This document shows, in pieces, positions 1-64,000 of a stretch of DNA of 64,000 bases. Where the stretch lies: positions 1,488,001 to 1,552,000 of the forward strand of contig CM057067.1 in the NCBI GenBank assembly GCA_029945375.1. Reading direction: 5' to 3'. Below the pieces are notes generated by a model, which made no database searches, had not been told where the DNA came from, and was given only the letters and a program-made list of their open reading frames with translations. Position 1 is the stretch's first letter; each line of letters opens with the position of its first letter. Origin of the DNA: Agaricus subrufescens (taxonomy: Eukaryota; Basidiomycota; Agaricomycetes; Agaricales; Agaricaceae). The position numbers and the translations under genes were made by a program.

Positions 1-521
1 TTTGTTATTAGCGGACTGTTAACATCAGGTTCAAACCGGCCTACTAAAATAGCCTAAATCATACACAATTATCACACAATATTCCCTAGAAACACATTAC
101 GGATTATGTATAGTACATCAACAGCCTCTATCCAATAAGACGATATAAATGTTTGTCAGTAAAAGGATTCACAAAGAACGAGTTGCATTGATCTAATACG
201 TTATCTCGTGTCCATTCAACAGGGCCGGGAAAAGGTGAATACTTCAGACAACATCTGACAATGGAACTATACTTCCTATGCCAGCTCCTGATGGATCCGA
301 GCGATCGCGTTCTACAGACACCTTGTACATTTGGTGGTGAGGATCAGGAGTTCGGGTGAACTGCGTGAACCACTCTACATAAACGAGGTGATCCGGGACA
401 ACATATTCACGAAATACTAGTTGTCGGATACTTGGTGGCATTGAAAAGACGGCGCGAATACGTCCAATGCGGAAACCTAGGAACAAGTATCAGTAGTGCA
501 GCAACAAAAAAAGAGAATAAA
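1..521. other. 3' flank of the Plavaka transposon
   Basis: No gene is visible here. The stretch lies beyond the transposase stop codon and should be the terminal non-coding part of the Plavaka element. An 11-base word near 27–37 (CAGGTTCAAAC) resembles, in inverted orientation and with one mismatch, a word near 20901 on the other side of the element. It may be a remnant of the terminal inverted repeat. The true end may lie outside the window. Confidence 0.35.
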
Positions 522-1947
522 TCATATACCGTGTATCCCTTCAAGATCGTTGTGTATCCGAAGCAGAGCAGTATTGAATCGCTGTGTTCTTGGGTTGGCA
601 TGAATCGCATCGGCTGTGTTTGCCATTTGAGTAAATGGATCGAGGGAAAGAAATTTGATTCGATGCCATAGCCAAAAATTTTGCATTGGCATCTCGACTG
701 CCCAAATTGCACGTTCAAGCTGGGCTGAGGTGATTGATGGGTAGCGTAAAAGTGTTACGAAGCGTGAAAAGGCCTCGTGAAAGTATGTCGCTCCATATTT
801 AGTGATGAGATCGTCAAGAGAAACTCGTCTTGTACTTGGGCGCTCAGACAAATGAATAGTTCTGTTTATTGAAAGACCTGGGGTGATCCATTCATATGAA
901 GAGGGGTGAGATGAGGGGACTTTACCGAGCCACCATTGAATCAAACGCTCATGTTGAAGAATCTTTTCCTTTTGTTCCAACCAGGTTGTCATCTGAGTAT
1001 ATTCATCCTTCCGATTAGTTGCTCGATAAGCATCCTTTGCTAGATCGATATGTAAGCGCTCTGTGTGCTCGGTATTAAAGTTGTTGGTCGTGCCAAAGAA
1101 TTTGATTTTCTGGGCATAGTGCTGCGCAAAGTGGAGCTTCGGTAAGTTGAAGTCCTTGCGGATAGCAAGGTCAATGAAGATATCCTTGTTTTCATGGAAA
1201 CGGTCAAGTGCGTGTTGAAGGAGGTCCAAAGTTTTGTCAGTGTGAACAGAATATTGCGCGAGAAAAAGGAAGTCAAGTAACGCACGGACCGCATGGATGA
1301 GCCGAACAGCCAACTGGCCATTGCCGAGCTGCAGGCCAACAACGAGTCCCATGAGAATGCGGGACATTTGGTCATGTTCCTTGCCAGAAACATGCGACAA
1401 GGCACTGATGCCTTTGTTGAACGTTCGAATGTTATGATTGGGTGGAAGTCGACGGCAGCGGGCATCGATTTCCAGTGGACCAAAGGCTTTGATAAGCCAG
1501 CTGACAATGTGTTTTATCAACCCCTGATAAAGCTGATGCAGCACATCAGGTGTTATTGAGGAGTAGATGTTCAGATAAGGTAGATGACGCCAGAACGGTG
1601 TGGCCACAGGCTTCACACGAGAAAGTTTACATAGGCCGATGAACTCTGAAGGGTCATCATCAAACGATGATAAAATCTTGAGTACATTGTCAAGGTCCCG
1701 AGGTTGTCCGAGATGAGGACTACCCCCCAGGTCATTGTGGGGCACATCACAGGAAGGGCAATCCCCCGAATATGTGCAAGTGGTGAGTACCTGTTCGGGG
1801 TAATCACCGATGAATGCCGCCATGATTGGGTGCATCCGGCGAAGCCTGCCATCAGCTGATGCCATGACCATCCCTTGGGCCCCTATCTTTTCCAGAGGCC
1901 GGAGGATTTCGCCCATGCATGAATGGTATAAATTTGCAAGCATGCGG
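522..1947 (-). pseudogene. Plavaka-type transposase, C-terminal part (split by insertion)
   Basis: This is the C-terminal two thirds of a Plavaka transposase, a CACTA-related DNA transposase family expanded in Agaricomycetes. The frame contains family blocks such as NLYHSCMGEILRPL, the ADGRLRRMHPI...DYPEQ block followed by a CPSC cysteine pair, and the HFAQHYAQKIKFFGTTNNFNTEHTERLHIDLAKDAYRATN-like region near its C-terminus. The apparent ATG at 1943 is not the real start. Reading across the LTR insertion, the frame continues without a shift into the segment at 17139, giving LGYLPTTRLENVSNKASRRR then MLANLYHSC. The copy is therefore one gene broken by the retrotransposon. Family membership rests on motif recall rather than on a search. 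Confidence 0.85.
1944..1947. repeat. Target-site duplication GCGG, left copy
   Basis: GCGG directly precedes the 5' LTR (TGTTACGG...) and is repeated directly after the 3' LTR at 17139–17142. Removing the element plus one copy restores an uninterrupted transposase reading frame. Confidence 0.85.
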
Positions 1948-3327
1948 TGTTACGGCCCCAGCCGTTTTACGCGTGAAAATCTACGTTTAATGCGGCTAGG
2001 TGTACGTATTAGACTCGAGAACGAGTAATCGATCACCCCGTTAGTACTGAGATCAGTCGAGGACATGTGTGAAGACAGGGAGACCTAGGGATCAGTCGAG
2101 ATTGCATCCGCGGTTCCTAGCAGGAAAACCGTACTGCTAGGGGAAATATAATCGCGTTCGAGGACTTAAAATGAAAGTCTCGAGACTGAGTCTAGGGAGA
2201 CTTTGCTGGGAATTATCATCGAGGTTGGCTATGGGATGGCTCGAGGACTTAGCGAAACGCGGTTCCTTCAGCAGACCTTATGCTAAACCGAAGCTATAAC
2301 TACTACCTGCCTAATAAGGAAAGGGCTAGGAAGTAGATGTCTTACACATGTCGAGATTGAATTAACCTGAAGCGAGACTGTTGGAATTGTCGGTCGAGAC
2401 TCTGGATCAGGCAGTAATAGTGATAATCTCGAAGCAACTAAGGGCGAGATAGAAGTGTGGCTTAATCGAGGACATCTTATCGACGGGATAATCAGTGGGT
2501 GGTGCACCTCGAGAGTTTCTAGACTAGGGTCTAGGGTTAGAAGCTCGTTAGCCAATGAGGAGTGGAAGATTAGGCAAGTGCGATGTTCGGTCGAGGAGAC
2601 TGAATAGTCGAGACTGTTGATTGGTGGAGAAAGATGAGTCGAGGAGACTATACCCATTCAGTGCTGGATACGGACTTGGTTATCTGTTTCATATTTGTTT
2701 ATTTTGTCTCAGTTTTTTATTGTGTATCGTATATAGTCGCCAGTCGAGGACGAGGTTCGGGATCGAATCTTTGCCCAAGCGCTGTGCGAGTGAAATCGAG
2801 TTTGGTTAAACTTCGCAGTGTTCTAAGCATTTCTTAAGTTCTTTCTCGACTCGGAAGGTCTTGTGTTCTGCTCGAGAGAGTATCTTCACTGGTCTAATAG
2901 GATCGTGATAGCATTCGGTGCTAGCTCGACTTGTCTTGCAGTCTGTCTCGAAGCGCGAAGGCAGGTCAAGGCTCTCCGAGTTTGTTGAGGCATCACTAGG
3001 GCGGATTCGCTACCCCTCCTAGATAGGTGTCTAACCCATTCTATTGAGGACAGTCGTCGCGAGCTTAGCCACTCGTCGCGAAGGTTCTAATCGAAACGGC
3101 ATAGGTCTGGAAGAGGTTTCTATTCAGTCGAGACTTGTTTCACATTTCTATTCTACCCCTATTTTCATTTAATACTTAATCGAGACGCTTACTTTCACTT
3201 TCTTTCTGATTTATTCTCCCCACGAACCGCACTCGAGACTCGGTGTAATTCAAAGGGTTGCATTCGCATTCGATTTTATATTTTTTTATATTTTATTTTC
3301 CATATTCACACCGATCTAGTCTCTTCA
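1948..3327 (+). repeat. 5' LTR
   Basis: A 1380 bp direct repeat of 15761–17138, starting TGTTACGGCC and ending GTCTCTTCA. It contains about 29 TCGA tetramers by eye against roughly 5 expected for random sequence of this length. An AT-rich, TATA-like tract lies near its 3' end (about 3268–3300). Small ORFs inside it occur in both LTR copies and are not credible genes. Confidence 0.95.
2116..2141. other. LTR hairpin (8-bp perfect stem)
   Basis: CCTAGCAG at 2116–2123 and CTGCTAGG at 2134–2141 form a perfect inverted repeat with a 10-nt loop. The same structure is kept in the 3' LTR at 15929–15954. It could be a protein-binding site or an RNA hairpin. The role is unknown. Confidence 0.6.
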
Positions 3328-3329
3328 TC

Positions 3330-3345
3330 TGGAGCCCACCGCGAG
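3330..3345 (+). other. Primer-binding-site candidate
   Basis: TGGAGCCCACCGCGAG begins two bases after the 5' LTR, where minus-strand priming by a tRNA 3' end (complement of CCA) is expected. It does not fit the initiator tRNA-Met found in this window. The priming tRNA was not identified. Confidence 0.6.
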
Positions 3346-3455
3346 AGGAGTTTCAGATTGAAAGTGATTAAGTTTTTCAGAGTTTATTTTGTTCGAGCCT
3401 TTGTGATACAGCTCGAAAGAGGTGGTCTAGGAAAGGACAAAGGACAGGAGCGTAG

Positions 3456-5594
3456 TCTCGGAGAAAACTGGAGCGAAAAGGGAAATCAGGGAGGGCTACT
3501 TCGAACTCGCAGGCCTCAAGCCTCATTCCCATCCCCGAGGATCCAGATTTAGCGTTGAAGCGAGCTAGGGAAGAGAAGCGAAGAGAAAAAGGAAAGGAGA
3601 GAGAAGAGAGTCAAAGGTTAGAAGTCGAGACAGGAGTCGAGCCCGAATTTACGCGCAAAGTGTGGGGAGTTCCTACCGAGGGAGCATCGGACGATACAGA
3701 GTGTAACCCGTTTCTGGAAAGGCGATTAGAGAGTTCATTTGGGAGTTCTGATCAGTCGAGATTGGAAGTTCCAGGGGGCTTTATAATTGGATCAGCCAGT
3801 CCAAGTAGACGAGCAGTCGCACCTCGTATTCAAGTGCCAGTAGTACCTAGGGAGGGTTTTCCACTTCCTTCCGCGAGTTCCGTCAGTCTCGGAGAATCAC
3901 CGTTCACTCGACAGTCAGGGGGATCACCAGCTACCAGTTTGGCTTTTAATCCACCAGCTCCGAGTTTGTATCAACAACAACTGAAAGACATTTTTCATCC
4001 GGAGGAGTCTGCGCCCTCGGAATTTGAAAAATTATCCGCGACTCAGCCTATCTCTCCCTCGACTTCGTCCTCGAGTGCCGCAGCCAGTGTTTCAGTAACC
4101 GCGGCCCCTACAAGGTCCCCTCAAGCTAAAAGAACATCGGCTCCGAGCCAGCCTTCTGTACAACCGAAACCCCCTACAAATCCACCACCACCAGCAGCAA
4201 GACCGAGAATGTCTAGAAGGGAAATGCCTGCGCCGATGACGGCTGGCGCGCCAAAATGGGAGGGTGATGTAGATGCATTACCGGATTTTATTTGGCGCCT
4301 CGACCAGACTTGTGAATCGGTCGCGTTGACAGATGAGAACGAGAAGATGAAGTGGGCGTTGGCCTACGTTCCGCACGACATTAGAATGGAATGGCTGGCC
4401 ATTCCAGAGTCCGCGGGAAGATGGAGCGACTTTAGAAAGGCGCTCGACTCAGAATACCCCGAGCTTGTAGAAAAAGAAGCAGGCTCGGTGGGAGCTTTAA
4501 AGGATTTGTGTTCGAGATTCCGCGTTATCACTTTGGCCGAGGAGTCGCGACTGTTATCTTTCAGGCGTAAATTCCAAGTCATAGCTGAAAAATGTTTGAA
4601 GCCTCCTGCGCTTATCTCGAATAGAGAGATAGTCGAGGCGTTTGTGTCGTCTCTCGACTCGACATTTAGGGACCAGCTAAATATAAGGCTAGCTCTGAAT
4701 GGAACGTTGAGGAATGCCGGCTCGAATGTCCAGACTAGAAACGAGGATCCGTATGATTGGAAAGAAGTAATCTCGAAAGCTGTGGAGCTAGTAGGAAGCA
4801 AAAATCTTGTTAGGTCTAGCGACTCGACTGTCGAGAAAGCTGCCTCGAAGGCAAGGGGCCCGGCGAAGCGCGAGATGACAGCCGCGGTTCAGGGATCGGC
4901 AGATGTAGAAGCTATCCGTCAAGAAATGCGACAAGAGATGAATGTGATGAAGGATTTATGGATGACGCAGCAGAAGAGTTTACAGGGGAGTCTCGACTCA
5001 TTGAGATCGAGTTTCACTACCCAAGGATCGAGACCGCCAGATAACTTTCCTCCGCGTCCGAGACCACCTTTCCAAAGTAATTATACACCAGAAGGTCGTC
5101 AAGGATGTTTCTATTGTGGCGAGGACCATAGATGGGCAACCTGCTCTTATAAGATGCAAGATGAGAAGGATGGAAAGATTAAGACGGACGGTAACAAGAT
5201 TCGGTTCTCGAATGGTGCAGCAATTCCGCGGGAGGCAGGGTTGAATATCCGAGAGTGTGTTAGGAAATTTATGCCTACTACGGTGGCGTCCTGGATCTAT
5301 GAACCAGCAGACGAGGAGCCGGATACGGGATATATAGGTCCTGTTTATGAGAATCCGCCGACCATTCTGAAGAGAGAGGAAGGGATCAATAAAAAAGATC
5401 TCGAGTTAGAAAGTTTGAAAGGGAAGATTGCTGGAATGGAGGTCCTACTGCACAAAATACCAGACGCGACGGGTAGTTCTGGACAGGGAGACTCCGAGAC
5501 AGTAGTCGAGAGCGAAGATGATAGTGAGGAGGCACTCTTGAGAAAGTTATCGAGTTTGCTTTCTGCCGCTAAGGAGCAGGGCTCGGTTTTTTAG
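3456..5594 (+). CDS. Gag polyprotein of the LTR retrotransposon
   Basis: Capsid/nucleocapsid precursor that would package element RNA in cytoplasmic particles. The open frame runs from just after a stop near 3453 to TAG at 5592–5594. Its first half is Ser/Pro-rich and probably disordered. A helical gag-like region follows (about 4250–4800, beginning near WEGDVDALPDFIWRLDQTCE). The zinc knuckle near 5106 is CFYCGEDHRWATC, spaced C-x2-C-x3-H-x4-C, one residue shorter than the standard C-x2-C-x4-H-x4-C. The first in-frame ATG is only at 4209, although gag-like sequence is open upstream of it. The true start may have been lost, may be non-AUG, or may lie in another frame. The stop sits on a T6 run where the protease frame takes over by −1. 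Confidence 0.85.
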   Translation, partial: SRRKLERKGKSGRATSNSQASSLIPIPEDPDLALKRAREEKRREKGKEREESQRLEVETGVEPEFTRKVWGVPTEGASDDTECNPFLERRLESSFGSSDQSRLEVPGGFIIGSASPSRRAVAPRIQVPVVPREGFPLPSASSVSLGESPFTRQSGGSPATSLAFNPPAPSLYQQQLKDIFHPEESAPSEFEKLSATQPISPSTSSSSAAASVSVTAAPTRSPQAKRTSAPSQPSVQPKPPTNPPPPAARPRMSRREMPAPMTAGAPKWEGDVDALPDFIWRLDQTCESVALTDENEKMKWALAYVPHDIRMEWLAIPESAGRWSDFRKALDSEYPELVEKEAGSVGALKDLCSRFRVITLAEESRLLSFRRKFQVIAEKCLKPPALISNREIVEAFVSSLDSTFRDQLNIRLALNGTLRNAGSNVQTRNEDPYDWKEVISKAVELVGSKNLVRSSDSTVEKAASKARGPAKREMTAAVQGSADVEAIRQEMRQEMNVMKDLWMTQQKSLQGSLDSLRSSFTTQGSRPPDNFPPRPRPPFQSNYTPEGRQGCFYCGEDHRWATCSYKMQDEKDGKIKTDGNKIRFSNGAAIPREAGLNIRECVRKFMPTTVASWIYEPADEEPDTGYIGPVYENPPTILKREEGINKKDLELESLKGKIAGMEVLLHKIPDATGSSGQGDSETVVESEDDSEEALLRKLSSLLSAAKEQGSVF
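5586..5594 (+). promoter_or_regulatory. gag–protease −1 frameshift site (candidate)
   Basis: Gag ends GTT TTT TAG on a run of six T. The protease frame is −1 relative to gag and is open straight across this point (TTT TTA GGA). Slippage of tRNA-Phe on the T run next to the stop codon would fuse the two frames. Confidence 0.55.
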
Positions 5595-6718
5595 GACGTC
5601 CGGTGACGAAGCCGGTCTCTGGAAAACGGGTTAGTTTCAGAGGTATTAAGGCGACCGAGGACGATTTTAGGAAAGAGAACCCGGGAGAAAAACAGAAAAA
5701 TAAAAAGAAGGAAGTAGTCGAGGCAAAAGAGACCTCGTCTACGAGAGTCGAGAAGTTTCCTTATAGGAAGGTACCAGGGTTGAAAGCGGTAGTAGAAGTT
5801 CCGCCACTACCCGCCAAGTATTTCAAGGAGAATAAAAAGGGACCGGTGTATAAACACCAGACTAAAGTCGAGGAGGGTGTGGACGTAGCGGAACTTTTAT
5901 CGAGGTTTGAAGGGAATCATATAACGATCACGCAGAAGGAACTTCTGGCGTTAGCCCCTCGACTACGAGAAGCCATGAAGGGACTCATCTCGAAAAAGAG
6001 AGTACCTACTGGTGAAGTATCAGTCATCGAGGAGGTAGTGGCAGAGGTACCGGAGATAGTCGAGACGGAAGAAAACACCGACTCGGAACATGAGGAAGGC
6101 GGATCCTGTAGAGTCATTGATGTAAATATATTAATGAGTACTGGGGGACCAGTCGAGACTAGTGGGATCGAGGATATGTGTACAGGGAAAGACCCGGTGC
6201 TGCAATTGTTGACTCGATACTCAGCAGAAGAGTCGAGGACGATGATATTTGCGATAGCAGAGCAGGATCGTCTCTCAGCAAAGGATGTAGCTGAATTAAC
6301 GGTCATTCCAACACTTATTAATGGTGTCCGAGAGGAAGAGGCACTGTTAGATAGTGGTTCACAAGTTGTGATGATGTCAAGGGAGGCTGCCGCGGACTGT
6401 AAACTCAGTTGGGATCCGAGCTTGCAAATTAACATGCAATCGGCCAACGGGCAGGTGTCTCGGACGTGTGGTCTAGCCAGGAATGTACCATTTACCTTAG
6501 GGGATCTGACAGTACAACTCCAGGTGCACGTAGTCGAGAAGGCACCGTATCGAGTCTTACTGGGCCGTCCTTTCGACTTGGTTACAGCAAGCGAGGTCGT
6601 AAATCATCAAGACGGAAGACAGTATCTTAATTTGAAAAACCCCGAGACTAAAGCCTCGACGTGTATTCCGACTTATGGTCGAGGACAACTTCCCTCTCAG
6701 CCGGCAGTAAATTTTTAA
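5588..6718 (+). CDS. Retroelement aspartic protease domain
   Basis: Pepsin-like retroviral protease that would cleave the Gag-Pol precursor. The frame is −1 to gag. Its first half is Lys/Glu-rich linker sequence. The catalytic motif is LLDSGSQ, with the Asp codon at 6350, followed by hydrophobic strands and the flap-side and C-terminal LLGRPFD motif typical of Ty3/gypsy proteases. There is no convincing ATG at its beginning, which supports expression by frameshift from gag rather than independent initiation. The frame ends at TAA 6716–6718, directly after a canonical slippery heptamer. Confidence 0.85.
   Translation, partial: FLGRPVTKPVSGKRVSFRGIKATEDDFRKENPGEKQKNKKKEVVEAKETSSTRVEKFPYRKVPGLKAVVEVPPLPAKYFKENKKGPVYKHQTKVEEGVDVAELLSRFEGNHITITQKELLALAPRLREAMKGLISKKRVPTGEVSVIEEVVAEVPEIVETEENTDSEHEEGGSCRVIDVNILMSTGGPVETSGIEDMCTGKDPVLQLLTRYSAEESRTMIFAIAEQDRLSAKDVAELTVIPTLINGVREEEALLDSGSQVVMMSREAAADCKLSWDPSLQINMQSANGQVSRTCGLARNVPFTLGDLTVQLQVHVVEKAPYRVLLGRPFDLVTASEVVNHQDGRQYLNLKNPETKASTCIPTYGRGQLPSQPAVNF
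6709..6718 (+). promoter_or_regulatory. protease–pol −1 frameshift site A_AAU_UUU
   Basis: In the protease frame the bases read (gt)A AAT TTT TAA. A AAT TTT has the canonical X XXY YYZ form for −1 slippage, is in the correct phase, and abuts the stop codon. Slipping back one base gives AAA TTT TTA AGT, which is exactly the reverse-transcriptase frame. Confidence 0.7.
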
Positions 6719-9700
6719 GTCGCCTCGAGGATTCCGACGAGTGGGATGGAGGAGAGGTGGCTTGTATAATTGAAGCGGATAAAAATGGAGAAGCTAGTAT
6801 AACGGAGTATTTGCCTATCGAGACTGAAGCATATACTACGGATGAGCTCAAACTTTTATATCTAGCAAAGAGCTTGGAAAGAAAAGGGGACTCGGATGAG
6901 AAAAAGGCATTTGAGCAGTACCTGAATATACTGTTGAGACCACACGACTTGAGAGATAGATCAGTCGCGGTGGAAGAGTTGGAGGAACCAGGGGATCCTC
7001 GAGAGTTAGTGCATTGTCTGGCAAAGAAGTATAAGCCAGTCGCGCTGAAAGTCAGGCCTGTCCTAGGAGAAGTACCGGATAAATTTCGAATTATTAGAAA
7101 TATTATCGGGGATCCTCTAAAAGATATGCCGGAGCTACCGAGGAGGCCGTCCGAGTTCGTACCGACGGGAAGATATACCGAGGAGCGAATGTTAAAGATG
7201 GATAAAGCGCATAGTGATGGGTTTCTATGGCCCGAGGAGGCTAAATTGATGCATTGGTTAGTCGCGGCGCAAAATGAAGCGTTCGCGTGGGACGACTCGG
7301 AGAGGGGGAGCTTCAAGAAAGAATATTTCCCTTCCGTCGAGATTCCTACTGTGCCTCATACACCTTGGGTTTTGAGAAACTTAAGAATCCCACCTGCGGT
7401 TTATGATGAAGTATGTAGGATCATCCGGAGAAAGATCGACGCGGGAGTATATGAACCCTCGAATGCGTCATATCGGTCGAGATGGTTCTGTGTGATTAAA
7501 AAGGATGGGAAGAGTTTGCGCCTAGTGCACAGTCTCGAACCTTTGAACGAGGTTACGATCGCGCACTCGGGGCTACCACCTGTGACGGAGGAGTTGGCCA
7601 TGCATTTTGCGGGTCGAGCCTGTAATGGGATACTCGATTTGTATGTGGGTTACGACGAAAGAGAAATCGCCGAGGGTTCGAGGGACCTAACGACATTCCA
7701 GACGCCGTTCGGGGCCTTACGCCTGGTTACCTTGCCAATGGGATGGACTAATTCTGTGCCGATCTTTCACGAGGATGTGACTTACATTCTCCGAGACGAG
7801 ATTCCCGAGTTCACATTGCCATATATAGACGATGTGCCAATTAGGGGCCCCGCGACTAGATATGAAAACGCCGAGGGAGTACCGGAAGTCTTGCTTGATA
7901 ATTCGGGGATTAGAAAATTCGTGTTCGAGCATATGGAGAACGTGAATCGTATTCTACAGCGAATGAAGTATGCTGGGGGAACGTTCTCGGGACCTAAAAC
8001 GATGATATGTGCGGATACAGTAGTTATCCTAGGATTCGAGTGTTCATATAAGGGGCGAAAGCCGAAAGCGGAAACGATCGAGAAAATTTTGAATTGGGGT
8101 GACTGTGAAAACACTACTGACGTCCGAGCTTTCTTGGGGACGGCGGTAATGTGTAGGCATCACATTCGAGATTTTGTTATGAAGGCGGTTCCATTGTATA
8201 ATCTTTGCAAGAAGGGAGTTACCTTCGAGTGGGGCGCGATTGAGAAAGCGGCTCAGCTCGAGATTAAAGAAGCTATCCGAGACTGTTTTCATACGAGGAA
8301 TCCGAGGTTTCCGAGTGAGCAGCCGATTGTCTTAGCTGTGGACTCATCTTGGAGGGCTGTTGGGTATTACCTGTATCAGCGAGACGAGTTGGAGCCAAAA
8401 ATAATTCATTATATCAAGTTTAATTCGATATTAATGGATCCGAGGCAACAACGATATTCTCAACCAAAGTGAGAGTTAGTGGGATTGCGCATGGCGCTCG
8501 AGGAGGAGAATTATTTGCTTCGAGGGTGTCGAAATCTCATAGTCGAGACTGATGCGAAGTACTTGCATGGAATGTTAAACAACGCCGGCAAGTTACTCAG
8601 CGCAACTGTGAATCGTTGGGTGGTTTATATTCGGACTCATTTCCACTTCACATTGGTTCATCGAAAGGGAAAAGGTTTTGGGCCTGATGGATTGTCTCGG
8701 AGGAAATGGTATCCTGGAGATAAAGCGACTCGACAGTATGATGATGGGTCAGACGATGACGGGGAAGAGATCGAATTGGTTAAGGAGAATGAGGGAGAAG
8801 AGGACCCTCTACCGATAGATGACTTCGTCGAGGAAATCGATGATAGGAAAGGTTTCTTTGCTGAAGTGATAGCAGTGGACCATAGTTATCGATTGGACCT
8901 CGACTTCGCAAGAAAGTGTCTGGAGGCGGAAATAGCTGAGAAGCGACGATTATCTAATGATCGAGACGTTGCTGAACCGGTTCGAGTATTCCTCGGGAAA
9001 ATGATCGAGGAAGAAGAACAGGCGGTAAATGAAGAAAACGGTCGAGATGGTTACGATGAGGATCGCAGAACTATTGCGGCTCGTGAACAGGACAGTCGGT
9101 TAGAAAAGATCCGAGACTGGATTGTTCATCGAGTGGAGAGATTACCAAAAGATCGACTATCGGTCGAGGAGGCGAAATTGTCAAGAGCGGCCTCGAACTT
9201 CTGGTTAGACAAAGACGGGAAGTTATATCGTCGAAGGCCAGGGGATGATTATGCTCAGTTGGTGATCGAGATAGAGAATAGAATGGAAATCATGAGGGAA
9301 TGTCACGACAAATTGGGGCATCGAGGAGTGTATGCTACGTCGAGACTGATCAGTCAACGGTTTTGGTGGCCCGAGATGGAAGCCGACGTTAGCTGGTACG
9401 TTCGCTCGTGTCACTTATGTCAGGTGCGGCAAAAGATGGCAATGGAGTTGCCACCAGTGGTGACGCATACTCCCTCGATCTTTCAAGTTTTGCATGCGGA
9501 CACAGTACACATGACGCCTGCCTCGAATGGTTGTAAATACATTGTGCATGGCAGATGTGGACTTTCGTCATGGATGGAAGCGAAAGCGTTGAGAACCGAG
9601 GATGCAAAATCCATTGGTCAATGGCTATTCGAGGACATAATCTGTCGGTGGGGCAGTCTTGTGAAAATAGTCACAGACAATGGCTCGCCGTTTAGGAAAG

Positions 9701-10494
9701 CGGTGAGGTGGCTCGAAGATAAATATGGAATTAAGGGTGTAACGATCTCGCCATATAACTCGAGGGCTAATGGCATTGTCGAGAGGTCTCATTGGGATGT
9801 ACGGCAGATGTTATACAAGGCTACGGACGGTGAAGTAAAAAAGTGGTTTTGGCACCTACATCAAGTTATGTGGGCAGACAGAATTACTATAAGAAAGGGG
9901 ACAGGATGTTCTCCCTACTTCATGGTTACCGGGGCTCATCCTACGATACCTTTGGACGTAGTCGAGGCGACTTGGTTGGTGAAATATCCTGATCGATTTG
10001 TCGAGACTGCAGAGTTGATCGGTCTAAGGGCTCTCGCGCTGGCTAAACATGTTAAACATGTGGAGCAAATGAGGGCAAGGTTAACGAAAGAAAAAGTTGA
10101 TCGAGCTTTGAAATTAGAAGAAGATGCGAAAGCGAGGATTAAGGAATATGATCTGGAAGCAGGGAGCTTGGTCCTGGTGAAGAATTCCGCGATCGAGATG
10201 TCAGCCAATAGGAAAATGAAACCTCGATATCTCGGACCCATGGTAGTGGTTCGAAGGTTGAAAGGGGGAGCATATGTTCTTGCCGAGATGGATGGCTCGG
10301 TATGGCAGAATAAAGTGGCTGCATTCCGGGTTATTCCTTACCTGGCGAGGGAGAAAGTCGAGTATTCCGACGCAATCATTAAGCTGTTGGATACGAGTGA
10401 AGAGGAGTTAGAACTGTTAGAGGAACCAGTCGAGACTATTGATTTGGACGAGGAAGCTGATGAATCAGACGAGGAGACAGTCGAGGGAGACTAG
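6709..10494 (+). pseudogene. Pol: reverse transcriptase–RNase H–integrase, interrupted by one TGA
   Basis: One frame of 1262 codons containing a single stop (TGA 8470–8472). The RT fingers/palm include SRWFCVIKKDGKSLRLVHSL and the catalytic YIDD at 7822–7833. RNase H follows, with VLAVDSSWRAVGYYLYQ and, after the stop, a conserved [13 protein letters not shown] block and the GPDGLSRR terminus. Integrase has an H-H-C-C zinc domain (about 9298–9425), then the D-D-E core with Asp 9499, Asp 9676 and Glu 9781, 34 residues between the last two, and a C-terminal GPY/F-type module near [15 protein letters not shown] before integrase places it in Ty3/gypsy. The stop falls in [15 protein letters not shown], where relatives as I recall them have Arg, so CGA to TGA is likely. 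Otherwise the frame is intact. Confidence 0.9.
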
Positions 10495-10563
10495 AACCTT
10501 TGTTATTGAACACTAACTAGGAGAAAACTAGTCTCGGACAAGTACGCTATAACGATAAATAGC

Positions 10564-12174
10564 CTACTTGTCTGCCTTGTTCTGGAATCGTTTATCACGC
10601 TGCTCGAGGAGCTGAGACAAGAACTCGTACTCTCGCGCATAAAAACGATAGCGTGAAGTAGTGAATTCGAGTTGTTGAGCAGACTCGACGAGGGCGGTGG
10701 TAGTGGCCAAAAGTTTGTGCTGCAAGGCTTGATAGCTTGCGTCCGAGACTATGACGTGGGCGGCCTCGTTGGCCTCGACTGACAAAGAATGAATGTTGGA
10801 CACCAAGGTGTCGGCTGGGAAGAGAATTAGAAGAAGTGAAGGTGAAGGGAGGCTAGGACGCACCAGTAGCAGCCGAGATAACGTTCAAAATGGGTGGACG
10901 TTCCCGAGGCTGTAATCGGAGGGCGTTGAGATAGTGTTCTCGCTGGATTTCGGAGCCGGGAAGCGGCATGTAGAAAATGCGTACCGTTTGCGCTGTGCCT
11001 AGATATAGGTCCTAGGAGAAAAAGAAATAAGGTCCAAGAACGACAATTGGGCAGGAAAGCTTACAGTCGCGGACATAGAGTTGCTACGAGGGCGAGTCTG
11101 CATGATTTGATCTTGGTCGCCTAGGATAGTGGGCCCGGTGACGTTTTGAGTTATCGGCGCGGCACTCTGAAGAGGGGCAGGTTCAGGACCGTCCGAGGAT
11201 GGGGGAGGATTAGCCTCGCTGTCTACCTCCATCTGAGGGTGTGGATTAGCATGAATGAGTGCGAGATAAAGGCGCATACGTTTAGAGAAGTGGAAGGCTG
11301 GAGTAGTGTCGCAGTCTCGACTATAGTCTGGGACTCTACTTCGTCCTCGGAGGACTCTGAGCTGTCTGGAGGAAGTCGAGGGATAGTTCGACGCCTCTAG
11401 AATAGGCTGGTATAGAAAAGCGAGAGTGGAAAGTGGGCTGATCTTACCTTCTTGGCCGGAGGTTCAGAAGTGCCTCGACCGGTAGAGTCGTCACGTTCTG
11501 CAGCTGGCTTCGTAGGGGGACCTCGTTTGCCGTTTCCGAGATTGCGATCTACAGCGCTGAGCATAGTACACAACTCGTTGAAAACCGCGGGTTGCTTGTG
11601 ACCCTTGCCTCGGAAGTTAGCGTAGGATTCGTACATGCTTTTGGAACGAGCGAGGAGCCGTTGCGTTTCACTAGAAGACTGAGCAACAGTGTAGCGCTGC
11701 AGGGCCTGAAGAAGAGAAGTCTAGGACGTTGTGAGCATGGAATGATTCAGTCGAGGAGAGAAGGAGGGATACCAGAAAACTTCCCGCCGCCTCGAGTGGA
11801 CCAACCAAACTCTGGGCAACAGCAGGACTAGTGTGTCAACGATTGAAGCGGTGGAAGTAAGATGAGATTTCCGCGTCGAGGAGATGTACAGCTTCCTCGT
11901 ACGCCTGTTTAGCGGGAAGCGATGGTTCAGTAGGCATGGGAGTGGTATGGCAATCCTCGTCTGAAGAGCTACTGTCAAAGTAGGGCGAGATGCTATCGCG
12001 ATAGTGGGAGAGATTATAGGAAGGGGATAGACCCCTCCCTCGACCGAGACCACCTCGTAATAAACCCCTACCACGGCCTCGGCCGCCGCGTCCGCGACGG
12101 AAAGGATTGGAGTTGTCGTACGATCGAAGCTGATGCAAACTACAGTCGAGACACATGTTTATGCTGCGAGACAT
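10564..12174 (-). CDS. Antisense spliced gene 2 of the retrotransposon, unknown family
   Basis: Six exons on the minus strand all join in phase: 12174–11773, 11705–11448, 11396–11280, 11232–11065, 11011–10864 and 10814–10564 (448 codons). Introns are GT–AG and about 47–67 nt. The N-terminus has a short Cys pair region and an Arg/Gly-rich stretch ([10 protein letters not shown]) suggestive of nucleic-acid binding. The middle is Ser/Pro/acidic, and the C-terminus (from ADTLVSNIHSLSVEANEAA onwards) looks like a helical coiled coil. I do not recognise the family. One in-frame TGA (11838–11836) interrupts exon 1 after HRFNR. A CGA codon mutated at CpG would explain it, so this copy may be dead. 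The gene ends 70 bp from pol, tail to tail. Confidence 0.65.
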
Positions 12175-12865
12175 TCTACGGAGAACTTATATTCGTCGAG
12201 AATGCAGTCGAGGGTATGATCAAGAAAAAAATTTTTTTTCTGAGCGAAAGCGGTGATCGACGAGGACGTCTGTTTCCATAGTGAGGGGGAGAGCGAGCGT
12301 CTCGGATCGGTTTTAACTCAGAAATCAGGGGATTAAAACGAGTTCTATTAGGCGAGGTGTTGCGCCGAGGCAACGTTACAAGACGGGGCTACTCTAACAG
12401 AATCTGGGGCAGATCTATAAATAAGCTGTGATTGATCGGGTTATTTATAGGCTGGCGCAGAACGAGAACACAAGTGAGAGCGAGACCATATAGAGGGGGT
12501 GCGGAACACTTAAGGGACGTCGAGCCACTTATCGTCTCGGATCTAGAATTCACACTCAGTGGTAAAAGAGACAAATCGAGATAACATTGAGTGGGGGTTT
12601 TTGTAAACGAGACATGGTAGCACGATGCTACTACAGGATGAGGAAACAACAGAGCAAGAAGAGAACGAGACGAGAGAAGAACTAGTCTGAAGAGAAACGA
12701 GGGCTAACTACATGCAATTAAGAAGTAGTAAAGCACTAATGCGAGATAAGACTAGTGAGAAAAGTTCAAGAAAAAAGAAAGAAAAACAAATGTGCGAGGT
12801 GGATATGAAAGAAACACAAAACAGAGGACGACCGCCGGCGCCGATCGAGTACCCAATCAGCAAGC
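12175..12865. other. Spacer between the two antisense genes
   Basis: About 690 bp with no credible exon. It should hold the promoter and 5' leader of antisense gene 2 and the 3' end of antisense gene 1. The bases just upstream of the 12174 start are AT-rich, with an A6/T8 tract at 12225–12240. Confidence 0.5.
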
Positions 12866-15227
12866 CTACCCCTCGACGCCCTCTGGGAAGGCAGCCACGC
12901 GACCGTTGGTGTTGATGGGCGAGGTTGGCTGGAGGGAAGCCTCGACGTCCATAGCGCTAGGGGAGGTTGGCGAAAGAGGAGTCTGCATCGTCTGCCCGGA
13001 AGGCGTAGACGGGGCAGCTCCAGCAGGAGATCGAGCGGGAGAGTTGGGCTCGGTAGGGACAGCGGCCGGTTCGGGCACCATCATCGGAGGAACGCGAAGA
13101 TATTCGTCGAACGCCTTGGAGAATTGAGGGTTAGCGCGAGTAGATGGCGGAACGTCGGCCTTGTCGCAGGCTGCGACGTGACGGTCCCACCAGGAGGGTT
13201 GAACGAGAGGCTGCTGATCTTCGACGAGGAAGGGCTTCTCGCCCATCCACTCGCCGAAGCGGCGGAAAGAATCGTAAAGCGCGCGACCAGAGATGAGGAG
13301 GTTTTCGGAGCGATGTGGACCGGAGAGATTGTCGAGAGCGTCGACATCGTAAGCAGGGAGATCGGAGGCGGTGAGAGCGCGTTCGTCGTAGCTGACGATC
13401 TGTTCAGCGTCAGCAAGCAGCGTTTCGAACCCTTCGACGTCAGAGACGAGCTGGGCCTCGATCCAGAACTGGGGCTTTTTGTCGTGGTAGCGATACGCCG
13501 CGAGGAAATCAATGGCGCTCTCGACGACGAGTGAGCGGTAGTGGGAGACGGCAAGACTGAGCTGCCTCTCTAACCCTTGGATCTGGTAGCGGGCGACGTC
13601 GAGGTTGCGGTTGCGAATACGGAGGCCTAGATAAAGTCAGGAGAAAAACTTAAAAGAAAAAGAGTGGCAGGCGTACCATTGCCCGCGATGAAAGCAGGCG
13701 CGCGGCACAGCTCAGCTGCGAATTGACGAAGAGCAGGGGGCTTGGTTTTGCTGCAGTGGCCGGCGCGGTCATGGTCGCACTGGTCGCACTCGACGCCAGT
13801 GATGAGGGCATCGACGCGACGCTGCGCATCCTCAACGGATTCTCCACGGTGACGCTTGATGGGGTTGTCTGTGGTGCACACCAAGCGGAAGTTGCGCGTG
13901 CAGTTGAGACAATTGGCAGAACATGGGGAGTACTAAGGGTAAAATGATTGAGGAGATAAAGAGTGAAGAAGGTGCAAGGGTGCCATACCGGATCGTAGGA
14001 GACGGCGAAATGTGTAGCCAGGCCATCGAGATAAGGGGCGCCGGGTGCGAGACCAAGTTGACGAGTCAAGGAAGTATTAGTACGGACTAGGAAATGAGGG
14101 TTAGCAGGGAAAAGAAAAGGAATGGAGAGAGACGTACCGCGAGGTTCATCTGACCCGTCGGAGTCGACGGTTGCGGGGGTCTTGACCGATTTAGCTTGTT
14201 TGGAGCGCGTAGTTCGAGCACGAGTCGCGGGGGTAGTCTTGGCGGAAGGTGCGGGCTTACGACGAGAGGCAGCAGGTTTGCGTTTCTTGGAGGAGGACTT
14301 ATCCATGTCGACATCGGAATCGTCGAGTTCGTCCTCTTGAACCACTTCGTCTTCGTCGTCGCTTTCGCTCTCCTCGTCACTGACGAAGACGGGATCAGGC
14401 TCAGAAGACGAGGAGGAGGAGGAGATTTCCATGACGGCTTTGAAAGAGCCAGCCGACGCTTTACTGCTGGTGGTTTTTCGAGCAAGGCACTTGCCAGAAC
14501 CAGGGCGTGTAGAACGGGCAGGCGCTGGGGCTTTGATCAGAGAAAGCTTCTCAATTTTGGGGACTACCTCGGGGGTAGTTTTAGGCGAAGGAGATCGCAC
14601 ACGTTGACGTTTAGTGGCAGGAGGGTTGGTCTCGCCACGACGAGTAGATCCAGCAGTTGAACTAGCAGCGGAATTAGGCGGGACATGAACCTCCGCTAGA
14701 TTACGACGGGGAGCTTCTGATGCCACCCGAGCTGTGATTTGAGCGACCGCGATATTAGAAGCGCGTACGGCAGCAAAGAGACGGCGTGCCCGAGCTATGG
14801 GCCACTCACCAAGAGATCGGCGAGGAGGAGGCTGACGAGGAGTCCGAGCCGAAGCTGAGGAAGTCGAGGGAGCTGCGAGAGTGGCAGGAGTCAGAGGATG
14901 AGAACACGGAGAACGAAGAGAGACAGGTGGCGCACGTTGCGCTGGCGTCGGAGTACGAGCGATGGCTGGGAGAACGGAAGGCACCAGAGGGGTAGACGTA
15001 GGGCGAACGACCGAGGGCGAAGTCGGTAAGGTAGTCTGCGGAGTGTTGGACGGAGATGTGGACGACGATTCCGCCGGCTGCAGAGTCTTTCGGTAGGCCA
15101 GCAGAGCGCGAAAATGCTCGGAATGCCGGAGAAGGACGTCGGACGGAAAATGCGCACCCCATTCCGCCTTGTCGAGGATAGCGGCGATGGCTATCTCGGG
15201 GGGCAGCTGGGGAGGCGAGGAGGACAT
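12866..15227 (-). CDS. Antisense spliced gene 1 of the retrotransposon, Cys-cluster protein of unknown family
   Basis: Four exons on the minus strand join in phase without a stop: 15227–14138, 14086–13989, 13932–13677 and 13626–12866, predicting 734 aa. The start ATG at 15227 gives MSSSPPQLPPEIAIAAILDK. Residues up to about 360 are Ser/Pro-rich and disordered, with an acidic stretch (ESDDEDEVVQEDELDDSDVD) followed by Lys/Arg clusters that look like nuclear localisation signals. Exon 3 carries a cysteine cluster (PCSANCLNCTRNFRLVC, then ECDQCDHDRAGHC) resembling a small zinc-binding module. The last exon is helical (RNRNLDVARYQIQGLERQLSL...), contains a W/F-rich patch (FGEWMGEK, PSWWDRHV) and ends Pro-rich. 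I do not recognise the family. Nuclear action on nucleic acid or chromatin is an inference only. Confidence 0.75.
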
Positions 15228-15747
15228 GATGGGGAGAAAGAAAGCGAAGTGGAGGGGCAAGGTCTGCTTTTAATGGGGGACAGAGCTCGGCGTCGGTCGA
15301 AGATACCCTATTAGCGAGGTCAAGATCCGCAGGGTGGAGACGAAAAAGGCAAGACTCACTAGATCGCGCCGACATGCTATGTCAGCAGCGGTAGCGCGGA
15401 ATGAGCCATTGGCTGATGACGCCCCAAAGAAAAAATGAGGCGGGGTCAGCGAAATAAAAAAGAAGTTGAGGAAGTTTAAACCTCACTTTTGGAAAGTGAT
15501 CGGAAGATCGCGCTAAATTTAGTATCGCGTGGTCCGGGGCGATCAGAAAAGAAGCACGGCAATCGCCGTTCCGGGAGAACATGGCGGTAGTGATATTAAT
15601 AGCCGTCGGTGATGTCCGGAGCGGGAGGTCCACCACTGCCAAGGGCGAATGCTCGTCGAGGGGTGAAATTGAAGTCCAGCCAGACGTTGGGGATGATCAG
15701 ATTAGTTCCGAGATGGAGTCTGGTATGACTGAGGACAGTCGTTTCAT
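15228..15747. other. Promoter/leader region of antisense gene 1
   Basis: About 520 bp between the antisense ATG and the polypurine tract, without a convincing exon. A minus-strand promoter driving antisense gene 1 is expected here, or inside the 3' LTR. No clear TATA box was seen. Confidence 0.45.
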
Positions 15748-15760
15748 AGTGGGGGGGAGA
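15748..15760 (+). other. Polypurine tract
   Basis: AGTGGGGGGGAGA lies directly against the first base of the 3' LTR, the position of the plus-strand primer in LTR retrotransposons. Confidence 0.85.
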
Positions 15761-17138
15761 TGTTACGGCCCCAGCCGTTTTACGCGTGAAAATCTATGTT
15801 TAATGCGGCTAGGTGTACGTATTAGACTCGAGAACGAGTAATCAATCACCCCGTTAGTACTGAGATCGGTCGAGGACATGTGTGAAGACAGGGAGACCTA
15901 GGGATCAGTCAAGATTGCATCCGCGGTTCCTAGCAGGAAAACCGTACTGCTAGGGGAAATATAATCGCGTTCGAGGACTTAAAATGAAAGTCTCGAGACT
16001 GAGTCTAGGGAGACTTTGCTGGGAATTATCATCGAGGTTGGCTATGGGATGGCTCGAGGACTTAGCGAACGCGGTTCCTTCAGAGACCTTATGCTAAACC
16101 GAAGCTATAACTACTACCTGCCTAATAAGGAAAGGGCTAGGAAGTAGATGACTTACACATGTCGAGACTGAATTAACCTGAAGCGAGACTGTTGGAATTG
16201 TCGGTCGAGACTCTGGATCAGGCAGTAATAGTGATAATCTCGAAGCAACTAAAGGCGAGATAGAAGTGTGGTTTAATCGAGGACAGCTTATCGACGGGAT
16301 AATCAGTGGGTGGTGCACCTCGAGAGTTTCTAGACTAGGGTCTAGGGTTAGAAGCTCGTTAGCCAATGAGGAGTGGAAGATTAGGCAAGTGCGATGTTCG
16401 GTCGAGGAGACTGAATAGTCGAGACTGTTGATTGGTGGAGAAAGATGAGTCGAGGAGACTATACCCATTCAGTGCTGGATACGGACTTGGTTATCTGTTT
16501 CATATTTGTTTATTTTGTCTCAGTTTTTTATTGTGTATCGTATATAGTCGCCAGTCGAGGACGAGGTTCGGGATCGAATCTTTGCCCAAGCGCTGTGCGA
16601 GTGAAATCGAGTTTGGTTAAACTTCGCAGTGTTCTAAGCATTTCTTAAGTTCTTTCTCGACTCGGAAGGTCTTGTGTTCTGCTCGAGAGAGTATCTTCAC
16701 TGGTCTAATAGGATCGTGATAGCATTCGGTGCTAGCTCGACTTGTCTTGCAGTCTGTCTCGAAGCGCGAAGGCAGGTCAAGGCTCTCCGAGTTTGTTGAG
16801 GCATCACTAGGGCGGATTCGCTACCCCTCCTAGATAGGTGTCTAACCCATTCTATTGAGGACAGTCGTCGCGAGCTTAGCCACTCGTCGCGAAGGTTCTA
16901 ATCGAAACGGCATAGGTCTGGAAGAGGTTTCTATTCAGTCGAGACTTGTTTCACATTTCTATTCTACCCCTATTTTCATTTAATACTTAATCGAGACGCT
17001 TACTTTCACTTTCTTTCTGATTTATTCTCCCCACGAACCGCACTCGAGACTCGGTGTAATTCAAAGGGTTGCATTCGCATTCGATTTTATATTTTATATA
17101 TTTTATTTTTCCACATTCACACCGATCTAGTCTCTTCA
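15761..17138 (+). repeat. 3' LTR
   Basis: A 1378 bp near-copy of 1948–3327. Differences seen by eye include CG/TG or CG/CA changes (for example ctaCgttt/ctaTgttt and atCGatca/atCAatca) and a few 1–2 base indels. It ends CTCTTCA and is followed by GCGG. Confidence 0.95.
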
Positions 17139-17142
17139 GCGG
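17139..17142. repeat. Target-site duplication GCGG, right copy
   Basis: GCGG directly follows the CA end of the 3' LTR and matches 1944–1947. Confidence 0.85.
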
Positions 17143-18459
17143 CGACGCGAGGCTTTATTCGAGACATTTTCAAGTCTCGTTGTCGGCAAATAACCCAGAA
17201 GCACGTAAGCACATGCTGATGGCTTATGTCAAATTTCCTTTGGAACATTCCCGATTGTGAGATAAACCGGGTAAGCGCTTTTGTTGCGAAACAGAGTGAG
17301 TTGTGTCTTGTCTGTTGAAACTATGACCGGGATGATCGAGCCTCCAGGTGAGTGCTTCTCAATTTCCTTCTGTGGGATATCGGTCGCTGATGAGAAGACT
17401 GGAATAGTTGAAGGAACTCACCTGCATAGCCCACCACCACTTCGCTGTGTGCATATCGTGATACATTCGAATTGTTTTTGACTCGTCTGTATAGTGCTTT
17501 TCTGGAGTAAAGATCATATGCGGTGAGAGCCTGTTGTTATATAGCAGTGCCTGAATGCATTGAATGACATCTCGGAAATAGACATCACATTGTTCAGAGC
17601 CCACTACAACTTGATGACGAGTGAACGGAGGCCGCACATTCGGCAACTTTTCGTCAATGATATTGTTCAGTTCAACAGATGATTTGAAGGAGAGGCCCAA
17701 CTGTTTGGAAATCTATGGAGTATGATTTCGGTGAGTTGTTTACACAGTACCAGAGATATTTACATTCGCTTACCCCCTCGATGGACACCAGATCGGTGAA
17801 TGCAGTTGAACTCGGGCCACGCTCCTTTGCCCACCTCGCGAGCTCCCATTCCATCTTCGATGAGAATGGCATGTATATCTCATCCAAGTTTGATTCCCCC
17901 ATTCCCCCCCTTCGTTCCAATGTTCAAGACCATGTACCATTCCTGCATTGCCGGGAAATCGAGAAATGACCGGTGAGTCATATAACTTGCAACTTGCATC
18001 ATACACTCTGCATTGCGCTTCGTCCTCTGAGTCAGCTTCGACATCTTTGTCACTGTCATCAACATCAACTTGAAGTCGTTCTGGCTCGATGCTGTCAAGG
18101 TCACCAGAGTCATCGCTATCTTCATTTTCATGTTCATCGCTATCCGTGTCTGCAGTGGGTTCCCTTTTGTCTATGTCCATCTCCTCGCCTTCGTCATGAT
18201 CTTCACGAAGGTATGTGTGATAATCTCCAAAGATATCACCCGTTTCATCAAAAGCTAACATTGGCCTGTCAGAAGAAGCAACCACTATCATGGAAGAGAA
18301 CTTACACGCTGGTAGTCTGCCTGCCTCTACAGTACAATTTTCGCCAAGTTGTTTAGCTTGGCGTTCAAAATATTGCTGACATTGACGGTTTTTAGCACTT
18401 CGAAGATGACTCTGCAGCCCACGACGTCGGATGATGATTTTGCATGTGGGACAAATCAT
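17139..18459 (-). pseudogene. Plavaka-type transposase, N-terminal part (split by insertion)
   Basis: The 5' part of the same transposase as 522–1947. The protein begins with a C2H2-like finger (MICPTCKIIIRRRGLQSHLRS), then a long acidic region. Family blocks follow: PFSSKMEWELARWAKERGPS, the DVYFRDVIQCIQALLYN stretch, APEKHYTDDSK-like EKHYTDESKTIRMYHDMHT, then SIIPVIVSTDKTQLTLF and PVYLTIGNVPKEI. At least two introns are needed (around 17.7 and 17.4 kb). At 17231–17229 an in-frame TGA replaces the first Arg of the usual KEIRRKPS, and the next codon is CAT where CGT is expected, so the gene also carries probable CpG decay besides the insertion. It is separated by about 305 bp from a divergent gene on the plus strand. 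Confidence 0.85.
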
Positions 18460-18763
18460 TGTCAAAATGTGTGGCTGCTCAAAGGTGTAATTGGTGAGTT
18501 GAGTGGGCTATTGCTTGAGTTACACTCACATAGACAAGAGAACAGCATACTGGCCTTGGTTACACCGGTCTCGATTGAGTTTTTATGGCATTTACTCAAT
18601 CGTAATCCTTGCTGTCAGGCCAAAGGAGGTACTCTGTGCATTCCACAGTCACCGTGTCGGCATTGAATGGTGGTGCACGCTTTCGTCGAGTCATTGAGCT
18701 AGTATAAGAGAGGTGCAAAGCCTTATGTTGGTGCGTGGTTTCACTTTCCTTTTGATTACCACC
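18460..18763. promoter_or_regulatory. Shared divergent promoter region
   Basis: 304 bp between the transposase ATG (minus, 18459) and the ATG of the neighbouring gene (plus, 18764). Transcription of both would start here. No unambiguous TATA box was seen. Confidence 0.45.
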
Positions 18764-20596
18764 ATGCCGTCTACTGCTACCTCTACTGAGGCCACTGATT
18801 TGCGTCGCAAGACTCGAGCTCGACAACAAGAACCCAGGAATGTCTTGAATCAAAGGGCCCGGGCAAAGAAGCGGACACACTTGCCTCTTGAAGATGACGC
18901 ACAAACTCAAAGAAGTAGGTCTCACACAGATCTGCTTTAAGTCGTTGATCACTAACATCCATTCAATTTTTTTTGAAGATGTTCGGGCAAAGAAGACACC
19001 CGCAGTGCGTCAGAAGGCTGCCCAGGCGGCTCTTCCGCCACGCCCACCACCTCTCTTCGAATTGTCCAACTCATCTGATGATGAGAAGTCAGTTCAAGAT
19101 GGTGGTAACGGTACTGAGCTCGACGAAGATGAGGAAGATGACAAGGATCTTGACCTCCTTGCACGCAGACAAGCTGCTTCGCAATTCAGCTCGGAGCTTG
19201 TCCAAGTGCATCGTACCCCCGGCGAAGCTTCAACTTCCAATGGGGGCTCGAGACAAGGCGATCAATATCGCTCCGAGGTAACTATCCGTTCGTTTACTCT
19301 GAGCATTGTACTGACTAATATAGGTTCCATGTTGGTCCAAGGACAATGAGCCTGAAGATGAAAAGCCTTCGATCGATCTTCAAAATGCGAGTACTATTTA
19401 AATCATTCTGATTAATTACTTATTATTCCGTAGGCCATGGTCAATGCACGATGGCCCGTTGAGGCTCACTATGCGTTACCGAGGCCAGGCCAGCGCCTTA
19501 TCACCATCGGTGACCAGCCTCAACCCCTGCACGATATTATTTCACAAGGTATAACACAGGCAACGAAAATGTGCCTCCAACAAGGATTTTTCATTGTGAA
19601 CGACAGCGAGTTTACAGTTCTCACAACGATACTGATCAATGCCGCATGCAATGCGTCACTTGACCAATTAGCTCGCCGTTTCAAGGAGGACCGAAGGTTC
19701 AATCTGTATGCTGTGCAGATGGTATGTGAACTTAAATTTTACATTTTCATATAAATACTGAATTACCTCATAGGTTAATCACCGTTTGGCTTTGCGTCAT
19801 AGCAAAGTAAAGTCAATCACTGCCCCCCTTGTCGGGGCCAGCTTTGGGTTTGAAAATCCGCTGGCAAATATCAACATGATTAAAGGCCTGGCTCATGCCC
19901 TTCTTCGGGACTCAGTCTATATTTTTCCTCAGGAGGTATGGAAAGCTAATGTGTTAACAACAATATGTAGCTAACATCATGCTAGAACGGCAATGCCATA
20001 AAGAGCCGACCTTACGAACATCCTTCCATTATCCGGACCCTGTCGAAATTCTTATTCAATGATGCGGGTCATCGTGTGTCCCTTGGAGACCAACATTCCG
20101 ATATTTTCGTATCCACTCTTCCTCTATACCCTGATCAAAAGGAGATACCTGCCTCGACATTGGCCCTTGTAGCAACTGCAGTAAGTCCTATATAGGCATT
20201 TACCGCAACTTACTGACTTTCAAACAGGTTCATTTTTCCATCATTGACTGGACTACAGGTATTCATACTTCTTCTGATTTTGTTCTCGATCTCGCCGAGG
20301 ATGTTTTTAACGGACACAAGAACTGGCTTATGAGCATCAAAGACAAGGCACCAACGAAATTTCATGTAATGATGCACCGGATTTATAATCAATGCTGGTA
20401 CGTGATTCAATAAACTATTAGTTCTATTACTCAATTGTATGTTAGCACCAACACAACCACTGGTTCGGGAATAGTTGAGGGAATTGATAGGGTTGTTGAC
20501 ATAGACCAAATGGAGGATATTCCCACTGACACCGAGGTTGCTTCTACTGCCTCAGCTAGCTCTAATACCCTTGTTAACGTGTCACAAGAATTGTAG
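18764..20596 (+). CDS. DUF6532-like protein next to the transposase
   Basis: Eight exons join in phase: 18764–18914, 18979–19277, 19324–19386, 19434–19721, 19774–19935, 19986–20180, 20228–20397 and 20446–20596, predicting 492 aa. The N-terminus is basic (KTRARQQEP, QRARAKKRTHLP) and then acidic. The C-terminal half (from about residue 180) resembles the DUF6532 family of Agaricomycetes, with PLVGASFGFENPLANINMI, IFPQ, HPSIIRTLSKFLFND, and ALVATAVHFSIIDWTTG. The assignment is from memory of the family pattern. Function is unknown. The intron after exon 3 needs a GC donor (19387–19388) to keep frame. Divergent pairing with the Plavaka transposase, inside the probable element limits, suggests it is an element gene rather than a host gene. 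Confidence 0.65.
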
Positions 20597-22895
20597 TTTG
20601 CTGCTGATCTCTAATCTCTATGTAGTTTCATCTCGTGATTCGTCAGAATGATAAATGATGTTTTGTTGATTCCCCTAATTGGCTGAACAATTATAAGTCA
20701 ATGTTAATCAAACTGATGCACACCCAGTATAAACGACGTCAAAGTTAGCAGTAACTCTGAATAATACTGAATAAAATTGAACTACGAGGGCGATAATTCA
20801 ACTGAGTTTTATTCATTCCAATGACACGCAAGTGTCAAATTTATGAATAATTTATGTATAGTTAGTGATCACCAATCAGGGCGTCGAAACCGGCAGTTTA
20901 AACCTGGCTTCGTTTAGCTAAATTAGCCAAATTGACTTGATAAGGCATAATGTAGTACAATTTAGTGTAAAAAAATACATTTTTTACCGTCTCCCATTTT
21001 CCTGATGACAAAAGACAAAAGCAACACATGTAGTACGTTACATACTTCTCCCCCCTAGAGAGGGTCCTGTTATGTCGGACATTGGCGCACATTCTTCCTC
21101 ACACAGTACTTAACCATGGCAAGCCACCCGACGAACATGTATATTCATACACCTCTCACAGCACTTCTACGAATCTGTAACCTGGCTATCCTAGTTGGCC
21201 AAATAACCGTTACACCAAAACGGACATAACAGAATATCTTAGATATTCTGCAACCGACTAGTATGTATGCGGTAAGCTGAGGCTTACAGAATCGGCAGCT
21301 GCGTCCTTTTGGGTGTAGTGGTTACTTGGTGCTTACAACAGCGCACCCTTTCATGCTTCCAAGTAGAACTAATGGAGAGTGTTTGACTAAGGGTAGGACG
21401 TATGTATCGGAAAAATCAACGAGTAACACATTGGCATTTGTGAACGATATCGCATGAACACTCAGTGAAAATTTGAGCCCCAAACGTCACCATAATGTTC
21501 AGACCGCCAGACCGAGTCATATCCGAAGCGGAGAGAACATCATGAGCCTCAGATAATACTAGTTGAAACGTAAGCATAGACAGTTGGAATAGAAGAGTGC
21601 CAGTTCTTTTTGGAAACTGTGGTCCAGCCAGCTACTTGATGATTTGCTGTGTTTCTCGTATAGGAAGTACCATGCTGACCAGCCTGAGAATAACCGTTCG
21701 TGGAATCCCATAATCGCATTATCAAGGTTCAAGTCGGTGTGGCATTTGCCGCCGAAGTGAACAAGAACACGATGGGCTTCTGGTATCGTGTTTATAAACG
21801 ACGGGAGAAACTTCTTGCCACCCAAGCCATTGGGAGTTACCGACCTGTGAACTTTCAGTTGAATTGCGCTATACATTGAGAAACCTCGGGCCCCTTAAGT
21901 AAGTTAATGAATCATACTATGTGTCACGGACCTGTCGTACTTAACGCTTTCTGATTGACCTGGATATTAACCATGCATGATCACCAGGCTTTCGGCGGTC
22001 CTGTTTGGTGCCCATCCCTCGGTTGCGTGATATGAATCTCCCCTATCATGCCAAGATTTGGCTCACTTTGAGACTATGGGATGTCCCGGCGGTTACCCTA
22101 CATTTCTGGTGCCATATCACTAAAAGTCCGAGAAGATAGAGTGCACTTTTCAGCACTCATCAGCGATTCGGCAATCTCCTTTCCCGCTTTCCTCTTTGTT
22201 TTTCACTTGTTGTGCATGAGATACACGCGTAAATCCTAAAACATGAAAAGATTACGCACAACACAAGTATGATAGGATGGCAGCCAACGGTGATCTTTAC
22301 ACACTCGTCGAAAAAAAAGTCACAATTTCGCGTTCTTTCGGCTCCCTGTGACGCCTACAGGAGTTTTGTAAATCCGGGCCTAGAACATGGAGACAGCTTT
22401 GGTAACTCTTTTCATCCCTGTTACGCAAGCGAAAAAGCCCGCAGCAGGCATGCCGATACTCATGGTTGTTCTCAATGAGAAGACTTGATTATCCACGCCA
22501 TTGGCGCGGTCCTTCTTATCGCTTCACAATCAATACAGATCAAATGGTAACATAGGTCGTAAGGGTTCCTTTAGAAACAACCCAATGACACTTTTGTAAC
22601 ATCCAACTTTGGTTACGTTCATAAGACATTGCCGACTGTGTTGTGGAGCAACTTCCAAAAGAATTTTCAGCGCCAAAGAGGATGCTTCGACCAAGCAGTG
22701 CGACCAAAGTTTGAGATCTCGCTGATTCCCTCACTGGATACATACGGGATCCTGAACATGCGGCCTCCATGAACCCGAGTGCTTCTCTTCGAGCTGTCCG
22801 CCACTCAGACCAAACAGGTACTCACAGATTCAATTTTTGGAACTCGACTTGTCCGTGATCAAGACGAAAAAAAAAATTGGGGGCACTGAGATAGA
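20597..22895. other. Right end of the Plavaka element, then intergenic DNA
   Basis: No convincing gene. About 20700–20900 is AT-rich and may be the subterminal part of the transposon. A word at 20901–20911 (GTTTAAACCTG) mirrors one at the left edge of the window. A dispersed repeat lies at 21181–21261. An open frame of 105 codons on the minus strand at 21559–21876 has no recognisable domain and is probably fortuitous. Confidence 0.45.
21181..21261. repeat. Dispersed repeat, copy 1
   Basis: About 80 bp sharing a series of words with 32305–32392: AAC-CGT, TTACACCAAAA and GATATTCTGCA-CCGACT in the same order, with small indels. It contains a perfect inverted repeat AGAATATC/GATATTCT. It may be a MITE-like or SINE-like fragment. 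Confidence 0.55.
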
Positions 22896-22902
22896 TATAT
22901 AA
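22896..22902 (+). promoter_or_regulatory. TATA box of the lectin gene
   Basis: TATATAA, about 185 bp before the lectin ATG and about 130 bp before the donor of its 5'-UTR intron. This spacing allows a short leader exon starting near 22930. Confidence 0.6.
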
Positions 22903-23078
22903 GCCCTCCAAGTCGTCGAGTAAAAACCAGGTCTTCTTCTCTCTTGCATTCGAGTACGCATTTACTTCTTCCTCTAGGCTCTCATAAACTGACAGCCCTA
23001 CGTATCTTCTAGATACCTTACCAAAGGTTAGTTGCGCAGTGTGTCTTGCATTGTCAGGTCACTCAACCAAACGATTAA

Positions 23079-23510
<432 letters not shown>

Positions 23511-23566
23511 GTATGACCTTTTCTTAATGATTTATCTGGTAATCTAATTCAATTACTTTTGATCAG

Positions 23567-24548
23567 GCGACTCAGATGTACTATAGCGAATCCGTTTGTG
23601 AAGTGTACTGTGTGTTGTAAAGTGTGTTGTGTACTCGTCTCTCGTGTAGTTCGATGTCTGAAGTGAAAATGTATGTGCAATCTGTGATATCATGTTCGAC
23701 GACAACCATTCGTTCGAAAGGCTATTAAGACTCGCTCATCTAAAGCATTACTACTACGAACAACCCGTGGACCATGAACAGTGTTTGAATAGGGATAAAT
23801 CTCCAAATTTGGTATACGTCGATCTGCATGCTATTTTTGAATCGCTCTAACCCAAGCATATACTAGACCAGATATAGACCCTTTTTCTTCTTGGATTTGA
23901 ACTCATGATGCGACGCTTAGTCGCCAGTACACTACCGCCGGTATAAATGTAAAGATCAAACCCTAAGATACACGCACAAGGGAGATCGATAAACCCTATG
24001 TCATCTAGCGCGAAGACAAGACAGCATATAGACCCTTGACTTTTAGGCACACACATCCACCCGGAAAACAACAAAATAAATAAGAAAATAATTTTTTTTA
24101 GATCAGTACAACGGAAATACACAAAGTGCAACAACTAAACTATGTACGCAAATTAGAAAACCTAAAAGTACAAGACGTTTTTGAATTTTTTTCCACCCAT
24201 AGGAGTAAAAAAAAAGAGAAAGCATGATAGTAGTAGAAATAGCAGGAGAGATAAGGAAATTTGAGAGCGAAAAGAAAAAGAAAAAAAAATGCTAGACTAT
24301 AAACTATGTAAATGATGCATGCGTCGATATCTAATGCAAAATTGTGCTAGTAAGGATTTGTGTGGCCGGAGAGAGGGGGTTGGGGTAAAAAGAAAAAGAA
24401 AACAGGGTAATCATATGAAGAAATAACGGATGGGATGGGGTATTAAAAAAAACAAAACCAACTCGAAAAAGCAAACCGAAGACCATAGCTTTTTGAAACG
24501 AGTGAAAAAAAGCAGAACCCACCACCAAAAGAAGCGCAACAACATCCT
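23567..24548. other. Intergenic, convergent 3' ends of lectin and IRE1
   Basis: AT-rich with many A runs, and no credible gene. Contains a tRNA-like stretch on the minus strand at 23868–23950. Confidence 0.5.
23868..23950 (-). repeat. tRNA-like / SINE-like sequence
   Basis: On the minus strand TAGTGTACTGG resembles a pol III A box. About 30 nt later AGTTCAAATCC resembles a B box (consensus GGTTCGANNCC). Between them GCGAC/GTCGC can form a stem. No clean acceptor stem closes the molecule, so this is not a functional tRNA. It could be a SINE head or a decayed tRNA. Confidence 0.3.
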
Positions 24549-27500
24549 TCACGAATCCGCCAACTCAAAATAACTCCTAAAAATCGACTCATCCGCAAGT
24601 CCCGTCTCCTTCACCACCCGATGAACATGCAAAAACAATTCCGGAAACTTCCTCGTAAAATACGCCAAAAATCCCTCCGGCATATTACCCAAATGCCGTT
24701 TAACATTATCAGGTAAATCTTGATAATGATGTTTCTAGAAGAAAAGGGAAAAAAAATTCGTAACCACAATCAGAGAGAAAGGTAAAAAAACGAACCTTAT
24801 TCCTCAACGCCCTTAACAAATCTTGTACACTCTTCCCATCATACTTCCTATACTTCCCCAAATTCTCCATAAACATCCTATCCATCCTCGAATGCCAATC
24901 ATTCCCAACTATATTCTGCGCATTCTCTTCCAAAGCCAATAAATCAGGATCTTTCGGGTCCCTACACATAAATTCAAATCGGTCTGATGCTTCTTGCAAG
25001 AAATTCAATCGTCTTGAAGAGTCCCAGAAAAACGGATGCAGTAGACATGACGTTGTATCCGGCCTATAATGTTTTTACAAGGTTTGAGATTCAGTAACTC
25101 AGGGAATCCGAACAATAGAATGACGTACCGTTCCGAAGGTAAAGGGTCCAGCATTTTTTCAATCAGATTCGCAGCCTCAGTACCCTCCTCACCAAACCTC
25201 TCCAGAAACTCCAAATTCTTCGCATTCTTGATAATATTTACCTCCCTCTCATACCTATCCCCAAACGGATGTCCACCCCCAGTCAAAGTATAGTAATACA
25301 AGCATCCCAACGCGAATATATCCACACTCTTCGTCAACTTCGTTCTCCTCCCCTTTGCAGAATTAGATGACGACGAGGAAGACGAGGAGTTATTCGAAGA
25401 TATCGAGTGGTTGCCATTTGCACCGTGAACGGTCGCATTAGAACCTCGAGACGATTGATCATCACCCATCTCAACATCCAAATTCACTTCACCCCGCAAT
25501 ATCTCCGGTGCACGCCACCCAACCGTCCCAGCAGCCAAAGCTCCATGCACAGTCGGCATAAAACTCGTCTGATCCATATCCAACTTCTTACACAGCCCAA
25601 AATCTGAAATCAACATTCGATAATTTGCTCCCCTCGCTCCTCCTCCCGCTCCTCCAGGCCCCGCTCCATTAAGCCCACCACCTTTCGTCGAGACTAAGAT
25701 ATTCTGAGGCTTGATATCTCTATGCACCAATTTTAACGCATGTAAATGTCTCAACCCATTTGTAACCTGCTTCAACGCCCTCTTCGGATCAAAACTGACA
25801 GCAATATCCCTCCAAGCATCCCTATCCGGCGTCTCAATCAGATCCGCCAAACTCGCAGGACACAACTCCAAAGCGATATATAAGAACCCCGCATGAGCTT
25901 CTTGATAATAATATCGTATAACGTTTGGATGATCATCAGATTCTTGTAGAATGGATACTTCACGTGAAGCAAGAGTGACGAAATCAGCCAAAAGACGCTT
26001 GACTGCCACTGCTCGGCCTTGAAGTGAACCTTTGTACACAACAGTTCCATGAGAGCCATAACCTTTATTACATTGTTAGCGAAATAGACAGGAGGGGCTA
26101 GAAGCGGTTACTTACCAAGGACGCTATCGGAAACGACTAATGAAGGTCCCGGTGTACTTACAGCTTTAGGAGCGCTCGCTAAGATCAACGAGCTTGGCGT
26201 TTTCGGCAGCTTCGTTCCGTCATCCTCATCCACCCCAACACCCTTCCCATTCCCATTGACTTTCACATTATTTAACACAGGAGCATCCCCAGACCCATTT
26301 TTAGGTTTCTTAGAGCCTCGTTTACCTCTTCTCGTTTTCTTTTTCGGCGTCGCAGAATCACTACCACGTCTTGCTACAGGACCAGGTGTAGGTGGAGGGT
26401 CAACAACGACGAGATCATCACCCTCCCCTTCTGTTAGAGCACCTCCGTCTAGATCTTCCTTATCTGATTCGTCAACCGTGTTGGCAGGCTGCTTGGGGGT
26501 CGATGCTACAGGTGGGGGTAATTCGGTAGTTGACACCGTCACCGGAGAGGGTTGCAAGGATGACGGTGCCTGATTAGGGAACACCGCTTCGTCTCGAACT
26601 TCTTTTATTTTTGTCGCAGCAGCCGCCGACACGTCATTGTGGGGCATAATTATAGCTGCTGGCTGTTGTTCCACGACATCCTTTGGCATGACCAAAGACG
26701 AGCCGCCTCTCCATCTCGAAATTCCAAACATCATCAAGAAGCCCAAGATCAGTGTTGTCCACGCCACTTTTCCGATACCAAAGATACCACCACCGCCGAA
26801 ACCGGTAGACAACGGAGCGTCATGTGCAACAGGAGGATCGATTGTCAGAGGGGAGTTTTTGCTCTCATTGGAGGGAGATTGCTGAGAACGTGATGATGAT
26901 CCATGATATGCGTCCTGATCGGGTGAAGCATCCAATAAGCGCTTCATCCTCGTTTCGTGGCCGTCACCCTGATCTAATTCGAGTCGATGTATGCCAACTA
27001 GACATCTGCGGTCATTTATGATTGAGGCGTGACATTGGATGTCTCCTTCCAACCTATGGGATGATGGTGGGGAGGATTTGGCTTCTTGCAACTTCCTGCG
27101 CCGAGTTATTTCATCCACACTAGTAGCTGGTTCGTCGTCATCTTCGCCAAGGAGGCGACGTTGGCCGTCGAGTAAAGGATGACCTTTCCGTGGTTGCTGT
27201 TGATCCTGCTGGCGACCAAAGGCAACTAGAGGATATCGGTTTGGGGTTAGGGCGAACAGACTACCAGTTTCTTCCACTAATCCAATATAAGCCGAGGGTG
27301 GAGACTCGTTGGCCAATGAGGATAGGCCAGGTATAATATCTTGAATCTTTGGACGAGGTTGGAGTAGAACGAAAGGATGAGTCGAAGTGTCCAAGCTGGA
27401 CGACGATTTGCGGTTTACGACATCAAAAACAGCAACACTAGAAAAACCCTTAACAAATGTGGTGTCACTGATTGATGTCAACTTACATGGGTTGGCTGAA

Positions 27501-28495
27501 GGCGTTACGTCCCCATAATTGTTGGTGGTTATAAGTTGTTGTTACGGAGTCGATGGAGGATTTGGCCTTGAAAGAGAGGAGTTCGCCGCTAGGTAACGAG
27601 AGAATGTAGGCATTGTCTTTAGTCCGGCGGTAGAGGGACTGAATGTGGCTGTCCTCCCTGTTCGGACCATACGTTGAAAAAGAGAGATTTTGAATGGGGG
27701 GCCGGGTAGCAGGTCCATCAAGGTTTCCTGATCGTGTGGATATGATTGATACATGGTAGTCTGAGCCGCGGATTCAGGCACGGTTCGAAAAAAAGGCGGG
27801 AAGACCATACCTGTACGGCCAATATAGACCTCAGCGGGGGGCGCATTTGGCGGTACACTATCCTCCAACTCGTCCAGATCGAGTTCATCCTTGAAATGAT
27901 CGAATTGGTCCCAGGGGCATTCAGAATTGAGAGTCGCCTTGATTTTACCGGTCTGGAGCTCGACGACGAGCAAGGAAGTCTCCTTTTTGCCTACAAAGAC
28001 CCTGCTGTCGTTCTCGCCTCTGAAACTAAAAGGGGACATGTCGACGAGTTCCTGCATGGAAAAAGGGAAGCGCTGGAGAGGGGACGACGGATTCGGCATG
28101 ACATAGATGTCGCCCGACTGCGGTTCGATGATGTAGGCAGCTTGACTGTTGTCATCGGTGACGTCTGGATCGTAGTCGACATGGTCTGTGCGGACGAGGG
28201 GAGATAGAGCTGCGGGGGTGGAGGACGAGGACTGGGAGGAGGGCGTCATGGACCAAAGGGTCTCGCCAGATGTGCGATTTAGGGCATGGAGCTTGCCGTC
28301 TACGGAGGCGAGGAGGACGATGTCAAGGAGCTCGAGGTCGTCGAGATGGGCATCTGGCTGGTCGCGGGAGGGGTGCGAGTGCTGGTAGGGGGTTCTGTGC
28401 TCGACGAGGGCAGTGTGTGTAGGCGCAGGGGCGGGATTGAGGGAGACGATGTGGGCGAAGGCGGCGTGTGCTAGGAGGAGGAGACGGAAAAGCAT
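24549..28495 (-). CDS. IRE1: IRE1, unfolded-protein-response sensor kinase/endoribonuclease
   Basis: Six exons join in phase: 28495–27811, 27760–27487, 27437–26116, 26062–25129, 25063–24796 and 24734–24549, predicting 1222 aa. The ATG at 28495 starts a signal peptide (MLFRLLLLAHAAFA). The luminal beta-propeller domain has LASVDGKLHALNRTSGETLW, IGRTDYHVSI, and PIQNLSFSTYGPN, and senses unfolded proteins. A TM segment (AWTTLILGFLMMFGIS, about residue 540) follows. The cytosolic kinase has VAVKRLL, HRDIKPQNIL and DFGLCKKL, with a Ser-rich insert near GNHSISSNNSSS. The C-terminal KEN RNase has ALRNKKHHYQDLP and PEGFLAYFTRKFPELF. The protein acts in the ER membrane and would splice the HAC1-type mRNA. 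Its start lies only 58 bp after the stop of the next gene. Confidence 0.95.
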
Positions 28496-28553
28496 CTGGG
28501 CATTGCCCCGCACGGCTCAGGGCAAGAGAACAAGTGTATTTGGTAGTGTTTGT

Positions 28554-31307
28554 CTATCGGAGCTGGCGGGTATTAAATACAATCAGGTACGTGCAGGCAA
28601 CACACAGCCCGGCCGCGACGCCGGCACACGCATAGCAGAACGCATACCGGCAGCGCTGCACCCACGGATCAAACATCCGCCGCCGGCTCTCCGGCCGGCC
28701 GCGCACCTCTCGTAGCTTCACCCCATACATCTGGTCCAGCAGCCGGTTCGGCTTTTCCACCAGGCGCACTGCGAGGCCCCGCTGCCGCTCCGAGCCGGGG
28801 GGCGGGCGGGAGACGAACGGATAGCCAAAGGAGATGCCACGCAGGGACCGCTTGGGGTCGTTGAGTCTCGCACGGCCGTCGTCCGAACTCTGTTTCGCAG
28901 CAATCCACCTGGGAAGCGGCGGGAACTCCTCGCGCTTTTTTCCCTTGGCCACCCTGCTCTTTCTTCGCACGCAGCACTCCTTCCAGCCCCCCGAGAAATA
29001 AAACTCCCAGGCCCCCATCTTCGCGGGTTGCTCTCCCATACTCGTGAAATGCCATCCGCCGACCAACCACAGCACCGGACATAGGAATCCCAGCCAAAAC
29101 GCCCAGAATCCAGGCGTCACTTTTCCCAGGCCATGCTGCTTCTTGGCTTGCAAAAATATCGTCGTGATGCTCTGACGCGTGGGTATGCCGCGCTCGTGAT
29201 CCCTGTCCCACCGACGGGTGATGAATGACTCCGAGGCCGATGGCGGCGATGGCGATTTTGCGGGGAGGCCAGACGGCCCTGCTTCCATCTCGTACTCCTT
29301 CCTAATTGCGTCCGCATACCGAACCGTGTCCCTCTCGTGACCATCATATCCATATCCATATCCATACTCAGAATCATAGCCATATCCATATTCTTCTTCG
29401 TCGGCTTCCTCGCCTGGCGCAGACATCATATCATCGTCCCTGGTGACTCCTTCCGAGTACCTAGAACCATCAACGTCATCTTCTTCCTCAAAGAACTCTT
29501 CTTGGCTTCCATCAATAGTCGGCATCACACCTACCGTCCCGAGCGAACTACTATACCCCCGCGTCCACCCCACACTCTTTTTCGGTGGACGTGGTCCTAC
29601 ATTAGGATGTGGCCCCGGGAAATGAGGCCGTAAATCCAACGGCGGAATCATAGGCGGTTCAGCAGACACATTCGACCCTGGCGTTGACGCCCTCATCGAT
29701 CCTCTCGGTGTCATATTCCCATCCTCACCTCCCTCATCTCTCACATCCACATCCTGACCGCCACTCCCAGTCCGCGAAGTCTCACTGGACCTAACAGATC
29801 CCTGCCTCACAATTCCACCAGAACTCACATTGGCCGAAGTACTATTACTTCTCTGTGATCTTTGCGATCCCGTCCTATTCAACTGCCTCAAGAGAAAATG
29901 TTGAGCGTGAACCGGGGGAGGACCTAAAAATTGATCCAATCATTAACCCATCAACCCATCAACAACGAGGAAACCAGTCCACATACGCGTTAAATCAAAT
30001 CCATCGCCCCCATGTCCCTCGCCCACGACATGACCACCTGCCGCCGCAGTACCAGGCCCAGAACCCGGACTTACAGGCCCGGCACCAACAGTCTGGGTAT
30101 GACTCGTAGGAGTCCCATACTGTGACGCCGGGGAGCCGATCGTCGCACCTCCAGGACTCAACGTTGTAGTCGTAGCGGGCGTGATGGGTGTATTCGGGCT
30201 TTCACTCGACAAAATTCTGAATCGACGAATAGTCGAATTTCCAACAGTGTCCTCTCCGCCATCCGCAATTCCAATTGTCAGGTCCTCTTCACCCAACACA
30301 CTTGCAGTAACAGTTGACCTGCTTTTCCTGCTTAAGTATCGACTACCAGAAGCGGCGGGATCAGGTCCAAATAATGAAGGTGGCGAAGCTGATCGAGGTC
30401 TTCGTAAAGAAGCATTCGAGCCATGCGTAGTAGCGCCATTAGATGATACTGCCAATGAATTCAGTGTCGATTTTCGCGAAACTGCAGTCGACACCGGCGT
30501 TAGAGTTGTCGGAGAAATATAATCTTGTTCGGTTATCGGTGAGAGCGAACCAACGAACGGTTGTGGTTGACGGTGATGCGATGGGCGTGGTTGATACTGA
30601 TACTGATATTGATATTGATACTGTTGAAAATCAGGATGAGATGGAGGCAGTGGATGAATGTTGGCGGTATGAAGTTGTAGAGGAACACCATCGTATTCAG
30701 CGTATTCGTCATATTCAGCTACGTCGTCTTCTCCCTGCTCGTGTTGCTGATAATACTGCATTTGTAGTTGCTGCATTCGAAATTGAAGTTGTTGAGAACG
30801 ATGCAACGCCGATCCTTGCTGCATCTGGCCGACATGTTGTTGCCCATACTCCTCCTCTTCCTCCCCCTCCTCAAATTCCATTTCACGGTCATCTTCTTCA
30901 ATTCGCGTGATAACCGTCCCAACAACCGAACTACTCCGATGCCTTTCATGCAAAGGCTGATGTTGTCTTCGTCGACCAAACGTTCCCATAGGCCTATTAT
31001 CCTCAATCTCACTCAACATCCGTCGTTCCACATCATGTTCCCCAACAGAATGATTCCCTTCTTTCCTTTCTCCTTCAACATCATGATTATCTTCCGGGGA
31101 AGGCGGAGGAGAAGAAAAAACGAATTGTCGAAGTGCTGAAGATTGTAATGAAGTCCTTGCTGTCGTATCGTCATTATTACTATGTCGCAAACCGGTGGTG
31201 TTGATCATAGAAGAAGAAGCGTCCGCTGCCGTCGAAGATGGTGGAGTATTAGAAGAAGAGGAGGAGAAATTGCGTCTCCAATGTTTAACTAGAGCATCTA
31301 CCAACAT
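28554..31307 (-). CDS. Uncharacterised two-TM protein, disordered N-terminus
   Basis: Two exons, 31307–29987 and 29923–28554, join in phase (896 aa). The first 600 residues are low-complexity: Ser, Thr and Pro runs, Gln-rich (QQLQFRMQQLQMQYYQQHEQ), acidic ([10 protein letters not shown]) and a QYQYQYQYQ repeat. A Gly/Tyr repeat region follows (EEYGYGYDSEYGYGYGYD). The conserved-looking part is C-terminal: a hydrophobic segment FWAFWLGFLCPVLWLVGGWHF, a cytosol-like basic stretch (PLPRWIAAKQSS), and a second TM segment CYACAGVAAGLCVACTYLIVF near the end. I do not recognise the family. An integral membrane protein with a long regulated tail is inferred. It is in tandem with IRE1 and may share a compact intergenic promoter with it. 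Confidence 0.8.
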
Positions 31308-33016
31308 GGTGTCCGGGTTTTAAAAAAAAAGTCCAACAACTTGAGTCCGTGAAGATTTGGAACTTGTGTCAAGAAACAAGCAGAACAAGACGAAAATGTC
31401 ACAGAAAGCAAAGAACGAGGCACCAAAGTTTTTTTTTTTAAAAAAAAGAAGTCCAATTGCGTGTATAAGAGGGGGTCCAAAATGTGAAAACTCGTGTTCG
31501 GCGTTAGCAAGGGGAGAAGAGGAGAACAGAACAAGACGAAACAAGTGGGATGCCGTTGGGGTGGGGAGTTGGGTGGATGTTTGCCTCGAGGCAAAAAGGG
31601 TTCAGCCAACTCAACTCTCGAGGGTAGAAGACCCAAAACGCTACATCTACGCTCTCACACGCTATATATATATCTGCATAAAGTAAACTACCTACTTCCG
31701 CGCCGTTGACAGCATGAAGCAGCACAGTAGGGGGTACAATGTACTATATAGAAACCGGGTGAACACAACCAAACTGCGTTTTTCTCATCAATCACCGAAC
31801 TCATAGCCGTACCCCAAACTCGAAGCAATTAACGAAAGGCCCGAAAACACGCGTCTGTGAACTCACATTGCCCGGTGATTCGGCTTACAGTGGTGCCCTC
31901 AGGGCGGCCCGGATCCTCCCTCGCCCTCCATTTTTGACCCTGTCACTTGAGTTTCGATCAATACCTCCATTGTAAGCATAATCAGCACATACAGTAGTCG
32001 GCGCCAAGCAGAATTATCACAAGATATTCTGTTCTATGTCTTCTGCTCTAACAATCCCCTCAATAGCCGACAAGGATGAGCGTGCTTCCATTCAATTTCG
32101 AAGCCCAAACAACACGTTGAGCCCCTCCCTGATCGACGTGACCCTCATTGTTGGTGTCGGATTTTATCTATTTTATTTTTCGGGAGAAGAAAGGGTCTTG
32201 CCGTATGTCTTCTTACATGAAAGTGCGTGGCGGATTTTTCGGCAAAAGTCATCAATCACAAGATAGGACAAGGTCCCTTCCCCATGTTGGTATGATGCAA
32301 GCTTCAGGCTACCCTGGTTGACCAAGTAACCGTAACAGTTACACCAAAAGGGATGGGATCGTAGAATACCTTATGATATTCTGCAGCCGACTCAAGCCTT
32401 ATCAAATTTTTGTTGTCAGCGCATGATAGTCTGCCAGTGTACCGGGTGATTTGAAGAAACATGGTTTACACCTGGCGCCCGCCTCGGCGTCGGGCCATGC
32501 GTCGACCTGACCAAGAGAAACACTATTTCAAGCACCGCGGCATTTAGTCGGAGGTTCATGTATATACTTAGAGTAATTTGATTGAATACGTGGTATACAC
32601 GAGGATTAGGATCAAAGGACAAGTACAAAGTACACTATACAATGACAGCGAACGAGGGGGAAACAAAATCTGCCCCTTTATCTGTTGGGGTAGAGGCTAA
32701 ATAGTGATTTGACCGCCCTCATTGAAAAAACTGATGATCATGTAAGTAAGCCGCATCAGAGTTTTTCAAGTTGACGCAAAGTAACAAATTAAGTTTCATA
32801 TGAAATTTTTCTGTAGACAAATTTAAGCTTACCCGGATGTGTATATGTACTAGTACTCCATCAAGTATGTACGGCATCCATATATGAGCGTATCAAACGT
32901 CTACATATAAGGATTTAAATCCAGTTTGAGACCAGTCGACGCGGTTCACAATCGTTCGTCCGATAAACTAGGATTCAAGAAGAAAAAAAAAAACCCAACC
33001 CAAAAACAAGCTTTCG
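31308..33016. other. Intergenic
   Basis: No convincing gene. Contains homopolymer A/T runs near 31320 and 31430, a TATATATATA stretch at 31663, the second copy of the dispersed repeat (32305–32392), and a possible TATA element (ACATATAAGGA, about 32902) before the ORF at 33017. Confidence 0.5.
32305..32392. repeat. Dispersed repeat, copy 2
   Basis: Shares ordered words with 21181–21261: CAGGCTA(C)CCT-GTTG-CCAA-TAACCGT, TTACACCAAAA and TGATATTCTGCAGCCGACT. It is longer by a CAGT and a GGGAT-type insert. Confidence 0.55.
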
Positions 33017-33649
33017 ATGATGATGCATACGAATGATGAGAAATTTAGTGTGATGATCACGGGCGAAGATGCACAAGCATGTGCAATGCATCCAAAATTA
33101 AAGCAACCTATTCAAGGTACCTCGAGCGATTCTCGGCTCAATACGCTGATGCTGAGAAGAATATGTCAAGAAGTCTTCATAAAGGAAAAAACTTTATTTG
33201 AAGTGCGTAAGTATACACCACAGCTGACTCCACAGCAGAGTGGTTTTTGGTTGTACGCTCTAGAAGCGAGAAAGACGTTCGGAGAAAGACAAGATCCGAT
33301 GAGGAGCTTGAGAGGAGTGAGCATTTTGTTCATCAGAGTGCGGGAGCGTGCCTATCTTCAGCACTTTTATGGTGCCTTGCAAACTAAAATCAAGGGTATG
33401 ACGGAGTCTGATGATTACAAAATGTTATCGCTTAGCGGTTGGCTGATGCAAACAATCGAAAGTACAAACATAACACGCGCATTTGATTCACAGGCACTGC
33501 ATGAAATTGACAGCACGTGTACTAGTCGGGTGCAGAATATCATAAGACAGTCTGTCAGTATAACGGTTACTAGGCCGATTAGGGTAACAAGCTTACAGCG
33601 CGGTTCCGAGATATTTTTCATTCTCGTGCATCGCTTGATTGAATGCTGA
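33017..33649 (+). CDS. Hypothetical protein, 210 aa, single exon
   Basis: A single open frame of 210 codons starting MMMHTNDEKFSVMITGED and ending LVHRLIEC. There is no signal peptide, TM segment or motif that I recognise. It is somewhat basic, with a possible helical middle (NTLMLRRICQEVFIKEKTLFEVRKYT). Length, ATG context (A-rich leader) and a TATA-like sequence about 110 bp upstream argue for a real gene. Lack of any known domain, and isolation between two gene-poor stretches, argue that it may be an orphan or a gene fragment. Confidence 0.45.
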   Translation: MMMHTNDEKFSVMITGEDAQACAMHPKLKQPIQGTSSDSRLNTLMLRRICQEVFIKEKTLFEVRKYTPQLTPQQSGFWLYALEARKTFGERQDPMRSLRGVSILFIRVRERAYLQHFYGALQTKIKGMTESDDYKMLSLSGWLMQTIESTNITRAFDSQALHEIDSTCTSRVQNIIRQSVSITVTRPIRVTSLQRGSEIFFILVHRLIEC

Positions 33650-35856
33650 AAACATGATTTGATTGTTTGTTCACATGCCGGAGACTGTGAAGATCTGGCC
33701 AGGAAATGGGCCTGAAAGGTTTTCGATATGAGATCGTGGGTTTGTACAGTTGCACTTAACGTGAAAGGAGTGCAAGTGTCCGATAAAGCCGTTGGAATTC
33801 CAAAGAAACGACATAGAAATATATTATTCTGAGCTTGATATCGCCAGCCTGATGATACTCACCTCAACACGATTTTTCAGTAACGGCTTCATCTTGTAAC
33901 AGTCGACTTGGTGAACGCGTCCGGATTTGCTATCCGGCTAGCCGCCCATCCTGGGACTATCGAGCCTTTCACATGGTGAGCGAAACATTGATGTTCCCAA
34001 GAATGTCTCTTACCCGTCAATATCGAACAGGTTCACACGAATACCCCACCTTGACGCCTCTCCAAAAGTACAAATTGAATGCCGTGGGGAGTCTCCACTA
34101 TGAGGTCTTCGAATGATGTTTTCTCGTAAGGATATCTGAGCTGCAAAACATCAAAAGGGCCTTATCAGGAGGCTGTGGGTTGATGCCAGAAAGTGGCCGT
34201 TGTGGGAGAGAGATTTGAGATTTGAGAAGCTCGAGCAGCTGTAAGAACATGGTATCCATGTATGTCCCGTTCTGGAAAATGAAGGTTAGAGGTTCCGCTC
34301 GCAAGAGATAATTCTTCGCTTATGATCAAGCACTGGTGTCCGATTTTCCAGGATTATATCCTGAAATCCCCCAAGGTTATAAATATCCAAACAAAGATGA
34401 TTTCGACATAAAGGAGTTGGTTTGATGTTTCAGGAGGGGTCGCCGGAGAGTACTGATATCGGGGCACGTTATAAATAATAAAGATTTCGCGTCAAGCACC
34501 ACAAGGGGACAGTGAACTGACACGGCTCTATCCCCAAATGATAGCTCGCACGGCATTATGCGTTAAGCTGCTCCCCGTTGTTCACAAGTTAAGTTGTTGA
34601 GAAGTTCCTGAGAGTCATGGCGTTGGAAAAAACCCGAGTATTTTCATTAGCCAATGGGTAGTTGAGATGCTTACCGCAAATCGCAAGCCAAGGCAAGGCT
34701 TGAACGTGCTTTATCCCTGTCTATAGCGAGCCACATAGTCAGAAACCTTTTTGAACAGACGCATGCCTTGTTACGTTTCTTGAGATCTTGATTTCCACTA
34801 AGTAGAGAAATCGAGATACGCGTGATTTTCCCGAGCTTGAGGTGACCCAGTTCGCACCTCCCCTCAATTCATCAGCGCTCGATTTGATGATCCAGATACT
34901 AGTATCGCCACAGATCGACAGAGGATAAATGAACCGGTAAGTAGGTATATCGCCTTATAGAGCTCGGAGTCCGGTCAGTTTTCCGCGAATTAAGCAAGAT
35001 GGAGATTTCAACACCGATTGTCCCGTAGAAAAGTAAACTGTAGAGTTGCTCCGTGCCCCAGAGACGGTAAGCGAAGAGAAGAGACTCCAGATTGCAAGTA
35101 GTTCGAAATTAAGGCACAAAGGGGTCGATTCCGTCTGAGTCAGTGTACTTATTGCTAGGCTTCAGGATCGATGACGCGCAGCGTTGGTTTAGCGTGATGC
35201 GCTAGCTCTGTATGGATCCGACAATACCAGTCGGTACTGAGTAGTTCGCAGTACTTGATTCCAGTGTTTTCTCCAGCCTCCGGGAGGGGGGACCTTGATG
35301 ATCGTCGAGTGATGCGAGAACATTATGTAATCCGACAAGCTCGTTGAAACAGGAGGCTTTGACTGAACTTGTACGCTTAACATCCTACTTCATGCTACTT
35401 ATGGCGGCTGAAAACGCAGCAGTTCTATGGCTCAGTAGTGTCTTTGTTCGGCTATCTCTGGCTACAGGAAATGGCGTCTCTTCTCACACGCGAAAGGGCG
35501 TGATCAACTACTCATGAGTTCATAAACGAGGTTACTCAGGCTACACCTGACTTGAACAATGCGCCAGCACTCCGCATGACTCATCGCGGTCCCTATTCTC
35601 GACAAAAGACAATCAAATTGCGTCGTGGGCAATTGTTCTGTGACGAAAGTTCACATATGAAGTGGCACGAGCTCTTATTGTTACCTAGTAGCATGTGAAC
35701 AAGAGCGCAATTGTCTTTGAGCCCTTCCATTCTGGCACCCTATCCGTCAGCGTCCCTGCGCTCTCTTATATTAGTGACCTATGTCGCTTTCCTATTCACT
35801 TTCCGTTTTTCTTGCGCGCCCTTCCCCACTGTCTGATAGAATATTGCTCACCGGCC
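33650..35856. other. Intergenic
   Basis: About 2.2 kb without a convincing gene. The longest open frame (68 codons, minus strand, 34098–34304, containing LQLLELLKSQISLPQRPLSG) could be a leftover exon but has no partner exons that I could join. Confidence 0.45.
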
Positions 35857-37849
35857 ATGTTCATTCCGTATAAACCCAGCACGACTGCCATATACAAAAA
35901 GAGGCATAAATCACCGGTGCCATCACTCGAGTAAGTCGACATTCTATAAAGTGACATGAATTGATTAATATTTCATACAGTGCTCGACTTGCTCTTGCAA
36001 AAGCGGAGAGGGATCCGATGCCTGTTTTAAACGCACCATGTAACCCAATTTTACCTGCAAATGTTAATCGTTCTTTTATTTCCTCTCGATTCAGAAGACC
36101 TTCGGTATGTTTTCTCCAAATTCTCGTTAGCGCGTTGATCAAACTTTCAAGCAGCTAAGTCATGATACCAACCACCAAACCAAGCAACGCAACAAAGAGT
36201 TACCGGCATGTAGACTTCCCGACGACCTTTACTCGTTGATTTTCATGGAGTGTACACGGTTCCCCCTGAAAGACTTAGAGAATTGGAGCTGGATGACTGT
36301 ATCATATGTCTGCTCTACCTGGAGGGGTGCGGCTTTGCGGTGCCGAAGGCTGTGGGCATCTGTTGATTTCACTTGCCACCGGAAGACCATAGCTTCCCTG
36401 GATCGAGCGAAAGGTTTACCCTTGTCGATTCGAACTGTAGCAAACCAACGTAATTACCGGCAATTGAGGAGCGTCCTTACTACTGCTCAGCAAATCCGGG
36501 ATATTCATATCGACTCTTCATTTGATGATATCCAACCCTTACTGGAGTCTCTCGCGCATCCAAATCCTACCCTTACTTCACTTACGATCAACGTTCTTTC
36601 AACGGACTCATCTCACTGCTATCCTCACCCTATCTTTCCTTCCTGTAGGACGTTGCCAAACCTACAAATTGCCCACTTGAATGCCGCACCTCTTTATCTT
36701 CTGCCTCCCAATTTACCCTCTCTCACCGACCTCACCCTATGTAACCTCCCGCACAGCGAAAGCCGAACTAGTGTCTTCAGACTGCTTTCTAGCCTTTCGC
36801 AGCTGCAACGTCTTACCGTCCTGCAGTGTACGATACCGAGTGGGAGCCTCCCTGCTCAAGTAAATCTTCCAAACCTTCTCTATTTGAAAGTCGGAGGTTC
36901 TTTGGAACAAGTCGCGGATTTCCTCGAGCTCGTCATCATCACCCCTTCCTGCCAACTTTCTTGTTCCCTCAACAAAATGGACAAAATCTCGGAGAACCTT
37001 TGGCGCTTCTGCCAATCCATTGGTTCCTTCTCATCCGCATCCAACGAGAACGTGCCAATAGAAACGCTTGCCTTAACCTGTAATGAAGAATCTACGAGGT
37101 TTACGACTTCATATGAGCCCAACCCCGATTTTCGTCAATCTATCCGTGTTCGTGCCTTTGGACCAAAAGGCAAGCTAGGGCATGCAGCATTCGATATAAT
37201 GATTGGACCTGGCGATCAAACTATTTCTGATGATATCATGATTCGAACGCTCTCTGGTATTTTACGAGCTCTCGTCCTGACGAGAGTGCAAACCCTTTCA
37301 GTGCACAACATTGACGTCATCACCCAGAAGGCATGGACAGAGTTTCTCCGAGCGTTGCCGCAGCTGCGTGTATTGGTTATCAAAGGCTACGCACCTTTCG
37401 GGTTGACGTGGGCACTTTTGATGGACGTAACATCCATCGGTCCTGGTATACCACGTTTCTTGATACCCCAATTGGACGATGTTTATCTTTATGACGTTGA
37501 TTGTTCGAGCGGTAGCCTCATGGTGTCTCCAAAGGAGCAAGTCAACTCACATTCCAACATGGATGACTCGAGGTTCATAGATGTTCTTGTTACGTGTTTG
37601 AAGCGTCGTCGACGACATAAACTTGGGTTAAGAAGCTTGACAGTGACGAGATGCGATAGAGTGTCCCAAATGGCATTGGAAGAAGCCAGACGTCTGGTAC
37701 CTCATTTAGTTTGGGACATTCGTGGAAGAATGAAGCAAGAGCCATCGACGACCTACCGTAATGTTTATCCTGACGTTCCAAGGAATGATGCACGACATTA
37801 TGGGCGTTTGAAGGCGTTGACCGACGAAAACGTGTGTTCCGCCTTGTAG
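35857..37849 (+). CDS. F-box-like / leucine-rich repeat protein
   Basis: Three exons, 35857–35930, 35981–36104 and 36155–37849, join in phase (630 aa, ATG gives MFIPYKPSTT). An F-box-like segment follows at about residues 85–130, with LPDDLYSLIFMEC, WMTVSYVCSTWRGAALRCRRLWASVDF. Irregular leucine-rich repeats follow (LTSLTINVLS, LPNLQIAHLNAAPLYLLPPNLPSLTDLTLCNL and LQRLTVLQCTIPSG). This arrangement is very common in Agaricomycetes, where such proteins are expanded and presumed to be substrate receptors of SCF ubiquitin ligases. The substrate is unknown. The upstream exons are essential, since the F-box begins before the large exon's first ATG. Confidence 0.8.
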
Positions 37850-38373
37850 TTGGTTCTACTTCTGCGGTTTTAAGGCCTTTTTAGGGGGTGGCTTCTCTTT
37901 ATTAAGACACCTTGATTTGTCTTGCTGTAATCTTATTCGACTTGTTTTGTTTGTAACACTACTTTCTTCTGTGTATGATGGATGCATAGATAGCTTAAAT
38001 CATCCCCGTAGGCCTGGAAATACGTCACCGTTGTTCGATACACGAAGGTACCTGAAAGGCGGCTCTAACAACGAGGCAAGGGACTGTAAAGTCTAAGTGG
38101 ACTTAACCGGCACACCCTTATGCTACAACGTCCGTTTTAGTATCTAATAATTCGCCGCCGCTGTTCCTTAGATCAGTCTACTTTCTGGATGTTTAGATGC
38201 GTAGAACATCCAAAGATCAGATGTTATTGGAGTTTCTGATTATCGACCTCATTTGACTTCGTTTTGAGCTGACCGGTTCGTCTGCCCGGCATCCGCCATT
38301 CACGTGTGCATGTACAGTACGTAGTCACAGAAAATGTGAGTGTCACAACTGATGGGTCACGCCCCCCCAAGCT

Positions 38374-40187
38374 ATGCCAGAGATTCCTGTCGACGCACAG
38401 GTTTTTGACGTGGTATTTCACCCAACTTTCTCTACTGTATATGTAGGGCTTTTGAATGGACGTGTTGGAGCATATGCGTACGACCAGCAAGGAGGCCATC
38501 AGAAAGTTTTCTCACTACGGCCCTCAAAACGCTCCTGCCGTGGACTCAGTATAAACGAAGATGGTTCCAAGCTGTACGCTGTGGGAAAGTCCAAAGCATT
38601 GTAGTAAGTCACCGATATTCATCGGTTTGTCTCATGCTCGACTACTCTATTGCAGTACGATTGACACCAAAACAGAGCAGTTGGACAGTCGAGCTGGAGC
38701 ACACGAGTGAGTAATGTGCAGAGTCCTTCATCGTCAGCGCCCGCCCAGAACTAATCTCATTAGTGTCTAAAGATATACCATAAACCGTGTCAAACACCTC
38801 ATGCCAGGGCTACTGAGTACTGGTGACGATGAAGGCGTTATCAAGGTATGATTGCATCCCTCAAGCTTCTTACTCCACTCTTGACTCTGAATGTGCAGCT
38901 GTGGGATTCCCGCCAAAAGGATCCCGTCCGAACGTATGACCATCATTTTGATTACATCAGTGATTTTCTTTGGTTGGAAGACAAAAAGCAGTTAGTAGCT
39001 ACAAGGTATGTATTCATTACTGTGCCGTCGAAATGATATAATTAATTCGCCACCGCTCCTCAATTGGCTGGTTTCGGGTCGTCAGTGCCGATGGAACTCT
39101 TTCTGTTATGGACGTTCGTTCAAAAAAGCCCAAACCTATCGCACGTTCAGAAGATCAAGAAGATGAACTGCTGTCGATCGTGGCCATAAAGGGGTGAGCC
39201 CTCTTTGTTGCTTGCTCTCCCTTAGATTCGACAACCACATGGTGGAGGCCTAGCCTCTCGTGAAAACACGGGGTGCTCTTTAAATAACAAGTATCCACAT
39301 CTCCACCGTGATGTTTGGTTGTCAAGTATGATGCTACCCACTATAACTTTTACTGAGGCCTGAATGTAGAACGTCGAAAATCATCATGGGAACGCAGCTG
39401 GGGATTCTGTCAGTGTTCAACCGCAGTAGTGGCTGGGGAGATTGTGTTGACCGTATCCCTGGGTAAGTTTAATCCATCTGACAGAGAGTATTTGACTAAG
39501 GGACGCGCGATCAGACATCCCATGTCCGTGGATGCCCTCTGCAATATACCGCCAGACTTTCCGGAAGCTGACAGCGCAAGTACCATTCTGACCGGTTCGT
39601 CTGACGGTTATGTACGTGCTGTGCAGATCTTACCAACCAAGCTGCTCGGAGTTGTGGCTGATCACGGGGATTGGCCCGTTGAGAGAATTGCCGTCGGTGG
39701 AGGAACAAGTGAACTTAGCCTTAGTACGGATGAAGAAGAAGAAGAATGGCATGGAATCAAAGGGGTTGTGGGAGAAACGGGCCGTGATACGACAGCGTCC
39801 GATGACGAAAGTGATGAAAGTGATGAAAATGATGATAGTTGCCAATCAATAGGGCGGTGGTGGGTTGGAAGTGTGGGACACGAGGATGGTCTGACGCTGA
39901 CTGACTTAATGTCTTTTTTCCGCGACCGCAAATCTTCTCGGCAAGCCGTGGAAGAGATTACCGATGAGAGTGACGTTGACAATGGGCAGTCGGAGGCATA
40001 CGGACAGAGTCATATCCAAATCTCGGACCTCAAGGTGGATACCCCGAAGGTCGATGACGTTAGTGAAAATCAGCTGGTTCTTGAGCGGAAAAGAACTCGG
40101 GCGAGCGATCAGACCGATACAAAGAGGAAAAACAGAAAGAAAAATGTTGTCATGATCGAAGATGCCTCATTCTTTAGGGACCTATAA
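38374..40187 (+). CDS. JIP5: WD-repeat ribosome biogenesis protein JIP5 (WDR55 type)
   Basis: Seven exons join in phase: 38374–38603, 38656–38706, 38773–38845, 38899–39005, 39086–39193, 39370–39462 and 39515–40187, predicting 444 aa. Family blocks are present throughout: MPEIPVDAQVFDVVFHPT, PSKRSCRGLSINEDGSKLYAVGK, DYISDFLWLEDKKQLVAT, ADGTLSVMDVRSKKPK, SEDQEDELLSIV, GTQLGILSVFNRSSGWGDCV, and TGSSDGYVRAVQILPTKLLG. It should form a seven-bladed beta-propeller and act in the nucleolus in large-subunit rRNA maturation. The C-terminus is acidic then basic (SDESDENDDS, KRKNRKKN), as is usual for the family. The stop lies about 20 bp from a possible convergent small gene. Confidence 0.93.
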
Positions 40188-40207
40188 TCTACATTTGTTG
40201 GAAATTT

Positions 40208-40562
40208 TTATCCGCCCTGAGAGCCGTTCTGAGAGCCGTTCTGAGAGCGTTTCCTGCGTGGCAGTCGCATTCCAGGGGTGACAGCTTCCAGTACGTTCCC
40301 GTCGCCGTGGCGCAGGTCGACTTCAGCCTGCACATTAAGCAATCAATGCTTTCCGCGTGGAATGACTTCAGAATTTGGCGTCTGGCCAAACTCTTTTGAG
40401 TTTAGCGAGACGTTATGGGATTTTATGAAATTTACGTACCTGGAATCGGAAAAGAGTCGCTCGGTTTATCAAAGTATGTCAGCATGCGCAAAAAATACAC
40501 AAGTCACGACCTCCAGAGACTGATCACGTATGGTTTGCTTTCCAAGCCCGCTGCCGCCACAT
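40208..40562 (-). CDS. Possible small protein (75 aa)
   Basis: Three short exons, 40562–40528, 40439–40367 and 40327–40208, join in phase and predict a 75-residue protein starting MWRQRAWKANHTYVNFIKS and ending with a basic stretch and a Gly/Ser/Asn/Gln tail (LPRRKR, SQNGSQNGSQGG). The tail is coded by a 12-bp tandem repeat. The second intron would be only 39 nt, which is short for this genome. No family recognised. The gene would be convergent with JIP5. It could be a chance assembly of open frames. Confidence 0.3.
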
Positions 40563-41339
40563 TTCTCTGATTAATCAATCAGCTGTTATTGGGACCCTTC
40601 TGTTCTTCTAGGACGTACGTAGGAAGAAGAAGATAAGCAACTCTCCAAAGGACCTGAGAATAGATATCAGATTGATTCGAATCGAAAAAGTATTGACGTC
40701 TGCCAGTAGCAGTTGGCTCCAGAGGGAGTTGAGAACACACTGAATAATCAGACTGGGAAATTCGCTTAACCGACCTGGCGTGTCTAGTCGCTGTTGGAAC
40801 TTTCACACAGTCGAGATTATGAGAGTGCGGGGAAACATTGTCCGCAATTGGGGTGGAACTCGATAAGAAAATGACATAGCAGGGTGGGTCAAGGTCTGGC
40901 TCGCCCGAAATTAGAGCAGGCTGGTGCACTAGAAAAGGAAACATGTTGGACGCCCAGCAAGATTCCGTGCTCAGTTCGCAGTGGGTCGTTATTGAGGTTT
41001 GCTCTTGAGGTTTGCTCTGTCCATCAGTAGAGGGGTGGGAAGTTATGGAATTAAGCGAGTCGCGAGCCTCAGTTCGTGTTGTGCCTTGTGCGCCGTCCAA
41101 TGCTTTGCCCCAAGGCCGAGTAGTCCTTGAGGATAAGGCAGAGTTTCAAAGCACACTGACCTTGGTACCTTTGCAGAGCACACGCTGTGATGTAAATGGC
41201 CCGGTTGGACCGGAATTGGAGTCGAGCACGTGCAGATACCGACGGATCTTGGACTTGACGCGGGGGTGCCGTACTCGTCGTTACTGGGCTACGACTTTGT
41301 CCTTCATTACCCATTCTTACTGGTCGTGAATCTTGTGTT
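40563..41339. other. Upstream region of ALDH7
   Basis: About 780 bp with overlapping open frames on both strands (for example 173 codons on minus, 40579–41100) but no recognisable motif. Probably promoter and leader of the downstream gene. Confidence 0.4.
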
Positions 41340-43583
41340 ATGTTGACTATCGCGAGGCAGACAATTAGAACCCCGAATCGTGTCTCTACTCGCGCTCTTT
41401 CCGCTCGAGCTTCTACTATCCTTTCTAAATTGGGCATTGACGCGAGCGCGGATGTTCATGGCGTTTATGATGGCCAATGGCGCGGCTCTGGCGATATAGT
41501 AGTATCCAAATGCCCCACGACTGGCGAAGAGTTGGCTCGCGTCAGGACTGCATCCCAGGAGGAACTACGGGAGGCATTGGCACGGACCCGAGAAGCGTAT
41601 ACCATCTTTCGTCGTAAGTTGGAGTCACTTGAATGCGGAATAGTCACATAAAGATGTTTGTAGACGTTCCGGCGCCCAAACGAGGCGAAATTGTGAGGCA
41701 AGTCCGTGAAGCATTGTTTGCCAAGGTTGGTGCTTTCCGGATGAGCGCAGTCGGTGTTTCCTAATTACCTGACACTTAAGCGCGACGATCTTGGGGCACT
41801 GGTCTCTCTGGAAATGGGAAAAATACGAACGGAGGGTGAGGGGGAGGTTCAAGAAGTAGTCGATATCGTGAGTAATGTGTTGTCAAGCCAGAAGGAAACT
41901 TATTCCCCCTCCTAGTGCGACTATGCAGTTGGTTTGTCGAGAATGATGAATGGTAGCTTCATTGCGTCGGAAAGACCTGAGCATTCTATCCTCCATGGTG
42001 CGGCAATCAATCGGTTTCTCATATGTCCAATTGTTGACATGCTGGAATGTATAGTTCCTAACCCCCTGGGCGTTGTGGCAGTCCTATCAGCTTTCAATTT
42101 CCCCGTCGCCGTATATGGATGGTTAGGCATTTTATCACCTCAAAATATGGTTAATTTAGTTTTGAACCACATGTAGGAATTTGGCCCTTTCAATGGCTGC
42201 TGGAAACGCAACGATCTGGAAGCCTTCTCCTACCACTCCTTTATGTTCAATCGCGCTCACAAAAATAATATCCCGCGTACTTGAGGAAAATGGTATTCCT
42301 GGGGCTGTTGCAAGTCTTGTGACCGGCGATAAGGACGTTGGAGCGCCTCTCGTCAACGATCCTAGCGTAGAGCTCGGTAAGGCTCTCGCAGTGGCACTAT
42401 TTGCGTCGTTAACCTACCTATATAGTATCTTTCACTGGCAGCGAACAAGTTGGGCGCATCGTTGGTAAAGCTGTAATGTCACGATTTGGGAAAACGATTC
42501 TAGAGCTCGGCGGCAATAATGGTAAGGTTTTCTTGATCTGATTCGCCATTCGCTTAGTGAATTCTACTTGCTGGTAGCCTCGATCGTCATGCCTGATGCG
42601 GATTTGTCACTGGCCGTTCCAGCGGTTGGTTTCGGTGCCATAGGCACGGCTGGCCAGAGATGCACATCCACACGGAGATTGTACCTTCATCGGTCTATAG
42701 CCAATGAATTTTTGGAGCGGCTTGAGAAGCTCTACAAATCCATCAGACCCGGAGATCCTCTCGAGCCGAAGACCCTGTTGGGCCCCTTGCATTCTCGCGC
42801 TGCTCGTGACACTTATTCGCAAACCATCGACCATTTGAAGACCATTGGCTCAGAGCTTTTGGTCGGAGGGAAGTCCTATGACAATGCGCCCTTTAGTGGT
42901 GGTAACTTTGTCGAGCCCACGATTTCAATCCCCAAATCGGTGAACAAATCAGATAGCATCTGGACAACAGAAGTCTTTGCACCTATCCTCAACGTTGGGA
43001 TCTTCGATGAGCTCGATCAAGCTATCGAATGGAATAATGCCGTTCCCCAGGTTGGTGTAGCTGTTATGCATTGACGTGTCGCTAATATTTTCGCACGAAG
43101 GGGCTCTCCAGCAGCTTGTGGACGCGCGACGTTAGGAACGTTGGTAAATGGATCGGCCCCGGCGGCTCTGATACGGGAATTGTTAACGTGAGTGGCTACT
43201 AAAGATCAACTTGTAGCTGATGTTCATTTTGGGAAATCCCTAGGTCAACGTGGGTACCAGCGGTGCAGAGATTGGGGCCCCTTTCGGTGGTAACAAGGTC
43301 CGTGATCCGCGCTTCTTTTTCCATGCTGTTAGTTAACCCCAGTTTTTCAGAGCACTGGATGGTGATTATCGACTGGTTTCTGTTGCACACCTCGCACCTG
43401 ACATGTGTAATTTCTAGGGGCCGTGAATCCGGTGGCGATGCATGGAAACAATATGTTCGCTGGAGTTCCTGCACTAGTGAGTCAGCTATGATATAAAATA
43501 TTTTTCTCCACTGACACACCATATTCGCAGTCAACTTTTCAAACGCAGCTCCTCTTGCACAGGGCGTCAACTTCTCCGCTTAG
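41340..43583 (+). CDS. ALDH7-type aldehyde dehydrogenase (alpha-aminoadipic semialdehyde dehydrogenase/antiquitin)
   Basis: Thirteen exons join in phase: 41340–41613, 41664–41725, 41781–41867, 41916–41997, 42055–42121, 42177–42376, 42426–42521, 42578–43050, 43101–43187, 43244–43297, 43351–43361, 43418–43476 and 43531–43583, predicting 534 aa. The family oxidises aldehydes with NAD+, notably alpha-aminoadipic semialdehyde in lysine breakdown, and betaine or lipid aldehydes. The basic N-terminus ([21 protein letters not shown]) looks like a mitochondrial presequence. ALDH7 blocks include [37 protein letters not shown], the catalytic Glu in LELGGNN, the catalytic Cys in [27 protein letters not shown] and [15 protein letters not shown]. 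Exon 11 is an 11-nt microexon. The exact physiological substrate is inferred. Confidence 0.93.
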
Positions 43584-44129
43584 ATGGACTTGATTTGGGC
43601 TCGGGGCTAAATCATCGATGTCCCAGCTTTAATGTAGCAGTTTAGATTCTCGCAATCAGTAGTGTTAACGCTCGTATGTCTTGTGCGCCTTATGCCCCGC
43701 ATCAATGATCTGGCTCGGTTCGTTGTCGCATGCTTCAAAACAATCTAAATCGGGTTGAGATCTGATCTGATGGTTTTCGTAATTCACAAACGGTTCGCTA
43801 TTCAAATTGAGCAATCGCGAGCAATGCCAGTATTGGAGTCGGTTATCTGTGATTCACGGCCAGCCGATTTTAAATCAATGTTTAGCGGTGTGAATGAAAA
43901 CTGGGATTATGGCAACCCTTACGGAGAAAGATGTTCATCCATGTGGGTTTAGCAATCTTCGCCACCGTGTCCCCATCCACCCATTCGAGATTGTTAGTGC
44001 GTAAGAGATACTCCGTAGAGCCCACCACGTATCACCGATGGAAGCATTTATTGACTAGGTTGCTGGTTTATTTTCTGCTTTACATCTATACTTGCCCCTG
44101 TACCCATCTTTCAACTTCTGCTTCTCAAC
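43584..44129. other. Intergenic
   Basis: No gene seen. The last 60 bp before 44130 are pyrimidine-rich (ctttacatctatacttgccc and similar), like a fungal promoter and leader. Confidence 0.45.
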
Positions 44130-45819
44130 ATGTCGACTCCCGACGACCTACCATGGCCAGAACTGGGGAACGTTTCTCGCGGTGCAACTCGAGGAAATCA
44201 AGGTCAAAAAGGCGTGCTCGGTCCTCCAGACCGCGAAGGACGCTGTGTACTTCAGCTTCGAGTTCAGCCTGGCGTCCTCGCCGTACGCCTTAACCGCCAA
44301 GCAAGTGAATGGTACCGTATCCTGGACAACGAAGTCAACCGAGCCCTCAAACTCACGAAGACGTACTGGAGAAAAGCGAGGAGGAGGCAGGATTATGATG
44401 CCAGAGCGGACCAAGATCATATGGAGCTTCACGAGTGGTTACAACAGCTGAAGGACAAAACCATGTCGCATTTGGAGCTCCTGATGCAGAAGGGCGACAT
44501 CCAAGGACCACCATACACGATGCCCGACGACATTGAGCTTACTTTCCTCCGCAAGTTCATCGAACGCCAAGCCTCCGGAATCCCTCATAATCCTCGACTA
44601 CGGAATGCGATGCAAGACGGGACATATCCACATCCAGATCATTCTGCTGAGTCATTGACTCCTGAACCGTCTGAAGGAGGTTTTATGGATTCTCGAAATC
44701 GTAAGCCCCTCGTCCCCTTGAATCCGCGTTCTACCGATTCGACTAACATGTAGACTATGCAGACCGTGTGTCTGATGATTCTCTGCAACTTGGCATTCAC
44801 TCACGGTCGTCAGTATCACCTTCGTTAATGAGCCCAGAAGCGTTACTCCAAGAAGCCGGGTCTTCGAGTGAGTCTAGTTTAGCATGATTACTCCCACATA
44901 TTAATTATCTCCAAGAACAAGCATTACAGGCCGCTCGCATGTCGTTGATTCGAGCACAGAAGGACACGCAAGATGCCTTCATGCGATACACGGCATGCCT
45001 CGATGTTGAGAGGCAAGCAAGGCAAGCCGTCACCACGGCTGAAAAAAGACGCGACGACATAAGTCAGTATCTACCGATAACCCTCATTTCGTGGCTCACA
45101 GATGTCAAGTGACAGTTCTCTTGGCCCGGAGCCAACCCCAAGCAGGTGTGCTTGCACAGTATGTGCTGGTAGCAACTGGACTAATTTTAGGCGACCTAGA
45201 TTTTGGCGCAGACACAAGATCTAGAAACTCGTCGCTCTCAGGAGACGAAAGGGGAAGCCCGTCGCGATATCACGCTGAAGTAAGCGCCTTCTTTCTCCCA
45301 TGAGAGCATCGTTTTCAATCCCCACCCTGCAGTTCCAGGACAACCGATCCGCTTTCATTGATGCGCGTGTGCAACCTAAATCCATGGAACCGTGGTCAGA
45401 GCCAGATGCGACCCAAGGCATTTACAGTGCAAATGAAGTTGCCAATCATATTGAGGTACGCTGCATTCCACCTGCCATGTTTTCCGTTCGTGATTATGAT
45501 ATCCCCCCGGATGGCAGGACCCCTCTGGCCGATCTAGAAAGCGAGCTTGGGAACACCCCAATCAATTAACAGGTGACCCTGACTCATCAACTCTTCTCGT
45601 TGTATGGCATCGCTGATACCAGTTTTCCTTTGACAGATGGCCAATATGCATGTGAGGTAACGTCAAACGTATCGTCGTATCACCTTCTCTTATTCAAAAT
45701 CAGATCAGGAGCTTGCATCCCTACCTCCCCGCAAGCGTATACACCACATGATAGCCAATGGATTCGATGTGATAAACACTCCAGGATTGCAGGCTACTAG
45801 TATGACGCTTCATTCTTGA
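44130..45819 (+). CDS. Uncharacterised coiled-coil protein
   Basis: Eight exons join in phase: 44130–44700, 44754–44867, 44916–45062, 45191–45279, 45333–45455, 45518–45572, 45637–45656 and 45709–45819, predicting 409 aa. The N-terminal half contains a basic helical region (DNEVNRALKLTKTYWRKARR and HMELHEWLQQLKDKTMSHL). Exon 3 codes for a strongly helical Ala/Arg/Gln stretch (QALQAARMSLIRAQKDTQDA...ERQARQAVTTAEKRRDD), a likely coiled coil. The C-terminus is Pro/basic (LASLPPRKRIHHMIANG). No family recognised. An alternative frame is open at about 44165–44315 and reads as a plausible helical protein (VQLEEIKVKKACSVLQTA), which may mark a compensated frameshift. The exon chain downstream is better supported than the first 60 residues. 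Confidence 0.65.
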
Positions 45820-47170
45820 ATGACCGGGTGAATTATGTCTGCCTTATACAAGGCATAATTACACGTTTGGTCATTATCGATAGCTTACTATTATTCTTAT
45901 TGTCATCCTCGTCATCCTCGGACTGCCTCCCCTTGTCCTCTCCTCTCCTCATGCATACGGAATGTAATTTATGTAGCCTAAACAGCACATCAGATGGTGT
46001 CCTTTTCTGATGATGACCACTCTGTATAGTATTAGATTTCCTCAATCATGCCCTTTGATACAAACTGGAGATGCCTAGGGTAGTCCGAGTTGGGTCAACT
46101 GAACGTGACCCTAGATTGATGGTAGATCATTCGATTAAACTTTTGGCGCATATATTTGTCGCTGATGAGAAGAATTCTCCGCCGAACTGTAGGAAACAAG
46201 ATTCAAACCAAAATTTAAAGAGTGCGAAACTGTAATATATTTTGAATTCCAACATGTTCTTCGAAACGTAGGGTTACTTGATCCGAACATGCCGAGACGT
46301 GTGTGTGATGTCTATTCTGGTTAAGACCAGCCCGGGTGGCCGAGGCAAACAAGGAATATTGTTTTTGCGTTGAATAAATACTTGAATGATTGAGGATCTT
46401 CACGGGTGACAGATGCCTTCAACTTTAAAGAAAGTCAAAATCAGGGGGAATGTCTCGATAAATGTGCCACTAGGCCGGGGCGCTTCAGGGATTTATTGAT
46501 CTCAGCTTATCAGATTAGTTACAAACTTGTTTTCGAACTTATAAGAGACCTCGGAAAAAGGCCATTCATTATGGCTACAGGTTCTGCCTATACAACCGCC
46601 GACCAATTTCGGAAGAAGGATAAAGTCATAACTGACCTCATCTACCATCGAAGCCGCGGGACCATCTTGTCACGTGGATGGAAACCCGACCAGTATCTGG
46701 CTAGTAGCCACGGCCTACCAACAGTACCAAAGAGCTCCTGATGTGGAAAACCAAGGAGGATTTTTTTTTGCACTTGTATACTTGCCTTGACGCGTTTTCC
46801 GACAAAACGGGCAAAAACAACCACCTTTATCCGGAGTGGGCTGATTACGTGGCTGTGCTAAATTCGGATTGTTGTCTAGACCCTGACCCGCTTGTACACC
46901 AAAAGGGCAGCAGAGTCCTTTCGATAGCTGCTTTCGGTCAATGAGAACAAGGATATTACACTATAGCTACAGCCTACCAGAGCCATGTTAAGCTTTTATT
47001 CAGGCCGATCCGCCGCCGTCACCGCCTTCAAATTATACCTTGGTACAAACGCGTGCAACCCACGTGTATTACCCTTGAAAACGTCTTTATAACTGATTCC
47101 CCGCTATTGCAACGTTTTCAAGCTTCCGAACATCCCCCCTCGTTGCCAGCAGCCCGATATTTTATTCACT
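45820..47170. other. Intergenic
   Basis: About 1.35 kb without a convincing gene. Open frames of 111 and 67 codons (46406–46741 and 46741–46944, plus) have no recognisable domains and could not be joined into a model. Confidence 0.45.
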
Positions 47171-48751
47171 ATGACCAGCGTTCACTCGAATGCTCATGTT
47201 GATCCGTTTTGGCCAGGGAGAAGTAAGTCAGCCGACAGTGTTCCCGGAAGCACGTACTCAAGCACCTTATTCGCAGAGGTGATTTGTCGACAGTACCTAC
47301 AAGGATTCTGCAGCTATGGATCTCGATGCAAATATGACCACCCTCAAAAAGGAGAGTGGTTCGATTCTCAACCATTGCCTACGCCATGCTTCCAGGCACA
47401 TGGCAAGAGCGGGTATTGGCTGTCGTCCCATGAAGGCCAATACAATGACTCAAACTGGTATCCTCATCACGGATACTCAGCGTCAGAGAGCGTCCCGAGA
47501 GAGAGCATGCAGTCCTATAGTTCGAAGCAATCGCACCAGCTGTCCGTACCGAGAAATGTTGATCCGAAGAAAATGAGGTCAATAATCGCCTGGAAAACGA
47601 CACCCTGTAAACACTTTATCAAAAATAGCGGATGGTGTCCATTGGGAGATTCGTGTAACTTGTATGTCCAGTACTTGCAACTGTTGGTCGACAGAAATCA
47701 GCTAACTCAACGAGGGATAGTATTCATGATTGGCAGTTAGTATACAGCAACATGTGGAATCAAGACATAATACGTCAAACCGCCGAATCGTCTTCGAGGC
47801 CTGATGGAAGCCAGAAAGCTACATCTCATTGCTGGGCGCACGTCCAGGGCTATTGTGGTACAAATAATTGCCCCCACTTTCATCCTGCGGACATCCAACC
47901 CTGTACGTTGCTCATTGACATTCGCCTCACCATCAAGTATAACTCAAGGTTTTTTAGACATAAGATATACACCGTGTCCAGCATGGCTACTATGTGACAA
48001 AAGAGACACCTGTCCATTTAAACATTTTGATGCTGTTCCAAATTCACAAGCGACGGAGCGGTCACTCGGCGCACCGCCCGCGATCGCGGCATTAGGATCC
48101 GCACAAATTTATTATCCAGAACCAGTCCAACCCGCAGTCGGTTACACGGCTTCCCCTTACTCGCATCCAAATCCTGTCGAAGTGTGCGGAACGACATACT
48201 TTCCTTATGGGCAGTCACAAAATGTTGCCATGGAAGGCGAATACAGTTATTCATTACCAGCCCCGGCCCCGGTCCCTGTCCCTGTCCCCATGGCTGCGCC
48301 AGTCCCCATTCTATTACCGCCGCAATTCCCGATCGAAATGCCCTTGCCAACGTCTCCGCCACCAAGTTATCACTATGTTCCACAAGAAAATTGTTTTCAC
48401 AGCGAACATTCCAGTTTTGTACCGTCGTACGTAACGGAACCATCAGAGTGTCAAGCCTTGCGGCCTGCATCAGAGCCGATTTCGGTTGTCCCACCTGAGG
48501 ATTCAGGAACCTGGCTCGTTCATCCCGATTCTGGGTCTTATCCAGGCTCGGTGCTAGGGATGGGTATATTGCCAGAGCCTGAACAGGCTGTAACGAATCT
48601 TAATTCCGCCGGGGCTGGTTCCCCGGACGTGGAAGATCAGAGAAAAAATAGGAAATGTGGTGGTCACGTACGTCGAATCAGTGTTAATATTAAAACGGGG
48701 GAGGTGGTTGAACGCACGCTGGAGGGTCGTCACGGTGTGTATGGATTATAG
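47171..48751 (+). CDS. CCCH zinc-finger protein
   Basis: Three exons, 47171–47661, 47748–47902 and 47958–48751, join in phase (479 aa). CCCH fingers, which typically bind single-stranded RNA, are visible: finger 1 CRQYLQGFCSYGSRCKYDH (C-x7-C-x5-C-x3-H), finger 3 CWAHVQGYCGTNNCPHFH (C-x7-C-x4-C-x3-H) and finger 4 CPAWLLCDKRDTCPFKH (C-x5-C-x5-C-x3-H). Finger 2 (CKHFIKNSGWCPLGDSC) is interrupted by the first intron and lacks a His at the expected place in my model. The C-terminal half is Pro-rich (PAPAPVPVPVPMAAPVP) and ends in a compact basic segment (GGHVRRISVNIKTGEVVERTLEGRHG). A role in mRNA metabolism is inferred from the fingers only. Neither exact ortholog nor target could be named. Confidence 0.8.
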
Positions 48752-51751
48752 TGGTTGACAAGTGATCCTGGGTTAGTGGAGTCGGGATATCCAACGGCTT
48801 TTAAGGATGACGTCGGACGGTGTTATTTATGCCTACTTTCTAGTGGATCCTCTGTATGTGAGAATATTGTACAAATGTTCTTTAGTTTTGTATTTGTGTT
48901 TTTACCGATTCGTTTCTTGGATGCGCTTTGTTCGGATCGACCTGGATGTCAGTCTAGTTCGAGTGGGTAGCATATTTTGATGTAGAAGCGCGCTCGAGCT
49001 GCTTATCAAATGGAAAAACCCGCCGTCAATGGGCTCGTGCATTTTTTTTTTGTTGGACGTAACAGCAATTGGGGCTAGAATATGGTCATGGGAGACAAAA
49101 TATGATGTCCAATCGGTTCAAGCCAAGTTACTGGGACAGCGCTGTGCGTAAAGAAAGATAGAACCAGGGTCCAACTATGGTGATAAGGACTGAAATAGGT
49201 AACTTGGCGACCTCTCCGTGTCAAACGATAACCAATGAGAGTGCGTGAATGATAGGCTGGTTCAATAATTTAGCAGCTTTCGGATGGGAGAACCTTTTTT
49301 GTAAGCTGCATTTTGACAGATTTGTTACGGAAATAGCGACTACGACGGTCCTAACAGTGAAGCAATAGACCTACGGTTTCTACTTTTGGTTAATACAAAA
49401 CAACTGCGGGGGATGAAGAAGCGCTCTCTCGCCCCTAACAGTTGTCGACAGATGTGATTTAGACATGCATCACTCCACCACTGAGCCCCATTCATCTAGA
49501 GTCGTTTCATATATGCCGGGTCTCGGGTGTATCAGTTGATTCAAGCAAATGGGAAACGTCATGCTGCTTGGTAGTTGATTACGGTTTTTTTTTCGCATCA
49601 GATAAATGCCATGCGCCGCATTTTTGACAAGTAGATCGGAGAAACGATACCCCCTACCCCCCTCGAAACAAAACGTCAAGTAATCTTCCACAGCGAAGGA
49701 CCGTCAAAAGATTCTAGATAGTTTATTCTTGTGATAGCTCGCCATTACCATGCACTTTAGAAGTTCATCGAATGGACAAGGCTTTGCTTCTCGGCGAAGA
49801 AAGTGGATCCTCTAGAAGTGAAGAGCACAAAGGAAGGAAGGGGGGGCGGAGGGGTTTTTCGTGTGTTAAGAAAAGCTTCCGTAAAAACGGTCTTCGGGCT
49901 TGTACCTGGCGGAGTCATCATTCACTAGAGCACAAGGTTTTTGCGGAATTGACCTCACGCGTTTGAATAGACGAAACCGATTCTAGTTCCTCGCTTAGAG
50001 TGAACACGTGCCGGGTCTGATTTTCACTCTCCCCCGTGGGATTGATTGATGATGCATGATTCGCTGGAAAAAGGTGTTTGGGAAGGCGGTGTTATTAATC
50101 CTTTAGGCGAGGCTATCCATATCCATAATCACATCAAAAGTTTGTAAATAGGATTGATTTTGCGGAAGATGTACTGGGGTGTTTTGTTCCTAACAAAAGC
50201 TTGGGAAGAAGTGAGGATAGGTAAGCGTAGGCGAGGGTAAACCCCGAAGGACTTGAGCCAGGTATCGTGACTGGCGACACACATCATTATTCAATGCGTC
50301 AGGCATCATATTTGGGTGGGAACATTCGATGAGGTTGTGATGCTCTAGCAAGTCCGAAAGCCACTGCCGTTTTGCCTTCCGACCGCATTTTTGGAGCCAC
50401 TGACATTTTGTTGATGAGTCATAGGAGGGCCGAGTGAGGATTAAAGTATTATGGAAGGTAAGGCGATGAGGATGTGCATCGATAAGGACATGAGGTTATC
50501 TTGATTGAATTGTGTCTACTTTGAATCAAGATCGAATTCAATGAGGAGCGATGCTTGGTGTATAGGATGGTCATAATATTGGCATAGATCCGTTAGGGGT
50601 TTGAGGCTCGGTTCGACTTTGATCAAATTGGCATTTATTTGCCCGTATTTATTTATTTCTTCCAGAATTGATCTCCGCTTTGACTGATTAACAACGAACA
50701 AAGGATGAGGAGTCGAAGGATGATCTTCATTGGATAGATTTACAGGAAATTAATCAGATATTGTGTTGTTCCCAGGTGCTCTATTTGTGTCTGGTTTCGG
50801 GTTCTTTTACCGATAAAAACAAATCATCTAAAGGTAAGGACTTCAAAATCTTTTCTGCATGCGGCGTAAAAGGCCCAAAAAAATGGGACACAAGCAATTG
50901 CAGTGGCGGAGGGTATATATGTATGCAACATGTGTGATAGGTGCGAGACTTCAACGTTCAACGGTCATCGATTATTGGCGTCTCCACAATTGCTGCAATG
51001 GGCTGTACGGGTAAACCAATGATACCGAATTATGCAATTTTATTTGTGGGACTGTTGTCCCTTGGAAAGAAACATGCGTCGATGCAGTACAGGAGCCGAA
51101 GAGTGCATGATCGAAATCTATCATTTCTAATGTCCAATTTCGACTTAGTTTTTTTTTTTTTTTTTTTTTCCTTTTTCTCCAGTGTGATGGCTCAATATAA
51201 ATGTCCCTTATCGCTGAATGAAATAAATCGATTAGAACTTTTTTTTTTCTTGGTATATTTATCTGTCTTTGTCAGTCCAGGATTGACGGCCATTAAAAAA
51301 CCCATACGATCGGCTCGAGGGAAAATCCCACGACTTGGACGTGGAAGGGGCATGATGTTTTTATTTTTTCTGTAGCTGTGCTCAATGTCGAGGATTTATG
51401 GGGAAAAGAGAATTAAATGAACTCTTTGCTGCTGATATCTTTTTGATTGACCGCGGACTATGTTGTTGTGCGAGATAAATTTGGTGGCTGTGTGACGATA
51501 AAGCGATGGGCATGTCGGTTTGAGGTTTGGGCTGCCGATTGCCGACTCCGTTGAGGTTGGGGACTGGGTTAGGACTGGATTTCGAACCGGGTTTTGTGCA
51601 CTCGAACGTTTGATAGGATCTGGTAGCTGTGTATTGTTTTACGGCGACGGCATCTCTAGTCTATAGTGTGGGTCATGTGTCTACGAGTTTGAATCCGATT
51701 GTTGTTATTTGTTATGAATGAATGACAGGCTGCATCGGCAGAGTCCAGCTC

Positions 51752-52071
51752 CTACCATTGATGGTACTAATTGTACATCACTTAATGTTTTACTTGTGTA
51801 TAAGATGAATATTGTGCTTGATCGAGTTGGTAGCCAGGGTCTGGGGGTGAATGGAACGCATTTCATTTGGAAGTTACTATGCATGAGGGGATCTTCAACT
51901 CAACATGACGGATAGAGACAAAGGGGTGAGGAGTAATTTGAGGATCCCACCACTGATGGTATTAATTGTACCTCAATCAATTTTTGTCTGCTTGTGTGCA
52001 GGATGAACATTATACTAAGCGGTTGGTAGCCAGAATGTGGGAGTGAATGAAACATAGTTCATTTGAAATCT
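51752..52071. repeat. Diverged direct repeat, two units of about 125 bp
   Basis: Units at about 51752–51875 and 51946–52071 share, in order, ACCA(T/C)TGATGGTA(C/T)TAATTGTAC, CTTGTGT, AT(A/T)T-(G/A)T and GTTGGTAGCCAG, then GTGAATG-AAC and TCATTTG, at perhaps 70–75% identity by eye. Possibly an old tandem duplication or two related element fragments. Confidence 0.6.
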
Positions 52072-52891
52072 TCACCTCCTCTGTTTGACAGGCAAAGGGT
52101 GAAAGGTAATACAAGAACAGGAATGGAACAGATTATGAAGGGAGTTTTGACGGTGGTAAAAGACACTGAGTGTTGGCGACTTTTACCAGAATAGAAGCTG
52201 TTCTTTAAGGTTTTCCATTTTCTGCGTCTGTATACAAGTACCCTCGTTAAAGACAATTCCGATCGAGAAATGAGAATCCGCTTTGAGCATGTGTAAGTGA
52301 TTTTGGTCAGCGGGTACTTAGTCTAAGTATGAGCGCAGGAATATGAACCCTCAAACTTGTAAAGCTGCCATCCACTGAACTCTAGATTCTCGGGTACACT
52401 GGCTGGAAATTGGCGAGTGCATTTTTGGAGTATCGAGCGAGTTCGTGTCGGAGTTCAGACGATTCGACAATGGTATTCATTAACAGCTGGCAGTGCTTTA
52501 CTGATGAACTAGCTCGGACACCCCGAGGGGGTTACTATTGGGTTTACGGTGAGAGTATGTTTTGACGTATTCGTTCGGAGTTGTGGGTGCTAAGCGCTGG
52601 ATTCGAGCACGGCAAGGGGCGCACGTCGAGTAGATAGACATTGTCAAATATGGTAGAATTGTTTGTGTGCTTGGTGCTGCCAAGCTGGGGGCGTATCTTG
52701 GGTGGCACCCCCACATCCGCTCGCTAGCGGGCCCCGGCTGATGAGGGAAACGGAAAGAAGAAGCGGAGAGGGGTGTGGAATGATTCCTTTGTATACGACT
52801 CGGAGCAGGCTCGAGACTATGTTAGACGATCCCACATTTTTCGGCAAGCGAGCGCTTAGCAGCACAGACGATCTCCGGGCGGGGCTGAGGC

Positions 52892-52897
52892 AAAAAA
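52892..52897 (-). terminator. RNA polymerase III terminator
   Basis: Six A on the plus strand, i.e. TTTTTT on the minus strand, a few bases downstream of the tRNA-iMet 3' end. Confidence 0.8.
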
Positions 52898-52901
52898 GAA
52901 A

Positions 52902-52973
52902 TAGCAGCAACTCGTTTCGATCGAGTGACCTCGGGGTTATGGGCCCCGCGCGCTACCACTGCGCCATGCTGCT
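52902..52973 (-). tRNA. tRNA-Met (initiator, CAT)
   Basis: A 72-nt tRNA without intron on the minus strand. The acceptor stem AGCAGCA/TGCTGCT pairs perfectly, with discriminator A. The A box reads TGGCGCAGTGGTAGCG, the anticodon arm is CGGGG-CCCATAA-CCCCG with anticodon CAT, and the T arm contains GATCGAAAC. An A1:U72-type first pair, GC pairs at the base of the anticodon stem, and AUCGAAA in the T loop are hallmarks of eukaryotic initiator tRNA rather than elongator Met. It lies head to head with SET1, 90 bp from that ATG. Confidence 0.93.
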
Positions 52974-53063
52974 GACGGAGGGAAAGGCGCGGGGGAGGGC
53001 AAGACATGTGACTCTGGGAGGAAGTGATTGGCCACGCGCGTGTTTGCTTCTTCCACAGCTTGC

Positions 53064-56000
53064 ATGTCTGGCCGACCGCCTCCCACTGGGCCCAGAGCCC
53101 TCCGAGCGTCGCTGCCCCCCGGCGCGGGCCCGCCGCAGCCCTCGGCCCTTTCGCCGACGCTCCCGCCGCAACACCCGCCCGCCCACGCCGCGCACTCGCC
53201 GCTCCAGCCGCAGCCGCCGCCCGGCCCCCCTCGCTTCAACGCGATCCCCACTGGCCCGCGCAGCCTGGTCAACGGCCTGCACCGGGCGCCGCCCACCGGC
53301 CCCAAACACACGACGCCGCCGACGCCGACGACCGTGCCGCCATCTTGTCGACATCCGCCGTCTTCTGGGGGCGAGAAAGGCAGAGGGACGGATTCCGGGG
53401 TGATTCCATTTTTCCTGCCGTTGTGACCAGGTATTTACACGCTTCTCCTGCAGGGCTGGCAGTCGTCTCAATCGCAGCCAAACGGCCTGCATGACAATCT
53501 CCACACAGGCGCCCGCCCCGCCATCTCCTTCCCCGTCAAGCCCCGCCCCGCCGAGCCCAGATCGCCCCCGCCCCCCATCCCCACCGAGCCCGCCTCCTCG
53601 CCGCCTCCCCGCCGCCCCCGCCCCCATCCACCGAGCCAGAGCCCACCGCCCCGCCTCCCCCACCCTCCTCCCTGAGAAAAAAGAGCCCATCTCCATCTCC
53701 CTCGCCCAAAACCGCGGCCCCCGCCCTCGGATCCGCCACCCACTCCCCAACAGCCCCCGCCGCCTCCGGAGCCCCCACGGCCGTCTATCTTCGAGGACGA
53801 ACCTCCACCGCCCCGCCTTCGGAATCCCCCGCCACCCCCGCCTCCAGAACCCCGGCCACCTGCAGAGCCAGAACCACCCGCAGAGCCCAACTCCCCTGAA
53901 CCCCCACCCTCACCACCTCCACTGCCGCCACCATCTCCGCCTCCCCGGGAACCGACCCCCGAACCCCCAAAACTGTACTCCCTACCCCCTCTTCCCGACT
54001 GGCCACCCCCGCCAGACTCTTATCCCTCCGACTTTCGCACATACAAGCTTTTATACGATGGCAACACCGACTCTGCATCCTCTCTCACAGCCCAGTCCAA
54101 CCCCTCATCTTATCAACCCGCAAAAGCCACTTATTATAAAAGCCTGATGGACCATGCGAAAAAGGTTGACAGAGAGAGAATACAGAAAGCTCAGGGTCAC
54201 GGAAAAGATGGTTTCAAGAGGTTTGAAGGGAACGTGTGGGAGGATCCCACGGGTGATGGCGTGAAAGAAGAAGAGGTTGGTGAAATCAAGGACCCGCGAA
54301 AAGATCCTGGATGGGCTCCCAAACCGCCCATCAGGGGCCTACGCAAAGACTTTATTGAAGTTCGGTATGAGGTACATAATGCATCAAAATTTGATATTCG
54401 GTTAATAGAAATGCTGACATCTGTTATTTTTAGCATGACAAAGATTCGACTGGGCCTCCGCCACCGACGTCTGTACTGATAACCAACATCCCTCCCCTAA
54501 CACCCAACCCCCATATTAGAAGGCATTATAAACAATATGGTTCTCTCATGTCATTCGAACCTCAGATCGACAAGGAAAATGGCAGTGCTCTAGGAGTTGT
54601 ATATATCCGATTTCAGACGCATGATGAGGCGAAAAAGTGTGTTGAGAAGGAGAATGGGAGGAAGGGAGGAATACCCGGTGTCATGGTCGGGGGAGGTGGT
54701 GGTGGTGGCCAGGGCGATGACGGTGAGATGGTGATTAGAGTGGTTTTGGATGGCGAAGGGTTCAAGTTGAAAGCTGTGTTGAAAGAGTTGGAAGAGAGGA
54801 AACGGAAAGACAGGGAAGAGAAGGAGAGGAAGAAGAGGGAGATGCTTTTGGGTATCCCTCCGCTCTCAATGCTCACTCCAGCCAACGGCGCCGTTTCCAC
54901 TCCGACGATGGGACAAACACCTCAACAACAATCAGCGTCAGCATCTTCAAATCAAGCCCGGAAGCTGCTTCCACGATCTGATGGCAGACCACTGCATCAT
55001 CCACTACCGCTGAACCCCAACCTGGCGCATGGAGCTCCTGGCTCATCATCATCATCAACAGCAACGACATCTACGTCGTTACCAACACCTAGTGATGGTA
55101 CAAATCTATTATTATCATCACAAAGTCCAATAACAACCGCCTCTTCCTCTACGCCAACGTCATCAATATCAAAACTCCCTATACCACCTATTCATGGGTT
55201 ACCTCAACGTCCGTCAATAACTGTTACCGAGAGTGCCTTGGCCGCTGCTGCAGCTGAGACCTTGAATGGTAGTAGTGGAGGCCCCTCTTCTGTCACGAAT
55301 GGATCACTGCCGCCTTCGTCGTCGTCTGGTTATCTTAAGGCGAGGACTGAGACTAGGGCTAGTCCGATGGCTTTGCCTAAGGATAGGCTAGGAGGTGAAT
55401 CGAGCGGGTCTACGCCGTTGCACGATGGATATTACGATCGTGACCGGGATAGAGATAGAGACCGCGACAGAGACCGAGACCGGGAGAGGGAGAGGGAGAG
55501 AGACAGAGATAGGGATAGGGATAGAGACCGGGATAGAGATAGAGATAGAGACAGAGACAGGGATCGGGAAAGGGAGAGGGAACGAGGAAGACAAAGAGGA
55601 TACAGTTATTTCTCTCGACGTGGGGATCACTATCAACCATCGCCCTATAATGCTCTTTCGTCTCGCTCACCATCGCCTTATTCTTATTCGTCTTCGTACC
55701 GGGATCGTGATCGCGACAGGGATAGATCGAGAGAGCGTTATACCAGTTATAGGGATCGAGACGGTGGCAGGGATTATAGTCGTGATGGACATCGTTCTTA
55801 TACCGGAGGAGGAGGGAGTGGTGGTTTTGGTGGAAGTAGCAGTACAAGTATTGGTGGTGGTGGTGGAAGAAGTGGGAGCGGCGACGGGAGTAGCAGTAGT
55901 AGCAGTAGCGGGAGGCTGAGGAAAAGTGCGTATGAGACGGAACAGGAGAGGGAGGAAGAGAGGAATGAGGTTTTGAGAAAGTTGTTTGAGAATGGGTTTG

Positions 56001-58157
56001 ATTATGTGAAGATTGTTAGGGAAGGTGGAGGAGGTGGAGGATTGAGTTCGGTTAGGGATGAGGAGGTTATTATGTTTTTTGAAGGATTTTATCCTGATAA
56101 AGTGCGGCTTTACTTTTCGTTTCTTATAAAAATGTTTTCTCCTTACTTACAGTTTCTAGGTTCTCAGAGATCATACAGGTCTCTACGTCACATTTCCTAA
56201 ACCCGATTCCGCACGTCGCGCTCAAAAAGTGTTATCGATTCAAAATAAAACACTATCTTATCAACCGGTGACGCTCACCGTTCAGCAAGCTGTTAAAAGT
56301 ATACCGGCATCGGCTCGAGCAAAGGGGGAGCTTAAACCGGAGGATATAATTGAGCAGGCGAGGGTGAGGATTGTTAGAGAGTTGAAGGGGGTTTTGGAGA
56401 AGGATGTTGTGGAGAGGATCGTTTCGGGGGATGTGACGAAGTTGGTTGGGGAGATGAAGCAGATGAGGAGGGATAGTGGGGGTGCTTTTGGGGGAGGTGT
56501 TGGTGGTGGTGGGGTGAAGGGGAAGGGGTGGAGTTTGAAGGGGTTGTCGTTTAAGAAACAGAAGAAGGAGGTTGTTGTTGAACAGCGGCAGAGGGAGGAA
56601 GAGGTTGTGAAACCTAAGGTTGAGAAGGTTGGGGATGAGGATGAGGAGGATGAGGAGGCGGCGGAGGAGGAGGAAGAGGAAGAGGAAGAGGAAGAGGAGG
56701 AAGAGGAGGTTGTGGATAGACCGAAGAAGAAGAGGAGAAAGGAGCTGGGCGCTGCTATTGTGGTGAAGAGAACGAGAAAGGTTTTGGACGATGATGATCT
56801 CGAATCTGAAGAAGAGGATTTGGCGGATTTGATTAAATTGGCGGAGGTTACTGGGGAGGCACAAAAGAAACGGAATAATTTGGAGAATGTGGATGAGGAT
56901 GAACAGCAGCCGGTGAAAAAGAAATTGAAAGTGGAGAGGGGAGAGAAATTGAAGAAAGGTGCGAAGAGGAGGTCGAGGAAGGTTGTGGTTGTGGAGGAGG
57001 AAGTTCAAGTTCCTGTTACGCCGTCTGAATCGCGGTCACCTTCGCCTGCGCCTAAGAAACGGAAACCGAGAGTTGTGACGCCACCGCCCACGCCGCCGCC
57101 TCCGAATCCTTTGGAGTCTGGGCTTTGTGAGGATGATGAGGATTTGTATTATGTGAAGTTGGCGTTATCTGGATTGAAATCGAAGAAATTGGAGGAGGGA
57201 GAGGAGGAAGAGGAAGAGGAAGAGAAAGTTGGTGGTGTTGCGCTTGGCGATGATGGAGAGATTGTTGAGTCTGCGACGTTTCGGAAACACGTTACGGGTT
57301 CGGCTAGAACGGAAGGGTATTACAAGATTACTCATGCCGAAAAAGCTGCTTATGTGGCTCAATATCAAGCTCGTGCTGCTGCGATCTCTTCTGCGGCTAC
57401 ACCTACGTTACCTGATGAACCTCAACAGCCTCAACATATCACCTCCTCGAGATCCAATCGCGCTAATGCTCGTCGTCGTGCACAGGGTTTAGAAGAAATC
57501 AATCAGTTCCAGAGAGCGGTGGCATTATCTATGGGAGAGACTGCTGCTATGGCTAATGAATCGACGTTTATCAAGTTTAACCAGTTGCAGACGAGGAAGA
57601 AGCATTTGAGGTTTGCGAAGAGTCCTATTCATGATTGGGGGTTGTATGCTATGGAGAGGATTGCGAGAGGGGAGATGGTGATTGAGTATGTTGGGGAGGT
57701 TATTAGGGCTGCTGTGGCTGATAAGAGGGAGAAGGCGTATGAGAGGCAGGGGATTGGGAGTAGTTATTTGTTTAGGATTGATGAGGATTTGGTGGTGGAT
57801 GCTACGAAGAAGGGAAATCTTGGGTACGTGGCTGTGTTTTTTTCTTTTTTTGCGTTGAAATGTTGGCTTATAATGATCTTTTTTGGGTAGACGCCTTATT
57901 AATCACTCGTGTGATCCAAATTGCACGGCGAAGATTATTACTATTAGTGGGGTGAAAAAGATTGTGATTTATGCAAAACAGGATATCGAGTTGGGTGATG
58001 AGATTACCTATGGTGCGTTCTTGGTGGTTTTCTTTGTCTGTTTGGTCCTGGGGGTTTGAATATTAATCGGTTTTTTTTAGATTATCATTTCCCGTTCGAG
58101 CAAGACAAGATTCCTTGTTTATGTGGTTCCGCAAAGTGTCGTGGGTTCTTGAATTAG
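53064..58157 (+). CDS. SET1: SET1, histone H3 lysine-4 methyltransferase (COMPASS)
   Basis: Catalytic subunit of COMPASS, methylating H3K4 at active promoters. Exons join as 53064–53399, 53454–54371, 54434–56101, 56160–57823, 57891–58012 and 58081–58157 (about 1594 codons). The N-terminus begins [13 protein letters not shown] and is Pro-rich. A Set1 RRM-type region follows ([39 protein letters not shown]), then an Arg-Asp repeat, a second RRM-like part ([19 protein letters not shown]), acidic linkers, the N-SET domain ([17 protein letters not shown]), the SET domain ([31 protein letters not shown]) and the post-[16 protein letters not shown]. In exon 2 an in-frame TGA (53673–53675) breaks the Pro-rich tract. 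An in-phase intron 53535–53753 would remove it, or a base is mis-called. Confidence 0.9.
55430..55600 (+). repeat. Arg-Asp coding microsatellite-like tract in SET1
   Basis: About 170 bp made almost only of GAT/GAC/GAG and AGA/CGG/AGG codons, purine-rich on the plus strand, coding RDRDRDRD and RERERER runs. A second, looser RD run follows at 55695–55770. Confidence 0.8.
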
Positions 58158-58763
58158 AGGAAAGAAAAAAGGATCGTTCTATAATCTTGGGGTTTTTTCG
58201 TTATCTTTTTTTTCGAACTGACTTATTATTTTATTCTTCTTTTCCTTTTTTTCTTCTTCTCAAACTCAACGACGGTGTATATATATTTAGTTGTTTAGTT
58301 TTTCCTTTTTTTTTTTTTGGTCTCCGAGTCTATACCCGCTTTGTGTTTGATTCCGCATCTACCCTGGTTGGGTACTTTTAATTTTAGTGGGTTACTGTGT
58401 GTGTTTTTTATACGCCCCTCTGCTTTTTTTTTGTCGTCTTTCTGTTTTTTTTTTTTTTTTTCACTTATTTGTGTGTCTCTACTCTCCAACTCAAGCATTT
58501 TATGTTTTTAGCTCTTTTTCTTTTGACGCATTGAATCATTATATAACTGTATTTTTTTAGCCTCTCCTCATGCATGAAAAGATGAATTTCCGCTCATGGT
58601 TCTTGGATGATTTTATTGGTTTGAGACGGATTTTGGTTAGGCGAGAGGAACAAGATATTCGATTTTGTCCAACTTTTGTTTAGGGAAGCGTTACGTGGGA
58701 ACATGATCTGGGTTGGTCGTTGTCAAGTCCCTCCCTACCTTCTATATTTCTGCGGTGAGCGCT
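58158..58763. other. SET1 3' flank and upstream region of the next gene
   Basis: T-rich with several T runs of 8–18 nt (for example about 58306 and 58445). No gene seen. Confidence 0.5.
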
Positions 58764-59993
58764 ATGCCTGCTGAACAGGTCACTGAGGTTTCTCAACAGG
58801 TTATCGAGTCGGTTATGCATCAATGTCGATACAGAGTTCATGACCTTCTACGATTATGTCTCGTTTCTCGCTGTTTCTGCCATCACGCTCGTCGTCATCT
58901 GTATCGAACACTCGCTATATCAGACCATATCGGCCCATACATTCCCCCCAATTTCACAAAGCTCAAATTCAAAAGAGCGATGAAGCTTTTTGTTACTCTA
59001 TCTGAACTCAATCCGTCGCTTGCTGGATGTGTTGATACGTTGTATCTGGATGCCCATATCATTGAACGAGATCTTTCGAATGAAGATCGACGACGACTTG
59101 TAGGGATGATATCTACGAGTTTACCTTTGATGGTCAACCTCAAAACTTTATCGATCACTGGGTCGTTTTGTGATCCTGGTATTGCCTCTACACTTTCTAA
59201 CAGGTGTTGTTTATTCCAATTGGAATATTTTCGCTATCTACCTGAAAATCGGCATGCAAATAAGGAGGGACACCTTAATTGTATGACTGCATTTCTTCGT
59301 ACCCAACCTGGTATTACGACTCTACATCTTCATTGGTTCACCGATACTCCATTTCCTGGTTCTTGTTGTTCGCAACTGAAGGATTTACGGGGCCATACAC
59401 CGTTAATCGAGGCGTCCTTTCCGAATTTACCTTTGGTTTCTCGGCTTACGTGGTTCGCGACTGGGAATGTTTCGGATTTCTCGACTGGGGTGATAGACAA
59501 ATTATCGAATTTACGTTCTCTGACCATCCTAAACTCGCGATCACCCAAAATTGTTGCGTCTATGATCCATTATTTGGATAATCTACGGGTTCTTCACCTG
59601 GCTGGTATAACTGATACCGTTAGCATGTATTCACTGTTACATTCTTGCTTTCAATTGACGTTGTTTTTAATCCAGATCTTTTATAAACGAGATTTGACTC
59701 ACATCGCCAACCTTCCTAATCTCCGCGTCTTTATCCATTCCTCCTACTTCGACAATTCTACTTGTCCTTTGGAAGCCAATATACCCACTCATAGGCGAAG
59801 ACTAATGAGGGAGACCAGGTCCTTGGTCGAAGAATTGTTTAGTACTACTAGCTCATTGCGATCTGCGTATTTCCAGATATGGAATTATCCACGATTCCCG
59901 AAGAGGTATCTGGTTTGGGAGAGAGATGCGGTGCAATATGGGGGCAGGGAAGTTGACGCGATTGAAGTGTGGGATATATCTCCGTGGATTTGA
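58764..59993 (+). CDS. F-box-like / LRR protein
   Basis: A single exon of 409 aa. The ATG at 58764 (MPAEQVTEVSQQVIESVMHQC) is the first in this frame and fits an F-box-like N-terminus: VIESVMHQCRYRVHDLLRLCLVSRCFCHHARRHLYRTLAI. The rest has irregular leucine-rich repeats (MVNLKTLSITGSF, LSNLRSLTILNSRSPKI and LDNLRVLHLAGITDT), as in the lineage-expanded F-box families of mushrooms. Presumed SCF ubiquitin-ligase adaptor, with unknown target. It is only loosely similar to the gene at 35857, so the two need not be recent duplicates. Confidence 0.7.
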   Translation: MPAEQVTEVSQQVIESVMHQCRYRVHDLLRLCLVSRCFCHHARRHLYRTLAISDHIGPYIPPNFTKLKFKRAMKLFVTLSELNPSLAGCVDTLYLDAHIIERDLSNEDRRRLVGMISTSLPLMVNLKTLSITGSFCDPGIASTLSNRCCLFQLEYFRYLPENRHANKEGHLNCMTAFLRTQPGITTLHLHWFTDTPFPGSCCSQLKDLRGHTPLIEASFPNLPLVSRLTWFATGNVSDFSTGVIDKLSNLRSLTILNSRSPKIVASMIHYLDNLRVLHLAGITDTVSMYSLLHSCFQLTLFLIQIFYKRDLTHIANLPNLRVFIHSSYFDNSTCPLEANIPTHRRRLMRETRSLVEELFSTTSSLRSAYFQIWNYPRFPKRYLVWERDAVQYGGREVDAIEVWDISPWI

Positions 59994-60372
59994 ATCATTC
60001 ACTGTTTGTGTTGTTACTCGTGGGGACTATCGCTAGTGCTCCCTTTCAAGGTTCGCATGCAGCCATTCTGAGCAACACGGCGTTTTCAATCACTACCACT
60101 TTTGGAAGGAAAATAGAGTTGTAATAGACTGACGGAATCTTTCTTTTTGTATAATGACATTGAGGGAACAGTAGAAGACAAGTGTAGGCTTGTGACATTA
60201 ATCTTTTAATAAATACCCATATCATAACCATAAAATTATCTTGTATCAGATTACACTAAATAACAAAAATATATTCATTTCCTTCTTATAAACCTGTATT
60301 CAGTCCGCCTAAAATTCCCACCATTGAACCAGGTGTTCTCCGGCAAGCCTTCAAATCTACAAACTTCCCCAA
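59994..60372. other. Intergenic, convergent 3' ends
   Basis: AT-rich, no gene seen. Confidence 0.5.
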
Positions 60373-61780
60373 CTAATTACCCGGAATCAGGGAAGTTGTC
60401 TTGTACTCGTCAGCATAGCGTTCAGCTTCCAAGGCTATACCATGGAAAATACGAGCATCGATGATGGTAGCAAGGGCTACTACGAGGCTGAGGAGTGCGT
60501 TGAGCAAGTCAATCACTTTGCGAACACTGCGCCTACACACGGAATAACAGAAATACGGGAGCTCTGTTCCATTTACTGGCTCATAAGTGGGTAGAATATA
60601 GTTTGACCACTCAGAACTCACCCGGCCAAATGCGTTGGAGAGCAGCATCAGCGAGTGGACGGCTGTATGGCAAGATGAAGCAAAATCGGATTGCCCGGGA
60701 GAAACCCTTACCAAAGAGATAAAGGAAGTAACGGCCGCCATCCCTTCGAAATCGGTGTAATACATCGGAGGACCTTAGGTACGGGGCCGCAAAAGTGTTG
60801 AAAGTAAATATACAGACAGTAAAAATATCCCAAATCGTCTGAGGTGCCGTTCAAATGAGAGAAAGGGCAGTGAGTTGTTGAAAAATAGCTTACGAGACTC
60901 GCACCCAAGACCACGGAGGGAACGAAAGGTGCTGATGACATTGAAATGAACAAACATCCTGGAAGGCCTGGGATAATATGCATAAATTCTAACATTTGAA
61001 ATTAGATAGGGGGAAATGAAGACAAAATTAAAAACAGCTGACTTTGAACTTGAGCAGTTGCCATGCCCATCGACACGAGTGATGAAATCATCACAACAAT
61101 AGCCAACACCACGATAGTACGAGTGATGGGGGGATTAAACTGCCATAACGAGCGTAACCGGTAGATGACAACGCCTGGCCGTGCTTTCCACCTCAGTATC
61201 CCAGCCTCTTCAATGGATTTGGTTGGCTTCGACGCACCTTCAGTTCCAATCATGGTAAGTCCTATCAGAACAACTACGATAGGGGCCCAAACTCGGCAGC
61301 TGTTCGGGGCCCGGGCACTATTAGCATAGTACTACAAACACTAAACACTACCCACTCCTAGTTGGATCACCATCAACAAACCATTCAAATTATAGGAATA
61401 TACACACATGCGAAGTTATATCCGTATTGAAAATTGCTTGACCTGATGCACATACTGTCAGTGAAAGAGTCCGGGTTTCCCTGGCGTAACGCTTCTTACT
61501 TTGTGCGGTATATATCACGGCGGCTATTGCACTGTAACGGCCAAGAAGATATAGTGATTTAAGAAGTGGCCCTTGCCAAAAATTGATCCAAACGTCTGTG
61601 AGCTCATTGTTGAAGTGTATAACGTGATCGTAAAGCAGGCATGTCATCGCGACGGCTGGACAGCACTAATTAGCGGATTTATGAAGCCTGCCAGATGTAC
61701 GAGATGACAATACCGCTTGTATATTTCGCTCCCAAAATGGCGCTCGCTTGGCTGTCGAGATAAGCCCTAGTGAGGGACAT
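60373..61780 (-). CDS. Multi-pass membrane protein, DUF6533-like
   Basis: A multi-exon minus-strand gene. The first exons are clear: 61780–61714 (MSLTRAYLDSQASAILG) and 61655–61500, which encodes CLLYDHVIHFNNELTDVWI...GPLLKSLYLLGRYSAIAAVIY, the pattern of DUF6533, the N-terminal part of Agaricomycete proteins with about seven TM segments. Later hydrophobic pieces are RTIVVLAIVVMISSLVSMG (61.1 kb), FVPSVVLGASLV (60.9 kb) and VIDLLNALLSLVVALATII near the C-terminus (60.45 kb), ending TTSLIPGN. I could not resolve the middle splice sites, and the usual second-TM exon is not evident, so the gene may be partly decayed. Function unknown, plasma or internal membrane. Confidence 0.55.
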
Positions 61781-63134
61781 GATCAAATGAACGTTGAGTA
61801 GGTCAATTGGTGGTCTCTGGTTTTCCGGATTCGCAGGTTTAAATTATGTTCTATGTGACAAACAAGATGAGACAGTTTGCGAGATTCCATCCGAACTTTG
61901 ATTGATTGTAATTGTAGGATATTTTTTACCTGCTTTGTGGTGTACCAATTGCGCAGGTGATTGATTCTATAATGCGCATGATGATGAGGATGTGATGATC
62001 ATAGTAACAGTGTGCTAATGTGTATGCTAAGTTTAAGTAATATGTGTTCAAATCCCACGCATGATTGCTTTTGACACTTACACTTAACCGACATTGCATC
62101 CCTTAAACGATTCCGCGATACAGTCTGCCAAAGTTTACGAAGTACCAGATGCACGGCTGCAATCAGTTCCATCATAATGGGTACATTAACACAGCTATAC
62201 TGCGCAGTGTAAGAACATCATGACCATCAAACACCCTGTCGAGCATCATTCTGGGAAGCAGTGAAGTATGATATATATCATTGATGGCCAAGCATAACTC
62301 GGTTTCAGGTGTGGGTAAACCCCACTCCGTGTAAAGTTAAGTAGTATGACTTACGACCGCAACTGCCCCATTACTCCTTTCCAGTGATCAAAGAAGATTG
62401 ATTGAAATAAGTATCATGATTGTTGTCAATTCCATGATCAGGGCCGTGGGAAAGACAGTGGACAAAAAGAGAGAAAGATGATGCTGATAAGGAACGAGTT
62501 GCTAAAGGACATGAGTTCATTCAACAAATGAGGTCAACGAAACGACACTCAGTGGGACCTTCCAATGTCAACCTCAATGGTTTTGATACTGTCAGAAAAG
62601 ACAAACCGCCAAGCTGTGGATCATTCCTTCTCGAGGGAAGCCAAGGTACAAAACTACAGAATTTCTACTCGAATATCTAGCGACCGTGAGGATAGAAATA
62701 AAAGAGAACAGATCGGGCATAGCCAGATCATGTTCTCTACATGATGTTCGCACATCCTCAAACATGCTCACAGTATCTGGTATTATCAGTGCAGATAGTT
62801 GCCTGATCGCTAGCTATTGTGAGGCGCTCAAGGGCTAAGTTGGTTCAATCCATCCCATCAAATTTATGGGCAGTACACGATAAGGTGCCCATAACTCTCA
62901 AAGTAGTTGAACTGGCTATGCTTGCATATATACTTTGAAACTTCAACATAAAGATAGAGAATGGAGGACATACAGCGCACAATTCGAGTCACTCAAGCAG
63001 GATAAATTCTATGTACATAACTGAAGATCTTGATCCCGGCCTGGGATAGACAATAAGGAGTGGCGGAGAATGTATTACAGGTCCGGGTCGAATTTAAAGC
63101 AGGTTGTACGACTGATTGCGGCTCTTACAATGCC
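61781..63134. other. Intergenic
   Basis: About 1.35 kb without a convincing open frame or repeat. Confidence 0.5.
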
Positions 63135-64000
63135 TTATGGAGTGATGCCAAAGAAATCGTCAGCTGAGAAGAGACTAGAAGACAAAGGTATGCAAAAGAA
63201 ATGCCATATCTTACACGGTACATTCAAGTGCTGATTAAATTTCTGCGGATTTGCCTTGAAAAAAAATTGAACCTCAGCGAGATCTAGTGTAGCTGATGTG
63301 AAAAACTTACGGTCACTTAGAACAAACGAACGAAAAGCTTCGAAGCAGGACAAAATAATCCGACGGTTATCCAACGGTTCCATACCCTCTGTGTAACAAT
63401 CAAGGGGCCTCGGAAGATCGGGGACATGTCCATGAATAATCGTCTCTTTACCAGGATATTTACCCCATGCAACAGCTTCCTTCAAAGTGAAACTTATCGG
63501 CATCTTGTAAAACACGGGCATGGTACCCTCCATTGCGACTACAGGAATAACTTCACCTCCATGTTTTTCGAGGCGGTCCCAATTATTATAATGGAAGACA
63601 CCCATTGCTTTCGCGACCAAGCTGGGTAAATGACGATCCCTAGGAACAGTTGTTTGCTGGGCCTCGATCGGAATAGACTCCTGAATGAGATTTACTGAGC
63701 CAGGGAAATTTGTGATAGAAACATCTGGCTCGAAATGTTTGAATTTTGCGCATGTTTCGAAAGATACATCGACTCCTTTAACCTTGGCGATTAAATTTTG
63801 GGCTCTTCCAGTATAATGAAGCGCGTTGAAGATCTCGGCACCAAAATTATCAGTGGCGGATTTGTCAAACGGAGGATTTGGGTGAGTGGCCATTGAGAGA
63901 GCGCGGAGAAACGTGTAAGCATCGTCATCCTGGGCATCAATGGCATTTTTAGCAGTGAGGATCTCGCTGTTGATCTGCGGCTCGGGGGGTTCGGAAACGC
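63135..64000 (-). CDS. Hypothetical protein, 5' end beyond the window
   Basis: The minus-strand frame is open from the right edge of the window to the stop at about 63135. An internal ATG at 63893 is not needed as start, because the frame continues upstream (PEPQINSEILTAKNAIDAQDDDAYTFLRAL). Blocks such as FETCAKFKHFEPDVSITNFPG and KPMGVFHYNNWD-like AKAMGVFHYNNWDRLEK look like a folded domain, but I do not recognise it. A 42-nt in-phase intron near 63215–63175 may be spliced, ending the protein NVPLFSADDFFGITP. Neither boundary is certain. Confidence 0.5.
   Translation of the reverse strand, partial: VSEPPEPQINSEILTAKNAIDAQDDDAYTFLRALSMATHPNPPFDKSATDNFGAEIFNALHYTGRAQNLIAKVKGVDVSFETCAKFKHFEPDVSITNFPGSVNLIQESIPIEAQQTTVPRDRHLPSLVAKAMGVFHYNNWDRLEKHGGEVIPVVAMEGTMPVFYKMPISFTLKEAVAWGKYPGKETIIHGHVPDLPRPLDCYTEGMEPLDNRRIILSCFEAFRSFVLSDRKFFTSATLDLAEVQFFFKANPQKFNQHLNVPCKIWHFFCIPLSSSLFSADDFFGITP

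Follow-up and report, generated by a model that had tools for sequence, protein, structure and literature searches.

Two antisense split genes between pol and the 3' LTR of a Ty3/gypsy-type retrotransposon of Agaricus subrufescens

Introduction

Because LTR retrotransposons multiply through an RNA intermediate, introns within them are expected to disappear. In several plant gypsy elements, antisense open reading frames have been described between pol and the 3' LTR ("aORF-3R": Grande gene23, RIRE2, Retand, PvRetro13), where they are present in most copies and, in Grande, have their own upstream antisense promoter and a nuclear product (PMC7264820, PMC11963269). They share place and orientation with the gene pair described here; however, the word "intron" does not occur in the main texts of these two papers, whereas our pair contains eight introns and resides in a fungus. 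Furthermore, the Retand ORFs carry the TRP28 domain (PF04195), for which neither gene of our pair gave a Pfam match. A fungal gypsy element with an antisense gene is likewise known, namely Boty/BcGypsy1 of Botrytis cinerea with brtn (Zhao 2011, as cited in PMC7264820, PMC8365987, PMC4227169), but it has one such gene and not two, and its pol includes a chromodomain (PMC4227169), for which the pol studied here has no Pfam match.

Spliced antisense coding genes are also found in HTLV-1 (hbz) and HTLV-2/3/4 (APH), HBZ being a nuclear, regulatory protein (PMC10186651). These occur as one gene per virus with a promoter in the 3' LTR and have no Pfam link to our pair; the likeness is in arrangement only. 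Penelope-like elements, also retroelements that spread introns, carry intron-containing genes for which an antisense template has been proposed (PMC3846280), but they form another element class, and what they frame are genes of the host, not an accessory pair of fixed composition. Finally, extra polypurine tracts (PPTs) exist inside Sireviruses, Athila4/Calypso, Ty1 and HIV-1 (PMC2829016); here, too, there is a further PPT-like sequence, in one internal copy between the two antisense genes.

Measured against the open-licence literature, in which single antisense ORFs are known from plant gypsy elements and Boty, a conserved multi-intron antisense pair is new. The preliminary description of this locus had named plant antisense ORFs as precedents (Grande, RIRE2), leaving out the single-gene fungal case, brtn of Boty.

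Results and Discussion

The element and its antisense genes

The window (the whole stretch of DNA analyzed, 64,000 nucleotides of contig CM057067.1) includes a 15.2-kb Ty3/gypsy-type element spanning 1948-17138 (Table 1). Its LTRs, which start with TG and end with CA as is usual for Ty3/gypsy elements, are 98.9% identical over 1381 aligned positions, and a 4 bp target duplication, GCGG, flanks the element at 1944-1947 and 17139-17142. The pol domains follow the Ty3/gypsy order protease - RT - RNase H - integrase, with protease and integrase zinc domain above the Pfam cutoffs and the RNase H match, like that of RT, under them; a Pfam search of the gag-like ORF returned no gag match. An in-frame TGA (8470-8472) interrupts pol in the window, while there are copies whose RT match is part of an open frame of 1280-1299 aa.

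Table 1. Features of the element, in positions of the window.
Feature	Position	Strand	Remarks
5' LTR	1948..3327	+	termini TGTTACGG...TCTCTTCA
gag-like ORF	3456..5594	+	CCHC-like motif (by eye)
Protease ORF	5573..6718	+	Asp_protease_2 4.9e-10 (Pfam)
RT and start of RNase H	6652..8472	+	RVT_1 1.8e-4, under Pfam cutoff
Remaining pol, integrase zinc domain	8473..10494	+	Integrase_H2C2 5.6e-20
Gene A, six exons	12174..10564	-	between pol and 3' LTR
Gene A exons	12174-11773, 11720-11448, 11396-11280, 11232-11065, 11011-10864, 10814-10564	-	
Premature in-frame TGA, gene A of window copy	11838-11836	-	
Internal PPT-like box	12277..12292	+	between A and B
Gene B, four exons, ATG at 15227	15227..12866	-	735 codons including stop
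Gene B exons	15227-14138, 14086-13989, 13932-13677, 13626-12866	-	
Gene B exon 3, C-x(3-8)-C-x2-C ... C-x2-C-x6-H-C cluster	13677..13932	-	putative zinc binding
Gene B exon 4, helical part (predicted)	12869..13624	-	AlphaFold2 model
3' PPT	15745..15760	+	immediately before 3' LTR
3' LTR	15761..17138	+	

The sense strand of the interval that separates pol from the 3' LTR, described as mostly non-coding in the preliminary description, has ORFs of up to 241 aa (12809-13534), and the opposite strand holds two split genes, A and B, with five (52, 51, 47, 53 and 49 nt) and three (51, 56 and 50 nt) short introns respectively. Two minus-strand genes of six and four exons had already been recognized in the preliminary description, and their coordinates as well as the GT-AG borders of all eight introns were confirmed by our analysis. 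Its codon count also stands for B, but its 448 codons for A have to be replaced by 453 including the stop (from the first ATG) or 447 (from the second), and it had missed a premature in-frame TGA in A of the window copy, whose frame is therefore not open. The codon concerned is open in most other copies, though not in L022. The exon model of A was built on conservation between copies, as an automatic splice-chain search over-split this gene. In the C13 element gene A has an open frame of 460 aa, with a GC-AG intron 4 and an intron 2 acceptor that was picked by frame and homology; an earlier acceptor candidate for this intron breaks the frame.

Protein A has an RG-rich N-terminus, a KKRRR patch and a conserved C-terminus. 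Its stop codon lies 69 nt past the pol stop, and the 3' end of the A transcript may overlap pol. Protein B consists of a Ser/Pro/Thr/Ala-rich part, a Cys/His cluster and a C-terminus predicted to be helical. Six of the seven Cys/His positions of the cluster are invariant in all 11 aligned loci, which represent three lineages, and the seventh is kept in 10 of them. The AlphaFold2 model of exon 4 reached a mean pLDDT of 57.5, with block means of 63-89 across residues 1-80, and a Foldseek search with this one-exon model was uninformative (45 matches, best E 2.2).

Occurrence in related copies

A census of the same genome took in 49 RT loci from 129 RT matches, some of them joined from pieces, the matches outside it being at most 33% identical or very small pieces. 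Two queries each contributed 23 of 28 and 22 of 30 matches for B, and 23 of 29 and 21 of 41 for A, the remainder being repeat places already entered. Both genes are located downstream of pol on the opposite strand in 36 of the 40 loci with an RT at least 73% identical; the position of the 3' LTR beyond the pair was checked in the window and was also seen in L067, L072 and L075. Among the exceptions, C5:3220308 has A only, and at C26, C2:3575010 and C5:19409 neither gene occurs over a distance of 14 kb; in the case of C26 the contig terminates about 5.8 kb past the RT start. At C2:3575010, A and B follow 32.7-34.2 kb further on and on the opposite strand, probably because an insertion has split a single element. 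A match to A and another to B located 10.7-12.3 kb beyond C8:372512, on the same strand as RT, are read as another, inverted copy.

Outside these 40 loci, both genes are present at the degenerate C8:339139 (RT 53%), and neither was found at the fragment C12:982383 (RT 81%) or at two fragments at 58%. Of the five RT loci at 44-52% (C33 being the fifth), four were examined in their downstream regions (L068, L069, L070, L076) and showed no A or B at E below 0.1, so that gypsy elements do not generally carry the pair; L068 and L069 contain other elements, and a further region, L073, belongs to a distant copy, on its gag side.

The A-B pair is common to three or more lineages of the element in the genome studied; the RTs of the three compared here are 100, 89 and 77% identical (lineages I, II and III). 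Compared with lineage I, protein A is 44% identical in lineage II (6e-110) and 26% in lineage III (5e-25), and protein B 47% over 366 aa (1e-100) and 28% over 198 aa (6e-24). Four of the five A introns occupy identical positions in all three lineages and the fifth is within one residue, all in the same phases; two B intron positions are common to the three lineages within one residue and in the same phase. The pair accompanies an open 1290-aa pol frame in 20 lineage III copies. In lineage I, the examined parts of A or B are interrupted by one or more stops in 12 of 13 copies.

Selection on the two genes

Pooled over sister copies, 12 of 15 exon indels have a length divisible by three, as against 2 of 29 intron indels and 11 of 59 indels in the A-B interval, counts that are not independent, since events are shared by related copies. 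They derive from nine of 19 aligned loci (nine sister copies for the B exons, and eight for the introns, the A-B interval and as much of A as was covered), after dropping L014, L015, L017, L019, L024 and L025 as degenerate or partly replaced, the overlapping loci L023/L033, which form one recombinant copy, and L029 and L030 of lineage II. Differences in B are concentrated at the third antisense codon position in all six copies tested (p 1e-8 to 1e-30); in A the pattern is mixed, position 3 being highest in three of five pairs and position 1 in two.

The dN/dS ratios, which omit stop codons and gaps and cover the stretch 12174-11369 of A and the part of B that starts at 15136, mostly stay under 0.45. 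For exons 2-4 of B they amount to 0.09-0.27 in 15 of 16 pairs (the one other pair giving 0.44) and for exon 1 to 0.26-0.67 (16 pairs); higher values were obtained for L016-L018 in B (0.54) and window-L016 in A (0.62). Three A pairs with L021 and L025 (0.67-0.80) were excluded, as there is no gene A at those loci. The RT yields 0.07-0.22 in 8 of 11 pairs, with saturated dS in the other three. These comparisons indicate that the A-B pair bears marks of purifying selection. At the same time A and B vary much more between lineages than the RT (26-47% vs. 77-89% identity), as would be expected of proteins confronted with host defences or partners.

On homologs, the preliminary description is thereby upheld within this genome: they sit inside other copies of the element, with place and orientation unchanged and with dN/dS ratios that are mostly far less than 1. 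Its argument that introns facing backwards escape removal from the genomic RNA fits the five A introns kept in position and phase down to 26% protein identity; nature here demonstrates that introns can be shielded by their antisense orientation.

A possible second polypurine tract

The 16-mer of the 3' PPT recurs with one mismatch in the internal box, about 3.5 kb upstream; at up to two mismatches these are its two places in the 64 kb, with 0.01 expected. The PPT-LTR junction pattern was found at 29 places in the genome and at none in a reversed control. The PPT-like box also exists in lineages II and III, and it lies upstream of the A start codon in all three lineages (about 100, 100 and 220 nt in I, II and III). 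This location, together with TATA-like sequences that precede the box in lineages I and II (seen by eye, uncontrolled), would suit a control element of gene A, such as a leader or promoter, in place of a second plus-strand primer. We give this possibility serious but less than even weight, as the core of the box matches the stretch that directly adjoins the 3' LTR, the obligatory site of the PPT.

Possible function and origin of the antisense pair

We consider it probable, with good confidence, that A and B are inherited antisense split genes whose proteins are made from antisense transcripts. Each gene would have an antisense promoter of its own on integrated DNA copies, and splicing of its transcript would take place in the nucleus. 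The sense genomic RNA would hold only the reverse complement of their introns, and because the spliceosome does not see this reverse complement, the introns would pass unspliced through each round of reverse transcription. Somewhat less surely, the composition of both proteins suggests that they are nuclear accessory proteins whose targets may be the RNA, DNA or chromatin of the element itself, perhaps in a role resembling that of retroviral regulatory proteins. Conserved yet fast-changing, they are candidate regulators or counter-defence factors of fungal retroelements, and if this account is true, retrotransposon accessory genes may be hidden among the split genes that annotation assigns to fungal hosts.

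A broader proposal, which we regard as possible and put forward tentatively, is that reversed split genes are a long-standing strategy of this family. Since the packaged sense RNA cannot yield it, such a spliceosome-dependent module would be expressible only from integrated nuclear DNA, and with the duplicated PPT it might form a retrovirus-like accessory region that is independent of HBZ-type and plant antisense genes.

Could the antisense transcripts instead function as RNA, forming dsRNA with the genomic RNA that feeds or blocks silencing, with the reading frames being incidental? By its position, any mRNA of A or B would be able to pair with the sense genomic RNA, perhaps into pol, and the dsRNA idea has been raised for plant elements (PMC7264820). 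However, the third-position excess in B, the frame-keeping indels, the invariant Cys/His residues and the homology across lineages all point to selection on protein, which makes RNA as the sole function unlikely, and we assign little credence to this explanation; an added role of RNA alongside the proteins is possible.

Recent capture of host genes by one element copy (transduction) seems to us highly improbable. A and B do resemble ordinary fungal split genes with no viral-type Pfam domain, and eight matches of B and six of A have no detected RT in their neighbourhood, but the pair sits in the same place at 36 loci in three lineages, which is incompatible with recent capture. Moreover, the sole away-from-RT locus read on both sides, C8:639256, has a 3' LTR beside B, with no element sequence found on its other side. 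Five A/B queries against the own genome, in which the away-from-RT matches were partly read, gave no recognizable intact host paralog outside the element, but may have missed distant relatives. An ancient capture of host genes is possible. Least credible is a nested element, e.g., a DNA transposon, inserted in reverse into an ancestral gypsy element, as the opposite orientation and the linkage of two genes might suggest, since no inverted repeats of at least 14 nt surround the pair in window positions 10400-17200, the one 15-nt inverted pair of L067 has its second arm within the LTR and not around A-B, and neither protein has a transposase or RT domain in Pfam.

Relatives in databases

Returning to the antisense genes as protein-coding, searches of Pfam and of PDB sequences found no relative of A or B, and no bZIP domain was matched in Pfam; nothing reached gathering scores in Rfam. 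In a protein database, B had no relative among 6520 candidates scored with a single sequence or among 8000 scored with a three-lineage profile. Viral contigs searched with two peptide patterns yielded none with A. A profile comparison of A and B gave a probability of 0.3, i.e., no recognizable paralogy. Among 8000 candidates scored for A there was one fragment, the environmental ORF P0001, which matches exon 1 at 53% up to the position of intron 1.

The element and its two antisense genes

The LTR element lies on contig C11 of the genome searched (44.65 Mb, 44 contigs) and is flanked on either side by a GCGG repeat. It adjoins a gene of Plavaka transposase type (522-1946 and 17139 onward), and was probably inserted inside that gene. 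Its plus strand carries a gag-like ORF followed by protease, RT, RNase H and integrase regions, which is the Ty3/gypsy order. In the window copy a TGA splits pol; among seven other copies, this site showed no stop in four, the same TGA in one and gave no answer in two.

Between pol and the 3' LTR, the minus strand holds two split genes, A and B. The model of B drawn from sequence alone in the preliminary description, with four exons, was confirmed. Of the six-exon model proposed there for A, the five introns stood and the open frame did not, being interrupted by a TGA in the window copy. Intron 1 of A was placed as in the table because sister copies, as well as lineage II, keep both of its ends (lineages I to III, distinguished by RT identity, are described below). 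Intron 4 of A is GC-AG in the C13 element (L071) and GT-AG at the same place in the window and in the copy L067.

Features of the element and its insertion site (window coordinates)
Feature	Position	Strand	Remarks
Flanking ORF	522-1946		Plavaka transposase match, PF18759, 4.9e-49
LTR element	1948-17138		LTRs 98.9% identical, TG...CA ends
Stop within pol	8470-8472	+	TGA
Gene A	12174-10564	-	six exons
Intron 1 of A	11772-11721	-	
Stop within A	11838-11836	-	TGA
Internal polypurine-tract-like box	12277-12292	+	CATAGTGAGGGGGAGA, between A and B
Gene B	15227-12866	-	735 codons including stop
Box abutting 3' LTR	15745-15760		16-mer

Distribution and age of the pair

The census comprised 49 RT loci, derived from 129 RT matches, and 40 of these have an RT at least 73% identical to that of the window. 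At 36 of the 40, A and B both follow on the opposite strand, no more than 6.2 kb downstream of where RT starts; one of the remaining four has A only, and three have neither gene within 14 kb. Neither gene was detected at the five loci whose RT is 44-52% identical to the window. In one apparent copy (C2:3575010 to C2:3609952) about 34 kb separate the RT from the A-B pair, which suggests a large nested insertion.

The pair occurs in three lineages: I, that of the window; II, represented by C13:215094 and C4:2639555 (RT 89%); and III (RT 77%), which consists of C1:231205 and 19 very similar copies. Lineage III is a recent burst of copies: in all 20, the match to B exon 3 is 100% and that to A exon 2 is 98-100%. 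Their RT matches (L053-L066 and six other loci) lie in 1290-aa open frames in 20/20 and have an equal score in 19/20.

The A protein is 44% identical to that of the window in lineage II and 26% in lineage III (5e-25), and the B protein 47% over 366 aa and 28% over 198 aa (6e-24), respectively. The introns of A occupy the same alignment columns across the three lineages, in phases 0, 0, 0, 0 and 1, with one of the five displaced by one residue in III. In B, all three lineages share, within one residue, the intron that precedes the conserved domain and the one that precedes exon 4; a further intron is confined to I and II, and II and III each have one additional intron. Judged by this shared homology and these common intron positions, the pair and most of its introns predate the split of the lineages.

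Exon 1 of A probably also exists in another organism, as a 225-aa ORF (P0001) on an environmental contig of 1132 bp is 53% identical to it over 32% of the query. The likeness stops at the position of intron 1, which we interpret as a splice site, and the ORF ends about a dozen residues further.

As regards host capture or a nested element, no RT was detected near eight of the B matches and six of the A matches. One of these sites (C8:639256), read further both ways, has the 3' LTR adjoining B, and its other side showed no element sequence. No inverted repeats of at least 14 nt flank the pair within 10400-17200, and the A and B proteins have neither a Pfam match above chance level nor a relative among PDB sequences.

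Coding signal and selection

Sister copies were collected by exon queries against the same genome. Indels were counted in 9 of the 19 aligned loci for the exons of B and in eight for A, the introns and the A-B interval, leaving out degenerate, recombinant and lineage II loci. Multiples of three account for 12/15 indels in exons, 2/29 in introns and 11/59 in the interval, counts in which related copies share events. In B, the third antisense codon position holds far more differences than the others in all six copies tested (p 1e-8 to 1e-30). In A this position is the highest in three of five pairs and position 1 in two, and because of this mixed result the case for A leans more on homology and introns.

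By NG86, dN/dS over B exons 1-4 was 0.16-0.29 in 14 of 16 pairs (window-L029, the latter of lineage II, 0.38; L016-L018 0.54), over exons 2-4 0.09-0.27 in 15 of 16 (L016-L018 0.44) and over exon 1 alone 0.26-0.67 (16 pairs). The covered part of A (12174 to 11369) gave 0.17-0.41 in 12 of 16 pairs and 0.62 for window-L016; the remaining three, at 0.67-0.80, each include one locus without A. For the RT of the same family, dN/dS was 0.07-0.22 in 8 of 11 pairs, those with unsaturated dS.

Protein features

The N-terminus of A is rich in RG/GR, with 14, 9 and 5 such dipeptides in the first 120 residues in lineages I, II and III, and is accompanied by a KKR-type patch located where intron 2 joins its exons and a conserved C-terminal block. 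B consists of a long Ser/Pro/Thr/Ala-rich part, a cluster of the form C-x(3-8)-C-x2-C...C-x2-C-x6-H-C, with six of its seven positions unchanged across 11/11 loci, and a helical part whose predicted model (mean pLDDT 57.5) had no structural match. The RG dipeptides, the basic patch, the Cys/His cluster and the composition would fit nuclear nucleic-acid-binding proteins.

Proposed mechanism and known relatives

Position, orientation, coding signal, selection and intron conservation of the pair are observed. In the mechanism we propose, A and B would be transcribed antisense from their own promoters; TATA-like sequences, seen by eye and without a control, precede the start codon of B by about 45-60 nt in one element per lineage. 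The transcripts would be spliced in the nucleus, and the introns would survive reverse transcription because the sense RNA carries only their reverse complements. Copying back of antisense mRNAs would delete introns, yet all those of A persist, which suggests that packaging and back-copying of these mRNAs are rare. The function of A and B is the least certain step.

As anatomy, the antisense pair of this fungal LTR element is well supported. HTLV has spliced antisense genes (PMC10186651). The open-licence literature searched yielded no description of two intron-bearing antisense genes together in an LTR element of a fungus, and the word "intron" occurs 0 times in the main texts of both PMC7264820 and PMC11963269, two sources on plant gypsy elements with antisense ORFs.

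A possible second polypurine tract

The internal box CATAGTGAGGGGGAGA differs by one mismatch from the 16-mer abutting the 3' LTR, and such boxes occur at two places in 64 kb (0.01 expected). The core of the internal box was recovered in L067, in the two lineage II rows (L029, L030) and in 16 of 18 rows of lineage I, the exceptions being L021 and L025, from which this region is missing. The genome contains 13 instances of an extended internal form belonging to lineages I and II, all of them lying between matches to A and to B; the reversed control has 0. Upstream of the core, the internal boxes are by eye more alike across the three lineages than they are like the 3' boxes, and both tract copies therefore look old. 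The internal box may be a central plus-strand primer of the kind reported for Ty1 and HIV-1 (PMC2829016, which also reports extra polypurine tracts in Athila4, Calypso and Sireviruses). Alternatively, it may be a leader element of gene A.

Decay and recombination among copies

Of 13 lineage I copies examined, 12 have one or more stops within the stretches of A or B that were covered (B from 15136 down), and decay is therefore common; copies with the covered parts of both genes open do exist. Of the 22 differences in the antisense region between the window and the nearly identical L010, 20 are CpG-site transitions; nine copies with less decay contain 24 stops, 23 of them TGA. This pattern suggests decay at methylated CpG.

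Compared with the copy at C4:1100032-1107856 (L012, L042), synonymous divergence from the window is 0.22 in B and 0.10 in both A and RT. Since the value for B is about twice the others, the history of B may differ from theirs, as would be expected from recombination. The copy L023 (C2:4060140-4063730) is a recombinant that switches at the window equivalent of 12851-13100: in 250-base blocks it is 99.6-100% like L010 over 11601-12850 and 97.2-100% like L013 over 13101-15100, which suggests that copies of the element have exchanged sequence by copy-choice recombination or gene conversion.
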